From Saccharomonospora azurea NA-128 (GTDB taxonomy: Bacteria; Actinomycetota; Actinomycetes; Mycobacteriales; Pseudonocardiaceae): DNA of 64,000 nucleotides. Where the stretch lies: the NCBI RefSeq assembly GCF_000231055.2, contig NZ_CM001466.1, positions 4,513,392-4,577,391 of the forward strand. The letters are read 5' to 3'. A program made the position numbers and the translations under genes. Of this stretch, positions 1 through 64,000 are shown one piece after another. The notes below the pieces were generated by a model that had not been told where the DNA came from, searched no databases, and saw only the letters and a program-made list of their open reading frames with translations. Numbering within the stretch: position 1 is the stretch's first letter; each line of letters opens with the position of its first letter.

Positions 1-933
1 GTCCACGGCCTGCGCCGCGGCACCGTGCAGCTGGGCGCCCAGCGGCGGCGCCTGCAGCGCCGCGCTGCGCACCAGCACCGAGAGCACCGGATTCTGCTTG
101 TGCGGCATGGTCGACGATCCGCCCCGGCCGGGGGCGGTGCCCTCGCGCACCTCGCCGATCTCCGGCCTGCCGAGCAGCGTGACGTCGGTGGCGACGACGC
201 CGAGTGCGTCACACACCCCGACGAGCGCGTCGCCGAGGTCGGTGATCGGCCGTCGCCGGGTGTGCCAGGGCAGCCCGGGCCAGCGCAGGTCGAGCTCGGC
301 GGCGAACGCCCGCGCCACGGCCACCGGATCCGGGGCGAACTCCGACACCAGCGCGAGAGTGCCCGCGGCGCCGCCGCACTGCACCGGGAGCCCACGCCGC
401 ACGGCCTGGACGGCGTCCGAAGCGTCGAGGACACCGGCGAGCCACTGCGCGGCGGTGAGGCCGAAGGTGACCGGGACCGCGTACTGCGTGAGCGTCCGGC
501 CGGGCATGACGTCGTCCCGGTGGCGGGAGGCCAGCGCGGCGAGGTGCTCCGCTGCCGCGCGCAGCTCGGTGCCGACGCGGCCGAGCGCCTGGCGGGCGAC
601 GAGCACCAGCGCGGTGTCGAGGACGTCCTGGCTGGTCAACCCTCGGTGCAGCAGGCCCGCGAGCGCGTCGTCGCCGACGGCCGCCCGCAGGGCCTTGACC
701 AGCGGCACCACCGGGTTGCCCGCGCCCTCGGCGTCGCGCGCGAGGGTGTCCGCGTCGAGGTCGGCGGTCGCGACCCGCTCGGCCACGCGCTCGGCGTCCG
801 CGGGGCCGAGGACACCGGTGGTCGCGAGCGCGCGGAGCCAGGCGATCTCCACGGTGCGCATCGCGCCGAGCAGGGCGTGGTCGTCGACCAGACCGTCGGC
901 CCGATGCGCTCCGGGTTCGAGCAGCCCACTCAT
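1..933 (-). CDS. pcaB: 3-carboxy-cis,cis-muconate cycloisomerase (partial, C-terminus beyond window)
   Basis: Reading the minus strand from ATG at 933 gives 311 codons that stay open to the window edge. The product belongs to the fumarase/aspartase (lyase 1) superfamily and carries the signature GGSSTMPHKQNP near the visible end. In the protocatechuate branch of the beta-ketoadipate pathway the enzyme lactonises 3-carboxy-cis,cis-muconate to 4-carboxymuconolactone. The start codon overlaps the stop of pcaG in an ATGA, so the two are translationally coupled. Full-length relatives have about 440 residues, so roughly the last 130 lie outside the window. The family call is firm from the signature and the operon context. 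Confidence 0.93.
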   Translation of the reverse strand, partial: MSGLLEPGAHRADGLVDDHALLGAMRTVEIAWLRALATTGVLGPADAERVAERVATADLDADTLARDAEGAGNPVVPLVKALRAAVGDDALAGLLHRGLTSQDVLDTALVLVARQALGRVGTELRAAAEHLAALASRHRDDVMPGRTLTQYAVPVTFGLTAAQWLAGVLDASDAVQAVRRGLPVQCGGAAGTLALVSEFAPDPVAVARAFAAELDLRWPGLPWHTRRRPITDLGDALVGVCDALGVVATDVTLLGRPEIGEVREGTAPGRGGSSTMPHKQNPVLSVLVRSAALQAPPLGAQLHGAAAQAVD

Positions 934-1487
934 CGGCCGTGAGCCGGGAAGGTGAGGAACACGGTCTCCCGCTCGCCCTGCAGGTGGATGTCGTGGGTGA
1001 GGCTGCCGTCGTCGTCGCGCATCGCCACCAGTGTGCGGCGGCGTTCGGCGGGCAGCGAGGCGAGCAGCGGATCGGCGTCGGTCGCGGGACCGGGCAGGTA
1101 GATGCGGGTGAAGAGCCGGTCCAGCAGGCCGCGCGCGAACACGGTCACGGCGAAATGAGCGGCCGTGCCCTCGCGGGTGGGGCCGGGCTCGACGGTGGTG
1201 ATCGCGTAGCGGCCGCCGGAGTCGGTGGCCACCCGGGCCCAGCCGGTGAACACCCCGCTGCGCCGGAGGGACCCTTCGACGCGGGGAATCCGACCGGACG
1301 TGTCGGCCTGACGGATTTCGAGGAGCGCGTCGGGCACCGGTGCCCCGGAGCCGTCGTAGACCGTGCCGTGCAGCCGGATCGTGCCGGGCACGCCGGGCGG
1401 AGCCGGGTGCGGGCCGTCGGCGTAGGGCAGGGCGTAGTGGAAGAACGGGCCGACGGTCTGGCCGGGGGTCGGAACGAGGTCACGCAT
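930..1487 (-). CDS. pcaG: Protocatechuate 3,4-dioxygenase alpha subunit
   Basis: The 185-residue product has the intradiol dioxygenase beta-sandwich pattern, starting TPGQTVGPFFHYALPY and continuing with the VYDGSGAPVPDALLEIRQAD strand that is typical of alpha subunits. The alpha chain has no full iron-ligand set, and none of the His-x-His ligands of the beta chain are visible here, as expected. It partners PcaH to cleave protocatechuate to 3-carboxymuconate with O2. Its start lies 8 bp inside the end of pcaH, and its stop overlaps the pcaB start, so pcaH-pcaG-pcaB form one tightly coupled minus-strand operon. Confidence 0.95.
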   Translation of the reverse strand: MRDLVPTPGQTVGPFFHYALPYADGPHPAPPGVPGTIRLHGTVYDGSGAPVPDALLEIRQADTSGRIPRVEGSLRRSGVFTGWARVATDSGGRYAITTVEPGPTREGTAAHFAVTVFARGLLDRLFTRIYLPGPATDADPLLASLPAERRRTLVAMRDDDGSLTHDIHLQGERETVFLTFPAHGR

Positions 1488-2232
1488 CGTCGGCCTCCTG
1501 CTCGATGGGGGTGGCGTGCGCGCCGGTGAGCACGATGTCCCAGCGGTACCCGGTGGCCCACTCGTGGGTGGTGAGCTCGTGGTCGTAGGTCGCGACGAGC
1601 CGGTCGCGGGCCTTCTGGTCCGTGATCGACTGGTAGATCGGGTCCAGGGCGAACAGCGGATCGCCCGGGAAGTACATCTGCGTCACCAGTCGCTGGGTGA
1701 ACTCCCGTCCGAACAGCGAGAAGTGGATGTGTGCGGGGCGCCAGGCGTTGTGGTGGTTGCGCCACGGGTACGGGCCGGGCTTGATCGTGGTGAACCGGTA
1801 CCAGCCGTCGTCGTCGGTCAGGCACCGCCCCGCGCCGTGGAAGTGCGGATCGAGCGGAGCCGGGTGCTGGTCACCCTTGTGCACGTAGCGTCCGGCCGCG
1901 TTGGCCTGCCAGATCTCGACCAGCTGGCCGCGCACGGGACGCCCGTCCGCGTCGAGCACCCGGCCGGTCACGACGATCCGTTCCCCGATGGGCTCACCCT
2001 GGGGATGGAGTGTGAGGTCGGCCTCAGTCGGGTCTACATCGGACTGGCCGAACACCGGGGCGGCCAGCTCGACGTCCTCGGGGTCCACGACCAGAGGTCG
2101 CTTCGTGGGGTGCCGGAGCAGCGAGCTCCGGTAGGGCGGGAAGTCCAGACGGGTCCGGGTCTCGCCGGGGTCGGCCGATGCGTGGATCCGTGCGATCTCG
2201 TCGGAGATCGACCGCTGCGTTGCGGGCGTCAT
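1480..2232 (-). CDS. pcaH: Protocatechuate 3,4-dioxygenase beta subunit
   Basis: This is the 250-residue catalytic subunit of the non-haem Fe(III) intradiol dioxygenase. All four iron ligands of the family are visible: Tyr116 (GRYVHKGDQH), Tyr155 (KPGPYPWRN), and His168 and His170 in WRPAHIHFS. I chose ATG at 2232. A TTG ten codons upstream is also in frame, but no clear Shine-Dalgarno sequence precedes either start. It is the first gene of the pcaHGB operon and is divergent from an IclR regulator 68 bp away, whose palindromic operator candidate lies between them. Induction by an aromatic or beta-ketoadipate effector is therefore likely (inference). Confidence 0.95.
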   Translation of the reverse strand: MTPATQRSISDEIARIHASADPGETRTRLDFPPYRSSLLRHPTKRPLVVDPEDVELAAPVFGQSDVDPTEADLTLHPQGEPIGERIVVTGRVLDADGRPVRGQLVEIWQANAAGRYVHKGDQHPAPLDPHFHGAGRCLTDDDGWYRFTTIKPGPYPWRNHHNAWRPAHIHFSLFGREFTQRLVTQMYFPGDPLFALDPIYQSITDQKARDRLVATYDHELTTHEWATGYRWDIVLTGAHATPIEQEADDA

Positions 2233-2276
2233 GGCGACATCGTGCGTCGAACCGGGGGCCAACGACTACAGTGGGA

Positions 2277-2291
2277 TTTCACTGAGTGAAA
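2277..2291. promoter_or_regulatory. Perfect 15-bp palindrome, candidate IclR operator
   Basis: TTTCACTGAGTGAAA has 7-bp perfect arms around a single central base. It lies in the 68-bp gap between divergent pcaH and the IclR gene and overlaps the region just 5' of the regulator's ribosome-binding sequence (aaagga). The position suits autorepression together with control of pcaHGB. Binding by this regulator is inferred. Confidence 0.6.
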
Positions 2292-2300
2292 GGACCGCGC

Positions 2301-3080
2301 ATGGCCGGCAACGTGTCGACTCCCGGTGCCACGGTGGTCTCGCGGGTGTTGTCGGTGCTGTACGCGTTCGACGACCGGCATCGACGCCTCACCGCGACCG
2401 AGGTGGCACGGCGGACGGGGCTGCCCGTGCCGACGGCGCACCGGCTGCTCCGGGAGCTCGTGGCGGGCGAGGCGATCACGCGTGGCGCCGACGGCCGGTA
2501 CGCCATCGGCCGCCGGTTGTGGGACGTCGGAATGCTCGCCCCCGAGCAGACCGAACTCCAGCACGTCGCCTCGCCGTTCCTCAGCGACATCCACGCGGCC
2601 ACGCGCGCGACCGTGCACCTCGGGGTCCGCGACGGGATGGAGGTCCTGTACCTGGACCGGCTCTCCGGGCGGGCGTCGGTGCCGGTGGTGAGCCGGGCCG
2701 GTTCCCGCCTCCCCCTGCACCCGACCGGCGTCGGCAAGGTGCTGCTCGCGCACGCGCCGGAGGAGCTGTGCGAGCGCTACCTCGCCGGGCCGCTGCGCAG
2801 GCCGACGATCCACACGATCACGCACCCCGACAGGCTGCGCCGTCAACTCGCGGCCGTGCGCCGAGACGGCTACGCGACCACGGCCGACGAGATGACGTTG
2901 GGTGCCTGCTCGATCGCCGTGCCGATAGCCCGGGCGCGGGCCGAGCGCGGCTCGGGCGCCGTCGAACACGAGGTCGTGGCGGCGCTGGGGATCGTCGTGC
3001 CCTCGCTCAAGCGGGAGCGCACGCGCCTGCTGGCCGCGTTGCAGGTGGCCGCCCAAGGGATCGGGCGGAGCCTGCCCTGA
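2301..3080 (+). CDS. IclR-family transcriptional regulator of the pca operon
   Basis: The 259-residue product has an N-terminal winged helix-turn-helix (about residues 10-65, with LTATEVARRTGLPVPTAHRLL as the recognition segment) and an IclR effector domain (about 80-255, including HPTGVGKVLLAH and the loop GACSIAVPI). I chose ATG at 2301 because aaagga lies about 6 bases upstream; a GTG at 2286 is in frame but lies inside the palindromic operator. It is divergent from pcaHGB, the usual place for PcaR/PcaU-type regulators. The pca target is strongly suggested by position; the effector cannot be read from the sequence. Confidence 0.9.
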   Translation: MAGNVSTPGATVVSRVLSVLYAFDDRHRRLTATEVARRTGLPVPTAHRLLRELVAGEAITRGADGRYAIGRRLWDVGMLAPEQTELQHVASPFLSDIHAATRATVHLGVRDGMEVLYLDRLSGRASVPVVSRAGSRLPLHPTGVGKVLLAHAPEELCERYLAGPLRRPTIHTITHPDRLRRQLAAVRRDGYATTADEMTLGACSIAVPIARARAERGSGAVEHEVVAALGIVVPSLKRERTRLLAALQVAAQGIGRSLP

Positions 3081-3129
3081 GCCCGGCGCCCGTGCATCGA
3101 GTGGTGAGACACCGCGCGGCAACTGTCGG

Positions 3130-3191
3130 CAACTAGTTGTCGTCGTCGCAGAGGCGACCGTAGTAGTCCGCTCGAACGGCAACTAGTTGCC
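3130..3191. repeat. Two copies of the palindrome CAACTAGTTG, 50 bp apart
   Basis: CAACTAGTTG occurs at 3130-3139 and again at 3180-3189, the latter inside the longer perfect palindrome GGCAACTAGTTGCC (3178-3191). The second copy includes the TAG stop of the broken LacI gene. They lie in the gap between two convergent genes, so they are unlikely to be ordinary promoter operators. They could be binding sites or a local duplication. No terminator hairpin with a T-tract is visible here. Confidence 0.5.
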
Positions 3192-4060
3192 GGGAGTTGC
3201 CTCCGGCCGGGCCGGACCCGTCGAGTCGCGGACGACGAGGTGGGTCTCGAAGGTCGGCGACGGCAGGTCGGTCAGCTGCCCGGTCAGACTCTCGTGGACG
3301 CTGTCCACGGCCCGTCGCCCCAGCCTGTCGGAGGGGCCGCCGATCGTGGTCAGCGCGGGCACGGTGAGATCGGCGCCGAAGATGTCGTCAGACCCCACGA
3401 GGCTGCGGTCCTCCGGCAACCGCACACCGCTGGCCTGCAGGTACCGGAGAGCCCCGAGGGCCATGAGGTCGTTGTAGGCGATGGCGGCACCGGCGCGGCT
3501 CAGGACGAACGCGTCCGCCGCCTCACGCCCGCCCTGCCGGTTGGGGCCGAACGGACCCAGGAACGTGGCACGCAGGCCCAGTGAGGTCGCCTCGTCGTGC
3601 ACCGCCCGCCAACGCTGGCCGTTGACCCACGAGTTGCGCGGACCCGACAGGTAGGCGATGTGCCGGTGTCGGAGAGCCGCGAGGTGGCGAGGATGCCGGC
3701 GCTGGTGGTGGCGAGCAGGCGCCGCAGGTTGCTGGCCTCCACCAGCGCCGACTCGTCGCTGTCGGCGAGCGCGAGGGTGTAGTCGAGCTCGATCGCGCGG
3801 GCCTGTGCCGCTTTGATCAGCGGCGCGTAGTACGGGTTGGACACGTCGGTGACCACCAGCGTGATCGTGCGGGCCCGTCCGGGTGCCTCGGCCCTGGCGA
3901 TCGGCCGGGGCTCGTACCCGATCCGGCGAGCGGCCGCGCGCACCAGCTCCCGCGTGGCGGGGCTGACCCGGCTGGGATTGCTGAACGTGCGCGACACGGT
4001 GGACGCGGCGAGGCCGCACTCCCGTGCGACGTCGCGGTCAGAGGACGTTTCCGGCCCGGT
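3183..4060 (-). pseudogene. Broken LacI-family sugar regulator
   Basis: The parts of a LacI repressor lie in different minus-strand frames. The frame read from about 4036 gives a classic DNA-binding domain ([20 protein letters not shown]) followed by the first part of the periplasmic-binding-like domain, up to [13 protein letters not shown]. Near 3665 homology jumps to another frame with [15 protein letters not shown], which runs to the TAG stop at 3183. About 50 residues normally found between these motifs are missing, so this looks like an out-of-frame internal deletion and not a sequencing slip. In addition, no ATG, GTG or TTG in the helix-turn-helix frame precedes the domain before an upstream TGA. 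The regulator is probably dead. It is divergent from the mannonate-dehydratase-like gene it presumably once controlled. Confidence 0.8.
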
Positions 4061-4084
4061 GTCTTCAGCCGAGGAGGATCAGCC

Positions 4085-5794
4085 GTGCTCATCGACCGCG
4101 TCGACGTCAACGTCACCAGCCCGGGCCGCAACTTCGTGACCCTGAAGATCACGACGAAGGACGGGATCACCGGCTACGGCGACGCCACTCTCAACGGTCG
4201 GGAGCTGTCGGTCGCGAGTTACCTGCGCGATCACCTGGCGCCGCTGCTGACCGGACGCGATGCGCACCTGATCGAGGACACGTGGCAGTACCTGTACCGC
4301 GGTGGCTACTGGCGGCGCGGCCCGGTGACGATGGCGGCGATCGCGGCCGTGGACACCGCGCTGTGGGACATCAAGGCCAAAGCCGCGGGCATGCCGCTCT
4401 ACCAGCTGCTCGGCGGGGCCGGCCGCGACCGCTGCCTCGTGTACGGCCACGCCAGCGGTGCCGACCTGCCGGAACTGAAGGAGTCGATCCACGAACACCT
4501 GGAGCTCGGGTTCAGGGCGATCCGGATCCAGACGGGTGTTCCCGGGCTGGACTCCGTGTACGGCGTGGCGTCGAGCAAGGCGGCCTCGGTCGGGGACTCG
4601 GGACGCTACGACTACGAGCCCGCGCGGCGGTCGGCGCGCCCGGCGGAGGAGCGGTGGGACACCCGCGCGTACCTCCGCCACGTGCCGTCGGTGTTCGAGG
4701 AGGTGCGCAACACCTTCGGCGAGGAGCTCGCGCTGCTGCACGACGCCCACCACCGGCTGACGCCCCTGCAGGCCGCGCGGCTCGGCAAGTCGCTGGAGCC
4801 GTACGACCTGTTCTGGCTGGAGGACGTCACCCCGGCCGAGAACCAGGAGGCGCTACGACTGGTGCGGCAGCACACCATCACGCCGCTGGCGATCGGCGAG
4901 GTGTTCAACACGATCTGGGACTACCAGACGCTCATCAGCGAGCAGCTCATCGACTACGTCCGCTCACCCGTCACGCACGCGGGCGGCATCACGGGCGTGA
5001 AGAAGATCGCCGACTACGCCGCGATGTACCAAATCAAGACGGGCATGCACGGGCCGACCGACGTCTCGCCCGTCGGGCAGGCCGCCGCCGTGCACCTGGG
5101 CATCGCCCTGCACAACTTCGGCATCCAGGAGTACATGATCCACAGCGAGCGGACGCGGGAGGTCTTCGGATCGACCCTGGAGTTCGCCGACGGTGGCCTG
5201 AAGCCGAGCGACGAACCGGGCCTGGGCGTCCACCTCGACGAGCGGCTCGCGGCCGACCACCCGTACGAGCCCGCGTACCTGCCGACGAACCGCCTGCTCG
5301 ACGGCACGGTGCACGATTGGTGGTCTTGCTCCGCCGCGCCGCGCCGCGCCGGGCCGGGTCTGGTCCGGAGGCCCGGCGCCGCGTTCCCCCAGCCGGCCGT
5401 CGTCACACCGCCGTTTCGGCGGGCGCGGCTGTTCCGAGCTCGGCGAGCAACTCGGCCGCGTCGAGCACTCGCGCGCACCGGCTGCCCGCGTACTCCAGCG
5501 CGAGCCGGTGTTCCGCCGGGCCGAAGTCGGCGACGCCGTCGGCGAGGAAGAACGGCTGGATGTCGTGCGAGAACGCCTCGATGGCGGTGGCGAGACAGCC
5601 GACGTGGGCGTAGACGCCGCCGATCACCAGCTGGTCGCGACCCGCCTCGGTCAGGCGGGAGAGCAGGTCGCTGTGGCAGAACGCGCTGTAGCGCCATTTC
5701 GTCAGCACCACGTCGCCGGGGGCGGGCGCGAGGGGGTCGACGACGGCCCGATCCTCGGGACTGGCGACCATGCCGGGGCCCCAGAAGTCCTTGA
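4085..5794 (+). CDS. Enolase-superfamily D-mannonate dehydratase-like protein with lost stop codon
   Basis: Residues 1-412 are a complete sugar-acid dehydratase of the mandelate-racemase/enolase superfamily (ManD/RspA type). Visible residues are Arg147, Tyr159, metal ligands Asp220 (LLHDAHH), Glu246 (WLEDVTP) and Glu272 (IGEVFNT), and His322 in [10 protein letters not shown]. The family ends at the motif [11 protein letters not shown]; here the next codon, at 5321-5323, is TGG instead of a stop. The frame then stays open for another 157 arginine- and proline-rich codons antisense to the isochorismatase gene. A GC-rich hairpin directly after the expected stop suggests the gene used to end there. 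The start is GTG 4085 behind GAGGAGG. Expected reaction: dehydration of a mannonate-like aldonate. Whether the extended protein is stable is unknown. Confidence 0.8.
5346..5379. terminator. Convergent GC-rich hairpin
   Basis: The arms GCGCCGGGCC (5346-5355) and GGCCCGGCGC (5370-5379) pair perfectly over 10 bp with a 14-base loop. The hairpin lies between the expected end of the dehydratase gene (5320) and the end of the convergent isochorismatase gene (5403). No T-tract follows, as is common in actinomycetes. Confidence 0.55.
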
Positions 5795-6065
5795 GCAGAC
5801 CCCGCTGCTCGTCGGTCATCGAGCCGGGCTGGGCCGTGTAGAAGACGGGGACGCCCCACTCGGCGCAGCGGTCGCGCACGGCGACGAGGTTGTCGAGCAG
5901 TTCCCGGTAGGGCGACTCGGTGGGGGAGAACGGGCGGAGGAAGTACCGCTGCATGTCGTGGATCAACAGCGCGAGCCGCGACGGCTCGGGCCGCCAGTGC
6001 TTCGGTCCGCGCTCACCGTCCGGCAGGCTCGGCAGGGTGTACGGGTGGATGGAGCCGATTCCCAC
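5403..6065 (-). CDS. PhzD-type isochorismatase (ADIC hydrolase)
   Basis: The 220-residue protein is a single-domain isochorismatase hydrolase. It shows the catalytic Asp37 in [10 protein letters not shown], Lys123 in LTKWRYSAF and the loop [13 protein letters not shown], matching PhzD. It lacks the C-terminal aryl carrier domain of EntB, so it should release free acid. Next to a phzE-like gene its expected substrate is 2-amino-2-deoxyisochorismate, giving trans-2,3-dihydro-3-hydroxyanthranilate (DHHA). It starts at GTG 6065 behind GAAAGGGGA and lies 41 bp downstream of the SDR in the DAHP synthase-SDR-PhzD operon. The family call is firm; the substrate follows from the neighbours. Confidence 0.9.
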
Positions 6066-6106
6066 GGCTGTCCCCTTTCAGGTCGGATACGACGGCGGTG
6101 CGCGGC

Positions 6107-6895
6107 TCAGACGCCGAGCGCCGCACCACCGTCGACGTAGAGGTCCTGCATCGTGATCTGAGCTGCCCGGTCGGAGAGCAGGAACCGTACGGATTCGGCG
6201 ACGTCGTCGGCCGAGCCGACCCGGCCCAGCGGGATGCCCACGCGGAACCGGTCGGGATCGCCCTGCACGGTCTGCCGCTCGTTGCCGCCCGACGAGTCCC
6301 ACAGGGTGCGCAGCATCGCGGTGTCGGTCGAGCCCGGTGCGACCACGTTGCAGCGGATGCCGTGTGGGGCCAGTTCGAGGCCCAGACATTTGGTGAACGC
6401 GGTCACCGCCGCCTTCGAGGTAGCGTAGGCGCCCATTCCGGCCCGCGGCACGCCTGCGGCGTTCGAGGCGACGGTCACGATCGCGCCGTGTCCGCGCGGG
6501 ACCATGTACCGGGCGACGGCACGGCAGACGTAGAAGGCGCCGGTGGTGTTGACCGCCATCGTCCGGGCCCACTCGTCGTCCGAAGTAGACAAGATGTCGG
6601 CCGGGTGCAGCACGCCTGCGGCATGGGCGAGGCCCGTGATCGGCCCGAGCTCGACCTCCACCCGCTCGACAGCCTGCGCGACGGACGCGCTGTCGGTGAT
6701 GTCGGCCGGCGCTGCTCGCACATCAAGCCCGTCCTCGCGCAGGGTCCGCACGGCCGAGTCGAGCTCGTCCTCGCGCCGGTCGGAGGCGGCGACGACCGCG
6801 CCGTCCCGGGCCAGCAGGCGCGCGATCGCCAGACCGATCCCACCCGCGGCGCCGGTCACCAGATGGACGGGGCGCTCCTCGTCAGTTCCGGACAT
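6107..6895 (-). CDS. SDR: DHHA (2,3-dihydro-3-hydroxyanthranilate) dehydrogenase
   Basis: This classical short-chain dehydrogenase of 262 residues resembles EntA. The NAD-binding motif TGAAGGIG is at 14-21 and the catalytic triad includes Ser144, Tyr157 and Lys161 (GAYATSKAA). Between an ADIC-type isochorismatase and a DAHP synthase it most likely oxidises DHHA to 3-hydroxyanthranilic acid. A strict phenazine pathway would instead use PhzF, PhzA/B and PhzG, none of which is present. I chose ATG at 6895 because GAGGAGG lies 6 bases upstream; it overlaps the DAHP synthase end by 14 bp. Confidence 0.85.
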   Translation of the reverse strand: MSGTDEERPVHLVTGAAGGIGLAIARLLARDGAVVAASDRREDELDSAVRTLREDGLDVRAAPADITDSASVAQAVERVEVELGPITGLAHAAGVLHPADILSTSDDEWARTMAVNTTGAFYVCRAVARYMVPRGHGAIVTVASNAAGVPRAGMGAYATSKAAVTAFTKCLGLELAPHGIRCNVVAPGSTDTAMLRTLWDSSGGNERQTVQGDPDRFRVGIPLGRVGSADDVAESVRFLLSDRAAQITMQDLYVDGGAALGV

Positions 6896-8120
6896 GGTGT
6901 GCCTCCTCGCTCGTCGCGGCCGAGAACTCCCTGGCCAGTTCGATGGCTTGCTCACTGTTCAGGCGGGGGTCGCACGCGGTGGAGTAGGCGGGCACGCCCA
7001 CCCGGTCGAGCTCGCTGTCGTCGGCGACGCATTCGCCGACGGCCTCGGGCGTCGCTTCGAGATGCAGTCCCGCGGCCCGGACGCGCGCCGCGTCGAGGAC
7101 TTCGCGGAACAGCCTGATCTCCCGCCGCATGGTGTGCACGAGACGGGTCTTGCGCCCGTCGGGTGCGGTGATGGTGTTGCCGTGCATGGGATCGCACAAC
7201 CAGATCACCGGGTGTCCGGCGTCCCGGACGGCGGCGACCAGCCCGGGAAGCACTTCCGCGACCCGGTCGGCACCGAGCCGCGCGATGAGGGTCAGCCTCC
7301 CGGGACTGCGATGCGGGTCGAGACGTGCGCAGAGCGCGAGCAGCTCCTCGGGCGTCATGCGAGGGCCGATCTTGCACGCCACGGGGTTGACCACAGTGGA
7401 CAGCAGACGGATGTGGGCGCCGTCGAGCTGGCGGGTGCGCTCGCCGACCCACGGCAGGTGGGTGGAGGTCAACAGGGGACGGTTCCACGGATCGCGGCGG
7501 AGGAACGGGGTCTCGTAGTCGAGCAACAGCGCCTCGTGGCTGGTCCACAGTCGGCGGTGTGGCCGCGATCCGTCCTCGGCCGCCCGTTCCCTCAGCGTGG
7601 TGGCCGCGTCGAGGGCCGCGTGGTAGCAACTGAGCAGCCGGTTGGGGTCGGGACGTCGCGCCTCGGGGTCGGCCTCACCCGCGTTGACCGCGAAGCCGCG
7701 GAACACGGGCAGCAGCATGTCGCCGACCTCCTCCCAGTCCTGGGAGCGCGGTTTGCCGAACTGCCCGGCGATACGGCCGACGCGCACGACGTCGCCGCCG
7801 TCGGGTGCCAGCGCGCCGGCGAGGTCGTCCACGAGCGCGGCCTTGGCGGAGACCCGCGACGGTGTGCACTGCGCCGGATCCTCCGCGCAGTCACCCGCCT
7901 GGATCATGCTCGCCGACCCCGTGGCCACCTCGGCGAGCAGGGAACGCAGTGTCTCGATCTCGTGCCACTCCGCGACGGCGGGCAGTACCTGAAGCGTGCG
8001 GCGGACCGCTTCGACCGGTGCCTCGGACGGCCACTCGGGCTGTTGCCGCGCGGGGAGGTCGAACCAGCGGGGATCGTCCTCGAGCAGGTCGGCGGTCGCG
8101 GTCGAATCCTTCAGTTCCAT
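6882..8120 (-). CDS. Class II DAHP synthase (PhzC type)
   Basis: This is a plant-type (class II) 3-deoxy-D-arabino-heptulosonate-7-phosphate synthase of 412 residues. Recognisable segments are IQAGDCAE near residue 75, VRVGRIAGQFGKPRS, RLLSTVVNPVACKIGPRM and VIWLCDPMHGNT. It condenses phosphoenolpyruvate and erythrose-4-phosphate, the entry to chorismate. At 412 residues it is shorter than the primary-metabolism enzyme of actinobacteria (about 460), like copies that boost chorismate supply inside antibiotic clusters. It is the first gene of the minus-strand arm and is divergent from the phzE gene. Confidence 0.92.
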   Translation of the reverse strand: MELKDSTATADLLEDDPRWFDLPARQQPEWPSEAPVEAVRRTLQVLPAVAEWHEIETLRSLLAEVATGSASMIQAGDCAEDPAQCTPSRVSAKAALVDDLAGALAPDGGDVVRVGRIAGQFGKPRSQDWEEVGDMLLPVFRGFAVNAGEADPEARRPDPNRLLSCYHAALDAATTLRERAAEDGSRPHRRLWTSHEALLLDYETPFLRRDPWNRPLLTSTHLPWVGERTRQLDGAHIRLLSTVVNPVACKIGPRMTPEELLALCARLDPHRSPGRLTLIARLGADRVAEVLPGLVAAVRDAGHPVIWLCDPMHGNTITAPDGRKTRLVHTMRREIRLFREVLDAARVRAAGLHLEATPEAVGECVADDSELDRVGVPAYSTACDPRLNSEQAIELAREFSAATSEEAHHVRN

Positions 8121-8536
8121 GTTTGTCCGTGTCTCTTTCGCCGACGGTGTCTGGAGCGCGCTTCACGAGATCGGCACGCCACGCAGATTGTCGAAGCGCG
8201 CCGGTCACCGAGGGAACTGTGCGGACGAGCAGTCTGAATGTCCGGAATACCGACGTGGCGACGGGAAACCGCTGGTCACTCTCGCCGCCGACCGGCCGCC
8301 GCCGCTGCTCCGCACGAACGGTCACCGTGGTGATCGCTCGACCGGCCCCTCGTCGCACTGTGTGGTCGATGAGCAGGCGAGGGCCAGAACAGCGAAGTGT
8401 GACGGTGATCTCGTCCACTCTGGTCAATCGCACCCATGTGAACGGGTAGTTGCCCGCGTCCCGGAAGCGCCCCAGAGTCGGACGTACCCGCGGCCGAGCC
8501 GGTCGTCCACCACAGCACGAGCGAGGAGCACCTGTC
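8121..8536. promoter_or_regulatory. 416-bp divergent promoter region between DAHP synthase and phzE arms
   Basis: No open frame with protein-like composition is visible here. The two arms of the 3-hydroxyanthranilate pathway start from its two edges, so it must hold both promoters. A ribosome-binding sequence, AGGAG, lies at 8524-8528. I see no convincing consensus -35/-10 pair or long palindrome. Confidence 0.6.
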
Positions 8537-10489
8537 ATGGCTGCCACCGATCCGGCCACCCTGTGGCGACGTGCCGAAGCAGCTCCTGGCTGGGCGGTGC
8601 TCCACCGCCCCGACGCGACCGGCGCCGATCGTGTGGAGATCCTCTTCGGCGACGTGGTCGCACTGGATCGGCTGGCCGAGCTCGACGACCTCACCGAGCG
8701 AGCGACCGAACCGGGACCGGGTGCCGGACACCGACTGCTGGTGGCCGTGCCGTTCCGCCAGGCTGCCGAGCGGGGTTTCGAGTGTGTCGACGACGGGACA
8801 CCACTGGCGGCACTCGCGATACGCGATGAATACGACGCCGCGCTCGACGATGTGCTCGCGACCCTGCCCGACGATCCGGTCCAGGTCGGCGAGGCCGGGT
8901 TCGAGCTGGACGACGACGCCTACGCCCACGCCGTGGCACAGGTGATCGAGCACGAGATCGGGCGCGGTGTCGGGGCCAATTTCGTGCTCAAGCGCTCGTT
9001 TCGGGCTCAGCTCGACGACTTCTCCCCGAGGACCGCGCTGGCGACCTTCCGCAGGCTGCTGTCGAACGCGACGGGGGCCTATTGGACGTTCCTGGTGCGG
9101 CTGGGCGATCGCCTGCTGATCGGCGCCACGCCCGAACGCCACGTGACGTTGTCCGACGGGACGATGACGATGAACCCCATCAGCGGGACCTACCGGTATC
9201 CGGCCGAGGGACCGGACACCGAGGACGTCCTGCGCTTCCTCGCCGACGGCAAGGAGACCGACGAGCTCTACATGGTCGTCGACGAGGAGCTCAAGATGAT
9301 GGCCCGGCTGTGCTCTCCGGGTGTGCGGGTGCGGGGACCGTTCCTCAAGGAGATGCGGTGGCTCGCCCACACCGAGTACTTCCTCGGCGGGGAGACCGAC
9401 CGAGGGGTGGCCGACGTACTCCGCGAGACGCTGTTCGCGCCCACGGTGGTGGGTTCGCCGTTGGAGAGCGCGTTCCGGGTCGTGTCCCGCTACGAGGGAC
9501 GTGGCCGGGGCTACTACAGCGGCGTCCTCGCGCTGGTCGGCCGGGATGTGGCCCACCAGCCCACACTGGACTCCGCGATCCTCATCCGCACAGCGGAGAT
9601 CGACTCGACCGGAGCTCTCGACCTCGGTGTGGGAGCGACCCTGGTGCGGCACTCCGACCCCGCGGGCGAGGCGCGGGAGACCTGGGCGAAGTCGGCCGGC
9701 ATGCTGGCCGCGTTGGGGATCGGTGAGGCGACGTCGGGGACGCGTGTCTCCGCGAGGCCGGCACCGGGGCTGAGCGCGGATCTCCGCATCGCGAACGCGC
9801 TCGCCGAACGCAACTCGGGTCTGGCCGAGTTCTGGTTCTCCACGCCCCGACCACGGTCTGCCCATCGCGGAGCGCGGGTGCTCGTGGTCGACGCCGAGGA
9901 CCACTTCACCGGCATGCTGGACCACCAGCTCCGGCACTGCGGGCTGGACGTGCGCACCCTCGACTACACCGACGTCACCACGGTCGAGGGGTACGACCTG
10001 GTGGTGCTGGGACCCGGTCCGGGAGACCCGACCGACGGGCATGACCCGAAGATCGCGCGGTTGCGCGGGCTGGCCCGCGACCTGCTGGGCAGGGTGCCGT
10101 TGCTGGCGGTGTGCCTCGGGCATCAGGCGCTGGCGTCGGTGCTGGGCTTCAAGCTGGCGCGGAAGGCCGTGCCGAGCCAGGGCCAACGCAGGACGATCGA
10201 CTACTTCGGCTCGCCCGCGCAGGTCGGGTTCTACAACACCTACACCGCCGTGTCGCTGCTCGACACCGTCCAGGCCGTGGTCCCGGGAGGTGTGGTCGAG
10301 GTGGCCCGCGATACCGCGACCAACGAGGTCCACGGGCTCCGCGCCCCGGGACTGCGTTCGGTGCAGTTCCATCCGGAGTCGGTGCTCTCCCGGGACGGGT
10401 TCTCGATCCTGCGCGCGGCGGCCGAAGCACTGCTCGACGAAGGCGTGCCCGCCGGGCGCGACGCGATGACCGTGGAAGGACGGCGATGA
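8537..10489 (+). CDS. PhzE-type 2-amino-2-deoxyisochorismate (ADIC) synthase
   Basis: The 650-residue protein fuses an anthranilate-synthase-like chorismate-binding domain (about 1-430; TPERHVTLSDGTMTMNPISG, YYSGVLALVG) to a class I glutamine amidotransferase (about 440-640). The latter has LGPGPGDP, the nucleophile Cys526 in AVCLGHQA and the VQFHPESVLS catalytic dyad. This single-chain order is that of PhzE, which aminates chorismate to ADIC without releasing pyruvate. With PhzD and the SDR it completes the chorismate to 3-hydroxyanthranilate route. I chose ATG 8537 behind AGGAG; the frame is open upstream but lacks a ribosome-binding site. The stop overlaps the next start in ATGA. Confidence 0.93.
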   Translation: MAATDPATLWRRAEAAPGWAVLHRPDATGADRVEILFGDVVALDRLAELDDLTERATEPGPGAGHRLLVAVPFRQAAERGFECVDDGTPLAALAIRDEYDAALDDVLATLPDDPVQVGEAGFELDDDAYAHAVAQVIEHEIGRGVGANFVLKRSFRAQLDDFSPRTALATFRRLLSNATGAYWTFLVRLGDRLLIGATPERHVTLSDGTMTMNPISGTYRYPAEGPDTEDVLRFLADGKETDELYMVVDEELKMMARLCSPGVRVRGPFLKEMRWLAHTEYFLGGETDRGVADVLRETLFAPTVVGSPLESAFRVVSRYEGRGRGYYSGVLALVGRDVAHQPTLDSAILIRTAEIDSTGALDLGVGATLVRHSDPAGEARETWAKSAGMLAALGIGEATSGTRVSARPAPGLSADLRIANALAERNSGLAEFWFSTPRPRSAHRGARVLVVDAEDHFTGMLDHQLRHCGLDVRTLDYTDVTTVEGYDLVVLGPGPGDPTDGHDPKIARLRGLARDLLGRVPLLAVCLGHQALASVLGFKLARKAVPSQGQRRTIDYFGSPAQVGFYNTYTAVSLLDTVQAVVPGGVVEVARDTATNEVHGLRAPGLRSVQFHPESVLSRDGFSILRAAAEALLDEGVPAGRDAMTVEGRR

Positions 10490-10923
10490 TCACCATCACG
10501 CACACGCAGACCGTGGGGGCTTCTCCCGACCAGTGGGAGCACTGCCTCGAACGCCTGGAGCGGAAAGCGCGCGCCCCCATGGGATTCGTTCCCGCGATCG
10601 TCGGATGTTCGGTGCTCGCCGAATACGACGACGGATTCCTTCGGAGGATCGAACTACCGGACGGAACCCGACTGCGGGAACGCGTGTTCGTCCATTCGGC
10701 CGACCATTTCGTCTTCGACCAGGTCGACGATCCGGATCTGACCGCGATCGAAAATCGCCTCACCGTATCGGAGGGGGAAATCAGGTTCACAATTCGCGTC
10801 ACACTGTCCGCGAAGGGCACCGAACGCGCCTTCGGCGATGTCGAATGGTTCCGGGGCACCCACGACTACTTCGGCAGCACGGTCGAGTCCATCGTGGCCG
10901 GATTGGCGGCCCACCGGGACTGA
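10486..10923 (+). CDS. Small SRPBCC / AtaL-like (DUF1857) protein
   Basis: The 145-residue product resembles AtaL-like DUF1857 proteins of the START/SRPBCC fold. Their hallmark block of a few aromatic residues followed by a short acidic turn is seen as GFVPAIVGCSVLAEYDDGFL, then RRIELPDGTRLRERVFV. It is translationally coupled to phzE (ATGA overlap). A second, divergent paralogue lies at 20942-21415 in the same cluster. SRPBCC proteins bind hydrophobic ligands or act as cyclases, so a role in handling an aromatic intermediate is possible but unproven. Its upstream extension in the same frame is antisense-like and was rejected. Confidence 0.75.
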   Translation: MITITHTQTVGASPDQWEHCLERLERKARAPMGFVPAIVGCSVLAEYDDGFLRRIELPDGTRLRERVFVHSADHFVFDQVDDPDLTAIENRLTVSEGEIRFTIRVTLSAKGTERAFGDVEWFRGTHDYFGSTVESIVAGLAAHRD

Positions 10924-10940
10924 GACGGCGTCCGCGCCCC

Positions 10941-10980
10941 ACAAAGGCCCCCGCGTCACCGCGACGCGGGGGCCTTTTGT
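10941..10980 (+). terminator. Strong intrinsic terminator after phzE operon
   Basis: The arms 10941-10957 and 10963-10980 pair over 17 bp with one bulged base. The core is GGCCCCCGCGTC / GACGCGGGGGCC, with a 5-base loop and a T-rich 3' side (CCTTTTGTG). Because A-rich sequence also precedes it, it may work in both directions. It separates the 3-hydroxyanthranilate arm from the aspartokinase operon. Confidence 0.88.
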
Positions 10981-11162
10981 GTGCGGGAACACTGTTCGCT
11001 CGACCGATCCTGATCAGGTGAGCGGCATCGCGTCCCACACGTGTGTCGGGGAGGTCGGGCCGACTGGTCGAACGAACAGTTCGATTCCGCACCGGGCGCA
11101 CCTAACGTTGATCACGTCATCGGGTGCTCGAACCGTCCCGCAGTTCGAGGAAAGTGAAACGC

Positions 11163-12449
11163 ATGCGCCGAATCGTGTTGAAATACGGTGGCAGTTCTCT
11201 GGCCACGATCGAGAACGTGTGGCACGTGGCCGAGCTGGTGCACGACGTCGTGCGGCAGGGCCAGACGCCCGCAGTCGTGGTTTCGGCGCGGGGCGACACC
11301 ACGGACGAGCTCGTCGCGACGGCGGAGCGGTTCTCCGGGGCCGCCGAGCACACGGCCGCCCTCGCCCGGGAACGCGACCAGCTCCTCGCGTGCGGGGAGA
11401 TCTCCTCGGCCGCCCAGCTCGCACTCGCGCTGCGTTCCCGTGGGGTCGAGGCGGAGTCGCTGACCGGTGCTCAGGCCGGCCTGTCGGTGAGCGGGCCGCA
11501 CGGCTCCGGGGTGATCGAGGAGATCGACGCGTCGCGGGTGCGGGCGAACCTCGATGCGGGCCGGGTCGCGGTCGTCGCGGGATTCCAGGGAACCAACGCG
11601 CACGACGACGTGACGACCCTCGGGCGCGGCGGATCGGACACGACGGCGGTGGCTCTGGCGGTCGCCCTCGACCGTGCCCGGTGCGTTCTCAACACCGATG
11701 TGGACGGAGTGTTCAGCGCCGATCCCTCTCTCGTGCCGGACGCGCGTCTCTTCTCGACGGTGAGCGGGGACGTGCTCTGCGAGATGGCGTTCGGCGGCGC
11801 GCGAGTCGTGCACCCGCGTGCGGCGGAGCTGGCGCAACTTTTCGGCATCGAGCTGTGGGTTCGCAACACCTTCACCGACCGACCCGGTACCCGCGTCCTG
11901 AGCGGAGGAAGCAGCATGATCGAAACCGCACCGGCCGCGCACGCCGTGGTGCACGACGGCGATGTCGCCTACCTCTCGGTCCACCCGCTCGGTGCCGAAC
12001 CGGAACCGGGCGAGGCCGGTCCGCGCGAGCTGGTGGCCGAGGCCCTCGCCGCGGCGGGTGTGCCGGCCGACTTCGTCGGCGACACCCGGCTGGGCGCTGA
12101 CGTGGCCGTGGGGCTCGCGGTGTCCTCGTCCGCGGCGACTCCGGTCGCGGAGGCGGTCACCGCGGCGTTCACCCGCGCCGGCCGCAAGGTCCGAGTGGAC
12201 ACCGTCGGTTCGCTGGCGACGGTGTCGTTGGTGGGCTCCGGCCTGCTCAGCAGGCCGCGCTGCCTGGCCGACGCGCTCGCCGCGCTGCGCGAGGCCCGGG
12301 TGATCCCGCTGGCCTGCACCACGACCCAATCCCGTTGCACCGTGCTGGTCCGTGACGAGGACACGGGGACCGCGGTCCGTGCCCTGCACGACGCCTTCGA
12401 GCTCGACGCTCGGGCCCGGACCGATTCCACCCTCGTCTCAGCGAGCTGA
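11163..12449 (+). CDS. Aspartate kinase dedicated to the cluster
   Basis: The 428-residue product is an aspartokinase. The N-terminal kinase domain shows VLKYGGSSLA at 4-13, VVSARGDTTDELV, TTLGRGGSDTTAVALA and NTDVDGVFSADP. Two ACT domains follow (about 265-420). It phosphorylates aspartate, the first step toward aspartate semialdehyde, which is the substrate of the next gene's aldolase. Clusters for 3-amino-4-hydroxybenzoate commonly carry such an extra aspartokinase. I see no aspartate-semialdehyde dehydrogenase in the window, so that step presumably comes from primary metabolism. I chose ATG 11163 behind GAGGAAAG. Confidence 0.93.
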   Translation: MRRIVLKYGGSSLATIENVWHVAELVHDVVRQGQTPAVVVSARGDTTDELVATAERFSGAAEHTAALARERDQLLACGEISSAAQLALALRSRGVEAESLTGAQAGLSVSGPHGSGVIEEIDASRVRANLDAGRVAVVAGFQGTNAHDDVTTLGRGGSDTTAVALAVALDRARCVLNTDVDGVFSADPSLVPDARLFSTVSGDVLCEMAFGGARVVHPRAAELAQLFGIELWVRNTFTDRPGTRVLSGGSSMIETAPAAHAVVHDGDVAYLSVHPLGAEPEPGEAGPRELVAEALAAAGVPADFVGDTRLGADVAVGLAVSSSAATPVAEAVTAAFTRAGRKVRVDTVGSLATVSLVGSGLLSRPRCLADALAALREARVIPLACTTTQSRCTVLVRDEDTGTAVRALHDAFELDARARTDSTLVSAS

Positions 12450-12480
12450 ATCCGACCTGACAAACGAACGGAGGACAAAG

Positions 12481-13302
12481 GTGTACTCGTACGGAACGTT
12501 CGGGCGGCGGTTACGGCTGCGTCGGCTGAACCGCACCCCCGACCAGCGGTTGTTCGTCGTGCCCCTGGACCACTCGATCACCATCGGCCCGGTGACGCCG
12601 AACGGTGGGTTGAACTCGCTGGTGCGCACGATCAGCGCCAACGGCGCCGACGCGATCGTGCTGCACAAGGGCACGCTCCGGCAGGTCGACCACGCCGTGT
12701 TCGCCGACACCGCGCTGATCGTGCACCTCAACGCGAGCACCGTCCACGCGAGCGACCCGGACGCCAAGTACCTCGTCGCGAGCGTCGAGGAGGCCGTCAG
12801 TGCGGGCGCGGACGCGGTGAGCGTGCACGTCAACATCGGTTCCCCCGCGGAGAGTCAGCAGGTCGCGGATCTCGCCACGGTGGCGCGCGACTGCGACCGC
12901 TGGAGCGTTCCGCTGCTGGCGATGATGTATCCGCGAGGTCCGCAGATCGACTCCGGCGACGCCGACCTGATCGTGCACGCGGCGACCGTGGCCACCGACC
13001 TCGGTGCCGACTTCGTCAAGCTGCCGCTTCCCACCCGGTTGGACGAGGTCACCGACATCGTCGCCCGGTGCCCGGTTCCGGCCCTGTTCGCCGGCGGCGC
13101 TCGCCGGGAGGGTGGCGAGGGCGTCGTGGGTCACGTCCGCACGGTGATGCGGGCGGGCGCGGCGGGAGTCGCGATCGGCCGCAACATCTTCCAGTCCACC
13201 GACGTGGCGGCCACGACGCGCGCCGTCGCCGCCGCGGTGCACGAGAACAAGGACACCACCCCGCGCCTCGACCGGCTCGCGATGGAACCCGTCGGCGGCT
13301 GA
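12481..13302 (+). CDS. GriI-type aldolase, 3-amino-4-hydroxybenzoate pathway
   Basis: The 273-residue TIM-barrel protein of the class I fructose-bisphosphate aldolase (DhnA) family shows PLDHSITIGP near residue 28, Tyr150 in MMYPRG, the Schiff-base Lys180 in ADFVKLPLP and the phosphate loop AGVAIGRNIFQ. Homologues such as GriI of grixazone biosynthesis join aspartate semialdehyde to dihydroxyacetone phosphate. The neighbouring aspartokinase and GriH-like enzyme make this reaction the best assignment. The archaeal 2-amino-3,7-dideoxyheptulosonate synthase is the alternative. I chose GTG 12481 behind GGAGG. Confidence 0.9.
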   Translation: MYSYGTFGRRLRLRRLNRTPDQRLFVVPLDHSITIGPVTPNGGLNSLVRTISANGADAIVLHKGTLRQVDHAVFADTALIVHLNASTVHASDPDAKYLVASVEEAVSAGADAVSVHVNIGSPAESQQVADLATVARDCDRWSVPLLAMMYPRGPQIDSGDADLIVHAATVATDLGADFVKLPLPTRLDEVTDIVARCPVPALFAGGARREGGEGVVGHVRTVMRAGAAGVAIGRNIFQSTDVAATTRAVAAAVHENKDTTPRLDRLAMEPVGG

Positions 13303-13352
13303 CCGCTCCACCTCCCGACCGTCCGTCACCGTTCGCCCCAGAAGGAGAAGCC

Positions 13353-14471
13353 ATGAAACTGTGCTGGATCGACATCGGCCGTGTCACCGAGGCCAAAGAC
13401 GCCATCACCGAGGAGGCCCTGCACCACCGGGTCGACGGCATCGTCAGCCGCGACGCCGCCGACCTGGCCTCGCTGCCTCCCACCGCGCAGCGGGTGCTCG
13501 ACGCCACCGGTGCCGACCTGGAGCGGGTCCTCGAATCGATCGACACCGACACCGTGGACCTCGTCATGATCGACCCGGTGACGCAGGGCAGCACGAGCGA
13601 GCTGGCGCGCCGGTACGAGGGCGTGCACTTCGCGGCGTTCGTGAACGTCGTCGACTCCTCGTCGCTGGACCTGGCCTGCGAGCTGGCGCGCACGGAACAG
13701 TGGAGTGTCATCCGCTTCCGCGACCCGACGAAGATCCCGCTGGAGATCGTCCTGGCCGCGGCGGACAAGGCACAGGGCAGCATCATCACCGAGGTCAGCG
13801 ACGTCGAAGAGGCCGAGATCGTGTACGGCGTGCTCGAACACGGCTCCGACGGCGTGCTGATGACACCGAGCCGGGTCGGCGAGGCGAGCGAGCTGAAGGC
13901 CGCCGCCGTGACGACCGTCAGCGACCTCGAACTGGCCGAGCTGGAGGTCACCGGGATCCGGCACGTGGGCATGGGCGACCGCGCGTGCATCGACACCTGC
14001 AGCTATCTGCGGGAGGACGAGGGCATCCTGGTGGGGTCGCTGTCGAAGGGCATGATCCTGTGCGTCAGCGAGACGCACCCGCTGCCGTACATGCCGACCC
14101 GTCCGTTCCGGGTCAACGCCGGCGCCATCCACTCGTACACGATGGGCGAGAACGGGCGCACGAACTACCTCAGCGAGCTCCACGCGGGCAAGAAGGTCGT
14201 CGCCGTGGACGTCAAGGGACGCACCCGCACGGTCACGGTCGGCCGCGTCAAGATCGAGTCGAGGCCGCTGCTCGCGGTGGACGCCGTGGCCAAGGACGGC
14301 ACCGTGGTCAACCTGATCCTCCAGGACGACTGGCACGTCCGTGTGCTCGGACCCGGCGGCGTGGTGTTCAACTCCACCGAGCTCAAGCCCGGCGACATCC
14401 TGCTCGGCCACCTGCCGACGCACGATCGCCACGTCGGGTACCCGATCAACGAGTTCTGCCGGGAACAGTGA
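13353..14471 (+). CDS. GriH-type 3-amino-4-hydroxybenzoate synthase (DHQ synthase II family)
   Basis: The 372-residue protein is a member of the 3-dehydroquinate synthase II family, with RFRDPTKIPLEIVLAAAD, DGVLMTPSRVGE and the conserved C-terminal block GRVKIESRPLLAVDA. In grixazone-type pathways GriH converts the seven-carbon product of GriI to 3-amino-4-hydroxybenzoic acid. The order aspartokinase-GriI-GriH on one transcript argues for that role over archaeal-type DHQ synthesis, because the cluster already has a DAHP synthase for the normal shikimate route. ATG 13353 follows AAGGAG; the stop overlaps the next GTG start in GTGA. Confidence 0.9.
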   Translation: MKLCWIDIGRVTEAKDAITEEALHHRVDGIVSRDAADLASLPPTAQRVLDATGADLERVLESIDTDTVDLVMIDPVTQGSTSELARRYEGVHFAAFVNVVDSSSLDLACELARTEQWSVIRFRDPTKIPLEIVLAAADKAQGSIITEVSDVEEAEIVYGVLEHGSDGVLMTPSRVGEASELKAAAVTTVSDLELAELEVTGIRHVGMGDRACIDTCSYLREDEGILVGSLSKGMILCVSETHPLPYMPTRPFRVNAGAIHSYTMGENGRTNYLSELHAGKKVVAVDVKGRTRTVTVGRVKIESRPLLAVDAVAKDGTVVNLILQDDWHVRVLGPGGVVFNSTELKPGDILLGHLPTHDRHVGYPINEFCREQ

Positions 14472-15247
14472 GTACGCGCCACACCGGCCGCGTGTTCGAC
14501 TTCCACGCGCGGCTGCCACCGAGACCCGGCGCCGCCCGTACCCTACTGGCCACAATGGACCGGCATGGCATCGGGCGGGCCGTGGTGTGCGCGGGTGGGA
14601 CCGTGAAGCCGGACACGCTGTCGCGGTGGCTGATCGACGGCGGCCACACCGAGACCGGTGCCGACAACGACGCCGTCCTCGCCGCCTGCGAGGGCGAAGG
14701 CGACCGGCTCGTGCCGTTCTACTTCGCCAACCCGCACGAACCGCTCGCCCGGTATCTCGACCGGGCGAGCGGGTTCCGCGGGGTCGAGGTCTCGCCCGCC
14801 GTGCACGGTGTCGCGCTGACCGACACGCGCGTGCGGTCGATCGCCGACGCGGCGGGGGAGTACGGGCACCCGTTCTACACGGTCTGCCTGTCGCGTCCCG
14901 GGTGCGGCGTGACCGAGTTCGCCGCACTCGCGCGAGAGTTCCCGAACACCACGTTCGTGCTCGGGCACCTCGGTATCGGCAACATCGACTTCCACGCGGT
15001 GAACCTGGTCCGCGACCTCGCCAACGTGGTCGTCGAGACCTCCGGGGGCTATTCGAGTGTGGCGGCGGCCGCGGTGGAGCGGCTCGGCGCCGACCGTGTC
15101 CTGTTCGCCGGGGAGTACCCGCTGCAGGACCACGCGGTGGAACTGGCGAAGATCGCCGCGCTCGAACTGTCGGACGTCGACGCGGAACGCGTGCTGTACG
15201 GCAACGCGCTCCGAATTCTGGGAGAGGAAGGGGAACGAGCGAGATGA
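14468..15247 (+). CDS. Amidohydrolase-family protein, candidate benzoxazole cyclase
   Basis: The 259-residue protein is related to the amidohydrolase_2 (TIM-barrel) family but has an eroded metal site. The opening motif is DFHAR (His13, with Arg15 in place of the second His), His167 stands in VLGHLGIGN, and the late motif reads AGEYPLQD, with Glu216 where most members have Asp. The His expected around PFYTVCLSRPG is absent. In benzoxazole clusters an amidohydrolase partnered with an adenylating ligase closes the oxazole ring, and exactly that pair is found here with overlapping genes at both ends. A cyclase role is an inference from context. Confidence 0.8.
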   Translation: MSTRHTGRVFDFHARLPPRPGAARTLLATMDRHGIGRAVVCAGGTVKPDTLSRWLIDGGHTETGADNDAVLAACEGEGDRLVPFYFANPHEPLARYLDRASGFRGVEVSPAVHGVALTDTRVRSIADAAGEYGHPFYTVCLSRPGCGVTEFAALAREFPNTTFVLGHLGIGNIDFHAVNLVRDLANVVVETSGGYSSVAAAAVERLGADRVLFAGEYPLQDHAVELAKIAALELSDVDAERVLYGNALRILGEEGERAR

Positions 15248-16584
15248 CTTTGGCGAAGGCGCGGACGTCCGACCACGAGGTGGCGCTGCGCACGGAGTTC
15301 ACGGGCTGGAGCGACCTCGACGAACTCGCGGCCCGTCAGGACGCGCAGCTGCGGACGACGTTCGAGTGGGCGGCGCGGTCCCCGTTCTACCGCGGGCGCT
15401 TCGGGACGACGGGCGTTCCGCGGACCCGGGCCGACCTGCAGCGCCTCGCACCGACCACCAAGCAGGACCTGCGCGACAACTACCCGTTCGGCATGCTCGC
15501 CGTCGAGCGGCGCAGGTTGGCGACCTACCACGAGTCCAGCGGCTCGGCGGGCGAGCCGACTCCCTCGTACTACACGACCGAGGACTGGGTGGACCTCAAC
15601 GAGCGTTACGCTCGCAAGTGGACCGGGATCACCGCCGACGACACCTTCCTCGTGCGGACCCCGTACGCACTGATGGTGACGGGGCACCTCGCGCACTCGG
15701 CCGCCCGCAGCCGTGGAGCGACGGTCGTGCCCGGGGACAACCGGTCGCTGGCGATGCCCTACGCGCGCGTGGTGCGGGTGCTCCGCGACCTCGGGGTGAC
15801 GATGAGCTGGTCGCTGCCCACCGAGACGTTGCTGTGGGTGAGGGCGGCCGAGCTGGCGGGACTGGATCCGCAGGTGGACTTCCCGGAGCTGCGTGCACTG
15901 TTCGTCGGCGGCGAGCCCCTGTCCCCGGCGCGCAAGGCGCGGATCAGTGAACTGTGGGGTGTCCCGGTCGTCGAGGAGTACGGCTCCACCGAGACAGGCA
16001 GCCTCGCGGGCGAGTGCCCGAACGGGGAGCTGCACCTGTGGGCCGACCGGGCGATCTTCGAGGTGGCCGACCCGGAGACCGGAGAGATCCGGGACTCCGG
16101 GCGCGGCACGCTCGTGGTCACGCCGCTGTACCGGGAGGCGATGCCGCTGCTGCGATACGACCTCGCCGACAACGTGGAGGTCTCCACCGAGCCGTGCGAT
16201 TGCGGCTGGCGACTGCCGACCGTGCGGGTGCTCGGGCGCGCCGCCTTCGGCCACCGGGTCGGTGACCGGCTGATCGACCAGAACAGCGTCGAGGAGGTCG
16301 TCTTCGCGCTGCCCGCCGAGTACGGGGTCATGTTCTGGCGCGGACGTGCGCTGCCCGACGAGTTGCAGGTCCAGATCGAGGTGGCCGAGCGGCACCGGGC
16401 GGCGGCCAGTGCCGAGCTGGACGAGCTGTTGCGGAGGCGCTTCGGCGTGCCGGTGCGGGTGCTGCCGCTCCAGCTGGGTTCGCTGGTGCCGGAGCACACC
16501 CTCACCCAGGCGGCCGACGTGGTCAAACCGCGCAGTTTCTTCGGTCCCGACGAGGACTGGTCCAAAGCGTTGCTGTACTGCTGA
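15244..16584 (+). CDS. PaaK-type adenylate-forming ligase for an aryl acid
   Basis: The 446-residue protein is of the phenylacetate-CoA ligase family within the ANL superfamily. It shows the phosphate-binding loop ESSGSAGEPT (97-106), the adenine/aryl motif EYGSTETG (245-252), RYDLADN (304-310) carrying the ribose-binding Asp, and a C-terminal subdomain after LGRAAFGHRVG. A C-terminal Lys near VVKPR may be the adenylation lysine. It should activate 3-hydroxyanthranilate or 3-amino-4-hydroxybenzoate as an acyl-adenylate or CoA ester for coupling to another aminophenol unit. It overlaps the amidohydrolase by ATGA. No carrier protein is present, so a free acyl-AMP or CoA intermediate is expected. 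Confidence 0.88.
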   Translation: MTLAKARTSDHEVALRTEFTGWSDLDELAARQDAQLRTTFEWAARSPFYRGRFGTTGVPRTRADLQRLAPTTKQDLRDNYPFGMLAVERRRLATYHESSGSAGEPTPSYYTTEDWVDLNERYARKWTGITADDTFLVRTPYALMVTGHLAHSAARSRGATVVPGDNRSLAMPYARVVRVLRDLGVTMSWSLPTETLLWVRAAELAGLDPQVDFPELRALFVGGEPLSPARKARISELWGVPVVEEYGSTETGSLAGECPNGELHLWADRAIFEVADPETGEIRDSGRGTLVVTPLYREAMPLLRYDLADNVEVSTEPCDCGWRLPTVRVLGRAAFGHRVGDRLIDQNSVEEVVFALPAEYGVMFWRGRALPDELQVQIEVAERHRAAASAELDELLRRRFGVPVRVLPLQLGSLVPEHTLTQAADVVKPRSFFGPDEDWSKALLYC

Positions 16585-16613
16585 ACGACGACGGCGGAGG
16601 AGGGACTGGGCGG

Positions 16614-17804
16614 ATGTCCAGCACAGGGAGCGGGCCGGGACTGCGAGTGGCCGTCGTGGGCGCCGGGATCGGCGGCCTGGCCACCGCGGCCGCGCTGAAG
16701 AAGTGGGGAGTGCGGTGCGACGTCTACGAGCAGGCCGAGCATCTGCGTGAGGTGGGCGCGGGACTGCAACTCGCGCCCAACGCGAGCGCGGTGCTGTACC
16801 GGCTCGGCCTCGCCGAACCGTTGCGCCGGGTCGCGGTCCGTCCCGCCGCGGTCGAGATGCGGCGGTGGGACACCGGAACGCTGCTCGGGCGAACCGAGCT
16901 GGGCGCCGCGTGCGAGGAACGCTATGCGGCGCCCTATCTCACGGTGCATCGCGCCGACCTCCACCGCATCCTGGCCACCGCGTGCCCCGAGGGGTCGCTG
17001 CACCTGGCCATGCGCTGCGCGGAGGTCGTCGAGCACGACGAGGAGGTTCGGCTGCACTTCGCCGACGGTTCCGAGCGGCGCGCCGACGTGGTGATCGGGG
17101 CCGACGGTATCCACTCGACGGTCCGGGCCGGCCTGGCCACCGACTCGCCCCGGTACTCGGGGACGATGGTGTACCGCGGGCTGGCTCCCGCCGACCGGCT
17201 GCCTCGGCACCGGGACGACCCGCGGGTGCGCCTGTGGCTCGGACCGGGTCAGCACTGCGTGATCTACCCGGTGTCCGAGGGCGACAAGGTCAACGTGGTG
17301 GCCACCGTCCCCGGCCGGGAGAGGACACAGGAGTCGTGGACGGCGCGGGGTGACGTGGCCGACGTGCGCGCGGCGTACGCCGGCTGGCACGCCGAGGTGC
17401 GCGAGGTCCTGTTGGCCCTGGACGAGGTGAGCCTGTGGGTGCTGCACGACCGCGACCCCCTGCCGAGCTGGACGCTCGGACGGCGCACCGTACTCGGAGA
17501 CGCAGCGCATCCGATGCTGCCGTTCCTGGCTCAGGGCGCCAATCAGGCCATCGAGGACGCCGCGGCGCTGGCCGCGTGCCTCGGCCCGGTCACCTGCCCG
17601 GACGACGTCCCGGCAGCGTTGACCAAGTACGAGGCGGTGCGGCGAGACCGGACCGACACGGTGCACGCCGGTGCGCGCCGCAACAACGGCATGCTGCACC
17701 TGCCGGACGGGCCGGAGCAGCGGCGCCGCGACGCCGAACTCGCCACGGCGACAGACCTGTCCAACCAGGACTGGCTGTACGGGCACGACGCGTTCACGGT
17801 GTGA
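16614..17804 (+). CDS. FAD-dependent aromatic hydroxylase (salicylate hydroxylase-like)
   Basis: This 396-residue group A flavoprotein monooxygenase shows GxGxxG at VVGAGIGGLATA (14-25), the DG motif GADGIHS and the GD motif LGDAAHPMLPFLAQGANQ. It resembles salicylate 1-monooxygenase and 3-hydroxybenzoate 6-hydroxylase, which hydroxylate, sometimes with decarboxylation, at a carboxylated ring. It follows the ligase by 29 bp with a strong AGGAGG site, so it is in the same operon. It may decarboxylate or hydroxylate one aminohydroxybenzoate unit (inference). Confidence 0.88.
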   Translation: MSSTGSGPGLRVAVVGAGIGGLATAAALKKWGVRCDVYEQAEHLREVGAGLQLAPNASAVLYRLGLAEPLRRVAVRPAAVEMRRWDTGTLLGRTELGAACEERYAAPYLTVHRADLHRILATACPEGSLHLAMRCAEVVEHDEEVRLHFADGSERRADVVIGADGIHSTVRAGLATDSPRYSGTMVYRGLAPADRLPRHRDDPRVRLWLGPGQHCVIYPVSEGDKVNVVATVPGRERTQESWTARGDVADVRAAYAGWHAEVREVLLALDEVSLWVLHDRDPLPSWTLGRRTVLGDAAHPMLPFLAQGANQAIEDAAALAACLGPVTCPDDVPAALTKYEAVRRDRTDTVHAGARRNNGMLHLPDGPEQRRRDAELATATDLSNQDWLYGHDAFTV

Positions 17805-17807
17805 GGC

Positions 17808-17843
17808 CGAAGGTCGCGGGCTTCGTCCGTCTCGCGACCTTCG
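17808..17843. terminator. Convergent hairpin between hydroxylase and LAL regulator
   Basis: CGAAGGTCGCG (17808-17818) pairs perfectly with CGCGACCTTCG (17833-17843) across a 14-base loop. It lies in the 56-bp gap between two converging genes and can serve both transcripts. No T-tract follows. Confidence 0.65.
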
Positions 17844-17860
17844 TCAGGTGGCCGACGGGC

Positions 17861-20707
17861 TCAGTCGCCGCGGTCGTCACGACCGGCGTGCGCGAACCCG
17901 GCGAGCTCGACCCGGCTGTTGATGCCGAGTTTGCGGAACTTCTTGCGCAGGTGGTAGTTCACTGTGGACGAGGAGAGGAAGACCTGCTTGGCGATCTGCC
18001 GGTTGGTCAGCCCCTGACTCACCAGCGTGGCGATGGTGCGCTCGGTGTCGTCGAGGCAGTCCCAGCCCGAGTCGTCCGAGGTGGTGCTCGGGGCCGGTCT
18101 CTTGTACACCCCGAGCTCGCGGAGTTTGCTGCGCAGCCGGGCGGCGTCGTGCCGGCAGCCGATGCGCTCGAACCGGCGTAGCGCGTCTTCGAGCGGCAGG
18201 GTGGCATCACCCGGGGCGCCGGTCCGTGCCAGCAGCGTGCCCAGGTCCTCGGCCGCCCACGCCGCCGCCCACGGGTCGCGGTGCTCCGCGACTGCCTGCC
18301 GAAGTGCGGCGGCATCGGCGTCGAGCAGCCCCTGTGCGTGCCGGGCCGCGGTGCCGAGCAGCGTGAACCCCGGGTTGTCGTCGCTGAGCGAGCACAGCAC
18401 GTCGAAGAGCGTGTGCGCCAGCTCGCGTTCGCCGAGCCGCAATGCCAGCCGGATCAGCCACGGCCCCGCACCCGGTTCCGCGACGAAGAGACCGCGTCGT
18501 GTGGTCAGCTCGGTGCGGTAGCGGCGCAGGGCCTCGGCGGCCGCGCTGTGCTCGCCGTGCCGGGCGTGGATGACCTGCAGCTCGATCCATTCGAGCGGGG
18601 CCCGGTAGAAACCGACACCGTCGCGGGCGGCCGCGGCGAACTCCTCCACGTGTCCGGCCGCCGCGATGGGATCACCTCCGCGGAGCGAGGCCAGCGCCAG
18701 CACGGCCAATGCGCGCGGCTGGAGCAGGAAGGTCCCGGTGTTGCGCACGGTACGCAGTGCGTCCCGGGCCAGCTCCTGTGCCTCGGGCACCCGCCCGGTG
18801 TGCAGGAGGAGTTCCGCCCGCACCAGCTTCGGCGCTGCGGCCTGGCCCGCCAGCCCGTACCGGTCGATCTCGGCGTCGAGGTCGCGGATCACCGCCTCGG
18901 CCTCGGCGGACTCCCGCAGATCCACCAACTTCTCGGCGAGTGCGAGCTTCGGCTGGGGGCGCCACACGGGCGGCGTACCGTGCGACACGGCCGCCACCGC
19001 GTTGCGGGCGACGGTCAGCGCCTCGCCCAACACGCCGCGTTCCCACAGCACGTTGGCCAGCACCGTCCCGGCCAGCATCGAACCGACGCCGCCCGAGCCG
19101 GCCGCGAGGATGCGCCGAGCCTCCGCCTCCGAGCCCGCGCCTTCCCGCACGAACGCGCCGTAGATCTTGGCCGCCGTGGCGGTCTGCCGCACCACCGTGG
19201 GTGCCGCGCGTTCCTCCAGCGTGGCCTCCGCTTCGTCGGTGACCTCCGTGGTCTGCCCGCTCATCAGCAGCAGGTTGGCCAGCGTGGAGCGAAGCTCGGC
19301 GTTCGTCTCGGGATCGAGGGGCCGCGCCAGCGTGCACCGCGCCAGTTCCGCGGCTTCGGACATGCGGCCCGCCGCCATCAGCGTGTTCACGGCCGTGCGT
19401 ACGCGTTCCACGTAGGCGTCGTCGTCCTCGCCGGTCAACCGGAGCACACCCAGCGCGAGTTCGGCCGCCCGCGCGGGCTGGTCGCGGGCCAGGCGCCGGG
19501 CGAGGTCGGTCATCGCTTCCAACACCGGTTCGTCGCCCGTGTCCGCGGCACGGAGAAGGTGGGTGGCCGCGGCGTCCCGCGCCTCGGGAGAGTCCCGCAG
19601 CAGCAGGCCCGCGTCCCTCAGGATGGCGCGGCGCACGGTCTGCGCCAGCTCGTCGGCGAGGGTGCGCACCACGAGTTGCTGGGCTGCGACGAGGCGGTGG
19701 TCCTCCGAGCGGAGCAGCTCCGAGTCGAGCGCCTCCTGGAGAACGTCGAGCAGTTCCGTGGAGCTCTCGCCGAGCAGCGAGGCCAACTGGTACACGCGCA
19801 GGGGTGTGTCGACGACACTCATCACGGTCAGCATCCGGCGGCACCGGTCGGACAGGCGGGCCAGCCGCACGGCGGCGAGTGAGCGCACCCGGTGCGGAAC
19901 TCGCTCGGGGCTGGCCGAGGCGGTGGTCTCACCGACGTCGATCAGCCCCTCGTCGCGCAGACCGCCGAGCAACGCGTCGACCAGCTCGGGGTTGCCTCCC
20001 GTGCTCACCAGCATGCTCTGGAGGCCGGGGCAGGGCGGTGCTCCGAACCGTTCGGTGGCCAACGACGTGACCACTGTCTCCGGCAGCGGTTCGAGCCGCA
20101 GGTGCACCTGCGGGTACGGCGTGCTGTGCAGCAGACCCTGCAGTCTTGTTCCTTCCCCGCGTGCCAGGCGCGCCGTGCACCGGGTGAGGACGAGCAGCGC
20201 ACCGCGTTCGGTGCTGCCCGCGAGGATGTCGAGGCATTCCCCGATGATTCGATCGTCGACGCGGTCGGCGTCGTCGCACATCACGAGCATGGGTGCCCGT
20301 TGCGGAGCATGGCCCACCAGAGTCGGCAACGTCGTCTCGGGCAGGTGCCCATGGTCCCAGTCCAGGGACGAGATGTGAGTCTGTTTCGGACCCACGACGA
20401 CGCGGAGATCACCGCCCACCGGGCTGTACTGTCTGGGCACCGCGTGGTGGCGGGACAGCATCGGTTGGCGGACGCCGAAACCGACGCGATGAGCGTGCTG
20501 GAGCAGTCTGCCGAGCATCGATGTCTTGCCGGAGCCCGGAGGCCCGTCCACGACGGCGATCATCGTGTGGCCTTCGGAAACGTGGGCGAGAGCGTCGGTC
20601 AGCCGACCCCACTCACCTTCCCGTCCCCTTGGGGCCGTGGACGACGGTCCCGGGTGCCTGGACGATTCGGTCTCTGTGGAGCCTTGTGCCGTTCTCCCAT
20701 CCAACAA
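17861..20707 (-). CDS. Large LAL-type LuxR regulator, first copy
   Basis: The 948-residue protein has an N-terminal STAND/AAA ATPase region with Walker A GPPGSGKTS (55-63) and a Walker B-like LVMCDDADRV. A long helical-repeat middle region follows, then a C-terminal LuxR helix-turn-helix (about 880-940; SQGLTNRQIAKQVFLSSSTV). LAL proteins are cluster-situated activators that sense a ligand in the ATPase/repeat region. The likely start is TTG 20707 behind GAGGGGGA; no ATG or GTG precedes the ATPase domain with a better site. It faces the hydroxylase operon and, with the second LAL at 21589, brackets the small SRPBCC gene. Confidence 0.9.
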   Translation of the reverse strand: MLDGRTAQGSTETESSRHPGPSSTAPRGREGEWGRLTDALAHVSEGHTMIAVVDGPPGSGKTSMLGRLLQHAHRVGFGVRQPMLSRHHAVPRQYSPVGGDLRVVVGPKQTHISSLDWDHGHLPETTLPTLVGHAPQRAPMLVMCDDADRVDDRIIGECLDILAGSTERGALLVLTRCTARLARGEGTRLQGLLHSTPYPQVHLRLEPLPETVVTSLATERFGAPPCPGLQSMLVSTGGNPELVDALLGGLRDEGLIDVGETTASASPERVPHRVRSLAAVRLARLSDRCRRMLTVMSVVDTPLRVYQLASLLGESSTELLDVLQEALDSELLRSEDHRLVAAQQLVVRTLADELAQTVRRAILRDAGLLLRDSPEARDAAATHLLRAADTGDEPVLEAMTDLARRLARDQPARAAELALGVLRLTGEDDDAYVERVRTAVNTLMAAGRMSEAAELARCTLARPLDPETNAELRSTLANLLLMSGQTTEVTDEAEATLEERAAPTVVRQTATAAKIYGAFVREGAGSEAEARRILAAGSGGVGSMLAGTVLANVLWERGVLGEALTVARNAVAAVSHGTPPVWRPQPKLALAEKLVDLRESAEAEAVIRDLDAEIDRYGLAGQAAAPKLVRAELLLHTGRVPEAQELARDALRTVRNTGTFLLQPRALAVLALASLRGGDPIAAAGHVEEFAAAARDGVGFYRAPLEWIELQVIHARHGEHSAAAEALRRYRTELTTRRGLFVAEPGAGPWLIRLALRLGERELAHTLFDVLCSLSDDNPGFTLLGTAARHAQGLLDADAAALRQAVAEHRDPWAAAWAAEDLGTLLARTGAPGDATLPLEDALRRFERIGCRHDAARLRSKLRELGVYKRPAPSTTSDDSGWDCLDDTERTIATLVSQGLTNRQIAKQVFLSSSTVNYHLRKKFRKLGINSRVELAGFAHAGRDDRGD

Positions 20708-20941
20708 CTGAGATTCCCCCTCGATCCGCCGTGGTGCGGTGACGGCCGGACGACACGGCCCGGCCCGGACACGATCCCGTCGAGCAAACCCCCCGATTGG
20801 CCGGACGATCGGTCGTGCAGCACTGCGCCGACGTCCCGGCCACGAAATGAGCAGTGGTCCCGTGGCCGGAACGCCGTTGCCGCACGCTGCCCTCGAAGGC
20901 TGCAGATGCCCGCGCGGCGTTCAGGCCACGGAAGCGCCGTT

Positions 20942-21415
20942 TCACAGAGCAGGAGTGAGCTCGTGCGCTGTGAGTCGCAACGTGTTTACAGTGGCGCGGG
21001 CGGTGTCGAAGAAGAGTAGGTCGTTCATCAGAAGGAAACCTGGTTCATGTTGGGTCGCTTCCATGCCTTTGTCCGAGAGCGTCGCCGTGAGTGTAAACGT
21101 CAGCCTTCCCTGCTCGTCCTCGCCGATCTCGTTCGTAATTGTTTCCAACACCGGGCTGTTCAACTGTTGAAACACGATCCGGTCCGATTTGTGCGGATGA
21201 ACGTGCTCCCGTACCTCCATTTGGTGGCGCAGTTCAATCTCCCGGACGAACGATCCGTCGTCGAATCGTTCGAGCACCGCGCACCGTGTGATGGACGGCA
21301 CGTAGTACACCGGGTTCGCCGCCTTCTCCAGCAGCTTCGACCACAACAGGTCGCGCTCGATGGGACGGGCGCTGTCCGGATCGTTGACGAGTACGGTGTG
21401 ACTGAAGGTCACCAT
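20942..21415 (-). CDS. Second SRPBCC / AtaL-like (DUF1857) protein
   Basis: The 157-residue product has the family pattern more strongly than the first copy: HTVLVNDPDS at the start, KAANPVYYVPSITRCAVLERF, then FVREIELRHQMEVREHV and TITNEIGEDEQGRLTFTLTA. I chose ATG 21415 because AGAGGA lies 9 bases upstream. It lies alone between two LAL regulators, 234 bp downstream of which the first LAL starts on the same strand. The cluster therefore encodes two distantly related members of one small-protein family. Ligand binding or a cyclisation/condensation role is possible; no catalytic residue is obvious. Confidence 0.75.
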   Translation of the reverse strand: MVTFSHTVLVNDPDSARPIERDLLWSKLLEKAANPVYYVPSITRCAVLERFDDGSFVREIELRHQMEVREHVHPHKSDRIVFQQLNSPVLETITNEIGEDEQGRLTFTLTATLSDKGMEATQHEPGFLLMNDLLFFDTARATVNTLRLTAHELTPAL

Positions 21416-21588
21416 CTGACGACGTCCTCTCCTCAACGGAGCCGATCATCCCGGCGGTGTTGCCGGGACCGGCGCTTGTTCACGCCTACCGAGATTGCCG
21501 TCCCCTCAGGTGTTCCGATATCACTTGTTCACGCCATTAGCCCGGCGGGTGGAGGATCGCGCGGGCCCGCTCCTTGGGGGGAAGTCGC

Positions 21589-24444
21589 ATGAGCAGGAGG
21601 ACCGCACGACGTGCTGCGCTGGACGCCGTGCTCGCCGCCGTGCCCTCGGCCGCAGCGGGTCGCGGGCACGCGGTCGTGGTGTCCGGGCCGCCCGGCATCG
21701 GTAAGACGCGACTGTTGTCCCTCGCCCGCGAGAGCGGGCACGAGGCGGGGTTGACCGTCGTGCACGGGCACGCCTCCGAACTCGACCGGGTGGCACCGCT
21801 GTCGGCGTTGCTGCACGCACTTCGACGCGCGGATCCTCCTTTGCTCTCCGGCCCGGAAGTGACGGACATGGCCGAATTCGCGCGCGATTCCGCCAACCGG
21901 CTGTGGCTGATTCATCGAATAGGCGAACGTCTCGAGGAACGTTCGGCCGAACGGCCGGTCCTCGTGCTTTTCGACGACGCCCAATGGGTCGACGAGGTCA
22001 CCGCGTACGCTCTCCGAGTTCTCGTGCCGTCCATGGCGCACAATCCGGTGTCCTGGTTGATCGCCTGCCGACCCGAGACGAATCCGGGTCCCGGATCGGC
22101 CACTGTGGACTGGTTGTTGCGCGACGGTGCCGAGTCCGTCCGCCTCGCACCCCTGGACGCCACCGAGATCGCGCAAATGTGCCGGGAGGAACTCGGCGTG
22201 GAACCCGGCCCCGAGGTGCTGTCGCTCGCGCAGCGCACCGGCGGGAATCCGCTGCTGTTGACCGAACTGCTCGACGCGATGCGGGAGGCCGAGGGCGCCG
22301 AGCTCGGCGACGGCATCGCCGGCCTGGTCTCGGGTCCACTGCCGAACGCGTTCGTCGAGGCGGTGTCGCACCGGCTCCGCAACCTCTCTCCCACGACCCG
22401 ACGGCTGCTCGACATCGCCGCCGTGTTCGGCAAACCGATCACCGTGCACGACGCCGCCGCGCTCGGAGCCGGGTCGCCACTCGAACTCGTCGACAGTGTG
22501 CGCGAGGGAGTGGAACTGGGGATCCTGTCCGGTGACAGTGCCCAGCTGTGCTTCCGCCAGCAACTCGTCCGGGAGGTGCTGTACCGGCACCTGCCCGAGG
22601 TCACCCGCCGGATGCTGCACCGGGAGGCCGCCACCCGGCTCAACCTCCAGGGCCGGTCGGTGGAGGCCGCCGAGCACCTGCTCTCCAGCGCGCTGCCCGG
22701 GGACCGCCAGGCCGTGGAGGCGTTGCTCGGCGTCCTCACCACGGTGATCGCCACCGCCCCGAACGCCGCCGCCGACCTCCTGCTGCGCACACTCGACCTG
22801 CTCGGCGAGCACGAACCGAGCCGCGCCAAGCTGACGGCCCACGCGGTCCACGCGCTCACCGCCGCCGGACGGGTCACCGAGGCCCGTCGTCTCGGCGAAC
22901 GCGCGGTGGCGACCCGGATGCTGGGCGACTTCGACGCGGCCGTGCACCTGGGCCTCGCCGAAGCCGCCAAGCACGCGGGTGACGACCGGGGCGCGCTCGA
23001 CCACATCGAGCGGGCGTTGGCCGCTGAACCCGCGTTGCCGATGCGCGCGCGTCTGCTCGCCTTGCGCGCGCACGCCTGCCTCTACGTCGACGACTTCGAC
23101 GGCACCCAGGCGGCGGGCAAGGAGGCGGTGACGCTCGGTCGTTCGGTGGTGTCCGCACCGGCGCGGGGCGGACGCTCCGGTGACACGCGCACCGAGGCGG
23201 CGCCCGACGCCGCCGTGTTCGCGGGAGCGGCGCTGAGCGTCGTCGCGGCCGCGGCGGGCGATCTCGACCGCGGTCTGGAGGAGGCCGACGTCGCCGTGGC
23301 GCTCGCCGACGCCGAGGGCGGCCAGGCGCGGCACCGGCATCCTCGACTGTGGCTGGCCCGGGTGCTGCTGTGGAGCGACCGCTTCGCGGAGGCCGAGGCC
23401 GTCCTCGAAGTCGGTCAGCGGGAGGCCGAGGCGCTGGGAACGGGCTGGTCGATGCCGCTGTGGCACTGCTACCGGGCCGAGCTGCGACTCGCCGTGGGCA
23501 GGCTCGACGACGCCGCCACCGAAGCGGAGGCCGGCCTGCGGGTGGCCGCCGAGCTGGACGCCCTCGCGCTGACCGCGTCGTTGGAGGCCGTTCTCGTCCA
23601 GGCCGCGCTGTGGAGGGGCCGCGGTTCCGATGCCCGTGCGGCGCTGCGGCGCGGACTCGACCAGCGCGAACGGGGCATCGGCATGCTGGCCGAGGACCTG
23701 ACCTGGGAACAGGCGCTGGTGGCCGTCGACGCGGGCGACGACAAGACTGCTCTGCGGGTGTTGTCGGATCTGCTCGACCGGCTCCCCGGACGCGCCCTGC
23801 TGCTCGTCGAGGAACCGACGGCGGCGCCGCGACTGGTGCGGCTCGCGCTGGCCGAGGGTGACACCGACCTCGCGGACCGGGTGGTCGACGCGGCCGCGAT
23901 TGTCGCCGACCGCAACCCCCGGGTGCGGTCGTTCACCGCGGCTGCCCGGCATGCCGAGGGGCTGCGCGACGACGCACGGGCCACCCTGGCCGAGGCCGCC
24001 GACCTGTTCGACGACAGCGGCCGCCCGCTGGCCGCCGCGTGGGCGCTGGAGGATGTCGCGGCCGTGGCCGCCCGTGCCGGAGACCGTGCGGGCGCGGTGC
24101 GCGCGCTGGAACGAGCACAGACGTTGACCGCGCGATGCGGAGCCGACCGCGAGACCACCCGCCTCCACCAGACGCTGCGGACGCTGGGGGAGAAGGGCCG
24201 GAGCGCTCGCGCGACCGGCGCCGCCACGGGCTGGGCGGCACTGACCGAGTCCGAACTACGCGTCGCCCGGTTGGTCGCCGAGGGGTTGACCAACCGCGCG
24301 ACCGCCCGCAGCCTCTTCCTCTCCCCTCACACGGTGGACACCCACCTCCGGCACATCTACGCCAAACTCGGCGTCTCCAGCCGGGTCGAGCTCGTCCGGC
24401 TGGCGCTGCGCCACGAAGGCGGAGGCAATCACGAGAAGACGTGA
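21589..24444 (+). CDS. Large LAL-type LuxR regulator, second copy
   Basis: The 951-residue STAND-type activator has Walker A VSGPPGIGKTRLL (31-43), Walker B VLVLFDDAQWVDE, a conserved SWLIACRPE sensor strand, a long alpha-repeat region and a C-terminal LuxR DNA-binding domain (about 885-945; LTNRATARSLFLSPHTVDTH). ATG 21589 follows the run GGGGGGAAG. It is the first gene of the transport/tailoring arm (MFS, hydroxylase, oxidase, SDR). Having two LAL activators in one cluster suggests that the two monomer pathways or the export arm are switched separately (inference). Confidence 0.92.
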   Translation: MSRRTARRAALDAVLAAVPSAAAGRGHAVVVSGPPGIGKTRLLSLARESGHEAGLTVVHGHASELDRVAPLSALLHALRRADPPLLSGPEVTDMAEFARDSANRLWLIHRIGERLEERSAERPVLVLFDDAQWVDEVTAYALRVLVPSMAHNPVSWLIACRPETNPGPGSATVDWLLRDGAESVRLAPLDATEIAQMCREELGVEPGPEVLSLAQRTGGNPLLLTELLDAMREAEGAELGDGIAGLVSGPLPNAFVEAVSHRLRNLSPTTRRLLDIAAVFGKPITVHDAAALGAGSPLELVDSVREGVELGILSGDSAQLCFRQQLVREVLYRHLPEVTRRMLHREAATRLNLQGRSVEAAEHLLSSALPGDRQAVEALLGVLTTVIATAPNAAADLLLRTLDLLGEHEPSRAKLTAHAVHALTAAGRVTEARRLGERAVATRMLGDFDAAVHLGLAEAAKHAGDDRGALDHIERALAAEPALPMRARLLALRAHACLYVDDFDGTQAAGKEAVTLGRSVVSAPARGGRSGDTRTEAAPDAAVFAGAALSVVAAAAGDLDRGLEEADVAVALADAEGGQARHRHPRLWLARVLLWSDRFAEAEAVLEVGQREAEALGTGWSMPLWHCYRAELRLAVGRLDDAATEAEAGLRVAAELDALALTASLEAVLVQAALWRGRGSDARAALRRGLDQRERGIGMLAEDLTWEQALVAVDAGDDKTALRVLSDLLDRLPGRALLLVEEPTAAPRLVRLALAEGDTDLADRVVDAAAIVADRNPRVRSFTAAARHAEGLRDDARATLAEAADLFDDSGRPLAAAWALEDVAAVAARAGDRAGAVRALERAQTLTARCGADRETTRLHQTLRTLGEKGRSARATGAATGWAALTESELRVARLVAEGLTNRATARSLFLSPHTVDTHLRHIYAKLGVSSRVELVRLALRHEGGGNHEKT

Positions 24445-24521
24445 TGCCCTCGGCCGCTCCAGCCGACCAGACTGGCCCCGTGCGCACGCCGTGTGCGTTC
24501 GAGGACACAGAAGGATGGAGT

Positions 24522-25997
24522 ATGAGCCGCGACGTTCAACCACTGTCCGTGCGGCGGGACCGGGCGAGTGCACGCAGCCCCTGGCTGCCTTTCTCGATGC
24601 TCGCGGTGATCGAGTTCATCACCGTGCTGGACGCGTCGATCGTCAACGTCGCGTTGCCGTCGATCGAGGCGGAGTTCGGGTTCACCCCGCAGGCCCTGGC
24701 CTGGGTGGTCGACGCCTACCTCCTCGCCTACGCGGGCTTCCTGCTGCTCGGCGGCCGCGCGGCCGACGTTCTCGGACGCCGCCGGATGTACTTCGCCGGT
24801 CTCGCGTTGTTCACCGTCAGTTCCCTTGTCTGCGGGATCTCCCAGGACGCGGCGCAACTGCTGATCGGGCGCGGTTTCCAAGGACTCGGTGCCGCGCTGG
24901 TCGCACCGGCCGCGCTCGCTTTGATCGGCGACCTCTTCACGGTCGAGTCGGACCGTAACCGGGCGCTGGGCATCTGGGGCAGCATGGCCGGTATCGGCGG
25001 TGCGGCGGGCATGGTCCTCGGCGGACTGCTCACCACGGCGGACTGGCGCTGGACCTTCCTGATCAACGTGCCGATCGGCATCGGGGTGTTCATCGCGAGC
25101 TCGAGGCTGCTGCCGAAGATCGGCCGCACCACCACGAGCAGGCTCGACCTGTTCGGCGCGTTGCTCGGCACCAGCGGTCTCTGCGTGTTGCTGCTCGCCA
25201 TCACCCGCGCCCAGGACATCGGCTGGTTGTCCGGGCAGAGCCTCACGTCGTTCGCCGTCGCCCTCGTGCTGCTCGGTGCGTTCGTGGTCCGGCAGCTCAC
25301 CGCCGCCGAACCGCTGCTGCCCACGCACCTGTTCCGGCGTCCCTCACTCGCCCTCGGCAACGTCGTCATCGCCCTGGTGGGTGTGCTGCTGTTCGCGACG
25401 TTCTTCGTGGTCACCCTCTACATGCAGCGCGTGCGCGGGTTCAGCCCGCTGACCACCGGCCTGCTGTATCTGCCCATCAACGCGTCGATGTGGCTGGGCT
25501 CGTGGCTGGCTCCGAGGGTGATCGGGGCACTGTCGCCCAGCGGGTCGTTGGCGGCCGGACTCTTCCTGCAGGGCGCCGGGCTGGCGTGGTGGACGAGCGT
25601 GTTGACGGTCGACGGGAACTTCGTGTTCACCTTCCTCGTGCCCGCGATGCTCTGGTGCTTCGGGCTGGGCCTGTCGATCGTCTCGGCGTTCGTGGTGTGC
25701 ACCAGTGGGGTCGACGCGGAGGTGCGCGGCGCCGCGTCGGGACTGGCCACGACGACCTACCAGTCCGGCGGCGCGATCGGTCTCGCCGTGTTGGTGGCGG
25801 TGGCCGACAGTCGCACCGGAGAGCTGCTGGCCGGACCGGCTGGGGAGCGTCCGTCCGAGGCGGCCGCGCTCGTCTCCGGATACAGCGCGAGCCTGCTCGT
25901 CGGCGTGGTCGTCGCGGCCGTCGGCGTCGCGCTCGCTCTTCTCGCCCGGCGACTGACCTCGGCGACTCCCGCCGCACCGGAGACCGCCACTCAGTGA
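24522..25997 (+). CDS. DHA2-family (EmrB/QacA-type) multidrug exporter
   Basis: The 491-residue integral membrane protein has about 14 hydrophobic segments. It carries the drug:H+ antiporter-2 signature LDASIVNVALPSI early in TMS1 and motif A-like GGRAADVLGRRRMY after TMS2, as well as the motif C-like GPAAGMVLGG-type glycine-rich helix (GIGGAAGMVLGG). It likely exports the cluster product and gives self-resistance. ATG 24522 follows GGATGGAG, 77 bp behind the LAL gene, so they may share a transcript. Confidence 0.93.
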   Translation: MSRDVQPLSVRRDRASARSPWLPFSMLAVIEFITVLDASIVNVALPSIEAEFGFTPQALAWVVDAYLLAYAGFLLLGGRAADVLGRRRMYFAGLALFTVSSLVCGISQDAAQLLIGRGFQGLGAALVAPAALALIGDLFTVESDRNRALGIWGSMAGIGGAAGMVLGGLLTTADWRWTFLINVPIGIGVFIASSRLLPKIGRTTTSRLDLFGALLGTSGLCVLLLAITRAQDIGWLSGQSLTSFAVALVLLGAFVVRQLTAAEPLLPTHLFRRPSLALGNVVIALVGVLLFATFFVVTLYMQRVRGFSPLTTGLLYLPINASMWLGSWLAPRVIGALSPSGSLAAGLFLQGAGLAWWTSVLTVDGNFVFTFLVPAMLWCFGLGLSIVSAFVVCTSGVDAEVRGAASGLATTTYQSGGAIGLAVLVAVADSRTGELLAGPAGERPSEAAALVSGYSASLLVGVVVAAVGVALALLARRLTSATPAAPETATQ

Positions 25998-26131
25998 GCG
26001 GGCCCGACGGCCTGCCCGACTCCCCGGAACCGACCGCACCCGCGTGGGACCCCTCCGCGCGGTGACCCGGAAGGCGCTCGCGCGCCGTGACCCGAGCCGC
26101 GCCCGCGCGGCCGAGACTGAGGAGTTCTTCC

Positions 26132-27721
26132 ATGAACGAACAGACGACGTCGGTGGTGGTGGTCGGAGCGGGCCCTGTCGGGTGCACCCTCGCGCTGGAG
26201 CTGGCGAGGCACGGTGTGCACTGCACGGTCGTGGAGCGTACGACCGAGTCGACACCGCATCCGAAGATGGACTTCCTCAACGCCCGCAGCATGGAATTGC
26301 TCCGCCGCCTCGGGGTGTCCGACGCGATCCGCGAGGAGGGAGTGGGGGCGCAGCACCCGTTCGACTTCCACTGGATCGACCGGCTCGGCACGCCACCGAT
26401 CACGGTCTGGCGGTATCCGTCAGTGTCCGGGATGCGGGAGCGCTACCGGGAACACAACGACGGCTCGGCGCCGTGGGAGCCCTACCAGCGGTTGCAGGGC
26501 TCGTTGCTGGAGCGCCTCCTGCGGGAACGGGTCCGTGCGCTGCCCGAGGCCGAGGTGCACGAGGGCACGCGGGTCACCTCGCTCACGCAGGACGCCGACG
26601 GGGTGGAGCTGCGGCTGGTCGACGAGCAGGGGCGTTCCCGTTCCGTGCGCGCCTCCTACGTCGTCGGGTGTGACGGCGCGGGCAGTGTGGTGCGCAGGAG
26701 CATCGGCATCGATTCGCCGTCGATCGCGCCACCCGCGCCGCAGCGCGACGTGTACTTCCGCAGCGCCGACCCGAGGCTGCGCGAACACGGCCGGTTCTTC
26801 CTCGGGATCGCGGGCCGCGGGCTGGTCCTGGTGTCCCGCGACGAACGCGACACCTGGACGGCGTCGTTGCCCCGCACCACCGACGCGCACGACGACACCG
26901 ATCCGGTCGACGACATCCGCTCCCGCGTCGGAGTCGACCTCCGGATCGACGAGGTCATCAACGTGGTCGACTGGGAGGGCACGCTGGCCGTGGCCGAGCG
27001 CTACCGCAGCGGCCGCGTGTTCCTGGCGGGCGACGCGGCACACCAGTTCTTCCCCACCGGCGGGCACGGCGCCAACACGGGCATCGCGGACGCGGTGGAC
27101 CTCGGCTGGAAACTCGCCGCCGTGATCCGCGGCTGGGGCGGACCGCGGCTCCTCGACAGCTACGAGCCGGAACGCAGGCCGGTGGCCGTGTTCAACCGCG
27201 AGATGAGCGCGAACCTGCTCGACGTCTGGCGGCGCTACTTCACCCTGTTCGGCTCCGGTGTCTCGTCCGCACACCTCGCCGGCTACCTGGAGCAGCAGAG
27301 CTTCCAGATCGACAACGTGGGTATCCACTTCGGCTACCGCTACGCGGATTCTCCCGTCGTCCACGCCGACGACGGCACGCCTCCGCGCTGGACGTGGCGC
27401 GGCATCGTGCCGACGACCTGGCCGGGATGCCGCGCGCCCAGCGTCCGTCTCGCGGACGGGACGGAGTTGTTCGACCTGCTCTCCACGGGATACACCCTCG
27501 TGGACTTCACGGAGGAGGGTGCGGGCAAGCCGTTGGTCGACGACGCGACCCGAGCGGGCATACCGATGGTCCACCTTCCCTGCGCGGACGACCACGCCCG
27601 CACAGTGTGGGAGCGCGACCTGGTGCTCGTGCGCCCGGACCAGCACGTGGCCTGGCGGGCGAGTGGGGCGCCCGACGACTGGGACGCGGTGTTGCGGCGT
27701 GTCACGGGACGACACCGATGA
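26132..27721 (+). CDS. PheA/TfdB-class FAD monooxygenase
   Basis: The 529-residue flavoprotein hydroxylase of the phenol/polyketide hydroxylase class shows VVVVGAGPVGCTLALELARHG at the N-terminus, the DG motif VGCDGAGSVVRR and the GD motif LAGDAAHQFFPTGGHGANTG. A C-terminal thioredoxin-like domain (about 400-525) is present, as in members that act on larger aromatic substrates. It would hydroxylate a phenolic ring of the product or an intermediate with NAD(P)H and O2. ATG 26132 follows TGAGGAG; an in-frame ATG 15 codons earlier was rejected for lack of a ribosome-binding site. Confidence 0.9.
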   Translation: MNEQTTSVVVVGAGPVGCTLALELARHGVHCTVVERTTESTPHPKMDFLNARSMELLRRLGVSDAIREEGVGAQHPFDFHWIDRLGTPPITVWRYPSVSGMRERYREHNDGSAPWEPYQRLQGSLLERLLRERVRALPEAEVHEGTRVTSLTQDADGVELRLVDEQGRSRSVRASYVVGCDGAGSVVRRSIGIDSPSIAPPAPQRDVYFRSADPRLREHGRFFLGIAGRGLVLVSRDERDTWTASLPRTTDAHDDTDPVDDIRSRVGVDLRIDEVINVVDWEGTLAVAERYRSGRVFLAGDAAHQFFPTGGHGANTGIADAVDLGWKLAAVIRGWGGPRLLDSYEPERRPVAVFNREMSANLLDVWRRYFTLFGSGVSSAHLAGYLEQQSFQIDNVGIHFGYRYADSPVVHADDGTPPRWTWRGIVPTTWPGCRAPSVRLADGTELFDLLSTGYTLVDFTEEGAGKPLVDDATRAGIPMVHLPCADDHARTVWERDLVLVRPDQHVAWRASGAPDDWDAVLRRVTGRHR

Positions 27722-27746
27722 TCACGGTGCGTGCTTGACTGTGCGA

Positions 27747-27772
27747 AGTAGTCACTCGATCGAGTCACTACT
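27747..27772. promoter_or_regulatory. 26-bp near-perfect palindrome upstream of the exported oxidase
   Basis: The core ACTCGATCGAGT (27754-27765) is a perfect 12-bp palindrome. Outside a symmetric pair of mismatched bases, AGTAGT (27747-27752) pairs with ACTACT (27767-27772). It lies about 155 bp before the oxidase start, in a 206-bp gap, and a further GTAGTC half-like sequence follows near 27795. It looks like a regulator operator; which protein binds it is unknown. Confidence 0.55.
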
Positions 27773-27927
27773 CCTCGTTTGGTGAAATCGTGGAGTAGTC
27801 AACAGCAATCGGTCGTCCGGAGTCGACCAGGCACCGGCCCGTTGCCGCATTACTGGCAGTTGTCACCCGATAGGGCTACAGGTGAGCATGATCGCGTTGT
27901 GCGTGATCTCAAGCCTGGAGGGTGCTT

Positions 27928-29544
27928 GTGCTGCGGAAAGTGTCACGAAGAAGACTGTTGTTGACTGCGGGCGCGACGGCGGCCGCCGCCCCGTTGGCGG
28001 CCGCCGCACCCGCACTGGCGACGAGCTGGCCGCACTCCCCGTCGACCGGTCCCGCCGGTCCCCGCGTTCGCCCGTTCGAGGTAAGCCGCGGCGACACGCG
28101 GTATCCCTCACTGGTCCGAGGCGTGAACGCGCGATTCGTCGGCGATCCCGACGCCGTGGTCATCGCCACGCGGACCGAACACGTGGTGAGCGCGGTCCAG
28201 CAGGCGGTCGACGCGGGACGCCGGATCAGCGTGCGTTCCGGGGGACACTGCTACGAGAACTTCGTCTTCCGGCCGGAGATCGACACCGTCATCGACGTGT
28301 CGCGAATGGACCAGGTCTCGTTCGACGAGGAGCGGCGCGCCTTCGCCGTCCGGCCCGGCGCCCTGCTCGGTCGCATCTACGAGACGCTCTTCCGCGGCTG
28401 GGGCGTCACCCTGCCGGGAGGCTCGTGCCCCGACGTGGGCGCGGGCGGACATTTCGCGGGCGGCGGGTACGGACCGCTGTCCCGCCGCTTCGGGCTGACG
28501 ATCGACCACCTCGAGGCGGTGGAGGTCGTCGTCGTGGACGGCAGCGGCAAGGCGAAAGCCGTCGTCGCCACCCGCGACCCCGACGACCCCCACCACGAGC
28601 TGTGGTGGGCCCACACGGGCGGCGGTGGCGGCAACTTCGGCATCGTCACCACCTACTGGTTCCGCAGCTCCGGAGTGGGCCCGGACGCCGCGCCCGGCGA
28701 CATGCTGCCGAGGCCGCCCGCCGAGATGCTGGTCAGCAGCGTCACCTTCGACTGGAGCTCCTTGTCCTCGTCGTCGTTCCAGGCCCTCGTCGCCAACTAC
28801 GGCGAGTGGTGCGCGCAGCACTCCGGTGCCGACGACCCCTACGCCACGCTGTTCAGCCAGCTCCAGCTCGCTCCCGCAGCGGCGGGCTCGTTCACGCTGA
28901 CCACCCAACTGGAGGCGGGCGCGCAGGCGACCGCGCGGCTCGACGACTTCCTCGCCGCCGTGACCGGGTCCGTGCCGCACGTCGAAACCGACCGGCGCGT
29001 GTTGCCCTGGATGCACACCACCACGGGCTGGCCGGGCTTCAGCGGTGGCGACCGCACCACCCGCTTCAAGGCGAAGTCGGCGTACCACCGCACGGGCTTC
29101 ACGTCCGCGCAGACCGAGGCGTTGTACCGCAATCTCGCGGACTTCGGTTACCCGGGCGCGCTGATCATGCTGACCACGTTCGGCGGCGCGGTCAACACGG
29201 TCGACGAGGCGGCCACCGCGTCGGCGCACCGCGATTCCGTACTCAAGCCGCACTACATCGGCTTCTGGACCGACCCGGAACAGGACGCGGAGCAGTTCGG
29301 CCGGCTGCGCACGCTCTACCGCGACGTCTACGCCGACACGGGAGGCGTGCCGGTGCCGGACGAGCGCACCGACGGATGTTTCATCAACTACGCCGACGCC
29401 GATCTGGCCGACCCGGAACAGAACGCCTCCGGTGTCCCGTGGTCGACGCTGTACTACAAGGGCAACTACCCGCAGCTGCAGAGGGCGAAGAGGACCTACG
29501 ACCCGGGCAACGTGTTCACCCACGCCCTGGGCATTCGGCCGTGA
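27928..29544 (+). CDS. Tat-exported berberine-bridge-type FAD oxidase, bicovalent flavin
   Basis: The 538-residue protein opens with a twin-arginine signal (VSRRRLLLTAGATAAAA, then an Ala-rich stretch and ALAT cleavage region). An FAD_binding_4 domain and a berberine-bridge C-terminus follow. His107 in RSGGHCYENF and Cys167 in GGSCPDVGAGGHFAGGGYG are the two flavin attachment residues of bicovalent oxidases. Such enzymes oxidise alcohols, sugars or amines outside the cytoplasm and produce H2O2. I chose GTG 27928, 6 bases behind GGAGG; an in-frame GTG two codons earlier overlaps that site. In this cluster it could perform an extracellular last oxidation, for example of an o-aminophenol (inference). 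Confidence 0.9.
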   Translation: MLRKVSRRRLLLTAGATAAAAPLAAAAPALATSWPHSPSTGPAGPRVRPFEVSRGDTRYPSLVRGVNARFVGDPDAVVIATRTEHVVSAVQQAVDAGRRISVRSGGHCYENFVFRPEIDTVIDVSRMDQVSFDEERRAFAVRPGALLGRIYETLFRGWGVTLPGGSCPDVGAGGHFAGGGYGPLSRRFGLTIDHLEAVEVVVVDGSGKAKAVVATRDPDDPHHELWWAHTGGGGGNFGIVTTYWFRSSGVGPDAAPGDMLPRPPAEMLVSSVTFDWSSLSSSSFQALVANYGEWCAQHSGADDPYATLFSQLQLAPAAAGSFTLTTQLEAGAQATARLDDFLAAVTGSVPHVETDRRVLPWMHTTTGWPGFSGGDRTTRFKAKSAYHRTGFTSAQTEALYRNLADFGYPGALIMLTTFGGAVNTVDEAATASAHRDSVLKPHYIGFWTDPEQDAEQFGRLRTLYRDVYADTGGVPVPDERTDGCFINYADADLADPEQNASGVPWSTLYYKGNYPQLQRAKRTYDPGNVFTHALGIRP

Positions 29545-29630
29545 CCGGATCCCGTATTCACGCGATGGCACGACCTCACCGCGCCCACGACGATGACGGT
29601 AACCGCTGACCTCTAGGGAAGGAATCGACG

Positions 29631-30386
29631 TTGACACGGTTCGCAGGGAAGGCCGCACTCGTCACCGGGGGTGGCTCGGGCATCGGCCGCGCCATCGCCA
29701 TCGCACTGGCGAAGGAGGGCGCCGCCGTCGCGGTGACCGGCCGGGACAAGGACAAGCTGGCGGCGACGGTCGGCATCATCCAGGACAGCGGCGGCACCGC
29801 GATCGCGGTTCCCGCCGACGTCACGATCGCGAGTGACGCCGCCGCGATGGTGGAGGCCACCGTGCGTGAGCTCGGCGGTCTGCACATCGCGGTCAACTCG
29901 GCAGGCGTACTGCCGCCGGGCGGCCAGGTCGCCGACATCTCCGAGGACAGCTGGCACGCCGCCATGGCGAACCTGAACGGCACCTGGCTGTCGATGAAGT
30001 ACGAAATCTCGCACATGCGGGACAACGGCGGCGGGGCGATCGTCAACCTGTCCTCCGCCATCGGCTCGCAGATGACGATGCCGTACACCGGCGCCTACGC
30101 CGCCTCGAAGGCCGGGGTCAGCGTGCTGACCCGGACGGCGGCCAAGGAGTACATCAGCGCCGGCATCCGCGTGAACGCGGTCAGCCCGGGGCCGGTCGAG
30201 ACGCCCATGTCGCTGCTGCCCGGCGAGACCGAGGCCGACCGCGCCGCTCGCCTCGCCGGTGCGCTGCCGATCGGCCGCGCGGCGACCGTGGAGGAGGTGG
30301 CCTCCGCGGTGCTGTGGCTGGCCGCGGACGAGTCCGGGTTCACCGTGGGCCACGACCTCGTGCTCGATGGCGCCGCGAGCAACTAG
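29631..30386 (+). CDS. Short-chain dehydrogenase, last gene of the cluster
   Basis: This classical SDR of 251 residues has TGGGSGIG (12-19), the NSAG motif (89-92) and the active-site Tyr156-x3-Lys160 in GAYAASKAG. TTG 29631 is the apparent start, placed 6 bases behind GGAAGGA; no ATG is near. It follows the exported oxidase by 86 bp and precedes a strong terminator, so it likely closes the cluster. The substrate is unknown; it resembles 3-oxoacyl-ACP reductase-type and glucose dehydrogenase-type SDRs. Confidence 0.87.
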   Translation: MTRFAGKAALVTGGGSGIGRAIAIALAKEGAAVAVTGRDKDKLAATVGIIQDSGGTAIAVPADVTIASDAAAMVEATVRELGGLHIAVNSAGVLPPGGQVADISEDSWHAAMANLNGTWLSMKYEISHMRDNGGGAIVNLSSAIGSQMTMPYTGAYAASKAGVSVLTRTAAKEYISAGIRVNAVSPGPVETPMSLLPGETEADRAARLAGALPIGRAATVEEVASAVLWLAADESGFTVGHDLVLDGAASN

Positions 30387-30398
30387 CACCACCGGCGG

Positions 30399-30445
30399 CA
30401 GCCGATGCGCCAAGAGTCACCCATCCGGCTCTCCCGCATCGGCTG
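30399..30445 (+). terminator. Intrinsic terminator after the SDR
   Basis: CAGCCGATGCG (30399-30409) pairs with CGCATCGGCTG (30435-30445) across a 25-base loop and is followed by TCGCTTTTTCGG. It lies 13 bp past the SDR stop and marks the right end of the biosynthetic cluster. Confidence 0.8.
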
Positions 30446-30531
30446 TCGCTTTTTCGGCCGTCCACAGTAGATTCCTCGCGGCGGGTGACGAACCCGTGTA
30501 GCGGTCGTCCTCACCGGGTACTACACCGCGG

Positions 30532-31149
30532 ATGTGGGCTTCCACCGTCGGTTCTCTGTTGGGCGGCGTCTTCGGGACGGTCGCCAGGATCAGGCACGAC
30601 AAGCCGCTGCACCCGCGCGGCACCGTCTACAACGCCGTGCTGCGGCGGGTCGGCGCGCCCGAGCCGTGGGAGGCCGAGTGGCTGGACACGCCGGGCGAGG
30701 ACCACGGCCTGGTTCGCCTGTCCCGGTCGGTCGGGCTGCCGCGTCCGTTGCCCGATGTGCTCGGTCTCGCGCTCACCATCGGAGGGTCCTCCGGTGACCG
30801 CCACGACGTGCTGTTCGCGACCACCGGCCTCCGCCCGGGAGCGCGGTTCGCGCTGTTGCCCCGCCGTGACCCGTTCACCGTCCCGTACGGTTCGCTGCTG
30901 CCGTACCGGACGCCGCGGGGCCTGGTGCTGCTCGCGGCGGTGCCGACGACACGTGGCCGGTTCCGCCTGCTCGCCGCCGCGCCGGCGGGGCGGTGGCGGG
31001 AGTTCGCGACACTCGACCTGACCGCACGCCCCGGTCCGGACGAGGCGATCCGCTTCGACCCGGTCCTCCACCCGCCGCCGGGGCTGTCCTGGCCACCCGC
31101 GTTGGCGCGCCTCCGCGAGCCCGCGTACGCGGCCGCGCGGCGGGTGTGA
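30532..31149 (+). CDS. Hypothetical soluble protein
   Basis: The 205-residue product has no motif I recognise with certainty. It begins with a short hydrophobic, glycine-rich stretch (VGSLLGGVFGTV) followed by RGTVYNAVLRRVGAP and a central DRHDVLFATTGLRPGARF. The composition and codon use match neighbouring real genes. Actinomycete homologues I recall are often labelled phosphodiesterase without support, so I leave the function open. ATG 30532 is the first plausible start. The stop lies 3 bp from the convergent glycosylase gene. Confidence 0.65.
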   Translation: MWASTVGSLLGGVFGTVARIRHDKPLHPRGTVYNAVLRRVGAPEPWEAEWLDTPGEDHGLVRLSRSVGLPRPLPDVLGLALTIGGSSGDRHDVLFATTGLRPGARFALLPRRDPFTVPYGSLLPYRTPRGLVLLAAVPTTRGRFRLLAAAPAGRWREFATLDLTARPGPDEAIRFDPVLHPPPGLSWPPALARLREPAYAAARRV

Positions 31150-31152
31150 GCC

Positions 31153-31932
31153 TCACCCCGGCTGGTCGCGGGGGCAGTGGTAGGCCGTGCGCCCGCCCAC
31201 GGTGCCGGTGACCACCGGGGTGCCGCAGTCGCGGCAGTGTTCCTGCTTGTAGACCTTCCGCGCCTCGGCCTCGGGGATCGACGCGCGGTCGGCGACGTCC
31301 ACCGTGACGATGCGTCCGTCCTCCACCGCCTGCGCCATCATCCGCCGCAGCTCCGCCCACAGTGCCCGGGCCTCGTCGGTGGTCAACTCCCGGCACGGCC
31401 GGGTTGGAGCGATGCCGACGGCGTGCAGGGCTTCGCTGCGGAAGACGTTGCCGACGCCGGAGACCACGGACTGGTCGAGTAGGGCCGCGCCGATGGCTCC
31501 GGGTGCGTCGCGCAGCGCGGTGGCGGCGGCCTCGTCGTCGGCGTCCGAGCGGAGTGGGTCGGGCCCCAACTCGCGCACCAGGGCCCGCGCGGCCTGCTTC
31601 GTCAGGAGCTCGCAGCGTGACGGCGCGATGAGGTCCCAGGCCACGGACTCGGTCGCCAGGCGCAGCCGCACCTGAGGCAGTGCCGGGCCGGTCGGGGGCG
31701 CGAAGCGGAGCCACTTTCCCCGCATGCCGAGGTGGACGTGGATCTCGTCGTCGGAGGAGAGCCCGACGAACAGGTGCTTGCCGTGGGCGTCGGTGCGCCG
31801 CAGCACCGCGCCGTCCACGCGCTCGGCCTCGGTGGTGAAGCGGCCCTGGGGCGAACTCACCGACAGGCGGCGCCCGTCGAGGTCCGCGGCCAGCTCACGG
31901 GCCAACCGGTGAACGACGTGTCCCTCGGGCAC
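31153..31932 (-). CDS. Fpg/Nei-family DNA glycosylase
   Basis: The 259-residue enzyme starts with MPEGH, giving the catalytic Pro2 and Glu3 after Met removal, and carries a helix-two-turn-helix (SVVSGVGNVFRSEAL). It removes oxidised bases and nicks by beta/delta elimination. The C-terminal zinc finger is HCRDCG...YHCPRDQ: the first two Cys (CRDC) and the third are present, but Asp stands where the fourth Cys of CPxCQ is expected. Zinc may be bound by a nearby His, or the finger may be weak. It converges with the hypothetical gene at 31149. Confidence 0.9.
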   Translation of the reverse strand: MPEGHVVHRLARELAADLDGRRLSVSSPQGRFTTEAERVDGAVLRRTDAHGKHLFVGLSSDDEIHVHLGMRGKWLRFAPPTGPALPQVRLRLATESVAWDLIAPSRCELLTKQAARALVRELGPDPLRSDADDEAAATALRDAPGAIGAALLDQSVVSGVGNVFRSEALHAVGIAPTRPCRELTTDEARALWAELRRMMAQAVEDGRIVTVDVADRASIPEAEARKVYKQEHCRDCGTPVVTGTVGGRTAYHCPRDQPG

Positions 31933-31947
31933 CGCGAGCTCCTCCGC

Positions 31948-32349
31948 TCACGTGCGCGGAGTCTTCTCCGGGCGCAGGAAGGCCGCCGTGTCGAAGTACG
32001 TGGCGAACCGGCGGATGCGGTCCTGGTCGTCGAAGTTCAGCAACGAGACCCCGCTGTATTCGATCGCCCGGCCGTTGGCGAGCGTGCCGCGCGAGACCCA
32101 TTCGAGCTCGCCCCGGTCGCCGGACTCCGCCACCCGGACGAACTCGGTGGAGATCGTCGAGAACGGCGAGCGGTATCGCTCCCAGAACCGCGCGACGTCG
32201 GTGGCCTCGTCGTCACTGGTGACCACCTGCGGCCTCAGGAGTTCCGGATGCGGCCCGAACAGCTCCCGCAGCTGCGCGCTGTCCCCGGTCTCCTCCAGGG
32301 TCCGCAGCGCGGTGGCGAAACGGTCGGCCCGTGCGTGCGCGCTCGTCAT
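31948..32349 (-). CDS. SnoaL/NTF2-like small protein
   Basis: The 133-residue product has the cone-shaped SnoaL-like pattern: helical ADRFATALRTLEETGDSAQLRELF, then VARFWERYRSPFSTISTEF and the strand pair ELEWVSRGTLANGRAIEYSG with FDDQDRIRRFATYFD. Such proteins are isomerases, hydratases or ligand carriers; no substrate can be read. I chose ATG 32349. The longer frame upstream would overlap the glycoside hydrolase end, and its composition is less protein-like. It lies between the glycosylase and the GH3 gene on the same strand. Confidence 0.7.
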   Translation of the reverse strand: MTSAHARADRFATALRTLEETGDSAQLRELFGPHPELLRPQVVTSDDEATDVARFWERYRSPFSTISTEFVRVAESGDRGELEWVSRGTLANGRAIEYSGVSLLNFDDQDRIRRFATYFDTAAFLRPEKTPRT

Positions 32350-32392
32350 CCCGCGGACATACCCGTGGGGTCCCGGGTGAAACAGCGCGCTG

Positions 32393-34192
32393 TCAGTAGG
32401 TGAGCCCGTGTCCGAACGGATAGTCCTCACCCAGGCTGACCGGGAGCGTGCCGCCGGGCTGCTCGCCGAACACGACGTCCAGGCCGGCCAGGACCGCGCT
32501 GCGCGAGGGCGATCCCCACAGGTCGACGGCGTAGGTCGCGACGGCGCCGTCGACGTCGCCGTAGTCGGCGATCTCGTAGGGGAGCCCGAGCGACAACACG
32601 ACGACGGGCGTGTCGGTCGCCGCCAGCGCCGTCACGAGCGCGGTCTGCTGGGGAGGCGAGGTGGCTTTCGAGAACGTCCCGACGAGCACGGCGTCGGCCG
32701 TCTCGGCAGCCTCCACCACCTCGGCGATCTGCGCGTCGGTCGGTTGACCGGCGAGGTCCCAGCCGTGGTCGACGACGGTCGCGTCGGTGCGGGCCTCGGT
32801 CTCGGACACCAGGTCCGGCAGTTGGTCGGCCGTTCCGCCGTGGGTGGCGCCGGTGACGACGATCCGCTGCGCGCCCTCCGCGCTCAGCGGGAGGGCGCCG
32901 TCGTTGGCGACCAGTGTCACCGAGTCACGGCTGATCCGTTCGGCGGCGTCCAGGTGCTCGGGCGTCCCGAACGTCGCGGTCGCACGAGCCGGGTCGACGT
33001 ACCGGTCGTCGAACAGCCCGTACTCGCACTTCAGCTCGATGATCCGCTGCACGGACTCGTCCAGCCGCTTCCGCGGGATCTCGCCCGAGCGCACCGCGCC
33101 GAGGATCGCGTCGTAGGGCTCGTCGTCGCTCGCCATGATCATGTCGGCGCCCGCCTGGAACGCCATCACCGCCGCGCCGCCCATGCCCCAGCGGTCCCGG
33201 ATCGCGGCCATCGACATCGAGTCGGTGACGATCAACCCGTCGAAGCCCATGTCCTCACGGAGGAGCCCGGTCAGCACCTTCTTCGACAGCGTGGCGGGCA
33301 GGTCCGGGTCGACGGCCTCCACCACCACGTGCGCCGTCATGATCGAGTCGGTGCCCGCGGCGATCGCGGCCTCGAACGGCGCCAGGTGCACCCGCTCCAG
33401 AGTCCGGCGGTCGTACGACACCGTGGGCAGGTCGGTGTGCGAGTCGAGGTTCGTGTCCCCGTGACCGGGGAAGTGCTTGGGCATCGCGATGACGCCGTGT
33501 GCCTGGTACTCGCGCACCTGCGCGGCGATCAGGTCGGACACCAGGTCCGTGTCCTCGCTGAACGACCGGACGCCGATCACCGGGTTGGTGGGGTTGGTGT
33601 TGACGTCGGCGACGGGGGCGATGTTCATCGCGAACCCGATCGCACGGGCCTCGTCTGCGGTGATCCGGGCGCTCGTGGCCGCCGCCTCGGTGTCGCGGGT
33701 CGCGCCGAGTCCCATGGGATACGGCAACGGGGTCGCCTTGCCCGGGCCGGGGCCCATGACCGAGAACCGGTGGGCCGCGCCGATCTCCATGTCCATCGTG
33801 GGCAGCACCGGGATGCCCAGGCGGGTGTCGGCCGCCCAACGCTGCAGCGTGTTGGTGTAGAGCGCGGCGTGTTCCGGACCGTGCAGTGTCCCGCCGTTGA
33901 AGTTGAACGAACCGTAGCCGCGTTCCTGGATGCGGCGCCGTTCCAACTCCGTCGGCCCGTCCTCCGTCGGCGTCGTGACCCACGGGATGAACAGCTGCCC
34001 GACCTTCTCCACGTCGGTGGCCCGCGCCGTCAGACTGCGCGCGAGGCCCTGGCACGCCGGACCCGGGATCGCCGCGGGCCCCTCGGCGTCGGCGGCCGTC
34101 GACGTCCCACCGGGCAGGGCGACGGTCGACACCATCGCCACCAGCACGGCGGTCACGATCCTGACGGTGTGTCTTCTGGCAAGCCCCGTCAT
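32393..34192 (-). CDS. Secreted GH3 beta-N-acetylhexosaminidase-like glycosidase
   Basis: The 599-residue protein has a Sec signal peptide (RRHTVRIVTAVLVAMVSTVALPG, with cleavage near Ala34), then a GH3 TIM barrel and an alpha/beta sandwich domain. The NagZ-type signature MPKHFPGHGDT lies at 238-247, the dyad Asp250/His252 (DSHTDLP) acts as acid/base, and Asp324 in IVTDSMSM is the predicted nucleophile. These features favour an N-acetylglucosaminidase acting on peptidoglycan or chitin fragments outside the cell. ATG 34192 follows GAGGGG at good spacing. Confidence 0.9.
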   Translation of the reverse strand: MTGLARRHTVRIVTAVLVAMVSTVALPGGTSTAADAEGPAAIPGPACQGLARSLTARATDVEKVGQLFIPWVTTPTEDGPTELERRRIQERGYGSFNFNGGTLHGPEHAALYTNTLQRWAADTRLGIPVLPTMDMEIGAAHRFSVMGPGPGKATPLPYPMGLGATRDTEAAATSARITADEARAIGFAMNIAPVADVNTNPTNPVIGVRSFSEDTDLVSDLIAAQVREYQAHGVIAMPKHFPGHGDTNLDSHTDLPTVSYDRRTLERVHLAPFEAAIAAGTDSIMTAHVVVEAVDPDLPATLSKKVLTGLLREDMGFDGLIVTDSMSMAAIRDRWGMGGAAVMAFQAGADMIMASDDEPYDAILGAVRSGEIPRKRLDESVQRIIELKCEYGLFDDRYVDPARATATFGTPEHLDAAERISRDSVTLVANDGALPLSAEGAQRIVVTGATHGGTADQLPDLVSETEARTDATVVDHGWDLAGQPTDAQIAEVVEAAETADAVLVGTFSKATSPPQQTALVTALAATDTPVVVLSLGLPYEIADYGDVDGAVATYAVDLWGSPSRSAVLAGLDVVFGEQPGGTLPVSLGEDYPFGHGLTY

Positions 34193-34349
34193 CAGCGATC
34201 CCCTCGCCGCGCGTCGGATTGTCGTGCGCAAGGTAGCCCTGATCGTGGTCGGTGCACAAGACTCCGATCCGATGCCGCACCGCAATGGTCTAGGCCAGTG
34301 ACGTCGTCGCGACGACGTGGGCAGGACGTCGCCGCGACGATCGTCAATC

Positions 34350-35225
34350 CTACCGGGACACCGCGCTCGCGACCTCGACGTCCGGCCTGGTGTCGGCCGC
34401 GCCGTCGGTCGGCGCCGCCGTGGTGGTCGCCGGGCGGTGGGTGGCGAGGAGAACCGCCACGACGACTGCCTGGATTCCGAGGATCAGCGCCTGTGCCACC
34501 GGGGCGGCGACACCCACCAGCACCATGGTCGTGTTCACCGCGAAGTGCACCGCGACGGACGCGGCGACACCGGCTCGTTCGTAGGCGCAGCAGCACAACA
34601 TCGCCATCGGGATGGAGCTCGCCGCGAAGAGCACACCGCTCGGGGTCGCGAGACCGAGTTGGTTCTGGACGGTGCCGGTGACGAAGAACAGCGGCAGGTG
34701 CCACACGGCCCAGATGACGCCCAGTACCAGGCTGACCCGGACCCGGCCCAGCGACGCGCGCATCCTCGGGAACGCGGTGCCGCGCCAGCCCGGCTCCTCG
34801 GACAACGGCCCCGTGAGCAGCATGGTGAGGAAGAACGCGACGGGGCCGGCGGGGTTGCTCTCGACGACGCTCATCGCGTTGTCGAGGCTCACGGCCGGAC
34901 CGCCCGCGACCTGTGCGAGGAGCGCACCTCCCAGCACGGTCGCCGACCCCAGCACCAGCAGCAGCGGCGTCCGGACGAGGACGCTGCGCCGGAACCGCAC
35001 CGCGTGGTCGGGCGCGGGTTCGCCGCGCTTGGCCCGGCGGAGGCGGATGACCGCGGCGCCGATCAAGGGGCCGAAGGCTCCGAGGACGTACGGGGCGAAG
35101 CCGGGCGAGTCCGGCGCCGCTCCGCCGAGTGCGGTCGCCGTGAACCAGGCTCCCCAGCTCACGGCGAACGCGATGATCATGAACAGGATCAGATCGCCTC
35201 GATACTTCGTGGTGGTCGTCGACAT
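34350..35225 (-). CDS. CPBP-family intramembrane protease
   Basis: The 291-residue polytopic protein has about eight hydrophobic segments and the three CPBP (CAAX protease/bacteriocin-processing) motifs: Glu143-Glu144 in LSEEPGWRG, His176 in WAVWHLP, and His227/Asn231 in HFAVN. The conserved Glu/His act as a glutamic-type intramembrane protease. It lies 39 bp downstream of the alpha/beta hydrolase gene on the same strand, and both are opposite an HTH regulator, so the pair is probably induced together. The substrate is unknown. Confidence 0.9.
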   Translation of the reverse strand: MSTTTTKYRGDLILFMIIAFAVSWGAWFTATALGGAAPDSPGFAPYVLGAFGPLIGAAVIRLRRAKRGEPAPDHAVRFRRSVLVRTPLLLVLGSATVLGGALLAQVAGGPAVSLDNAMSVVESNPAGPVAFFLTMLLTGPLSEEPGWRGTAFPRMRASLGRVRVSLVLGVIWAVWHLPLFFVTGTVQNQLGLATPSGVLFAASSIPMAMLCCCAYERAGVAASVAVHFAVNTTMVLVGVAAPVAQALILGIQAVVVAVLLATHRPATTTAAPTDGAADTRPDVEVASAVSR

Positions 35226-35264
35226 GCGGGTTCTCCTTGCTGCGTCAGGGATCGAGGGAAGGGG

Positions 35265-36182
35265 TCAGCTGCCGGCGGTCGCGGAGAGTTCGCGGGCCAG
35301 CCAGGTGGAGACGAGCGCGAGCAGGTCGGGATCGACCGGCTCGCGTAACAGGCGGCGGTAGGACCGCAGGGTGTGCCGTGCCGGGTCGCGGCGCAGGACG
35401 TGCGTGAGGTCGGGCACGAGGTGGGTTTCGGCCCCACCGGGAACGAGCCTCGCGATTTCGTGGAGGTCGGCGGGATTCACCTGGATGTCCTTCGCGCCGG
35501 TGACGGCCAGGACGCGAGCTTTCACGGCGACGAGGTCGTCGCGGGTGTCGTGGGCGAGCATCTCCCGCATCCACCGGGCGTTGACCGGGAATCCGGCCAC
35601 GCGGGCCACGTCCGTGCGGGTGTCGGCGAGCCGGGTGAGGACCCGGTTGCCGAGCGCTCCCAGGGGACGTCGGAGCAGGCGAACCGGTGCGGGGAGCCTA
35701 CGGACGAGCGAGCGAGCCTGCCACCGCAGGGCATCCTCGCCGAGCCCCGCGTAGCCCGCCAGGAGGACGACGGCTCGCACGTCGTGGTCGGCGGCCAGCG
35801 ACAGGGCGTGGAGTGCGCCTTCGCTGTGGCCGAGGACGCCGAGAGCGTCGGAGCGCACGGCGGGATGTGCTGTCAGCGCGCGCAGTGCGGCGGCGGCGTC
35901 GCAGCGGTTGTCGGTGAAGCCGGTGGCCTGCCACGTTCCGGGAGTCGCGCCGGCGCCGCGCCGGTCGTAGCGCAACGTGGCGATGCCCTCGGCGGCGAGG
36001 GCATCGGCCAGCGGGGGTCCGAGGTTCAGGGGGAGCCGACGGGTGTTGCCGTCGCGATCGAGGGGGCCGGAGCCGTGCAGCAGCAGGACGGTGGGGTGTG
36101 GGCCGGGTCCGGTCGGCACGGTCAGTGTTCCGGCCAGAGGGGTCCCGTCGTCCGCGGTGACCGTCAGGTCGAGGTTGGGCAA
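35265..36182 (-). CDS. Alpha/beta hydrolase (dienelactone hydrolase/esterase type)
   Basis: The protein of about 305 residues has the hydrolase opening LLLHGSGPLDRDGNTRRLP and the nucleophile elbow GHSEG, with Asp and His in the C-terminal TGAKDIQVN and DLTHVLRR segments. I chose TTG 36182, preceded by GGAG at 7 bases; a GTG six codons upstream (36200) lies inside the shared palindrome and has no ribosome-binding sequence. It is the first gene of a two-gene unit with the CPBP protease. It is likely an esterase or peptidase of unknown target. Confidence 0.85.
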   Translation of the reverse strand: MPNLDLTVTADDGTPLAGTLTVPTGPGPHPTVLLLHGSGPLDRDGNTRRLPLNLGPPLADALAAEGIATLRYDRRGAGATPGTWQATGFTDNRCDAAAALRALTAHPAVRSDALGVLGHSEGALHALSLAADHDVRAVVLLAGYAGLGEDALRWQARSLVRRLPAPVRLLRRPLGALGNRVLTRLADTRTDVARVAGFPVNARWMREMLAHDTRDDLVAVKARVLAVTGAKDIQVNPADLHEIARLVPGGAETHLVPDLTHVLRRDPARHTLRSYRRLLREPVDPDLLALVSTWLARELSATAGS

Positions 36183-36193
36183 CGCTTCACTCC

Positions 36194-36238
36194 ATCTCAC
36201 ATCATTCTCAATGATGAGAACGTTATCAGATGTGAGAT
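36194..36238. promoter_or_regulatory. Nested inverted repeats, operator between hydrolase and HTH gene
   Basis: ATCTCACATC (36194-36203) and GATGTGAGAT (36229-36238) are perfect 10-bp inverted repeats 25 bp apart. Between them lies a second perfect pair, TTCTCA (36205-36210) and TGAGAA (36215-36220). The shared TCTCA/TGAGA element suggests several half-sites for one regulator. The AT-rich block lies between the two divergent start codons. Confidence 0.7.
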
Positions 36239-36247
36239 CATGACGGC

Positions 36248-36832
36248 ATGGCCACCGCCGATCTTCTTCTTCACCCCGTCCGGCTGCGGATCCTGCAGGC
36301 CCTGCTCGGCTCCGGCGAGCTGACCACCGCGCAGCTGCGCGAGCGGCTGCCCGACGTGCCCGCGGCGACCATGTATCGCCACGTCGCGGCGCTCACGCAG
36401 GCCGAGATCCTGGAAGTCGCGCGGGAAACGCCCGTGCGCGGCACGGTCGAACGCAGTTACCGGGTGCGCCAGGACAAGGCGCTCGTCGACGCCGAAGCCC
36501 GCACCACGATGACCAAGGACGACCACCGGCGGGCGTTCACCGTGTTCACCGGAGCCCTGATGGCGGATTTCGAGCGCTATCTGTCCCGCGAGGACACGGA
36601 ACCCGCTCGCGAAGGCGTCCTCTACCGGCAGGGTGCGGTGTATCTGTCCGAGGAGGAGTTCGCCGAGTTGGTCGACGAGCTCGAAGCCGTCGTCGAGCGC
36701 CGCGCCCACACGGCTCCCGGCGACGGACGCACGCGCCACATCGTCAGTCTGGTGCTCGTTCCCGACAAACCGGGCGACCCCGCGGACGGTGCCTCGTCGG
36801 GCACCGGCTCCGGTGCGGACCAGCCGCAGTGA
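36248..36832 (+). CDS. ArsR/PadR-like winged-helix regulator
   Basis: The 194-residue protein has an N-terminal winged helix (LLHPVRLRILQALLGSGELT, then TTAQLRERLPDVPAATMYRHVAAL). A longer C-terminal region (about 85-175) suits dimerisation or effector binding. It is divergent from the hydrolase/CPBP unit across a nested palindrome 10 bp before its ATG. Autoregulation with control of that unit is the simplest reading. The C-terminal tail (DGASSGTGSGADQPQ) looks disordered. Confidence 0.85.
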   Translation: MATADLLLHPVRLRILQALLGSGELTTAQLRERLPDVPAATMYRHVAALTQAEILEVARETPVRGTVERSYRVRQDKALVDAEARTTMTKDDHRRAFTVFTGALMADFERYLSREDTEPAREGVLYRQGAVYLSEEEFAELVDELEAVVERRAHTAPGDGRTRHIVSLVLVPDKPGDPADGASSGTGSGADQPQ

Positions 36833-36873
36833 GCCGGCACGGCGGGGTGGAAAGGCGCTGCTAGGTTCGCGAC

Positions 36874-37707
36874 ATGGTCCTTCCCACCACGGTCCCGGGC
36901 GTCACCGATCGCCGTGCCGCCGAGCTGCTCCAACCGCGGTGGACGCGGGCGCGGCGAGCGTTGTCGACGGCGCTCGTCGCCTGCCCCTGGGCGATCGTGG
37001 CGTCGTGCGTGATCGCCGCCGTCGTCGCCGGTGCGACGGGCGGGTCGGCGGCGTGGTCGGGCGTGGCGGCGGTGGGGGCGGCCGTGCCCGCGGTCGTGCT
37101 GTCGGTCGGCGCCCGGAAGCTGCTGTTCCATCCACCCCGCTGGGTGCGCTCCGCCGTTCTCGGGTGTGGCGCGCAAGTGCTGCTCGGCGTCCTCCCGGCC
37201 GTCGGTGCGGCGGCGAGCGCCGGTGGTGCCGGGGCCGCGGTCGCGACCGCGGTCCTCGTGCTCGCCCTCGTCGCCGCCGTCGTCGCGGTGTCGTCCGCGT
37301 CACGCGCCATGCGGACGTTGCTGACGCCCGTGTCGTGGGAGCTGGGTGCGACACCGTTCACCGTGGCCGTGCGAGCACGCCTCCACGACCCGGGGATGCT
37401 GACCGGTTCGGTGTCGGTGGGGACGCGGGGCGTCGAGTGGGCGGCTCGTCGGCACCGGGCCGTCGGACACGGCGGCGTTCCCTTCGACACGATCCGGGAC
37501 GCCCGCCCGACGATGCTGCCCGACACGGCGGGTCCGACGCCCTGGTTGTCGCTGTCCGACGGGTCCACCGCCTACCTGACGCCCGGCCCGGCCGTGCTGC
37601 TGGACACCGGGTCGGGGACGGTGACGTTGCCGGTGGACGACCCGCAGCTGTTCGTCGCACTGCTGCACGCGCGTGTCGCGGCGTGGCGCAGCGGCACGGT
37701 GCGCTGA
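36874..37707 (+). CDS. Hypothetical membrane protein
   Basis: The 277-residue product has four to five hydrophobic segments in its first half (about 30-50, 55-75, 88-110, 118-140). The soluble second half contains short strands (SVSVGTRGVEWAARRHRAV, TPWLSLSDGSTAYLTPGPAVLL) that resemble a PH-like beta fold. No family is recognised with certainty. It starts 42 bp past the HTH gene and precedes the first YbaB/WXG module, so it could be a membrane partner of that module. Confidence 0.7.
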   Translation: MVLPTTVPGVTDRRAAELLQPRWTRARRALSTALVACPWAIVASCVIAAVVAGATGGSAAWSGVAAVGAAVPAVVLSVGARKLLFHPPRWVRSAVLGCGAQVLLGVLPAVGAAASAGGAGAAVATAVLVLALVAAVVAVSSASRAMRTLLTPVSWELGATPFTVAVRARLHDPGMLTGSVSVGTRGVEWAARRHRAVGHGGVPFDTIRDARPTMLPDTAGPTPWLSLSDGSTAYLTPGPAVLLDTGSGTVTLPVDDPQLFVALLHARVAAWRSGTVR

Positions 37708-37789
37708 GCCCGCCTTCCCGCGAACCGCGTCGGGCTGTCCTGCTACTTTTCCTCCGGCAGTCGGCCTACGGACGAGAGGTAGTCGCACG

Positions 37790-38311
37790 ATGCTGGGGCA
37801 GAATCCCATCGAAGCCGGGGAGCAGCTGGAGCGGTTCGCCGAGACCTTGCAGCAGAAGGCGCAGGGCTATGCCGCGCTGCACCAGCAGCTGGGTTCGGCC
37901 AGCGTGACGGAGCGGTCGGCCGGTGGCGAGGTCGAGGTGACCGTCGACGGCAACGGCGTGCTCACGAGGCTGGAGTTGTCGGAGCGGACCAGGGGCATGG
38001 ACCCGGCCGCGGTGTCCGCCACCGTCATGGGCTGCCTGCGGCAGGCGCAGGCCCGGCTGCGCGAGCAGGTCAGCGCTCTCGTCGCGGACACGGTGGGCGA
38101 CGACCCGGCCGGCAACAACATCGTCAACCAGTACGCCGAGCGGTTCCCGTATGCGGTCGAGGAGGACGACGAGGCACGGCGGGAGCCGAGGTCGTCCCTC
38201 GGGCGGCTCGGCGAGGAAATTCCCGGCGACCGCCGGGAACCGCGTCGGCCCCGGCCACGTCCGTATGACGAGGACGACGACGATCTGGGTGGCGGGTCCA
38301 TCCTGCGGTAG
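37790..38311 (+). CDS. YbaB/EbfC-like nucleoid-associated protein, module 1
   Basis: The 173-residue product has the YbaB/EbfC core: an N-terminal helix (GEQLERFAETLQQKAQGYAAL), strands GEVEVTVDGNGVLTRLEL and a C-terminal helix (SATVMGCLRQAQARLREQVS). A charged, proline- and aspartate-rich tail ends in DEDDDDLGGGSILR. In actinobacteria such long-tailed YbaB proteins are regularly next to WXG/EspC-type genes. ATG 37790 follows GAGAGGTAG. It is the first gene of a three-gene module repeated at 42157-44812. DNA binding or a role in type VII export is possible. Confidence 0.85.
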   Translation: MLGQNPIEAGEQLERFAETLQQKAQGYAALHQQLGSASVTERSAGGEVEVTVDGNGVLTRLELSERTRGMDPAAVSATVMGCLRQAQARLREQVSALVADTVGDDPAGNNIVNQYAERFPYAVEEDDEARREPRSSLGRLGEEIPGDRREPRRPRPRPYDEDDDDLGGGSILR

Positions 38312-38324
38312 AGAGGGAACGTCG

Positions 38325-38678
38325 ATGGGAGACTCCTACCGGGTCAGTCCGGACGAGGTCCGGGCTCACGCGGAAACCGTGCGGGGGTTCGAGCAGCGGG
38401 CGAGTGCGGCGGCGGAGGCCGGAGCCCACGTGGCCGGTCTGGACGACGCCTACGGGATCCTGTGCCAGCCGTTCGGTTCGATGGTCTCCGGCCCGCAGGA
38501 GCGTGGTGTCGAGGCGTTGAACCAGGCCCGCGAGGCCACTGCGCGGCTGGCTGAGAACCTCGATGCCGCGGCAGACGCCTACGAGGAGTTCGAGAAGTCC
38601 GTGGTCGAGCTCCTGGAGAAGATCGGTCGGGACGTCGATGCGGCCCGGCTCAAGACGGTGGCGGTGCCCGGCCGATGA
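38325..38678 (+). CDS. EspC/WXG100-like small helical protein, module 1
   Basis: The 117-residue all-helical protein starts YRVSPDEVRAHAETVRGFEQ and continues with two long helices, without Cys-rich or membrane segments. It matches the type VII-secretion-associated EspC/DUF2580 pattern, where the protein pairs with a WXG-type partner. ATG 38325 follows GAGAGGGAACG. The stop overlaps the following ATG, so it is coupled to the larger module protein. Confidence 0.8.
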   Translation: MGDSYRVSPDEVRAHAETVRGFEQRASAAAEAGAHVAGLDDAYGILCQPFGSMVSGPQERGVEALNQAREATARLAENLDAAADAYEEFEKSVVELLEKIGRDVDAARLKTVAVPGR

Positions 38679-39526
38679 GCAAGCCACTGGTCGAGGAGAA
38701 CACCGACCCCGACAACTTCTACGCGGCCGACCGCGCGGACGGCGACCCGTTCACCAAGATGGACGCCCCGAGCCAGGACGGCGGCACGGGATTCATGACC
38801 GGCGTGACGCCCTTCGAGGCGGGTTGGGCGATCGCCGAGGGGATCGACAAGGGCGACTACAAGCTGGCCGTCAGCGGCCTGGTCGCCGGTGGGCTCGACG
38901 TCGCCTCCGCGGTCACCGACCCGATCGGGTTCGTCGCGGGCCAGGTGATCTCGTGGATGCTCGAACACATCGAGCCCGCCCGCAAGGCGCTGGACGACCT
39001 GGCGGGCAACCCGGACATGGTGAAGGCGTACGCGCAGTCGTGGACCAACGTCGAGGAGGAACTCACCGCCCTCGGCGACGAGATGAAGACCGCGGCTCCG
39101 GCGGAGACCGAGGGCTGGACGGGCGGCGCCGCCGACGCCTACCGCACGAAGGCGGAGAACCTCGCGGGCGTGTTCGGGAGTGCGGCCGGTGCGGCACACG
39201 GCATCGCCGGGCTCACCATGGGCATGGCCGAGGTCGTCAACGGTGTCCGCACCGCGGTGCGGGACCTGCTGGCGAGCATCGCGGGCTCCCTGGTGAGCTG
39301 GAGCATCGAGCTGCTCTGCACGCTCGGCACGGCGGCGCCCGTCGTGGCCGCCCAGGCGACCACCGCCATCGCGCGCGTCACGAACATGGTGGCCAAGCTC
39401 CTCAAGGCTCTCGGCACCGCGATGACCGACGCGATCACCTGGCTCACCGTGTTGCGCGACCTGTTCGACGGTCTGCTTCGCGCCATCAACGCGTTGAAGG
39501 AGAGCCAGCAGACGGCTCCGGCGTGA
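38675..39526 (+). CDS. Large WXG-type protein, module 1
   Basis: The 283-residue product has an N-terminal region with a glycine-rich hydrophobic hairpin (KLAVSGLVAGGLDVASAVTD), the block LEHIEPARKALDDLAGNP, then a WXG motif (GWTGGAADAYRTKAENL), and two C-terminal hydrophobic stretches (about 195-225 and 230-255). The same order of motifs occurs in the larger protein at 42983. It could be a secreted type VII substrate or membrane-associated partner. No toxin domain is visible; it ends soon after the last helix. Confidence 0.75.
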   Translation: MSKPLVEENTDPDNFYAADRADGDPFTKMDAPSQDGGTGFMTGVTPFEAGWAIAEGIDKGDYKLAVSGLVAGGLDVASAVTDPIGFVAGQVISWMLEHIEPARKALDDLAGNPDMVKAYAQSWTNVEEELTALGDEMKTAAPAETEGWTGGAADAYRTKAENLAGVFGSAAGAAHGIAGLTMGMAEVVNGVRTAVRDLLASIAGSLVSWSIELLCTLGTAAPVVAAQATTAIARVTNMVAKLLKALGTAMTDAITWLTVLRDLFDGLLRAINALKESQQTAPA

Positions 39527-39562
39527 GACCGGACAGCGGCCGGCGCTCCGGGACGAGGGCTG

Positions 39563-40905
39563 TCACTCGGACCCGTCGCGGAGCCCTACGGGCGTCGGCC
39601 CACCGCGTCGCGCGAGCGGGTCAACGGTCATCTTCTCCAGGAACTCCTGGGTCTCCGGGTCGGTCGAAACACGCCGACCCCACACATGCCCCGCGTCAGC
39701 AGCACCTTGTAGGTGTTGCGGATCAGCGCGGCGAAGGGGAGCTCGTCGGCCTTCTTCACCGCCGGATCGCGCGAGTGCTCGCACCTGGCCACCCATCGCC
39801 CGTTCCGGCGGACGAAGTCGGGACCGAGGATGACGCCCGCCCAGTCGTACTCGAAGCCCTGCGCGGTGTAGATGCAACCCACCTGCCCGAACCCGCGCGG
39901 GTCCGACGCCCGTAATTCCGGCGCATCGGGCACCCGCTTCTCCGGTTTGGCGTTCCACGGAGGGCTCCAGTCGCCGATCACCACGTCGTCGACGAGCCTC
40001 TTCCCGTCGGCGGTCGACACCGGATCGCTCCACGTCCAGCAGCAGCCGGCGGCGAGGCGTGCCGTGCCACCGTGCTGAGCCTGCTGCGCCGACAGCCACG
40101 CCTCCAGCGCTGCGGGTGACTCGGCGGTGGTGACGGCGAACTCGTCGTCCGAATCGGCGAGGTGGCTCCATGGTGTTGGCGGGACAGGGTCGAGTCCCAA
40201 CAGCCGCTCCACCCACGTGTCGTAGGCGGCCGAGCCACCGCACCGGAACTGGCCGTGCAGGCGAACGACGTCGACGGCACAGCCCTTGGCCTCGGCGGCG
40301 GCCGTGATCTCGCGCAGCGACCCCATCTCGCCGGGCCGCACCGTCTGGTGCTCGTCCAGCAGGAACACGGGCACCCACGCGACGTCGATCAGCTCGTCGA
40401 TCTGGCGTCCCGCGCGTTCCCGCACCTCGCGCCGAGTGAAGCGGTTGACGCTGGTCTCGCGGATGCGGTGGGCCTCGTCGCAGACCAGCACGTCGAGATC
40501 GCTTGGTCCGGCGGAGGTGTAGTTGTTGAAGTACTTGAACAGGTTCTGCACCCGGCTGTTCCCGCGTCCGGCGATCTTGCGCAAGCTCCGGGTGAAGGCG
40601 GAGGAGCCGGTCGCGTGGTGCACGGTGCGGCCGCGCCGAGCGAGGTCTCCCACGAGGCTCAGCGCGATGGCGCTCTTCCCTGGCCCGGGGCCGCCCAGCA
40701 CGACGACGACGGTCCGGGTGTTCGCGGCCCTCGCCCTGTCCACCGCCCGCAACACCAGCTCGAACGCGACCTTCTGCTCGTCCAGCAGCACGAACTGTTC
40801 CCGTTCCCGGATCTCCTTCGCCGCGAGGGTGAGCAACGGAGCAGATCCACCGCACTCCTTTCGTGCGGGTGGGCCTGCCACCGGTGCGATCGGGCGCGTC
40901 GACAT
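39563..40905 (-). pseudogene. Decayed DUF2075 (Schlafen-like) helicase
   Basis: The main frame (40905-39628) encodes a DUF2075 superfamily 1 ATPase domain: Walker A VVLGGPGPGKSA, Walker B LDVLVCDEAHRIRET, FLLDEHQTVRPGEMG and GCIYTAQGFEYDWAGVI. Near 39680, after NTYKVLLTRGM, homology moves to another frame (STDPETQEFLEKMTV) that ends at 39563, so the C-terminus is frameshifted. Full-length relatives have about 200-250 extra N-terminal residues (often a nuclease domain) that are absent here; the homology begins about residue 25. Truncation plus frameshift make an active enzyme unlikely. It lies between the two YbaB/WXG modules. Confidence 0.75.
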
Positions 40906-41043
40906 CGGTTTTTCACGACGACGGAAAAGGCATGTGCCCGTGGCGATAACGCTGTCCTTGTCGGTGCTCGTTGATAGAATGAGCAGGTAGGCAGGCAGTT
41001 CAGCATCGCAGGCGTACCGTTCGATTTCTGGGGATTCACGTCC

Positions 41044-41769
41044 GTGTCGAAAACGGTCGTGGTGTGTCCTTCCTCCGGCATGTTCGGTTCGTCGGTGGTG
41101 CTCCGTAGGGCGAACGGAGCTGGTTCAGTGACGACGACTGCCCATACCGTGTTCATCGGTGGACTCCAGTGGCTGGACTACGTCCATGCCGGTCCCCGCA
41201 AGGCCATGTCGATGGTGGCGGAGCAGAAGCGCCGCTATCTCGATCCCGCCCGACCCGCCTGGTCGGCGTACGGGCCTTTGTTGGCGGCTTTTCGGAGGGC
41301 ACTGAACTCCGGTGATCGTCAGGAGGAATTGAATCGTGTCGTCGCGCAGGTGGCGGACAAGGGGGATTGGCGCACCGATGCCTATCGCGACGCGGTCGAC
41401 GGTTTTCTGACGTGTATTCCGAAGCGGGCCACCGGAATGCACGTCAGTGACGCCACCTGGGCGGAGGGGAATCTCCGGATCGTGTTCCGGCACCTGCTCG
41501 GTGTCCGCCTGCACGACAGGTCCGACACGCGGTGGCTGGTCCTGCCCTACTGCAAGGGGGACGCGCTCGGTCAGGGCAGTGCCGACATCGTGCTGCAGAT
41601 GATGGAGTCGTTCGCCGATCTCGTCCTGCCGGGCGCCAGGCCGGTGGTGCTCGACAGCCGCCACGCCACGCTCTACAAGCTCCGCGCGAACACCAACCGC
41701 GCCAACATCGACGCCTGCGTGCGCGGGCTGGCGCTCGCGTACGAGCGGCAGTGGTCGCTCGCGGCCTGA
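41044..41769 (+). CDS. Hypothetical protein
   Basis: The 241-residue frame has good coding character from about residue 30. It contains GGLQWLDYVHAGPRKAMSM, then a charged central part and RWLVLPYCKGDALGQGSAD, ending with ANTNRANIDACVRGLALAYE. No family is recognised. The start is uncertain: GTG 41044 gives the longest form, and GTG 41127 is an alternative. It lies between the decayed DUF2075 gene and the second YbaB module and is followed by a strong hairpin. It resembles accessory genes linked to local defence or immunity only by neighbourhood. Confidence 0.6.
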   Translation: MSKTVVVCPSSGMFGSSVVLRRANGAGSVTTTAHTVFIGGLQWLDYVHAGPRKAMSMVAEQKRRYLDPARPAWSAYGPLLAAFRRALNSGDRQEELNRVVAQVADKGDWRTDAYRDAVDGFLTCIPKRATGMHVSDATWAEGNLRIVFRHLLGVRLHDRSDTRWLVLPYCKGDALGQGSADIVLQMMESFADLVLPGARPVVLDSRHATLYKLRANTNRANIDACVRGLALAYERQWSLAA

Positions 41770-41775
41770 GAGAGC

Positions 41776-41816
41776 GCGGAGTCGGGCGGGTGTGCTCCTG
41801 ACTCGCCCGACTCCGC
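41776..41816 (+). terminator. Intrinsic hairpin after the hypothetical gene
   Basis: GCGGAGTCGGGCG (41776-41788) pairs perfectly with CGCCCGACTCCGC (41804-41816) over 13 bp with a 15-base loop, followed by TTTC. It begins 6 bp after the stop codon. The rest of the gap to 42156 (about 340 bp) holds no visible gene and presumably the promoter of the next module. Confidence 0.8.
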
Positions 41817-42156
41817 TTTCCTCGTGCGGCACCGTCGCTCGTGGACGCTTTGATTTCCGAATCCGTCCCATGGCGGGCTGTCCGTCTACCTCGCCCGTGC
41901 TCATATGAGCGGATTTCCGGTCATTGCAGACGAAGGGGTTGTCTGGGAGCGTTTGCGGCCGAGAGGATACGTTGAAGATCGTGGCACGGCTGCCTCCTCA
42001 TCGGACTTCCCTCGGGTGCCGACGCGGCTTTTGCGCCAGTTCGGCGGCAGAAGGCCGTCCGTTTTGCTCACTTGAGCGAAGACCTGTCTTCGCTTTCGTG
42101 CTCACGTGGGGGTGTGGCGTGCCGGCAGACAGCCGGTGTATCGCAAGGAGCACAGT

Positions 42157-42675
42157 GTGGATCCGAATCTGAGGCCCGGCGAGGACCTCCAGCATTATCT
42201 CGAACGACAAGCCAGCCAGATGCAGGAACGGGCGGCCGCGTTGCAGGAAGCCTTCGCCGCGGCGGCCGCGACCGTGACGTCGCGGGACGGCACCGTGACG
42301 GTGTCGCTCGCGCCCAACGGCGCACTGCGCAACATCCAGTTCGGCAAGCGCGCGTGCGAGCTCGGCGAGGCACGGCTGGCGGCGACGATCATGGACACCG
42401 TCCGCCAGGCGCAGAGCCAGACCGCGCGCGCAGTGACGAGCTCGGTGCAGTCGATCGTCGGCAACGGCGAGGCCGTCGAGATGATGAAGAGTTTCCTCCC
42501 GCCGGACCCGGCGGCGGCCGACGAGGTCGACCAGAACAAGTTCGTCGAGAACCCCGAACCCGACGTGGCTCCGACACCGCCGAAGCCGCCGGTGACGCCG
42601 CCGTCACCGACGACCGGGCCACGGCGCCGCCCCGCCCGTCCCGAGGCCGACGACGACGAGGTGAACCCCTGGTGA
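42157..42675 (+). CDS. YbaB/EbfC-like nucleoid-associated protein, module 2
   Basis: The 172-residue paralogue of the module 1 protein has an N-terminal helix HYLERQASQMQERAAAL, strands GTVTVSLAPNGALRNIQF and a helix MDTVRQAQSQTARAVTSSV. The proline-rich tail (PTPPKPPVTPPSPTT) ends in EVNPW. I chose GTG 42157, 7 bases after AAGGAG, over an ATG 17 codons upstream without such a site. Its stop overlaps the next GTG start (GTGA). Same role and uncertainty as the module 1 copy. Confidence 0.82.
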   Translation: MDPNLRPGEDLQHYLERQASQMQERAAALQEAFAAAAATVTSRDGTVTVSLAPNGALRNIQFGKRACELGEARLAATIMDTVRQAQSQTARAVTSSVQSIVGNGEAVEMMKSFLPPDPAAADEVDQNKFVENPEPDVAPTPPKPPVTPPSPTTGPRRRPARPEADDDEVNPW

Positions 42676-42986
42676 GCGGCGGATACGGGATCGAGGGCCT
42701 CGACGCGTTCGACGCGTTCGGCCGCGAGCTGGACTCGGTTGCGGCAAACGTGCGGCGGACCGGCGAACTGGTCAACGACATGGTCGCTGATCCGGGGCTG
42801 TGGGGAATCGCGCTCGGCCAGGTCATCGGTGCTGCGGCGAGCAAGTTCTGCGCCGACGCGCACGACACGTTCGTCACCTACGGCGAAGCGATCGACCGGC
42901 ACAAAGACAAGCTCGTCGAGGCCCGCAACAGCTACGAGGAGCAGGAACAGGCCGTGGTCGACTCGATAACGAGGTACCAGCTGTGA
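42672..42986 (+). CDS. EspC/WXG100-like small helical protein, module 2
   Basis: The 104-residue helical protein has a hydrophobic amphipathic helix (FGRELDSVAANVRRTGELVN) and a C-terminal EARNSYEEQEQAVVDSITRYQL coil. It starts at GTG 42672 within a GTGA overlap and ends in another GTGA overlap with the large protein, so the three module genes are translationally coupled. It corresponds by position to the small protein of module 1, although sequence similarity by eye is weak. Confidence 0.78.
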   Translation: MSGGYGIEGLDAFDAFGRELDSVAANVRRTGELVNDMVADPGLWGIALGQVIGAAASKFCADAHDTFVTYGEAIDRHKDKLVEARNSYEEQEQAVVDSITRYQL

Positions 42987-44812
42987 GCGACATCGAGGAC
43001 AAGGAAACGTATCGGCGCGGGGACCTCTGGCACGATCCGGGCGATCTGATCACCGCCGACAACTCCCGGACCAACGGCCTGGGAATCGGCAACACGATCG
43101 ACGTCCTGCAGGGCGCTGTCGCCGACAACGACAAGGTGACCATGGGCATCGCGGGCGCGGGGCTCGCCCTGGACACGCTCGGTCTCGTGCTCGACCCGCT
43201 CGGCACGGTGTTCGCGGCCGGGATCGGCTGGCTCATCGAGCACGTCACCCCGTTCCGCGTGCCGCTCGACCTGCTGTACGGGGACCCGGAGGGCATCACG
43301 GTCGCGACGGCGGCGCTGGATACCGAGAAAGACCAGATCGAGCAGTGGAAGCGCGGCCTCGAAGGCAAGCTCGGCGAGCTCATGGGGACCTGGAAGGGCG
43401 AGGGCGCGGAGGCCTTCCGGGCGAGCACGCAAGACCTCGCCGACGGCATGGACGCGCTCGAGGACGCCCTTGCCGCGGCGAGCAAGAACATGCAGATCTG
43501 TGGTGCCGTCGCCGGCGGTGTGCGAGGGATCATCCGTGATCTCATCGCCGCGGTACTCGGAGGCATCCTCGCGGGCGCCCTCGCCGCGATCGCGGCCATG
43601 CCGTTCACCTTCGGGACCTCGATCGGGATCTTCCTGGGCACCGTGTTCGGGACGGTCGCCGCCGCCCTGGCCAAGATCGCCACTCACATCAGCGACCTGG
43701 TCTCGAAGGTCTCATCGGCCGCGAAGGCGCTGAAGAACGTCGGTGACAGTGCCAAGAAGCTGGCGGACGACGTCGCCAGGGCGGTGGACGATGTCCTGCC
43801 CACGCCCAGCCGCGGAAGCAACGGCAACACCGGGGGCGGGTCCGCGGTGAGCGGAAGCACCGGCGAGGCGCCCACATTCGGTGGCGGTGGCGGTGGCGGT
43901 GGCGGTGGCCCCGCCGGCGGCGCGGGTGGTGGCGGTCCCGTCGGTGGCCGTGGAACCGCTGGTGGTCCGGGTGGTGGTTCGTGGGCGGATGACGCTGATC
44001 CGACGTTCAATCCGTGGAAGGACGAGCCTTCTGCCGGTCAGCGTGGTGCGGGTGGTGGTGGAACCGCTGGTGGCCCGGGTGGTGGTTCGTGGGCGGATGA
44101 CCCGGAGTTGACGTTCAATCCGTGGAAGGACGAGCCCTCTGCCGGTCAGGGTGGCACGGGCGGCGGCGGCAACCAGGGTGTCCCCGCTGGAAACCAGAGT
44201 CCAGAAGGGGGCGGCAGCCCAGGTGGTGGGGGCGTCGGCAGCGCGACACCCGACTCGCCGAACGGTTCGATCACGGACAGGCTCGGTGGTGACGGCCGGG
44301 CTCCGCAGGACGCGCCCAACACCGGTGGAGACACCAGTGCGGACGGCACGGTGAACACCGGTGGTGACCGTGATCCGGACGGCACCGAGGGCAACACCGG
44401 CCGGGAATCTGAGAGCTCGGATGGTGCGACGGGTACCGACCGGAGCTCCGAGAACGGTGACGAGGGCAAGTCCTTCGTCTGGGACAGCAAGGAGAAGACG
44501 CGCGACCTGTTGCTGGAGGGGGCGAGGAAGTACGCCGACGACCACCCCGAAGCGGGCATCACGCCTGACCAGCTCAGGGACTTCGAGGTCAAGACCGACA
44601 AGATCATCAACGCTCTCGAATCGAAGTATGCGTTCGATGCGCTGGAGAAGGTGAACCCGGAGGTCGCGCACAAGCTCGAGCACATTCTCCGCTCGGCCAC
44701 CGACCTGACTCACGGCGAGGCGGGCCTCTACACGAAGGGCACGCTCGATTTCTTCCGGTTCGGCGCGTGGCCGGCCATGGTGAGCGCGGGGATCATCTCC
44801 GACGACGAGTAG
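42983..44812 (+). CDS. Large WXG-type protein with repeat linker and unknown C-terminal domain
   Basis: The 609-residue protein has four parts. Residues 1-75 precede the block DPLGTVFAAGIGWLIEHVTP (homologous to module 1). A helical WXG-like part with TWKGEGAEAFR follows to about 185, then hydrophobic segments (about 185-235). From about 280 to 490 there is a glycine-, aspartate- and serine-rich linker with two copies of a 36-residue repeat (PGGGSWADD, FNPWKDEPSAGQ). The last 115 residues form a compact helical domain (KTRDLLLEGARKYADDHPEA, ALEKVNPEVAHKLEH). This is the layout of polymorphic type VII effectors, with a variable C-terminal domain. No known toxin motif is visible and no obvious immunity gene follows. 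Confidence 0.75.
   Translation: MSDIEDKETYRRGDLWHDPGDLITADNSRTNGLGIGNTIDVLQGAVADNDKVTMGIAGAGLALDTLGLVLDPLGTVFAAGIGWLIEHVTPFRVPLDLLYGDPEGITVATAALDTEKDQIEQWKRGLEGKLGELMGTWKGEGAEAFRASTQDLADGMDALEDALAAASKNMQICGAVAGGVRGIIRDLIAAVLGGILAGALAAIAAMPFTFGTSIGIFLGTVFGTVAAALAKIATHISDLVSKVSSAAKALKNVGDSAKKLADDVARAVDDVLPTPSRGSNGNTGGGSAVSGSTGEAPTFGGGGGGGGGGPAGGAGGGGPVGGRGTAGGPGGGSWADDADPTFNPWKDEPSAGQRGAGGGGTAGGPGGGSWADDPELTFNPWKDEPSAGQGGTGGGGNQGVPAGNQSPEGGGSPGGGGVGSATPDSPNGSITDRLGGDGRAPQDAPNTGGDTSADGTVNTGGDRDPDGTEGNTGRESESSDGATGTDRSSENGDEGKSFVWDSKEKTRDLLLEGARKYADDHPEAGITPDQLRDFEVKTDKIINALESKYAFDALEKVNPEVAHKLEHILRSATDLTHGEAGLYTKGTLDFFRFGAWPAMVSAGIISDDE
43952..44167 (+). repeat. Tandem 108-bp (36-residue) repeat inside the WXG-type gene
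   Basis: Two adjoining in-frame copies, 43952-44059 and 44060-44167, encode TAGGPGGGSWADD, TFNPWKDEPSAGQ and a Gly-rich spacer. They differ at scattered bases, with the end of copy 2 diverging into the following linker. Expansion or contraction of such units would change the linker length. Confidence 0.85.
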
Positions 44813-44836
44813 CGGACGGCGTCGCATGTGACTGTC

Positions 44837-44871
44837 ACCGGCTCCCGGACCTCAGCCGTCCGGGAGCCGGT
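44837..44871. terminator. 14-bp hairpin between convergent genes
   Basis: ACCGGCTCCCGGAC (44837-44850) pairs perfectly with GTCCGGGAGCCGGT (44858-44871) with a 7-base loop, 24 bp after the WXG-type gene. No T-tract follows. It can serve both this gene and the convergent phosphatase gene. Confidence 0.75.
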
Positions 44872-45003
44872 CCTCTCGACTCGCCCTGCACCCTCTCCGT
44901 GCTGTGGCGAGAGCTCGCCGACGATCCCGTGGTGACTCGGATCGGCGAGTCGCTGGTCCGGCGAGGGGCAGACAGCAGCTGGACGACACCGGGGCCGCAC
45001 CGG

Positions 45004-46242
45004 TCACGCCGTGCCGGGATGCAGCGGGGTTCCCAGCGGCAGGGTGCCGGCCAGTGCGCGCCAGTCGAGCATCAGCAACGTCGCGTCGTCGTCCATCCGG
45101 CCGCGCTGGTGGTCCAGAACGGCGCGCATCACCCGCCGCAGTGTCTCCGGCGCGGCGAGGTTCGCCGCCGAATCGTGTTCGACGAACTCGACCAGCCGGT
45201 CGACGCCGAACAGCCGGCCCTCGCGATCGCGTGCCTCGGTGATGCCGTCGGTGAAGAAGAGCACGCGATCGCCCGGTTCGAGCTGTTCGCGTCCCAGGAT
45301 TCCGTCGGCGGGAGCGCGGGAGACCCCGAGCGGTATTCGCGGGCGGGTCTCCAGGACCTTCAGCGCGGCGTTGGCCCGCAACAGAAGTGGGGGCGGATGC
45401 CCCGCGAGGAGGTAGGTGAGCTCCCCGGTCGTGACGTCCAGCCAGCTGAGGATCGCCGTCACATAGCGTGCACCGGCGGGCCGGTTCTCGATGATCGTCG
45501 CGTCCGCCTCGCGCGCCAGCGCACGGAGATCACGCACGCCGCTGCGGCGGGCGTTGCGAATCGCGGCCAGCGTCACCGCGGTGGTCAGGCCCGACTGCAT
45601 GTCGTGCCCGACGCTGTCGAACAGCGCGCAGAACGCGACGTCCTCGTCCACCGCGTAGTCGAACGCGTCACCGCCGACCCGTTGGTGTGGTTCGAGGACG
45701 ACGCTGATCACGAGATCCTCGGAGGCGAAGGTGAGCGGGGGCAGCAGTTGCCACAACAACTCGGCGTCCCGGGTGAAGGGCGTCGTCCGACGGGCGACGT
45801 GCAGGGTGTCACCGTAGGCGAACTTCGTGGCGACGATGTGCCCGAGCAGGCTCGCGAGCGACAGGCACCGGTCACGGACGTCGGAATCCTGCGGGCTCAG
45901 GTCCGGGGGCAGGCCGAAACAGACCGCGCCGACGCGCTCCGTGCCGTCGACCATCGGCACCCAGAGCACCGTTCGCGCGTCGGAGGTCCGCTGCCAGAGG
46001 GGTTTCTGCAGCTGGTAGGCCCGGCCCGCAAGCGAGTCCTCCACTCCCACCGGCCCGCGGCCGGTCGCCACGAGCGGAGTGAGCACCCGCTGGCCGTGGT
46101 CGACGAGGTAGAGCTCCGCGGAGATCCCCAGTCGGCGGACCGCGCGGTCGGCCACGCGTCCCACGTCGGGTCCGGACGCGCTGTGCGTCTCACCGACGAT
46201 GTCGGAGACGACCTCCCACCACCCGTTCAACTCAGCCACCAC
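45004..46242 (-). CDS. GAF-PP2C (SpoIIE/RsbU-type) protein phosphatase
   Basis: The 412-residue protein has an N-terminal GAF-like sensor domain (about 20-155; TVLWVPMVDGTERVGAVCF) and a C-terminal PP2C phosphatase domain of the RsbU type (about 175-400). Metal-site motifs are RVGGDAFDYA, ALFDSVGHDMQSGLTT, FFTDGITEARDREG and GRMDDDATLLML. It would dephosphorylate an anti-anti-sigma factor and so control a sigma factor in response to a ligand or stress. GTG 46242 is the best start I see. No partner anti-sigma gene is adjacent. Confidence 0.9.
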   Translation of the reverse strand: MVAELNGWWEVVSDIVGETHSASGPDVGRVADRAVRRLGISAELYLVDHGQRVLTPLVATGRGPVGVEDSLAGRAYQLQKPLWQRTSDARTVLWVPMVDGTERVGAVCFGLPPDLSPQDSDVRDRCLSLASLLGHIVATKFAYGDTLHVARRTTPFTRDAELLWQLLPPLTFASEDLVISVVLEPHQRVGGDAFDYAVDEDVAFCALFDSVGHDMQSGLTTAVTLAAIRNARRSGVRDLRALAREADATIIENRPAGARYVTAILSWLDVTTGELTYLLAGHPPPLLLRANAALKVLETRPRIPLGVSRAPADGILGREQLEPGDRVLFFTDGITEARDREGRLFGVDRLVEFVEHDSAANLAAPETLRRVMRAVLDHQRGRMDDDATLLMLDWRALAGTLPLGTPLHPGTA

Positions 46243-46377
46243 CCGTGGCGCTTACCCGCTGTGTCCGGGGGAAAACCCGGCTGTCGCCGCTGCCGTGAGC
46301 GGCCCCGGTGACCCCCGCGTCGACTCCGGCGGTCATCCTGGGAGCGGCGTACGACTCGACCGGAGGACCGCGAGGAC

Positions 46378-46734
46378 ATGGAGATCTGGATCAACCCGGC
46401 CTGCTCGAAGTGCCGCTCGGCGTTGTCACTGTTGGATGCCGAAGGCGCCGACTACACGATCCGCTACTACCTCGAAGAGCCTCCCACCGTCGAGGAGCTG
46501 GAGAAGGTCCTGGGCAAGCTGGGATTGGAGCCGTGGGACATTGCCCGGCTCGGCGAGCCCGCGGCCGAGGCGCTGGGCATGGCGTCGTGGGCGCGCGACG
46601 AGGCTCATCGCCGGCAGTGGCTCGACGCCCTGGCCGCCGAGCCGACCCTCATTCAGCGCCCCATCATCACCGCCGACGACGACACCGCCGTGGTGGGCCG
46701 CTCGCCGGAGGCGGTGCGGTCGGTGCTGCCGTAA
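46378..46734 (+). CDS. ArsC/Spx-family thioredoxin-like reductase
   Basis: The 118-residue protein of the ArsC family opens IWINPACSKCRSAL with a CxxC near residues 9-12, has YYLEEPPTVEELEKVL and the conserved proline loop LIQRPIITADD. The family includes glutaredoxin-linked arsenate reductases; without an ars operon around it a redox or nitrosative role is just as likely. ATG 46378 is the only start near a plausible site (GGAGGAC). Confidence 0.9.
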   Translation: MEIWINPACSKCRSALSLLDAEGADYTIRYYLEEPPTVEELEKVLGKLGLEPWDIARLGEPAAEALGMASWARDEAHRRQWLDALAAEPTLIQRPIITADDDTAVVGRSPEAVRSVLP

Positions 46735-46762
46735 CGCGCGACTGCGCGCGACGCCGACGACG

Positions 46763-47085
46763 TCAGGCGCCCGCCGGGCGGCGGGCCTCGGCGAAGTCGC
46801 CACGTTCCAGCAGTGCGGACACCGCGACACCGGCCACGAGGCCCCAGAAGGCGGCGCTGATGTTCAGCGGGGTCACGTCGGAGACGGTGACGAGGAACGC
46901 GACGAGCGCACCCAGCGTGAAGTGGGTGCGGAAGGCCGTGACGAACGCGCTCTGCAGCGCCCGCAGCATCGCCAGGCCTCCGAGGACGGCGACGAAGGAC
47001 TCCGGGGTCGCGAGCAGGAGCCGGACGAAGGCGGGCGCGAGCAGTCCGGTCATCATGGCGAGCAGACCGCACACGATCCCGGGCC
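46763..47085 (-). pseudogene. 3' fragment of benzoate transporter benE
   Basis: Reading the minus strand, VCGLLAMMTGLLAPAFVRLL and LAMLRALQSAF, then TLGALVAFLVTVSDVTPLNISAAFWGLVAG, match the last 105 or so residues of BenE-type benzoate:H+ symporters of about 400 residues. The homology stops at about 47083, where the 3' portion of an LAL regulator begins on the opposite strand. The first three-quarters of the gene are therefore missing. The fragment ends with GDFAEARRPAGA at 46763. Not a functional transporter. Confidence 0.75.
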
Positions 47086-49461
47086 GACCCGCCGTTGCTG
47101 CAGGCGCTGACGTCGGCGGTGCGGCATCACCCGCGGGCGCGGCTGCTCGTCGTGGTCACGGCCGTGACGGACGACCCGAGCTTGCCCGCCGACGTGCTCG
47201 ACCTGCTCGCGCACAGCGCCACCGCCGAGATCGTCCTGGCTCCCCTGACTCCCACCGAGGTGAGTCGTGTGGCCGCGGCGCGCGGCGTGTTGCTGCACCC
47301 GTCGATGGCCGAGTCGCTGTGGCGGCACACGGGCGGCAGGCCCCGTCCGGTGGTGCACCTGCTCACCGAGGTGCCGTCGGCGACCTGGGCGCGGTTCGAT
47401 CCGGAGCTCCCGGCTCCCGCGGCCGTCGCCGCTGCCGTGCGGGCCGCGTTGGGGCGTTGCTCGCCCGCCGCGCGCGCACTCGCCGAAGCGGCGGCCGTGC
47501 TCGGCCCGGGCATCGCGGCGCGGGACGTCGCCCGGCTCGCCGGCGTCGAGGACGACCCACTGCCCGCACTCGACGAGGCCCACACCGCCGGGCTCGTCGA
47601 GTTCGGCCCCCGCGGGCTCACCGAGGTGGGACCCCGCGACCCCCTGGTGCGGGCCGCGATCCTGGCGACGATGGGACGCGCGGCGGCCGCGGAGGCGCAC
47701 CGCCGTGCCGCGGAGCTGACCGAGGACCCGGCCCGCCGACTCCGGCTGCTCGTCGCCGCGTCGCCGGTCCCGGATCCCGCGGTCGCCGACCGGCTCGACT
47801 CCCTGGCCGCCGAACACGCGGCCGAGGGAGCCTGGGCCACGGCGGCGTCACTGCTGCACGACGCGAGCCGGCTCACCGACGACCAGGTGCTGCGCGGGAG
47901 CCGCCTGACCCGCGCCGTCGACGCCTCCATCGGGGCGGGCGACGTCTACGCCGCGGCCGCCCTCGTGCCCGAGGTGGAGAGCCTGCGGGAGACCCCGCTG
48001 CGCAACGCCGTGCTGGGGTACCTCGCGATCGTGCGCGGACGCGCCGTGGAGGCCGAGTCGCGCCTGCGGCGAGCGTGGACGCTCGTGAACACCGAGCGCG
48101 AACCCGAGGTCGCGGCCCAGATCTGCCAGCGGTACGTGCTCCACGCACTCCTGCGGTGCCGGGGCGAGGAGCTGCTCACCTGGGCCGACCGCGCCATCGC
48201 GCTCGCGGGCCCGGACTCACCGGCCGCCGTCGAAGCGGCCGCCATCCGAGGGTTGGGTCTCGCGGGCACCGGACGGGTGCGCGAGGCGATGCGCGACTAC
48301 GCCGAGCTCGGTGACCGGGTCCCGCACGGGGCGCAGGCGCTGCGGGTCGTGCTGGCGCGGGGCTGGCTCAACGTGGTGGTCGACGCGATCGACGACGCGC
48401 GCGCCGACCTCGCGAGCGCGGTCCCCACCACCTATCTCGGCGGGTCCACCCGCATCTCCCTGTGGGCGCGGGCCTGGCTCGCGCGCGCCCGGTTCCTCGC
48501 GGGCGAGTGGGACGACGCCCTGCGCACCGTCCGAGAGGCGGAGCCGCTGCTCGAACGCAGCGGGATCGTGCTCGCCGCTCCCCTGCTGCACTGGACGGCC
48601 GTGGCCGTGCACGCCCTGCGCGGGGAGTGGGAGGAGGCCGAGTCGACGCTGCGCCGGTGCGAGGCGGGCCCTCAGGACTACGAGTGGATGCGCGTCGCTT
48701 CCTGCCTCGCCCGCGCCCACCTCGCCGAGGCGCGAGCCGACTCCGCGGGCGTGCTGCGCGCACTCCACCCGCTCACCCAGAGCTGGGCGGGCGGCAGCAT
48801 CGACGAGCCGGGCCACTGGCCCTGGCACGACCTGTACGCGCACGCGCTGGTCGTCGAAGGCCGGCACGCCGAGGCCGACACCTTCCTGCGCCGCCACGAA
48901 CGGCTCGCCGACGACCGGGAGAGCGCGTCGACCCGCGCCCGGCTGGCGGCCGCCCGGGGACGCCTGCTCGGCGCCCAGGGCGACCACGTCGGCGCGACCC
49001 AGGCGTTCGAACGCGCACTCGACACCCTGGAGACCCTGCCCCTGCGCTACGACCGCGCCCGCGTGCTCTTCGCCTACGGGCAGACGCTGCGCCGGGCGGG
49101 CAAACGACGCAGGGCCGACGCCGTGATCTCGACATCGCGGGAGATTTTCGTCAGTCTGGGGGCCGCCACGTGTGTGGCGCGCTGTGACCGTGAACTGAAG
49201 GCGGGTGGGATGCACGTCGTCCGGTCGGCCCGTCAGGCCGGGGGACTCACGCCCCAGGAGGAGGCCGTCGCCGAGCTGGTGGCCCGGGGCCTGTCCAACC
49301 GTGAGGTCGCCGCCGAACTCTTCCTCGCCACCAAGACGGTCCAGTACCACCTGACCCGCGTCTACGCGAAGCTCGGCGTCCGTTCCCGGGCCGAGCTCGC
49401 CGCGCGCCGCTCGTCGAGCGGCGATGTCACCGTTCCCTCGATTCGACAGGAGATCGAATGA
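47083..49461 (+). pseudogene. 5'-truncated LAL-type LuxR regulator
   Basis: The open frame gives about 790 residues that begin immediately after where Walker B would lie: ADPPLLQALTSAVRHHPRARLLVVVTAV. Walker A and B of the STAND ATPase domain, found intact in the two LAL copies of the cluster, are absent. The helical-repeat region and a C-terminal LuxR helix-turn-helix (LSNREVAAELFLATKTVQYHL) are present. TTG 47095 could serve as a start without ribosome-binding sequence. Transcription or function is doubtful, but the downstream pcaD overlaps its stop by ATGA, showing that they once formed an operon. Confidence 0.75.
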
Positions 49462-50222
49462 CGCCGCACCACCAGATCACCGGCCCGGACACCGGCGAGG
49501 TCGTCGTGCTCGCCGGGTCGATCGGCAGCAACCTCAGCATGTGGGACCCGCAGGTGCCCCGGCTCGTGGACGCGGGCTTCCGCGTGGTCCGGTTCGACAA
49601 CCGCGGCCACGGCCGCTCGCCCGTGCCCGACGGCCCCAGCTCGATGGCCGACCTCGCCGGCGACGTCGTCGAACTGCTCGACACCCTGGGCATCGAGCGC
49701 GCGCACCTCGTGGGGCTCTCGCTGGGCGGGATGATCGGCATGTGGCTCGGCGCCCACGAGCCGTCGAGGATCGACCGGCTGGTGCTGTGCTGCACGTCGG
49801 CCAAGCTCGGCACCCCGCAGATGTGGGAGGAGCGGGCGACGCAGGCGACGACCAAGGGAATGGTCAGCATCGCCGACGGCAGCATCGGCCGGTGGTTCAC
49901 ACCCGGCTGGATCCAAGCCAACCCGGGCCTGGCCAAGGAGTACCACCACATGACGGCCACCGTGCCCGCCGCGGGCTACGCGTCGTGCTGCGCCGCCATC
50001 GGCGGGATGGACCTGCGTGACGCCCTGCCGTCGATCACGGCGCCGACCCTGGTCATCGGCGGCCGCGACGACCAGGCCACGCCGCCCGAGCACGCGCAGC
50101 TGATCGCCGACCGCATCCCCGGCGCGCGCCTGGAGCTCGTCGACGGCGCCGCCCACCTGGGCAACGTCGAACAGCCGGAGATCTTCGGCGAGCTCATCAC
50201 GGAACACCTCACGGCGAGGTGA
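49458..50222 (+). CDS. pcaD: 3-oxoadipate enol-lactonase
   Basis: The 254-residue alpha/beta hydrolase has FDNRGHGRSP, the nucleophile elbow GLSLGGMIG, Asp in GGRDDQATPP and His in GAAHLGNVEQPE, the set typical of PcaD. It hydrolyses beta-ketoadipate enol-lactone, downstream of pcaB in protocatechuate catabolism. The start overlaps the truncated LAL gene (ATGA). It is separated from pcaHGB by about 47 kb, and its last 37 bp are duplicated at 55071. With its regulator broken, expression is uncertain. Confidence 0.92.
   Translation: MTPHHQITGPDTGEVVVLAGSIGSNLSMWDPQVPRLVDAGFRVVRFDNRGHGRSPVPDGPSSMADLAGDVVELLDTLGIERAHLVGLSLGGMIGMWLGAHEPSRIDRLVLCCTSAKLGTPQMWEERATQATTKGMVSIADGSIGRWFTPGWIQANPGLAKEYHHMTATVPAAGYASCCAAIGGMDLRDALPSITAPTLVIGGRDDQATPPEHAQLIADRIPGARLELVDGAAHLGNVEQPEIFGELITEHLTAR
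50186..50222 (+). repeat. 37-bp direct repeat, copy 1 (3' end of pcaD)
   Basis: The last 37 bases of pcaD, from CGGCGAGCTC to GAGGTGA including the stop, are repeated identically at 55071-55107 in the same orientation. After one mismatch both copies also continue with CGGAAGC. The pair brackets 4.9 kb of CRISPR-Cas, phage and lipoprotein fragments. Confidence 0.9.
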
Positions 50223-50568
50223 CCGGAAGCGGCGGGTGGGCCCCGCTCGAGAACTCGCGTGAGGGCGTCCACGCGGTGCGTGACGAGGTCACGGTAGGCG
50301 GGACTGCCTTGGACGTTGACCTCGTCCCCCGGGGAGACAATGGGAAACTTCTTCCCCGCGCGCCAGACCAAGATGGTTCGGTGATGGTGAGCAGGCTCGT
50401 TGCGTCCCGTTGGCGCCCTGACCGAGATGTTGCCTCGCTGTCACCGGCGGTTCTCTGTTTCGTCCGCGGTGACAACTGGGCTGCCTCACAGCTCGGTGAA
50501 GTATTAGCCGACAGGCTCGACGTGTGCGTCAGGCAGATGCAGAGCAAGCGAGTGTCGGAGTTCAGTCC
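50223..50568. other. Non-coding or decayed tract after pcaD
   Basis: About 346 bp without a convincing gene. A minus-strand stretch around 50240-50371 reads PGDEVNVQGSPAYRDLVTH, which looks protein-like but has no recognised family and no intact ends. It may be debris of the same rearrangement. No promoter or terminator is recognised. Confidence 0.5.
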
Positions 50569-50597
50569 CGAACCATCCCCGCATGCGCGGGGCCGCC
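50569..50597. CRISPR. Single type I-E CRISPR-repeat-like sequence
   Basis: The 29-base stretch contains GAACCATCCCCGCATGCGC followed by GGGG and CCGCC. It includes the hairpin CCCCGC-ATGC-GCGGGG and, apart from about three end bases, equals the repeat type I recall from actinobacterial type I-E arrays (reverse complement, ending GGATGGTTC). Only one copy is present, directly at the end of the inverted cas7e fragment. It is therefore a remnant and not an array. Confidence 0.6.
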
Positions 50598-51012
50598 CCC
50601 CGAGGCCCCGGCCGCCAAAACGGGTTCGTCACCCCACTGCCGCACGGCGCGACCGTGCTCCTCGGCGAGTCTGCGCGCTGACTTCTCTGCGATGCCGCCC
50701 CTGTCGTCCTCCCGCACGGAGACGGGGTTCTCGAAAGCGGAGACGAGGTTGACCGGCTGGTCGGCACGGACCACGACGGCTACCAGGCTCGGGCGTGTGC
50801 GGTGCGCGTAGGAGTTGGTGTGTCCTGTGGGCATCGAGCGGGCGAAGGCGTCGAGGAACAGTCGGGCGCCGTCGTCGGTGGTGTCCGCGTCGCCGAGATT
50901 CTCCTCGAGCTGGTGAATCCCAAGCGTTGCGTAGCGGTAGAGGGTGGCCGAATTAAACCCGACGGTGCCGATCATGCCCGCGCCGGTGTTCTCCGTGTTC
51001 TCGTCGTCCACT
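50598..51012 (-). pseudogene. Inverted 3' part of cas7e (Cascade backbone)
   Basis: On the minus strand the sequence from 51012 reads VDDENTENTGAGMIGTV, then FNSATLYRYATLGIHQLEEN, FARSMPTGHTNSYAHRT and VVVRADQPVNLVSAFENPVS, all Cas7e (CasC/Cse4) hallmarks. The first half of the protein (about 200 residues) is missing and the end runs into the CRISPR-repeat-like sequence. The orientation is opposite to cas5e, cas6e and cas1e, whereas an intact I-E operon has all on one strand. An inversion with breakpoints in cas7e and cas5e explains this. Confidence 0.75.
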
Positions 51013-51478
51013 ACCTCGCGGGATTGCGGTTCGGGGTGCGTGTCGACCAGCCGGGCAGTCTGCTGCGCGACTACCACACCGTCAGCGACTACCGCGGTGT
51101 CCCGCTTCGCCAGGCCGGCGTCAACGCCAAGGGAGAGCAGAAGCCCACCTCCCCAGCAAAGAGCACGCATGCTACCCACCGCTACTACCTTCAGGACGCC
51201 GTCTTCGTTGCTGCTGTCTCAGGACCGGCGCCGTTGATGACCGCACTCGCCGACGCGATACGTCGCCCTGCCTACCCGCTGTCGTTGGGACGGCGTTCGT
51301 GCCCGCCAACACAACCGATCGTGCTCGCTGTCGAGGAGGCGGAGGTGAGGGCGACGCTGGCCGCATGTCCGTGGCAGGCCGACACCCACAACCGCCGTCG
51401 TCTTCGCAGCCGGCACGGGGGAAGCCTCACTCACACGTCGACCTCCCCGCGACACCCCACGACCCCTTCGCCCTGTTG
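51011..51478 (+). pseudogene. 5'-truncated, frame-disrupted cas5e
   Basis: The plus strand reads LAGLRFGVRVDQPGSLLRDY, then VNAKGEQKPTSPAKSTHATH, RYYLQDAVFVAAV and AYPLSLGRRSCPP, the centre of Cas5e (CasD). About the first 70 residues are missing: the homology starts exactly where the inverted cas7e fragment ends. After PWQADTH the tail (HVDLPATPHDPFALL) lies in another frame with some codons lost. Not functional. It is directly upstream of cas6e, the normal gene order. Confidence 0.75.
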
Positions 51479-51491
51479 AGCTGGTGGCCCC

Positions 51492-52222
51492 ATGCCGTTC
51501 CTCTCTCGCATCCGCATCAACCCCTTCCGTGAAGTCAGCCGAAAACTGCTCACCAATCCGCACGTCACACACGGTGCCGTGGTAGCCGGCCTTCCCGATC
51601 CTGAAGCAGACCGTCCACTATGGAGGTGGGACAGCGAGCGCGAAGGCAGGCCGTATCTCCTCGTCCTCACCAGTACCGCTCCGGACTGGACTCACCTCGT
51701 CGAACAGTGCGGTTGGCCCTCCGCGGGTGGCGACCACGTCGTCACCCGCGACTACGCCCCGCTCCTGCGCCAGCTCGCGAAGGGGCGGGAGTTCGCTTTC
51801 CGTGTCACCGCGAATCCCGTGCAGCATGTCCCAGCTCCTGTCATGGATTCAGTGCAGGGCTCCCCGGCGAAGCGCGGCCGCGCTCAGCGCATGGGACATC
51901 GCACCGCCTCTCATCAGCAACGCTAGTTCCTCCAGCGTGTCGAACGCTGGGGTTTCTCCATCCCCCGGCGCGACTCGGTGGAATCGGCACCGGAGCGGAC
52001 GAGAATTCGGACCTGCGGGTCACTCAGAGGCAACGGCTTTCTTTCGCTAAGAAGAAGGCAGGCAAACCGGTTGTTCTGCACCTCGCGACGTTCGAGGGAC
52101 GTCTGCGGATCAGCGACCCGGAGGTGTTCTCCCGCACTCTGCTCGAAGGTCTCGGCCCAGCGAAGGCCTACGGCTGTGGTCTCCTCACCCTCGCACCACT
52201 CCCGGCGACCACGCAGAGGTGA
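51492..52222 (+). pseudogene. cas6e with a nonsense codon and a frameshift
   Basis: ATG 51492 opens MPFLSRIRINPFREVSRKLL and HAFRVTANPV-type motifs of Cas6e (AKGREFAFRVTANPV), the CRISPR RNA endonuclease. A TAG at 51924-51926 interrupts HQQ-[stop]-FLQRVERWGFSIP in the same frame. Between about 51970 and 52005 homology shifts to a second frame, which carries VVLHLATFEGRLRISDPE and the glycine-rich RNA-binding loop GLGPAKAYGCGLLTLAP up to 52222. Two independent lesions show that it is a pseudogene. Confidence 0.8.
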
Positions 52223-52225
52223 GAA

Positions 52226-52857
52226 GTGGCCGATATCTGGTGGAAAGCTCACCCGCACGATCTGCACCGCCTCACCGACCGCGTTTCCAGCGTCTATGTC
52301 GAACGCAGCCACCTCGACCGCGCCGAAAACGCGATCGCCGTCATCAATCGTCGCGAGACCGTAAGGATTCCGGCTGCGCTCGTGGCTGTGGTGTTGCTCG
52401 GGCCGGGAACCCGTGTCACCCATGGTGCGATGCAACTGCTGGCTGACTCGGGCACAGCGGTGTGCTGGGTCGGCGAGCAAGGTGTACGGATGTATGCGTC
52501 GGGCCTCGGCCCGAGCCGGGGCGCGGCGCTGTTGCAGCAACAGGCGTATTTGGTCAGTCGAACCAAACCACGCTTGGAAGTGGCGCGCGCCATGTATGCC
52601 ATGCGGTTCCCCGGCGAAGATGTCACGACACTCACCATGCAGCAGCTCCGAGGTAGGGAAGGCGCCCGCGTCCGCAAGGTCTACCAACAGCAGGCACGTA
52701 GGTATGGGGTTACCTCGACCGGCCGGGCGTACAAGGCGGGGGATGCCTTCGCGGCCGGGGACGATCTGAACCGCCTGCTGTCCGCCGCCAACGCCGCTCT
52801 GTACGGGCTCTGTCATGCGGTCATCGTTGGGTTAGGGGCAAGCCCGGGACGCATCTG
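52226..52857 (+). pseudogene. cas1e, C-terminally truncated before catalytic His/Asp
   Basis: GTG 52226 opens a frame whose first 208 residues are Cas1 of type I-E: DRVSSVYVERSHLDR, VVLLGPGTRVTHGAMQLL, WVGEQGVRMYASG, MQQLRGREGARVRKVY (Glu145, the first metal ligand) and ALYGLCHAVIVGLGASPG. At this point, just before the conserved His and Asp ligands of the second half of the active site, the frame passes into phage capsid sequence. Spacer integration cannot occur. It follows cas6e by 3 bp; cas2 is absent. Confidence 0.85.
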
Positions 52858-53194
52858 CATCGGCAGTGGAATCCGACCGGTGACGAGCCACCGCTGGTGG
52901 AAGGCACTAACCTCGTACGCAGGCCGTATGACGAAAAACTCCAACTTTGACCCCTGGTCGGCCGTCGATGCCGCCGCCAACGGCACACATCGGCTGTTGG
53001 TGGTCGGGGACTGGTCGAACTACCTCGTGGTAAATCGGGTTGGAACCACAGTTTCATACCTGCCTCCGGGCGTGTTGCAGGGCAGTAACCGCAGGCCAGA
53101 CGGCCGTGTCGGCTGGTACGTCTACTGGCGTGTAGGCGCGAACGTGCTGACTCCGAAGGCTTTCCGGCTGTTGAAGGTCACGACAACGGCCTGA
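52858..53194 (+). pseudogene. 3' fragment of an HK97-type phage major capsid gene
   Basis: The last 112 codons of the fused frame resemble the C-terminus of actinophage HK97-fold major capsid proteins: LLVVGDWSNYLVVNRVGTTV, then NRRPDGRVGWYVYWRVGANV and AFRLLKV. It is in frame with the truncated cas1e only by chance, as the two parts have no shared role. A terminator-like hairpin follows at 53277. No other virion gene is present in the window. Confidence 0.7.
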
Positions 53195-53276
53195 CCCCCA
53201 AAGGATTCGGGAATAACCGGCTAGTCAACGTCAGTTAGATACGTTTTGGTCTTTTCAACCCTCCGTCATGTGGAGT

Positions 53277-53319
53277 GGAAAGCCCCCGGCTGGAACTAGA
53301 GTCCTGGTCGGGGGTTTCC
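53277..53319 (+). terminator. Hairpin after the capsid fragment
   Basis: GGAAAGCCCCCGG (53277-53289) pairs with CGGGGGTTTCC (53309-53319) with one bulged G and a 19-base loop. Its form resembles intrinsic terminators after phage structural genes. No other gene lies in the 165 bp between the capsid fragment and the lipoprotein gene. Confidence 0.6.
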
Positions 53320-53359
53320 CGTTCCTGCTGGTGCCAAGGCCAGGCGGGCTCGACCTTCT

Positions 53360-53935
53360 TCAGGGAATCTCAGGTAGGCGGGGCTCGACCATGCCCGCAA
53401 TCACCTCGGCGGCTTCACAGGCGGCCTGCGAGCTGTCCTCTCCGGTGATGGTTACATCGACTCGGGAGAGGTCGTCTATTTCCATCGCGAAGTTGCAGTC
53501 GCCCAGTTTCGAGTTCTGGGTCGAAGCGGCGGGGCGTCGGTTGATCTCGCTGGTCTCAATACCGTCGCCGTAGTCTCGCATCTCATCGATACTTTGCGTG
53601 TCATGGATGCTTACGGCGAACGTGAACCCGTCTCCGCCATTATTTAGGCTATTCTGCCAGAAGCATGCGCGTACGTCTTTATCTTCTTTGTATCGTGAGT
53701 CAAAGTTGCCCACATCGGCAAGGTCTTCAGTTGTAAGCAGCTCGCAGGGGTCAATGTCGAGGCTAATCGAGGTAGCTGAAGTGGGTGTTGTTGGAAGTAT
53801 GCTACCGGTCGAAGGATTATTCGACCAAGTTTGAGGCGATGCGGATCCTGGCTCCTCGCTTGCGCACCCAGACGCTGCCGACAGTAGCAAGGTCAAAGTG
53901 GCAATACCTGCCCACTTGTTGAACTTGGAAGACAC
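53360..53935 (-). CDS. DUF3558-family lipoprotein
   Basis: The 191-residue protein has a lipoprotein signal peptide (WAGIATLTLLLSAASGC, with the lipobox Cys at about 24), a Ser/Thr/Pro-rich linker and a DUF3558 domain (DPCELLTTEDLADVG, RACFWQNS, a C-terminal Cys pair). DUF3558 lipoproteins are common in Pseudonocardiaceae next to EspC-like genes, as here. The codon use is clearly AT-richer than that of neighbours (ATA, TTA-like third positions), which suggests recent acquisition. GTG 53935 lies 6 bp behind the stop of the helical gene. Function unknown. Confidence 0.85.
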   Translation of the reverse strand: MSSKFNKWAGIATLTLLLSAASGCASEEPGSASPQTWSNNPSTGSILPTTPTSATSISLDIDPCELLTTEDLADVGNFDSRYKEDKDVRACFWQNSLNNGGDGFTFAVSIHDTQSIDEMRDYGDGIETSEINRRPAASTQNSKLGDCNFAMEIDDLSRVDVTITGEDSSQAACEAAEVIAGMVEPRLPEIP

Positions 53936-53941
53936 AGATCA

Positions 53942-54415
53942 TCAACCGCCCAAATTGCGAAACGCGTCCACGGAGGACTCTTCTTGCTCTTCGTACTGAT
54001 CCGAAGCCCTCTGTAGGGCCTCTCAACTCTGCTGTAGCACGATCTCTAGTGCATCAAGTGAGGCGCGGACGGATTGATCATCGTTCGCGGCTGCGTGCAT
54101 GTGCTGCGCGACTCTTCTTCCGTAATCGTGATTTCCGAGCGGCGGCATCTTGTCGAAGGCCTGCAGTTCGGTCCGCATTATAGAGATTTCGTCAATATAG
54201 TTATTCAGCACCTCGATGATCGGGTCGGCGGCTTCCTTGGTCACCCTGAAACCGCCCGACTTGGCTGAGGAGATCAGCGCGTCCGCCGAGCGGCCCATCT
54301 TTGCCATCGCTTCGGTGCCCATCGACTTGTTCATCGCCGATAGCGCGCCCATCATCGCCCCACCGCCCGGAGCGAACGCAGCAGCTCCACTGGCGACGTT
54401 TGTGGGATCAGACAC
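53942..54415 (-). pseudogene. EspC-like helical gene interrupted by a TGA near its end
   Basis: From GTG 54415 (behind GGGGG) the frame gives 130 residues of a helical protein (ADPIIEVLNNYIDEISIMRTEL, VAQHMHAAANDD). A TGA at 54023-54025 then interrupts, and in the same frame a further 26 codons follow (EALQRASDQYEEQEESSVDAF) up to the stop at 53942, directly before the lipoprotein. The post-stop sequence keeps a protein-like helical pattern, so a recent nonsense change is likely. A truncated 130-residue protein may still be made. Partner of the DUF3558 gene. Confidence 0.7.
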
Positions 54416-54557
54416 GAGTACCCCCAAGCCCAACCGCACGGAACCGTTCGGCTTCGGAGTGTATCGGCCTGACGGCTACTTCGTAGGGGATAGCCGCGTC
54501 ACCTAAGCGCGGTCGTTGGGGCGGAGGTGGCTGTGGTGGCCGCCTTGCAGCTTTTGC

Positions 54558-54806
54558 TCAGCGGGGCCTCAGCCGAGTGACTGTAGGGTCACTGTCCGCA
54601 ATGCTGTCTGCTATGTCGACGTTCTCCAGGTGCTCCTGTATCACCGGTTCGGCCTGCGCTTTCACGCGCCGTCGTTGCTCTTCCAGGTCGTGGACCCGCT
54701 CCTCTAGCCAACTCACCCGAGCGTTGAGCGCGTGGAGGTCATCCTGGTGAAGCCGTGCGCTGATGCGGTCGTGCAGGTCGCGCATGCGGTAGAACAGCTC
54801 GCGCAT
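54558..54806 (-). CDS. Small coiled-coil protein
   Basis: The 82-residue, highly charged product (YRMRDLHDRISARLHQDD, then NARVSWLEERVHDLEEQRRR) is predicted as one long coiled coil. ATG 54806 follows an AAGGTGCGATC sequence that offers AAGG. No family recognised. It is separated from the helical gene by a 142-bp gap (54416-54557) where I see nothing. Small proteins like this occur near mobile or WXG-related genes in actinobacteria. Confidence 0.55.
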   Translation of the reverse strand: MRELFYRMRDLHDRISARLHQDDLHALNARVSWLEERVHDLEEQRRRVKAQAEPVIQEHLENVDIADSIADSDPTVTRLRPR

Positions 54807-54983
54807 GATCGCACCTTCTTAGTGATCGTCATCTCGATGTGAGCCTGTGCTCTGGGGTGCCCACAAGCGTCGTCGCTTCTCGTACCTGCGTTTGCTTGAC
54901 AGTCACACACCTGACTGCGGTGTCGGCCCCGCGTGCGCGAGGATGCTTCGCCGGACGGATTGTCGGAGCTCGCACACTGGCGA

Positions 54984-55070
54984 TCCAGGCGGTGGTCATC
55001 GACAGGGCGAGTGGCAGGGTGTGGCATACCACACCAGGGTGCCGATGCCGTCGCGCAGCGGGGACTCCAC
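54984..55070. repeat. Mosaic of two abgT fragments
   Basis: 54984-55050 repeats the 3' end of the abgT gene (57869-57930) at about 90% identity; on the minus strand it reads LPLALSMTTAWIA. From the shared word CGATGCCG onward, 55043-55070 instead matches 58412-58439, an internal part of the same gene, with one mismatch. At 55071 the pcaD-derived repeat starts. All three pieces keep their source orientation. The flanking gap 54807-54983 shows no gene. Confidence 0.75.
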
Positions 55071-55107
55071 CGGCGAGCTCATCACGGAACACCTCACGGC
55101 GAGGTGA
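55071..55107 (+). repeat. 37-bp direct repeat, copy 2
   Basis: Identical to the pcaD end at 50186-50222, but here it is preceded by abgT-derived sequence and not by pcaD. It marks the right edge of the rearranged segment; the next gene starts at 55214. Confidence 0.9.
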
Positions 55108-55213
55108 GCGGAAGCCGTCGCTCGTTCCGGTGAACGGTGCGCCATCGCCGCCGGGCTGTCGGTGCGGCTGACTACGGTCGCCGCTGCGACAGCTCGACAC
55201 GCTGGGGGAAGCG

Positions 55214-55885
55214 ATGGGTGGGTTCCGGTCGGATCAGGCGCGTGGCCCGGATGGCAAGTGGATCAAGGAGAAGATCGGCGGAACGGTCGTGGGGGCCGCT
55301 CTGGTAGCCACGATGATGGCGACGCCGATCGGCGCAGGAGTCACCGCGAGCGGCGGTGCGCTCTCCGCCGAGTCGTCGATCGGGCAGCTCGCCCGGAGCA
55401 CGCTCGACAAGGCCAAGCAGAGCGCGAAGAAGGGGCAGCGTCGCACCACGTGGAAGCGGCTCGACCTCCGGGAAGTCACACGCAAGTCGGATCGGGTTGC
55501 CGACTGCGCCGTGCACTCCTACGGTCGGGTCCAGCGTTTGCTCGCGACCACGCCGTGCCGTTCGCTGCATCGCGTGCTCTATGCCCTCGACGGCCGCGAC
55601 GGTGACCGGGTCGTGGTGTCGGTGTCGTGGGTGCGGATGCGCAGCACGGGGGCGGCGCGGGCGCTGCGGAACCTCGTCGACGTGCACGGGACGGGCAACA
55701 TCCGCCCCCTGCCCGGCAGCCTCGTGGGGTCAGGCCGCATCGACTGGACGGGGTGGAACTACGACTCCGTCCGGTCGGGCAGGCAGGTCACGATCGCCGA
55801 GGTCGAGCCGCTGCGGGGAAATCCGAGCGCGGAATACATGGACGCCGTCGCCGAAGCCGCCGCCCAGTTCCCCCGACCTCGGTGA
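55214..55885 (+). CDS. Hypothetical protein next to WXG-type gene
   Basis: The 223-residue product begins MGGFRSDQARGPDGKWIKEK and has one hydrophobic segment (about 23-50, VVGAALVATMMATPIGAGVTA) that could be a membrane anchor. A mostly polar beta-rich part with the strands VLYALDGRDGDRVVVSVSWV follows. No family recognised. ATG 55214 follows GGGGGAAGCG. It is 160 bp upstream of the large WXG-type gene and may work with it. Confidence 0.65.
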   Translation: MGGFRSDQARGPDGKWIKEKIGGTVVGAALVATMMATPIGAGVTASGGALSAESSIGQLARSTLDKAKQSAKKGQRRTTWKRLDLREVTRKSDRVADCAVHSYGRVQRLLATTPCRSLHRVLYALDGRDGDRVVVSVSWVRMRSTGAARALRNLVDVHGTGNIRPLPGSLVGSGRIDWTGWNYDSVRSGRQVTIAEVEPLRGNPSAEYMDAVAEAAAQFPRPR

Positions 55886-56045
55886 CGTCCGGAATGGCAA
55901 CCGCCGGGTCAGAAGTGACGCGAGCCGCCATGGTGGAATGTTCCTAACAAGTGGAACGAGGGACTTGCCGCGCACGTCTCAGGTCGGATACCCGACCAGC
56001 GGCGAAATGCTCGGCTTCGCCTTCACCACGGAGGAGTGCTCACCC

Positions 56046-57746
56046 ATGTCCGGTGGGGATTACATCGACAGTACCGCCCACGCTGCCACGCTCTCCTCCG
56101 CGATGGACGACTTCGAGAAGGCGCTGACCTACCGGTGGCGGGAGCTGGTCACGGAGAAGATCTACGCGCTGGAGCACGACTACCCGGTGCGGATCAGGCG
56201 TTCGATGAGTCCGCACAACTCCGAACCGATGTGGGAGTACTGGTCTGCGGCCGCGGTCCACCACATGCGGGGTCCGCAGGGCGGGTGTGCCTACGTCGAC
56301 TGGGTGCGGGGAGGCCAGGAGGGTTCGCTCGGCTCCGTCACCTGCGACGGGAAGACGGGGGCCACCGAAGAGGTCGATGTCGTGGGGCCCAGCGGTCAGA
56401 TGGAGACCGTCCCGCCCTACATCGACTGCGGTATGGGGAAAGTACTGGCCCAGGTCGAGGACTGGGCCTGGGGCGAGCGCGAGCACGTCTACTATCAGCT
56501 TCCGCTGTTCGACACCCACGACGTCGGCGCCATCAAGAAGGCCCACGACGACTTCATCAAGGTGGGCAAGCAGCTCGGGTTGGAAGCCGCGTCCGGTTCG
56601 GCCGACGTGGGCACGTTCACGCCGACCAGCGAGCGCGAACTCGTCGCCACGGTCGAAGATCTGGCAGGTGAGCGCGGTGAGGGACAGGACTGGTGGGCGG
56701 GCTGGACCGGCCTGGCCGCCTCCCGGGCGAAGGCGGGCTTCTTCGCCTCGGTCGCACCGACCATGAACAACCAGTCCGGCATCGTGGGATCGCTTGCGAA
56801 CCTGTATTCGGCTCGGGCCGCCATCATCGAGAAGGGCCGCAACGACGCCCTGTACTGGATCCAGTGGGCGACCAAGTCGCTCAAGGAAGAGGAGGCCACC
56901 TCCACGAATCTCGTGCCGGGGTGGAAGACCGTGCAAGCCCTGGGCACCGCCATCAGCATCAGCGGCGGTTGGACCGGAGTCGGCGGCGCGGTCGGCGCCA
57001 GCGTGATCCTGGTGGGCTTCCTCGGCGAGAACCTGATGGGCGAGGTGAAGCAGGAAGGGTACAAGCACGAGGTCGTGGACGTGGTCGAGCAGCTGAACAC
57101 GAAGATCGACGCCCTGAACGACGAGATCACGGACCTGGAACTGGATTACTCCGGTGTCGTGGGCTCGCTGCGGACCACGATGTTCGGCATCCACAGCTAC
57201 AACCTGGAGCTGTACGACCTGACGCAGAACGACCCGCAGGGTGACGACGAGGACGAGAAGGACGGATACACGGCCCACGTCGACGACATCCTCAAGATCG
57301 GCCAGGCGTGTTACGAGGCGGGCGAAGCGTATGCCGAGCTGCTGCCGACCCTCTCCGGCACGTTCGAGGCCGACGCGAGCCTCGCGGACAAGGACGGTAG
57401 CCCGACGGAGACCGACACGCTTTTGATCGAGACCCGCGACCGGCTGGAAGAGTTCATGAAGACGTCCTCGGCGCGCTATCTGCTCGCCGGCGACCAGGTC
57501 AAGAAGGCCGCGGAAGCCTACGCGGAGGCGGAGGAGGACCAGAAGGCGGCGTTCGACCGGATCATGGCCGACTGGGAGGACGCGGACGTCGGCGACTACC
57601 AGGACGACGTCGACTTCGACCCGGAAGAGGCCGCCCGCGAGACCGAACGCACCGGCTTCGATCCGTACGAGGACCACCCCGCTCGGGGCGGCGCCGAGCC
57701 CGGTGCCGGTGACGGCGAGGAGTACGAGACCGACAAGGACTCCTGA
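56046..57746 (+). CDS. Large helical WXG-type protein
   Basis: The 566-residue protein is mostly helical and acidic toward its end. It has GWTGLAASRAKAGFFASVAP (a WXG-like turn near residue 220), a hydrophobic hairpin (about 300-330; ALGTAISISGGWTGVGGAVGASVILVGFLGE) and a long coiled coil (EQLNTKIDALNDEITDLELD). The C-terminal 40 residues are strongly acidic. Its size and layout resemble those of the WXG-type proteins of the two modules at 38675 and 42983, without the repeat linker. ATG 56046 follows GGAGGAG. A type VII-related envelope role is an inference. Confidence 0.7.
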   Translation: MSGGDYIDSTAHAATLSSAMDDFEKALTYRWRELVTEKIYALEHDYPVRIRRSMSPHNSEPMWEYWSAAAVHHMRGPQGGCAYVDWVRGGQEGSLGSVTCDGKTGATEEVDVVGPSGQMETVPPYIDCGMGKVLAQVEDWAWGEREHVYYQLPLFDTHDVGAIKKAHDDFIKVGKQLGLEAASGSADVGTFTPTSERELVATVEDLAGERGEGQDWWAGWTGLAASRAKAGFFASVAPTMNNQSGIVGSLANLYSARAAIIEKGRNDALYWIQWATKSLKEEEATSTNLVPGWKTVQALGTAISISGGWTGVGGAVGASVILVGFLGENLMGEVKQEGYKHEVVDVVEQLNTKIDALNDEITDLELDYSGVVGSLRTTMFGIHSYNLELYDLTQNDPQGDDEDEKDGYTAHVDDILKIGQACYEAGEAYAELLPTLSGTFEADASLADKDGSPTETDTLLIETRDRLEEFMKTSSARYLLAGDQVKKAAEAYAEAEEDQKAAFDRIMADWEDADVGDYQDDVDFDPEEAARETERTGFDPYEDHPARGGAEPGAGDGEEYETDKDS

Positions 57747-57803
57747 CGGGCACGTGCGTGGGTGTCGAGCCGGAGGCCTGCCCGACACCCACGCACCGCA
57801 CCA

Positions 57804-59354
57804 CTACCGCACGGGCGCTCCCGGGCCGAGTGGGATGCCGAGCACCCACCAGGCGAGGAACAGCAGCGTCCAGGCGGTGGTCATCGCCAGGGCGAGCGGC
57901 AGGGTGTAGGACACCAGGGTGCCGATGCCGGCGTTCTTGCGATACCGCTGGAGGAATCCGAGCGCCATGATGAAGTACGGGCTCATGGGCGTGATCGCCG
58001 TGGACCCGGAGTCGGCGATGCGGAACAGTGCCTGCGTCGTTTCGGCGGGCACGTCGACGAGCATCAGCATCGGAACCAGCACCGGGGCGGCGATCGACCA
58101 CATCGCCGAGCCGCTCGTCACCATCACGTTGACCAGTGTCAGCAGCACGAGCACCAGCAGGAACACGACGATGATCGGCAGTCCCGTCGTTTCGAGCAGT
58201 TCGGCCGCCCGCACCGACAGCACGTCGCCGACGTGGGTCCAGTCGAAGTACGCGAGGAACTGGGCGATGGCGAAGAACAGCACGAGCACGGGCGCCATCT
58301 GCTTGAGGCCCTCGACCATCAGCTTGGGCACGTCGGCGGCCTTCGTGATGGTGCCCGTGCGCACGCCGTACACGATGCCGACGGTGCCGAAGAGGAACGC
58401 CACCACGGTGGCGATGCCGTCGAGCAGCGGGGACTCCACGATGCTGCCGTCCTCACCCCGCAGCGGCGAGGATTCCGGAAGCACGAGCGCCACCAGCACC
58501 ACGGTCGCGACGAGCAGCGCCGCACCGGCCAGCCGCAGCGCCGAGCGCTCCCGTGGGGACAGTCGCAGTGTGGCGATGTCGTCGAGCTCGGCGTCGGGAT
58601 CGGGGTCCAGGTCGGGACGTTTACTGAGCACGAACCGGGTCACCAGAGTGATCACGGCGGCCAGCACGAGCGACGAGGCGATGTTGAAGAACCAGTTGCT
58701 CACCGGCGAGACGTACGCGTCCGGGTCGATGATCTGTGCCGCCGCCGTGGTGATCCCGGCGAAGATCGCGTCGTTGGGTGTCGGGATGGGGCTGGCGTCG
58801 TAGCCGGAGGCGATGGAGGTGTAGGCGACGACGACGCCGAGGATCGGCGAGCGACCCACCGCGCGGAAGGCGAGCCCTCCCAGGGGCACCAGGATGATGT
58901 AGGCGGCGGCGGAGGCCACGTGCGCCGCGGTGCCCGCGAAGGCGACGGCGAACACCACCCACGACGCCGGAACGCGGGACACGCTGACCCGCATGAGCGC
59001 GGCGAGGAAGCCGCTGCGCTCGGCCACGGCGACACCCATGATCACCACGACGATCGTGGCCATGGGCGGAAACGACGCGAAGTTGTCGATCATCGTCGAC
59101 ACGGCCATCGCGAGGCCGTCGCCCGAGATCAGGCTGCGCACGGCCACCGTCTCGCCGTCGCTCGGCGACACCACGGAGACGCCGAGCCCGGCGAGGACGG
59201 CGCTGACCACCGCGAGGATCGCGGACAGCAGCCAGAACAGCCAGAACGGGTGGGGCAGCGCGTTGCCCGCGCGTTCGATGACGCCCATGGCGCGCACGAT
59301 GCGCGGGAGTCTCCGGCCGTCGGCAGCCTTCGAGGAGGAGTCCTGTGTCGTCAT
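57804..59354 (-). CDS. AbgT-family transporter
   Basis: The 516-residue protein has about twelve hydrophobic segments and AbgT signatures: NALPHPFWLFWLLSAI near the N-terminus, ASGYDASPIPTPNDAIFAG, and the hairpin MVTSGSAMWSIAAPVLVPM followed by STAITPMSPYFIMALGF. Family members import p-aminobenzoyl-glutamate or export sulfonamide-like compounds by proton motive force. ATG 59354, behind AAAGGA, lies 2 bp after the upstream esterase stop, so both are one operon. Its fragments recur at 54984-55070. Confidence 0.92.
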   Translation of the reverse strand: MTTQDSSSKAADGRRLPRIVRAMGVIERAGNALPHPFWLFWLLSAILAVVSAVLAGLGVSVVSPSDGETVAVRSLISGDGLAMAVSTMIDNFASFPPMATIVVVIMGVAVAERSGFLAALMRVSVSRVPASWVVFAVAFAGTAAHVASAAAYIILVPLGGLAFRAVGRSPILGVVVAYTSIASGYDASPIPTPNDAIFAGITTAAAQIIDPDAYVSPVSNWFFNIASSLVLAAVITLVTRFVLSKRPDLDPDPDAELDDIATLRLSPRERSALRLAGAALLVATVVLVALVLPESSPLRGEDGSIVESPLLDGIATVVAFLFGTVGIVYGVRTGTITKAADVPKLMVEGLKQMAPVLVLFFAIAQFLAYFDWTHVGDVLSVRAAELLETTGLPIIVVFLLVLVLLTLVNVMVTSGSAMWSIAAPVLVPMLMLVDVPAETTQALFRIADSGSTAITPMSPYFIMALGFLQRYRKNAGIGTLVSYTLPLALAMTTAWTLLFLAWWVLGIPLGPGAPVR

Positions 59355-59356
59355 GG

Positions 59357-60310
59357 TCAATCCTTTGAGGACGGAAGCCGGTGGCGGCTGACGAAGTGCC
59401 ACAGCACCTCGTGCGCCTCGATGGTCTGGGTGGTCTCGCCGCCGCCGCTGTAGACGTCGGCGCCCGGCCAGGTGTGGCCGCCGCCGTCCACGGCGACGTG
59501 CCGGACCTCCGCGCCGCGGTCGCAGCCGTGGGAACGGAACACCGTGATGTCCGGCTCGATCCGCCGGCTCGTGGTCGTGCCCGCGCAGCCGTTGCGGTCC
59601 GCCCAGCCGCGCACCCAGTCGGGGATGGCGGGCAGGTCGCGCTCGGCGTCACCCGCGTACGGGATCGTCGCGTCGTGGGTGCCGTGGAACTCGATGACCG
59701 GCACCGGTCGCCCTGGTTCGCAGTCCTCGCGGGTCCCGGGGTAGAAGGCGCCCGCGACGGGCGCGATCGCGGCGATGCGGTCGGACATCCGGCAGGCGAG
59801 CAGGCCGGTGAGACCCGCGCCGTTGGACTTCCCCGTCGCATACACCCGGCGGGTGTCCACGCAGAGTTCACGTTCGAGCTGGTCGAGCAGGTCACCGGTG
59901 AACGCGACGTCGTCGACGCCGGGCGCGGAGTACGGGGCGCCCTGCCAGGCCTGCCGGTCGCCGTCCCCGAGTCCGACGACGCCGTTCGGATAGGCGACGA
60001 CGGCGGGCAACGTGGAGAGTTTCGAGAACTCCTCCGTGCGCACGGCGTCGTTGCCGCGGCCGTGGAACACGACGACCACGGGCCACGGGCGACGTGCATC
60101 GTAGTTCTCGGGCAGGTGCAGGCGGTAGGTCCGGTCGAGACCACCGCTGCTGATCGTCCTGTCGTGGCTCGTGCCCGGTGGTTGCGGCGCGACGCTGCCG
60201 CAGCCGGGCGAGGCGGGCCGGGGGTGTGCTGTCGCGGGAGGCGCGCTGAGTGCGAGGAGCGCGCCCGCCGCGGCCAGCGCCGCGGCGAATCGGGGAAAAG
60301 GCACCCTCAT
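59357..60310 (-). CDS. Secreted polyhydroxybutyrate depolymerase/feruloyl esterase-like (LpqC type)
   Basis: The 317-residue protein has a Sec signal peptide (FAAALAAAGALLALSAPPATAHP, cleavage near 29) and an LpqC-type esterase fold. Motifs are VVVFHGRGND, the nucleophile region TGKSNGAGLTGLLACRM, EFHGTHDATIPYAG with the catalytic Asp, and GGGHTWPGA with His. It would hydrolyse esters of phenolic acids or polyesters outside the cell. Start ATG 60310 follows AAAGGGAA. Its stop is 2 bp from abgT, suggesting linked secretion of the esterase and uptake of products. Confidence 0.9.
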   Translation of the reverse strand: MRVPFPRFAAALAAAGALLALSAPPATAHPRPASPGCGSVAPQPPGTSHDRTISSGGLDRTYRLHLPENYDARRPWPVVVVFHGRGNDAVRTEEFSKLSTLPAVVAYPNGVVGLGDGDRQAWQGAPYSAPGVDDVAFTGDLLDQLERELCVDTRRVYATGKSNGAGLTGLLACRMSDRIAAIAPVAGAFYPGTREDCEPGRPVPVIEFHGTHDATIPYAGDAERDLPAIPDWVRGWADRNGCAGTTTSRRIEPDITVFRSHGCDRGAEVRHVAVDGGGHTWPGADVYSGGGETTQTIEAHEVLWHFVSRHRLPSSKD

Positions 60311-60443
60311 GACGGTTCCCTTTCGAGTCGGTCGGCGTCGTCGACGGCCGATCACGCGCCCGGAACGAGGGCGCGCGGGGACAGCGGCGGCACGCGGGTG
60401 TGCCGTCGTTTCGAGACGTGTTTGAAGGATTCGTGCGTGGGGG

Positions 60444-61205
60444 CTAGCTCGCCAGCCACTCCTCGGCGAAGTCGACGATGCGCCCCACGATGGCGTCCAC
60501 AAGGGACTTTCCGTCGTCGGCGTCGGAGCGGCGAGGATCTCCGAGGACGCCGTTGCGGCTGAGTCGGTCGTAGGGCACAGGGAGGGTGATCCCGGTGTGC
60601 CGCGACAGTGTGCCGAGCGGGTCCAGCTCGGCGCGCCGGGTTGTGCCCGGCACCAGTCGGTCCTCGTGCACCAGTTCCGGTGCGAGATGGCGTAGTTGTG
60701 CGGTTTCGGCTTCGCCGCTGTGCCCGTGCACCTCGCTGACCTCCATGCCCGCGACGACGTCGGAGGCCAGCGAGGTGAGCGGCGTCCAGGCGAAGCCCAG
60801 GTCCGGGTGGCTGACGAGCAGATCCTGCGCCACCGTGCTCAGGGTCGCGTTGTTGCCGCCGTGCCCGTTGACGACGAGGATCTTGCGCCAGCCGTGCCGG
60901 TGGAGGCTGGTGGCGTACTCGCGGACGACGGCGGCGAACGTCGTCGTGGTGAGCGTGACCGTGCCGGCGAAACCGAGGTGGTGGGGGGAGACGCCCACCG
61001 GCAGCGGGGGACCGACCACCGCGCGCCCGGCGAGTGCGGTCGCCACGAGGTCGGCGACCCGCTCGGCGCGGATCGAGTCCGTGGCCAGCGGCAGACCGGG
61101 GCCGTGTTGCTCGAACGCGCCCGCGGGCACGAGCACGAGCGGGCTCGCGGTCACGGCGCGTGCCGCTTCCTCGGTGGTCAGCTCGGCGAGGCGATGGGTG
61201 GTCAC
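60444..61205 (-). CDS. Creatininase-family amidohydrolase
   Basis: The 253-residue protein of the creatininase fold has metal-ligand motifs GAFEQHGPGLPLATDS (Glu, His, Asp), GVSPHHLGF, VVNGHGGNNA and a late Glu in HSGEAET. The family includes creatinine amidohydrolase, MftE of mycofactocin and other cyclic amidases; no mycofactocin gene is nearby. Its start overlaps the GntR gene by ATGA. The gap of 133 bp to the esterase contains only the latter's promoter region. Confidence 0.9.
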   Translation of the reverse strand: MTTHRLAELTTEEAARAVTASPLVLVPAGAFEQHGPGLPLATDSIRAERVADLVATALAGRAVVGPPLPVGVSPHHLGFAGTVTLTTTTFAAVVREYATSLHRHGWRKILVVNGHGGNNATLSTVAQDLLVSHPDLGFAWTPLTSLASDVVAGMEVSEVHGHSGEAETAQLRHLAPELVHEDRLVPGTTRRAELDPLGTLSRHTGITLPVPYDRLSRNGVLGDPRRSDADDGKSLVDAIVGRIVDFAEEWLAS

Positions 61206-61891
61206 TGGTCGCGCTCCGGCAGGTTCGCGCTCTCGACGACGGCGCGGATGGAGGTCAGGTGCTCGTGAGTGAGCGCGTGCGCGCGGTCGGCGTCACCGGC
61301 GCGGACCGCCTCCAGGATGCGTTGGTGCTCGGCGTGGTCGCGTTCGCGGTCGTCGTAGCTGTGCCGGATCTCGATCTGCTCGCGCACGCGGACGTGCAGG
61401 AGGGCCTCGATGGTTTCGCGGAGCAGGGTGTTGCCCGCGGTGGCCGCGAGTGCCACGTGGAAGTGCACGGCCGGACGTTCGTCGCCCTTCTGGGGCGCGA
61501 GCGCGTTGGCGACCGCCTTGTCGAGCTGGGCCAGGCCGTCGGCGTCACGCGCCCGTGCGGCGGCGGCCGCGATCGAGGGCTCGACGACGAGCCTCGCGTC
61601 GATCAGCTCCAGCACGGCGGCGCGGTCGATCCCGGGCCGGTGGGGGTTGGCCAGGAGCCTGCGGTCGATGCCGGAGCCGACATACGTGCCGGAGCCGTGC
61701 CGGAACTCGACGGCGCCCGTGGCTTCCAGCCGCCGCAACGCCTCCCGCACGGTCGGCGTGGTGACCTCGAAGCGGCGTGCCAGTTCCCGCGACGACGCCA
61801 GCGCGTCACCCGGGCCCAGGCGCTCGGTGCGGATGATGCCGACGATGTCGTCGGCGAGGCGTTCGGACAGCGACGGCTCCACTCGGGTCAT
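61202..61891 (-). CDS. GntR/FadR-family (FCD) regulator
   Basis: The 229-residue protein has a winged helix (about 5-70; ASSRELARRFEVTTPTVREALRRLEA) and an FCD ligand domain (about 95-220). The metal-binding His/Asp set is visible as HFHVAL and the C-terminal EHQRILEA. No Shine-Dalgarno sequence precedes ATG 61891; the operator palindrome begins 1 bp upstream, so the mRNA is probably leaderless. It likely represses its own operon with the creatininase gene, and the effector may be the amidase substrate. Confidence 0.9.
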   Translation of the reverse strand: MTRVEPSLSERLADDIVGIIRTERLGPGDALASSRELARRFEVTTPTVREALRRLEATGAVEFRHGSGTYVGSGIDRRLLANPHRPGIDRAAVLELIDARLVVEPSIAAAAARARDADGLAQLDKAVANALAPQKGDERPAVHFHVALAATAGNTLLRETIEALLHVRVREQIEIRHSYDDRERDHAEHQRILEAVRAGDADRAHALTHEHLTSIRAVVESANLPERDQ

Positions 61892-61892
61892 A

Positions 61893-61914
61893 AAGTGACT
61901 AAATCACTTAGTCA
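61893..61914. promoter_or_regulatory. Overlapping inverted repeats, GntR operator abutting the start codon
   Basis: TGACTAA (61896-61902) and TTAGTCA (61908-61914) are perfect 7-bp arms around ATCAC. An overlapping pair, AAGTGA (61893-61898) and TCACTT (61904-61909), shares the centre. AT-rich sequence in a very GC-rich region, one base upstream of the GntR start codon. Autorepression is the simplest reading. Confidence 0.75.
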
Positions 61915-62001
61915 AAACAGCTGTCAAGAGTCGTGCCGAACGTCGCGCCTCCTGACGTCCGTGCGCGGGCCCACCTCGCTCCGTACCCTGAACGGGTGCG
62001 G

Positions 62002-62874
62002 ATGCGACCGACGCTGAGCTGGACGCCGACCGGCGTGAGCGCGCCGTGCACCACGGAGCTGACTGAGGTCGCGCGCGTGGTCGGCGATGGCGGTGTGGTG
62101 GTGCTGAGCGGGGCCGGGTTGTCCACGGAGTCGGGCATCCCGGACTACCGCGGCGCGGACGGGACACTGACCCGGCACCTGCCGATGACCCACCAGGAGT
62201 TCCTGTCCAGCGACGAGGGCCGACGCCGGTACTGGGCGCGCAGTCACCTCGGCTGGGCGGCGTTCTCGCGGGCCCGGCCCAACGCCGGTCACCGGGCGGT
62301 GGCGGCGTTGCAGCGCAGCGGTCACGTCGCGGGCGTGATCACGCAGAACGTGGACGGGCTGCATCAGGCGGCGGGCGCCGAGGGAGTCGTGGAGCTGCAC
62401 GGCAGCCTCGCGAGCGTCGTCTGCCTCGACTGCGGGCGCACCGGCTCCCGCAGGCAGCTCGAACAGCGGCTGCGCGCCGCCAATCCGGACTTCCGGGCCG
62501 AGGTCACGCGCATCAACCCCGACGGCGACGTGGACCTGCCCGAGCACGTCGTGCGCGACTTCCGGTTGGTGCCGTGCTCGGCCTGCGGGACGGGGAGGCT
62601 CAAACCGGATGTGGTGTTCTTCGGCGACAGCGTGCCGCGGGCCCGGGTCGACGAGTGCCGGAGGCTGGTCGACGACGCGCGGGCCGTCCTGGTTCTCGGG
62701 TCGTCGCTGGCGGTGATGTCCGGACTGCGGTTCGTGCGCCAGGCCGCGAAGGCGGGCATTCCGGTGCTCATCGTCAACAGGGGTGAGACCCGCGGCGACG
62801 CGCACGCCCGGGTGCGCGTCGACCGCCCGCTGGGCTCGGCGCTGACCGAGCTCGTCGCGCGGCTCGGCGGCTGA
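62002..62874 (+). CDS. Sirtuin (Sir2-family) NAD-dependent deacylase
   Basis: The 290-residue protein has the Sir2 signatures GAGLSTESGIPDYRG, TQNVDGLHQAAG and catalytic His in VELHGS. A zinc module (CLDCG ... PCSACG) and KPDVVFFGDSVP, VLGSSLAV, VNRGE complete the NAD fold. The zinc-module insertion is somewhat longer than in CobB, as in class II sirtuins. It removes acyl groups from lysines using NAD. ATG 62002 is the chosen start; no strong ribosome-binding sequence is visible. The gene is divergent from the GntR operon. Confidence 0.9.
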   Translation: MRPTLSWTPTGVSAPCTTELTEVARVVGDGGVVVLSGAGLSTESGIPDYRGADGTLTRHLPMTHQEFLSSDEGRRRYWARSHLGWAAFSRARPNAGHRAVAALQRSGHVAGVITQNVDGLHQAAGAEGVVELHGSLASVVCLDCGRTGSRRQLEQRLRAANPDFRAEVTRINPDGDVDLPEHVVRDFRLVPCSACGTGRLKPDVVFFGDSVPRARVDECRRLVDDARAVLVLGSSLAVMSGLRFVRQAAKAGIPVLIVNRGETRGDAHARVRVDRPLGSALTELVARLGG

Positions 62875-63072
62875 TCCCGATCACGAGGTCGACCGTCCCT
62901 CCTCGGATTCCAGAGCCGGTCGTCGCTGGCAGCGGGTCTTCACCCAGTTCGATTCCCGTGGGCCCCTTAGCGCAGACGTGTTACGGCACCGGGTGCTACA
63001 TCGACCTGCTCTCGGCACCGAACATTGAGGATCGCTGTTGACTCTGTATGTAACGATCAGGTTGCTGAGGGT

Positions 63073-63092
63073 AAGCGTTGTTGCGAACGCTT
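63073..63092. promoter_or_regulatory. Inverted repeat upstream of the kinase gene
   Basis: AAGCGTT (63073-63079) and AACGCTT (63086-63092) are perfect 7-bp arms with a 6-base spacer, about 55 bp before the kinase start. A TTGACT near 63034 could be a -35 element. The remaining 272-bp gap after the sirtuin shows no gene. Confidence 0.5.
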
Positions 63093-63147
63093 GGCTGTAC
63101 TCGATGTAGCAATGGAGTACGCCTGGATTACGCCGTAGGAGGGCTTG

Positions 63148-64000
63148 TTGTCAGTGCGACCGGGAATCGTGGCGGACCGCTTCCGCCTGCTTGGGCCTAT
63201 CGGCAAGGGCAATATGGGCGAGGTGTATCGGGCCGAGGACCAGGCTGCCGGGGACGTCGACGATCGCGTGGTCGCCGTGAAGCTCGTCCTCCGTACCCGT
63301 TCCGGCTCGCACATCGATTCATTAGCGGGGACGAAGGCCGGCGAGCGCTTTCAGCGAGAAGTGCGGATTATGCGCCGGCTGGACCACCCGAACCTGCCTC
63401 GCCTCGTCGACGGTGGTGTGGATGCCGAGGGGCTGCCTTACCTGGCGATGGAGTTCCTGGACGGGCGCACCCTGCGTGATCTGATCTCCGAACGAGCGCA
63501 GTCGCCCGTGTCCTGGGTCGTGGCTCTGGGTGCGCAGATCGCCGACGGACTGGCGGCCGCGCACGCCGAGAACGTCGTGCACCGTGATCTCAAGCCTTCG
63601 AATGTGATGGTGGTGCGCGGTGGCGTGGTCAAGGTCCTCGACTTCGGCATGGGGCGTATGGCCGACGACACCGACGCGGCACGGCTCACCAGCACCGGCG
63701 TCACGGTGGGAACGGCCCGCTACATGGCGCCCGAGCAGTTCCGCGCTTCGGCGGTCGGCCCGGCGGCCGACCTGTATGCGCTGGGGTGTGTGCTGTTCGA
63801 GTTGCTCACCGGCGTCCCGCCGTTCCACAGTGAATCGGCGCATGAACTCGGGCACAAGCACCTGACCGAAGAGGCGCCACCGTTGCTTCCCCTGCGGCCC
63901 GACGTGCCCGTGGAAGTGGCCAGGCTGATCGACAGCCTGCTGGCGAAGGACCCGGCGGACCGGCCGGTGGACGCGGGCGCGGTCCGTGACGCTCTTATTG
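63148..64000 (+). CDS. Serine/threonine protein kinase (partial)
   Basis: The frame is open to the window end and encodes at least 284 residues of a PknB-like kinase. It has the glycine loop IGKGNMGEVYRAED, the Lys in VAVKLV, the catalytic loop HRDLKPSNV, DFGMG and APEQFR. An insertion of about 15 residues follows the Lys (TRSGSHIDSLAGTKAGE). TTG 63148 lies 5 bases behind AGGAGGG; GTG 63154 is the alternative. The C-terminal part, possibly with a transmembrane or PASTA region, is beyond the window. Confidence 0.9.
   Translation, partial: MSVRPGIVADRFRLLGPIGKGNMGEVYRAEDQAAGDVDDRVVAVKLVLRTRSGSHIDSLAGTKAGERFQREVRIMRRLDHPNLPRLVDGGVDAEGLPYLAMEFLDGRTLRDLISERAQSPVSWVVALGAQIADGLAAAHAENVVHRDLKPSNVMVVRGGVVKVLDFGMGRMADDTDAARLTSTGVTVGTARYMAPEQFRASAVGPAADLYALGCVLFELLTGVPPFHSESAHELGHKHLTEEAPPLLPLRPDVPVEVARLIDSLLAKDPADRPVDAGAVRDALI

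Follow-up and report, generated by a model that had tools for sequence, protein, structure and literature searches.

CRISPR-Cas loss and decay are common, and proteins in which Cas1 is fused to a partner, such as RT-Cas1 and Cas4-Cas1, retain the whole of Cas1 and are met with in many genomes. An intact type I-E locus, against which the locus described here was compared, is carried by the congener G010 (4,308,349 bp) at G010:C1:1786000-1797000, with the order array-cas3-cas8e-cas11-cas7-cas5-cas6-cas1-cas2-array; eight of its eight cas genes matched their own type I-E models. The genome of the soil actinomycete Saccharomonospora azurea NA-128 is a single contig of 4,763,852 bases, from which a window of 64 kb (the whole stretch of DNA that was analysed) was examined. 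The segment of interest, that is, the part of the window that runs from where an alpha/beta-hydrolase gene (49458-50222), its left neighbour, ends to the start of an unassigned gene at 55214, has a G+C content of 53-69%, as against 70-77% on the left flank. This locus is very probably what is left of a type I-E CRISPR-Cas system that no longer functions, ordinary in kind and unusually readable in its anatomy. No description of it was found among the papers searched.

Remains of the type I-E locus

Three broken cas genes and two relic repeats are listed here; the fourth gene, cas1e, is treated below with the sequence joined to it.

50570..50597, minus strand: relic CRISPR repeat, 3 mismatches in 28 to GTCGGCCCCGCGCACGCGGGGATGGTCC, in the orientation of the array upstream of cas3
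50614..51011, minus strand: inverted piece of cas7e that keeps codons 204-335 of 381 and lacks both ends
51013..51491, plus strand: cas5e fragment, 5'-truncated, with an out-of-frame deletion near the 3' end
51492..52222, plus strand: cas6e pseudogene, with a TAG ending at 51926 and a frameshift near 51950
54922..54949, plus strand: relic CRISPR repeat, 5 mismatches in 28, in the orientation of the downstream array

A preliminary description of this DNA had recognised four cas genes, all of them broken, and Pfam and NCBIfam HMM searches of each fragment agreed with every one of these gene calls. The minus-strand frame 50562-51179 matched PF09344 (E 4e-40, profile 197-329 of 361), the cas5e piece matched PF09704 (E 4e-26, profile 52-178 of 217) as well as TIGR01868, and cas6e matched PF08798 twice, with a change of frame between the hits (6e-29 and 3e-20). 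The surviving fragments belong to families specific to type I-E (TIGR01868, TIGR01869, TIGR01907 and TIGR03638), the NCBIfam scores of the cas7 and cas6 pieces being below the curated cut-off, as is usual for fragments.

Alignment to the intact congener locus (L045) showed that 50614-51011 is inverted and corresponds to L045 3708-4105 (80.9% DNA identity), while the sequence from 51013 on corresponds to L045 3409 downward (77.2% identity over 51013-51466), and 51446-52848 aligned with 79.0% identity. At the inversion joint, position 51012, 298 bp of the intact locus, where cas7 ends and cas5 begins, are gone. The inversion of cas7e and its truncation together with cas5e at about 51012, both claimed in the preliminary description, were borne out by this alignment. 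Both genes had been called 5'-truncated, which is correct as far as it goes, although cas7e has lost its 3' end as well, and a further deletion with a change of frame near the 3' end of cas5e had been missed (the tblastn pieces 51015-51428 and 51446-51484 lie in different frames). The stop codon and frameshift attributed to cas6e were both seen, the first as a premature stop and the second in the tblastn pieces, which, like the Pfam matches, fall in two frames.

The feature had been delimited at 50569-53194, which proved too narrow, since relic CRISPR repeats lie at both ends and 45-bp direct repeats lie outside them. A scan of the whole 64-kb window with the 28-bp repeat of G010, allowing up to 8 mismatches, returned exactly two matches, whereas 20 shuffles of the island gave 0.05 matches per shuffle, all with 8 mismatches. 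One decayed CRISPR repeat is thus left at each end of the locus, a finding that goes beyond the preliminary description. Each has the orientation of the corresponding array, upstream or downstream, in the intact locus, so that the two relics most simply mark its two former ends.

Absence of the functional components

The absence of cas3, cas8e, cas11 and cas2, which had also been claimed, was supported by genome search for the first two and by window search for the others, and no relic of any of the four was found in the window. In the whole genome there was no cas8e and no match to the Cas3 of G010 (one query, with no additional positive control); in the window there was no match to Cas2 (single query) or cas11. 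A search of the rest of the genome, as the preliminary description had proposed, revealed a single Cas1, a single Cas5 and no array of the G010-type repeat, only five scattered matches with at most 2 mismatches, the two relics counted in. Nothing that a functional type I-E system would show was recovered, whether an intact set of Cascade genes, Cas3, the full set of Cas1 ligands together with Cas2, or an array of the G010-type repeat. Spacer acquisition would be impossible, because Cas1 is without its His and Asp ligands and no Cas2 was found, and interference would likewise fail for want of Cas3, Cas8e and a functional Cas6.

The Cas1-capsid joint

52226..52848, plus strand: cas1e, codons 1-208 without indel, retaining the first catalytic Glu (E145) but not the His and Asp ligands
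52849..53194, plus strand: in-frame continuation, about 35 unmatched residues followed by the end of an HK97-fold major capsid protein (its C-terminal ~75 residues)

The two parts form a frame of 322 codons that is open across the joint, the first two thirds being Cas1e. The cas1e part matched TIGR03638 (E 7e-74, profile 2-199 of 269) and is 90% identical in amino acids to the intact Cas1. Its alignment with E. coli Cas1 ends at E. coli residue 204, ahead of the FVHTG histidine and the DIAD aspartates, which are kept in the G010 Cas1; these residues and the Glu are the metal ligands of Cas1. The HMM and the E. coli alignment therefore agree with the earlier proposal that cas1e was cut before its second set of catalytic residues and joined in frame to the tail of an HK97-type capsid gene.

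Homology to capsid proteins runs from ~52955 to 53191 and was detected by PF05065 (9e-5, profile 214-279 of 280) and TIGR01554 (3e-5), by matches of 43-46% identity (E to 1e-16) to the major capsid proteins of phages of Gordonia and Rhodococcus, and by comparison with a solved phage capsid structure, PDB 9lw6 (E 6e-16). It covers the C-terminal domain of the HK97 fold, and no complete capsid gene is present. The fusion is in frame as described, although the ~35 residues between the end of Cas1 (52848) and the start of the capsid homology match nothing: all three frames of this stretch were compared with seven capsids without a clear match, and the best hit of its frame-2 peptide among 50,697 phage records had an E of only 9. 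An origin of these residues from a frameshifted capsid was considered, as the W, G and P positions look colinear; the resemblance was not significant and this origin was rejected.

The capsid tail was matched in 19 of 390 genomes of the family, most of the other matches being the ends of capsid-length frames, and in none of the other 389 genomes was it joined to Cas1. The Cas and capsid matches are accordingly real and the chimera occurs in no other genome searched, so that neither of the outcomes named beforehand as fatal to the description (no Cas or capsid matches, or a chimera conserved and under selection in other strains) was observed. No other capsid match, as a possible donor, was present in the S. 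azurea genome, and neither viral contigs nor 84,980 genomes, searched with a method sensitive to close relatives only, contained any close relative of the tail.

The patch that replaces the end of cas1

The sequence following the joint belongs to a patch of ~2.07 kb (52849-54921) that replaces the end of cas1, cas2 and nearly all of the downstream array. Only its first ~0.35 kb is phage-like; a GC-rich, terminator-like hairpin comes next, and the patch also carries two genes.

53360..53935, minus strand: DUF3558 lipoprotein gene, host-type (PF12079, E 3e-18)
54023..54439, minus strand: small gene of a host family paired with DUF3558, with matches in 12/12 genomes of the genus and 168/390 of the family

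A similar pair of DUF3558 and small gene is found elsewhere on the same chromosome, and the small protein had no phage or plasmid match. The preliminary description had a virus-derived segment replacing part of cas1, which is true where the two sequences meet; taken whole, however, the replacement is composite and largely non-viral, with host-type genes past the capsid tail. The DUF3558 and small-gene cassette is perhaps linked to type VII secretion. Relatives of the cassette (53360-54439) occur in every Saccharomonospora genome searched, for example at G000:C1:3518677-3519771. A search against Rfam returned nothing relevant.

Insertion behind the hydrolase gene

50186..50230, unstranded: left copy of a 45-bp direct repeat, at the 3' end of the hydrolase gene, containing CACCTC-ACGGC-GAGGTG
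54984..55070, minus strand: remnant of a gene for an AbgT-type transporter, with 90-92% identity to 57869-57916 and 58401-58439
55071..55115, unstranded: right copy of the 45-bp direct repeat, 98% identical to the left copy

The ~4.9-kb segment is an insertion behind the alpha/beta-hydrolase gene. The corresponding site in two congeners has a single 45-bp copy and no CRISPR segment: in G008 the hydrolase end is directly joined to the sequence found to the right of 55115 in S. azurea, and in G001 (5,408,301 bp) no CRISPR sequence follows the hydrolase end either. A flanking direct repeat and an unoccupied site in relatives, both expected of a mobile element, were therefore found; no integrase or transposase family was recognised among the ORFs examined in 50230-55070. 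The transporter relic, which adjoins the right repeat copy, has lost an internal part between two similar stretches of 19 bp, the intact gene lying at 57804-59402. A tandem duplication is a less likely origin of the 45-bp repeat, since transporter sequence, which is not beside the hydrolase gene in the two congeners, precedes the right copy.

To the right of the insertion, 55214-57746 contains large ORFs without a Pfam match, and the counterpart of 55214-55885 in G008 comes after the same hydrolase gene.

Selection and timing of the decay

When compared with the intact genes of G010, the dN/dS values were 0.11 for cas7, 0.20 for cas5, 0.18 for cas6 and 0.04 for cas1. With ten outgroup loci, and with ratios taken as averages of the listed values, the branch dN of S. 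azurea relative to that of G010 was ~1.6-1.8x for cas5 and cas6, ~1.5x for cas1 and about equal for cas7. These branch ratios show that most of the divergence was gained while the genes were functional and that the decay is recent relative to the split. The open frame and the dN/dS of 0.04 may point to selection on the truncated Cas1 product after the fusion. Between intact loci, however, cas1 is the most constrained of the four genes, and because intact Cas1 pairs are also strongly constrained, the low value gives no ground for supposing that the chimera is in use.

Proposed history and alternatives

The history that we favour would start from an intact array-cas3-cas8e-cas11-cas7-cas5-cas6-cas1-cas2-array locus, as in G010. 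Insertion of the segment behind the hydrolase gene would have produced the 45-bp duplication, possibly through the site-specific integration of an element that has since lost its integrase, and CACCTC-ACGGC-GAGGTG would suit the core site of a tyrosine recombinase. The joints would have arisen by illegitimate recombination or deletion, and the frame shared by Cas1 and the capsid tail is probably accidental, the chance of such a frame being one in three. The preliminary description had proposed phage recombination into cas1 followed by decay; the wrecked type I-E locus and the fusion stand, and that order of events is only one possibility.

It is very unlikely that the cell makes the Cas1-capsid protein and has retained it for a new function, for example in DNA binding or as a decoy against phage assembly, and just as improbable that a CRISPR adaptation protein has taken up a structural segment of a virus to give an expressed and selected product. 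The frame open across the joint and the low dN/dS of the Cas1 part would agree with a new role, but the chimera is in no other of the 390 family genomes, ~35 residues past the joint are unmatched in any frame, the metal ligands are lost, the neighbouring cas genes are all broken, and the dN of the cas1 branch is slightly raised rather than lowered. Equally improbable is an assembly artefact, in which the joints would be misassemblies of a draft chromosome. The deposited NA-128T chromosome is indeed listed as one scaffold from 96 contigs (PMC7990883), but there is no N in the 64-kb window, the genome has no other capsid, cas1 or cas5 sequence to mis-join, the cas6 stop and frameshift would need separate errors, and the repeat relics are decayed, not clean.

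Somewhat less remote, yet still unlikely, is that a mobile element or prophage brought in both the CRISPR locus and a capsid gene of its own and then decayed as a whole in place, a reading that agrees with a dead relic and differs in the origin of the capsid piece. The 45-bp flanking repeat at a gene 3' end, the two congeners without the insert and the G+C content below that of the flanks are in its favour, whereas the 4.9 kb showed no recognisable integrase, portal, terminase or tail gene, the patch is enclosed by the CRISPR locus, with cas1 on one side and the last repeat on the other, instead of adjoining it, and the remaining genes of the patch are host-type. A dismantled type I-E locus with a probably accidental Cas1-capsid frame is the reading that we retain. 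A half-dismantled locus accompanied by an intact congener locus and an unoccupied site is useful for reconstructing how CRISPR-Cas systems are dismantled. It also carries a warning for annotation pipelines, in that the 322-residue chimera exceeds the Cas1e cut-off (248.4 vs 215.6 bits) and yet is without the Cas1 catalytic ligands. A function of the chimera, if true, would be a surprise, and nothing in the analysis points there.

Comparison with known systems

The S. azurea locus shares with the type I-E locus of G010 its gene order, 77-81% DNA identity over the surviving parts and a 28-bp repeat that is recognisable in both relics, and differs from it in having four broken genes and two repeat relics in place of two arrays and eight intact cas genes. 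Two congeners carry a second, divergent Cas1 with 35% identity (L013, G010:C1:1772733-1773350; L011, G002:C1:1971247-1971864), that of G010 being ~13 kb from its type I-E locus; it probably represents another CRISPR-Cas locus.

The capsid tail resembles the last ~75-86 residues of the HK97-fold capsids of Gordonia phages Eyre and Zirinka and Rhodococcus phage Shagrat, at 43-46% identity, whereas in S. azurea the C-terminal end stands alone, and no further gene for a phage structural protein was recognised in the segment. Like the described Cas1 fusions (RT-Cas1, PMC5513706; Cas4-Cas1), the chimera places Cas1 in frame with another domain. Its Cas1 is truncated, and it was found once.
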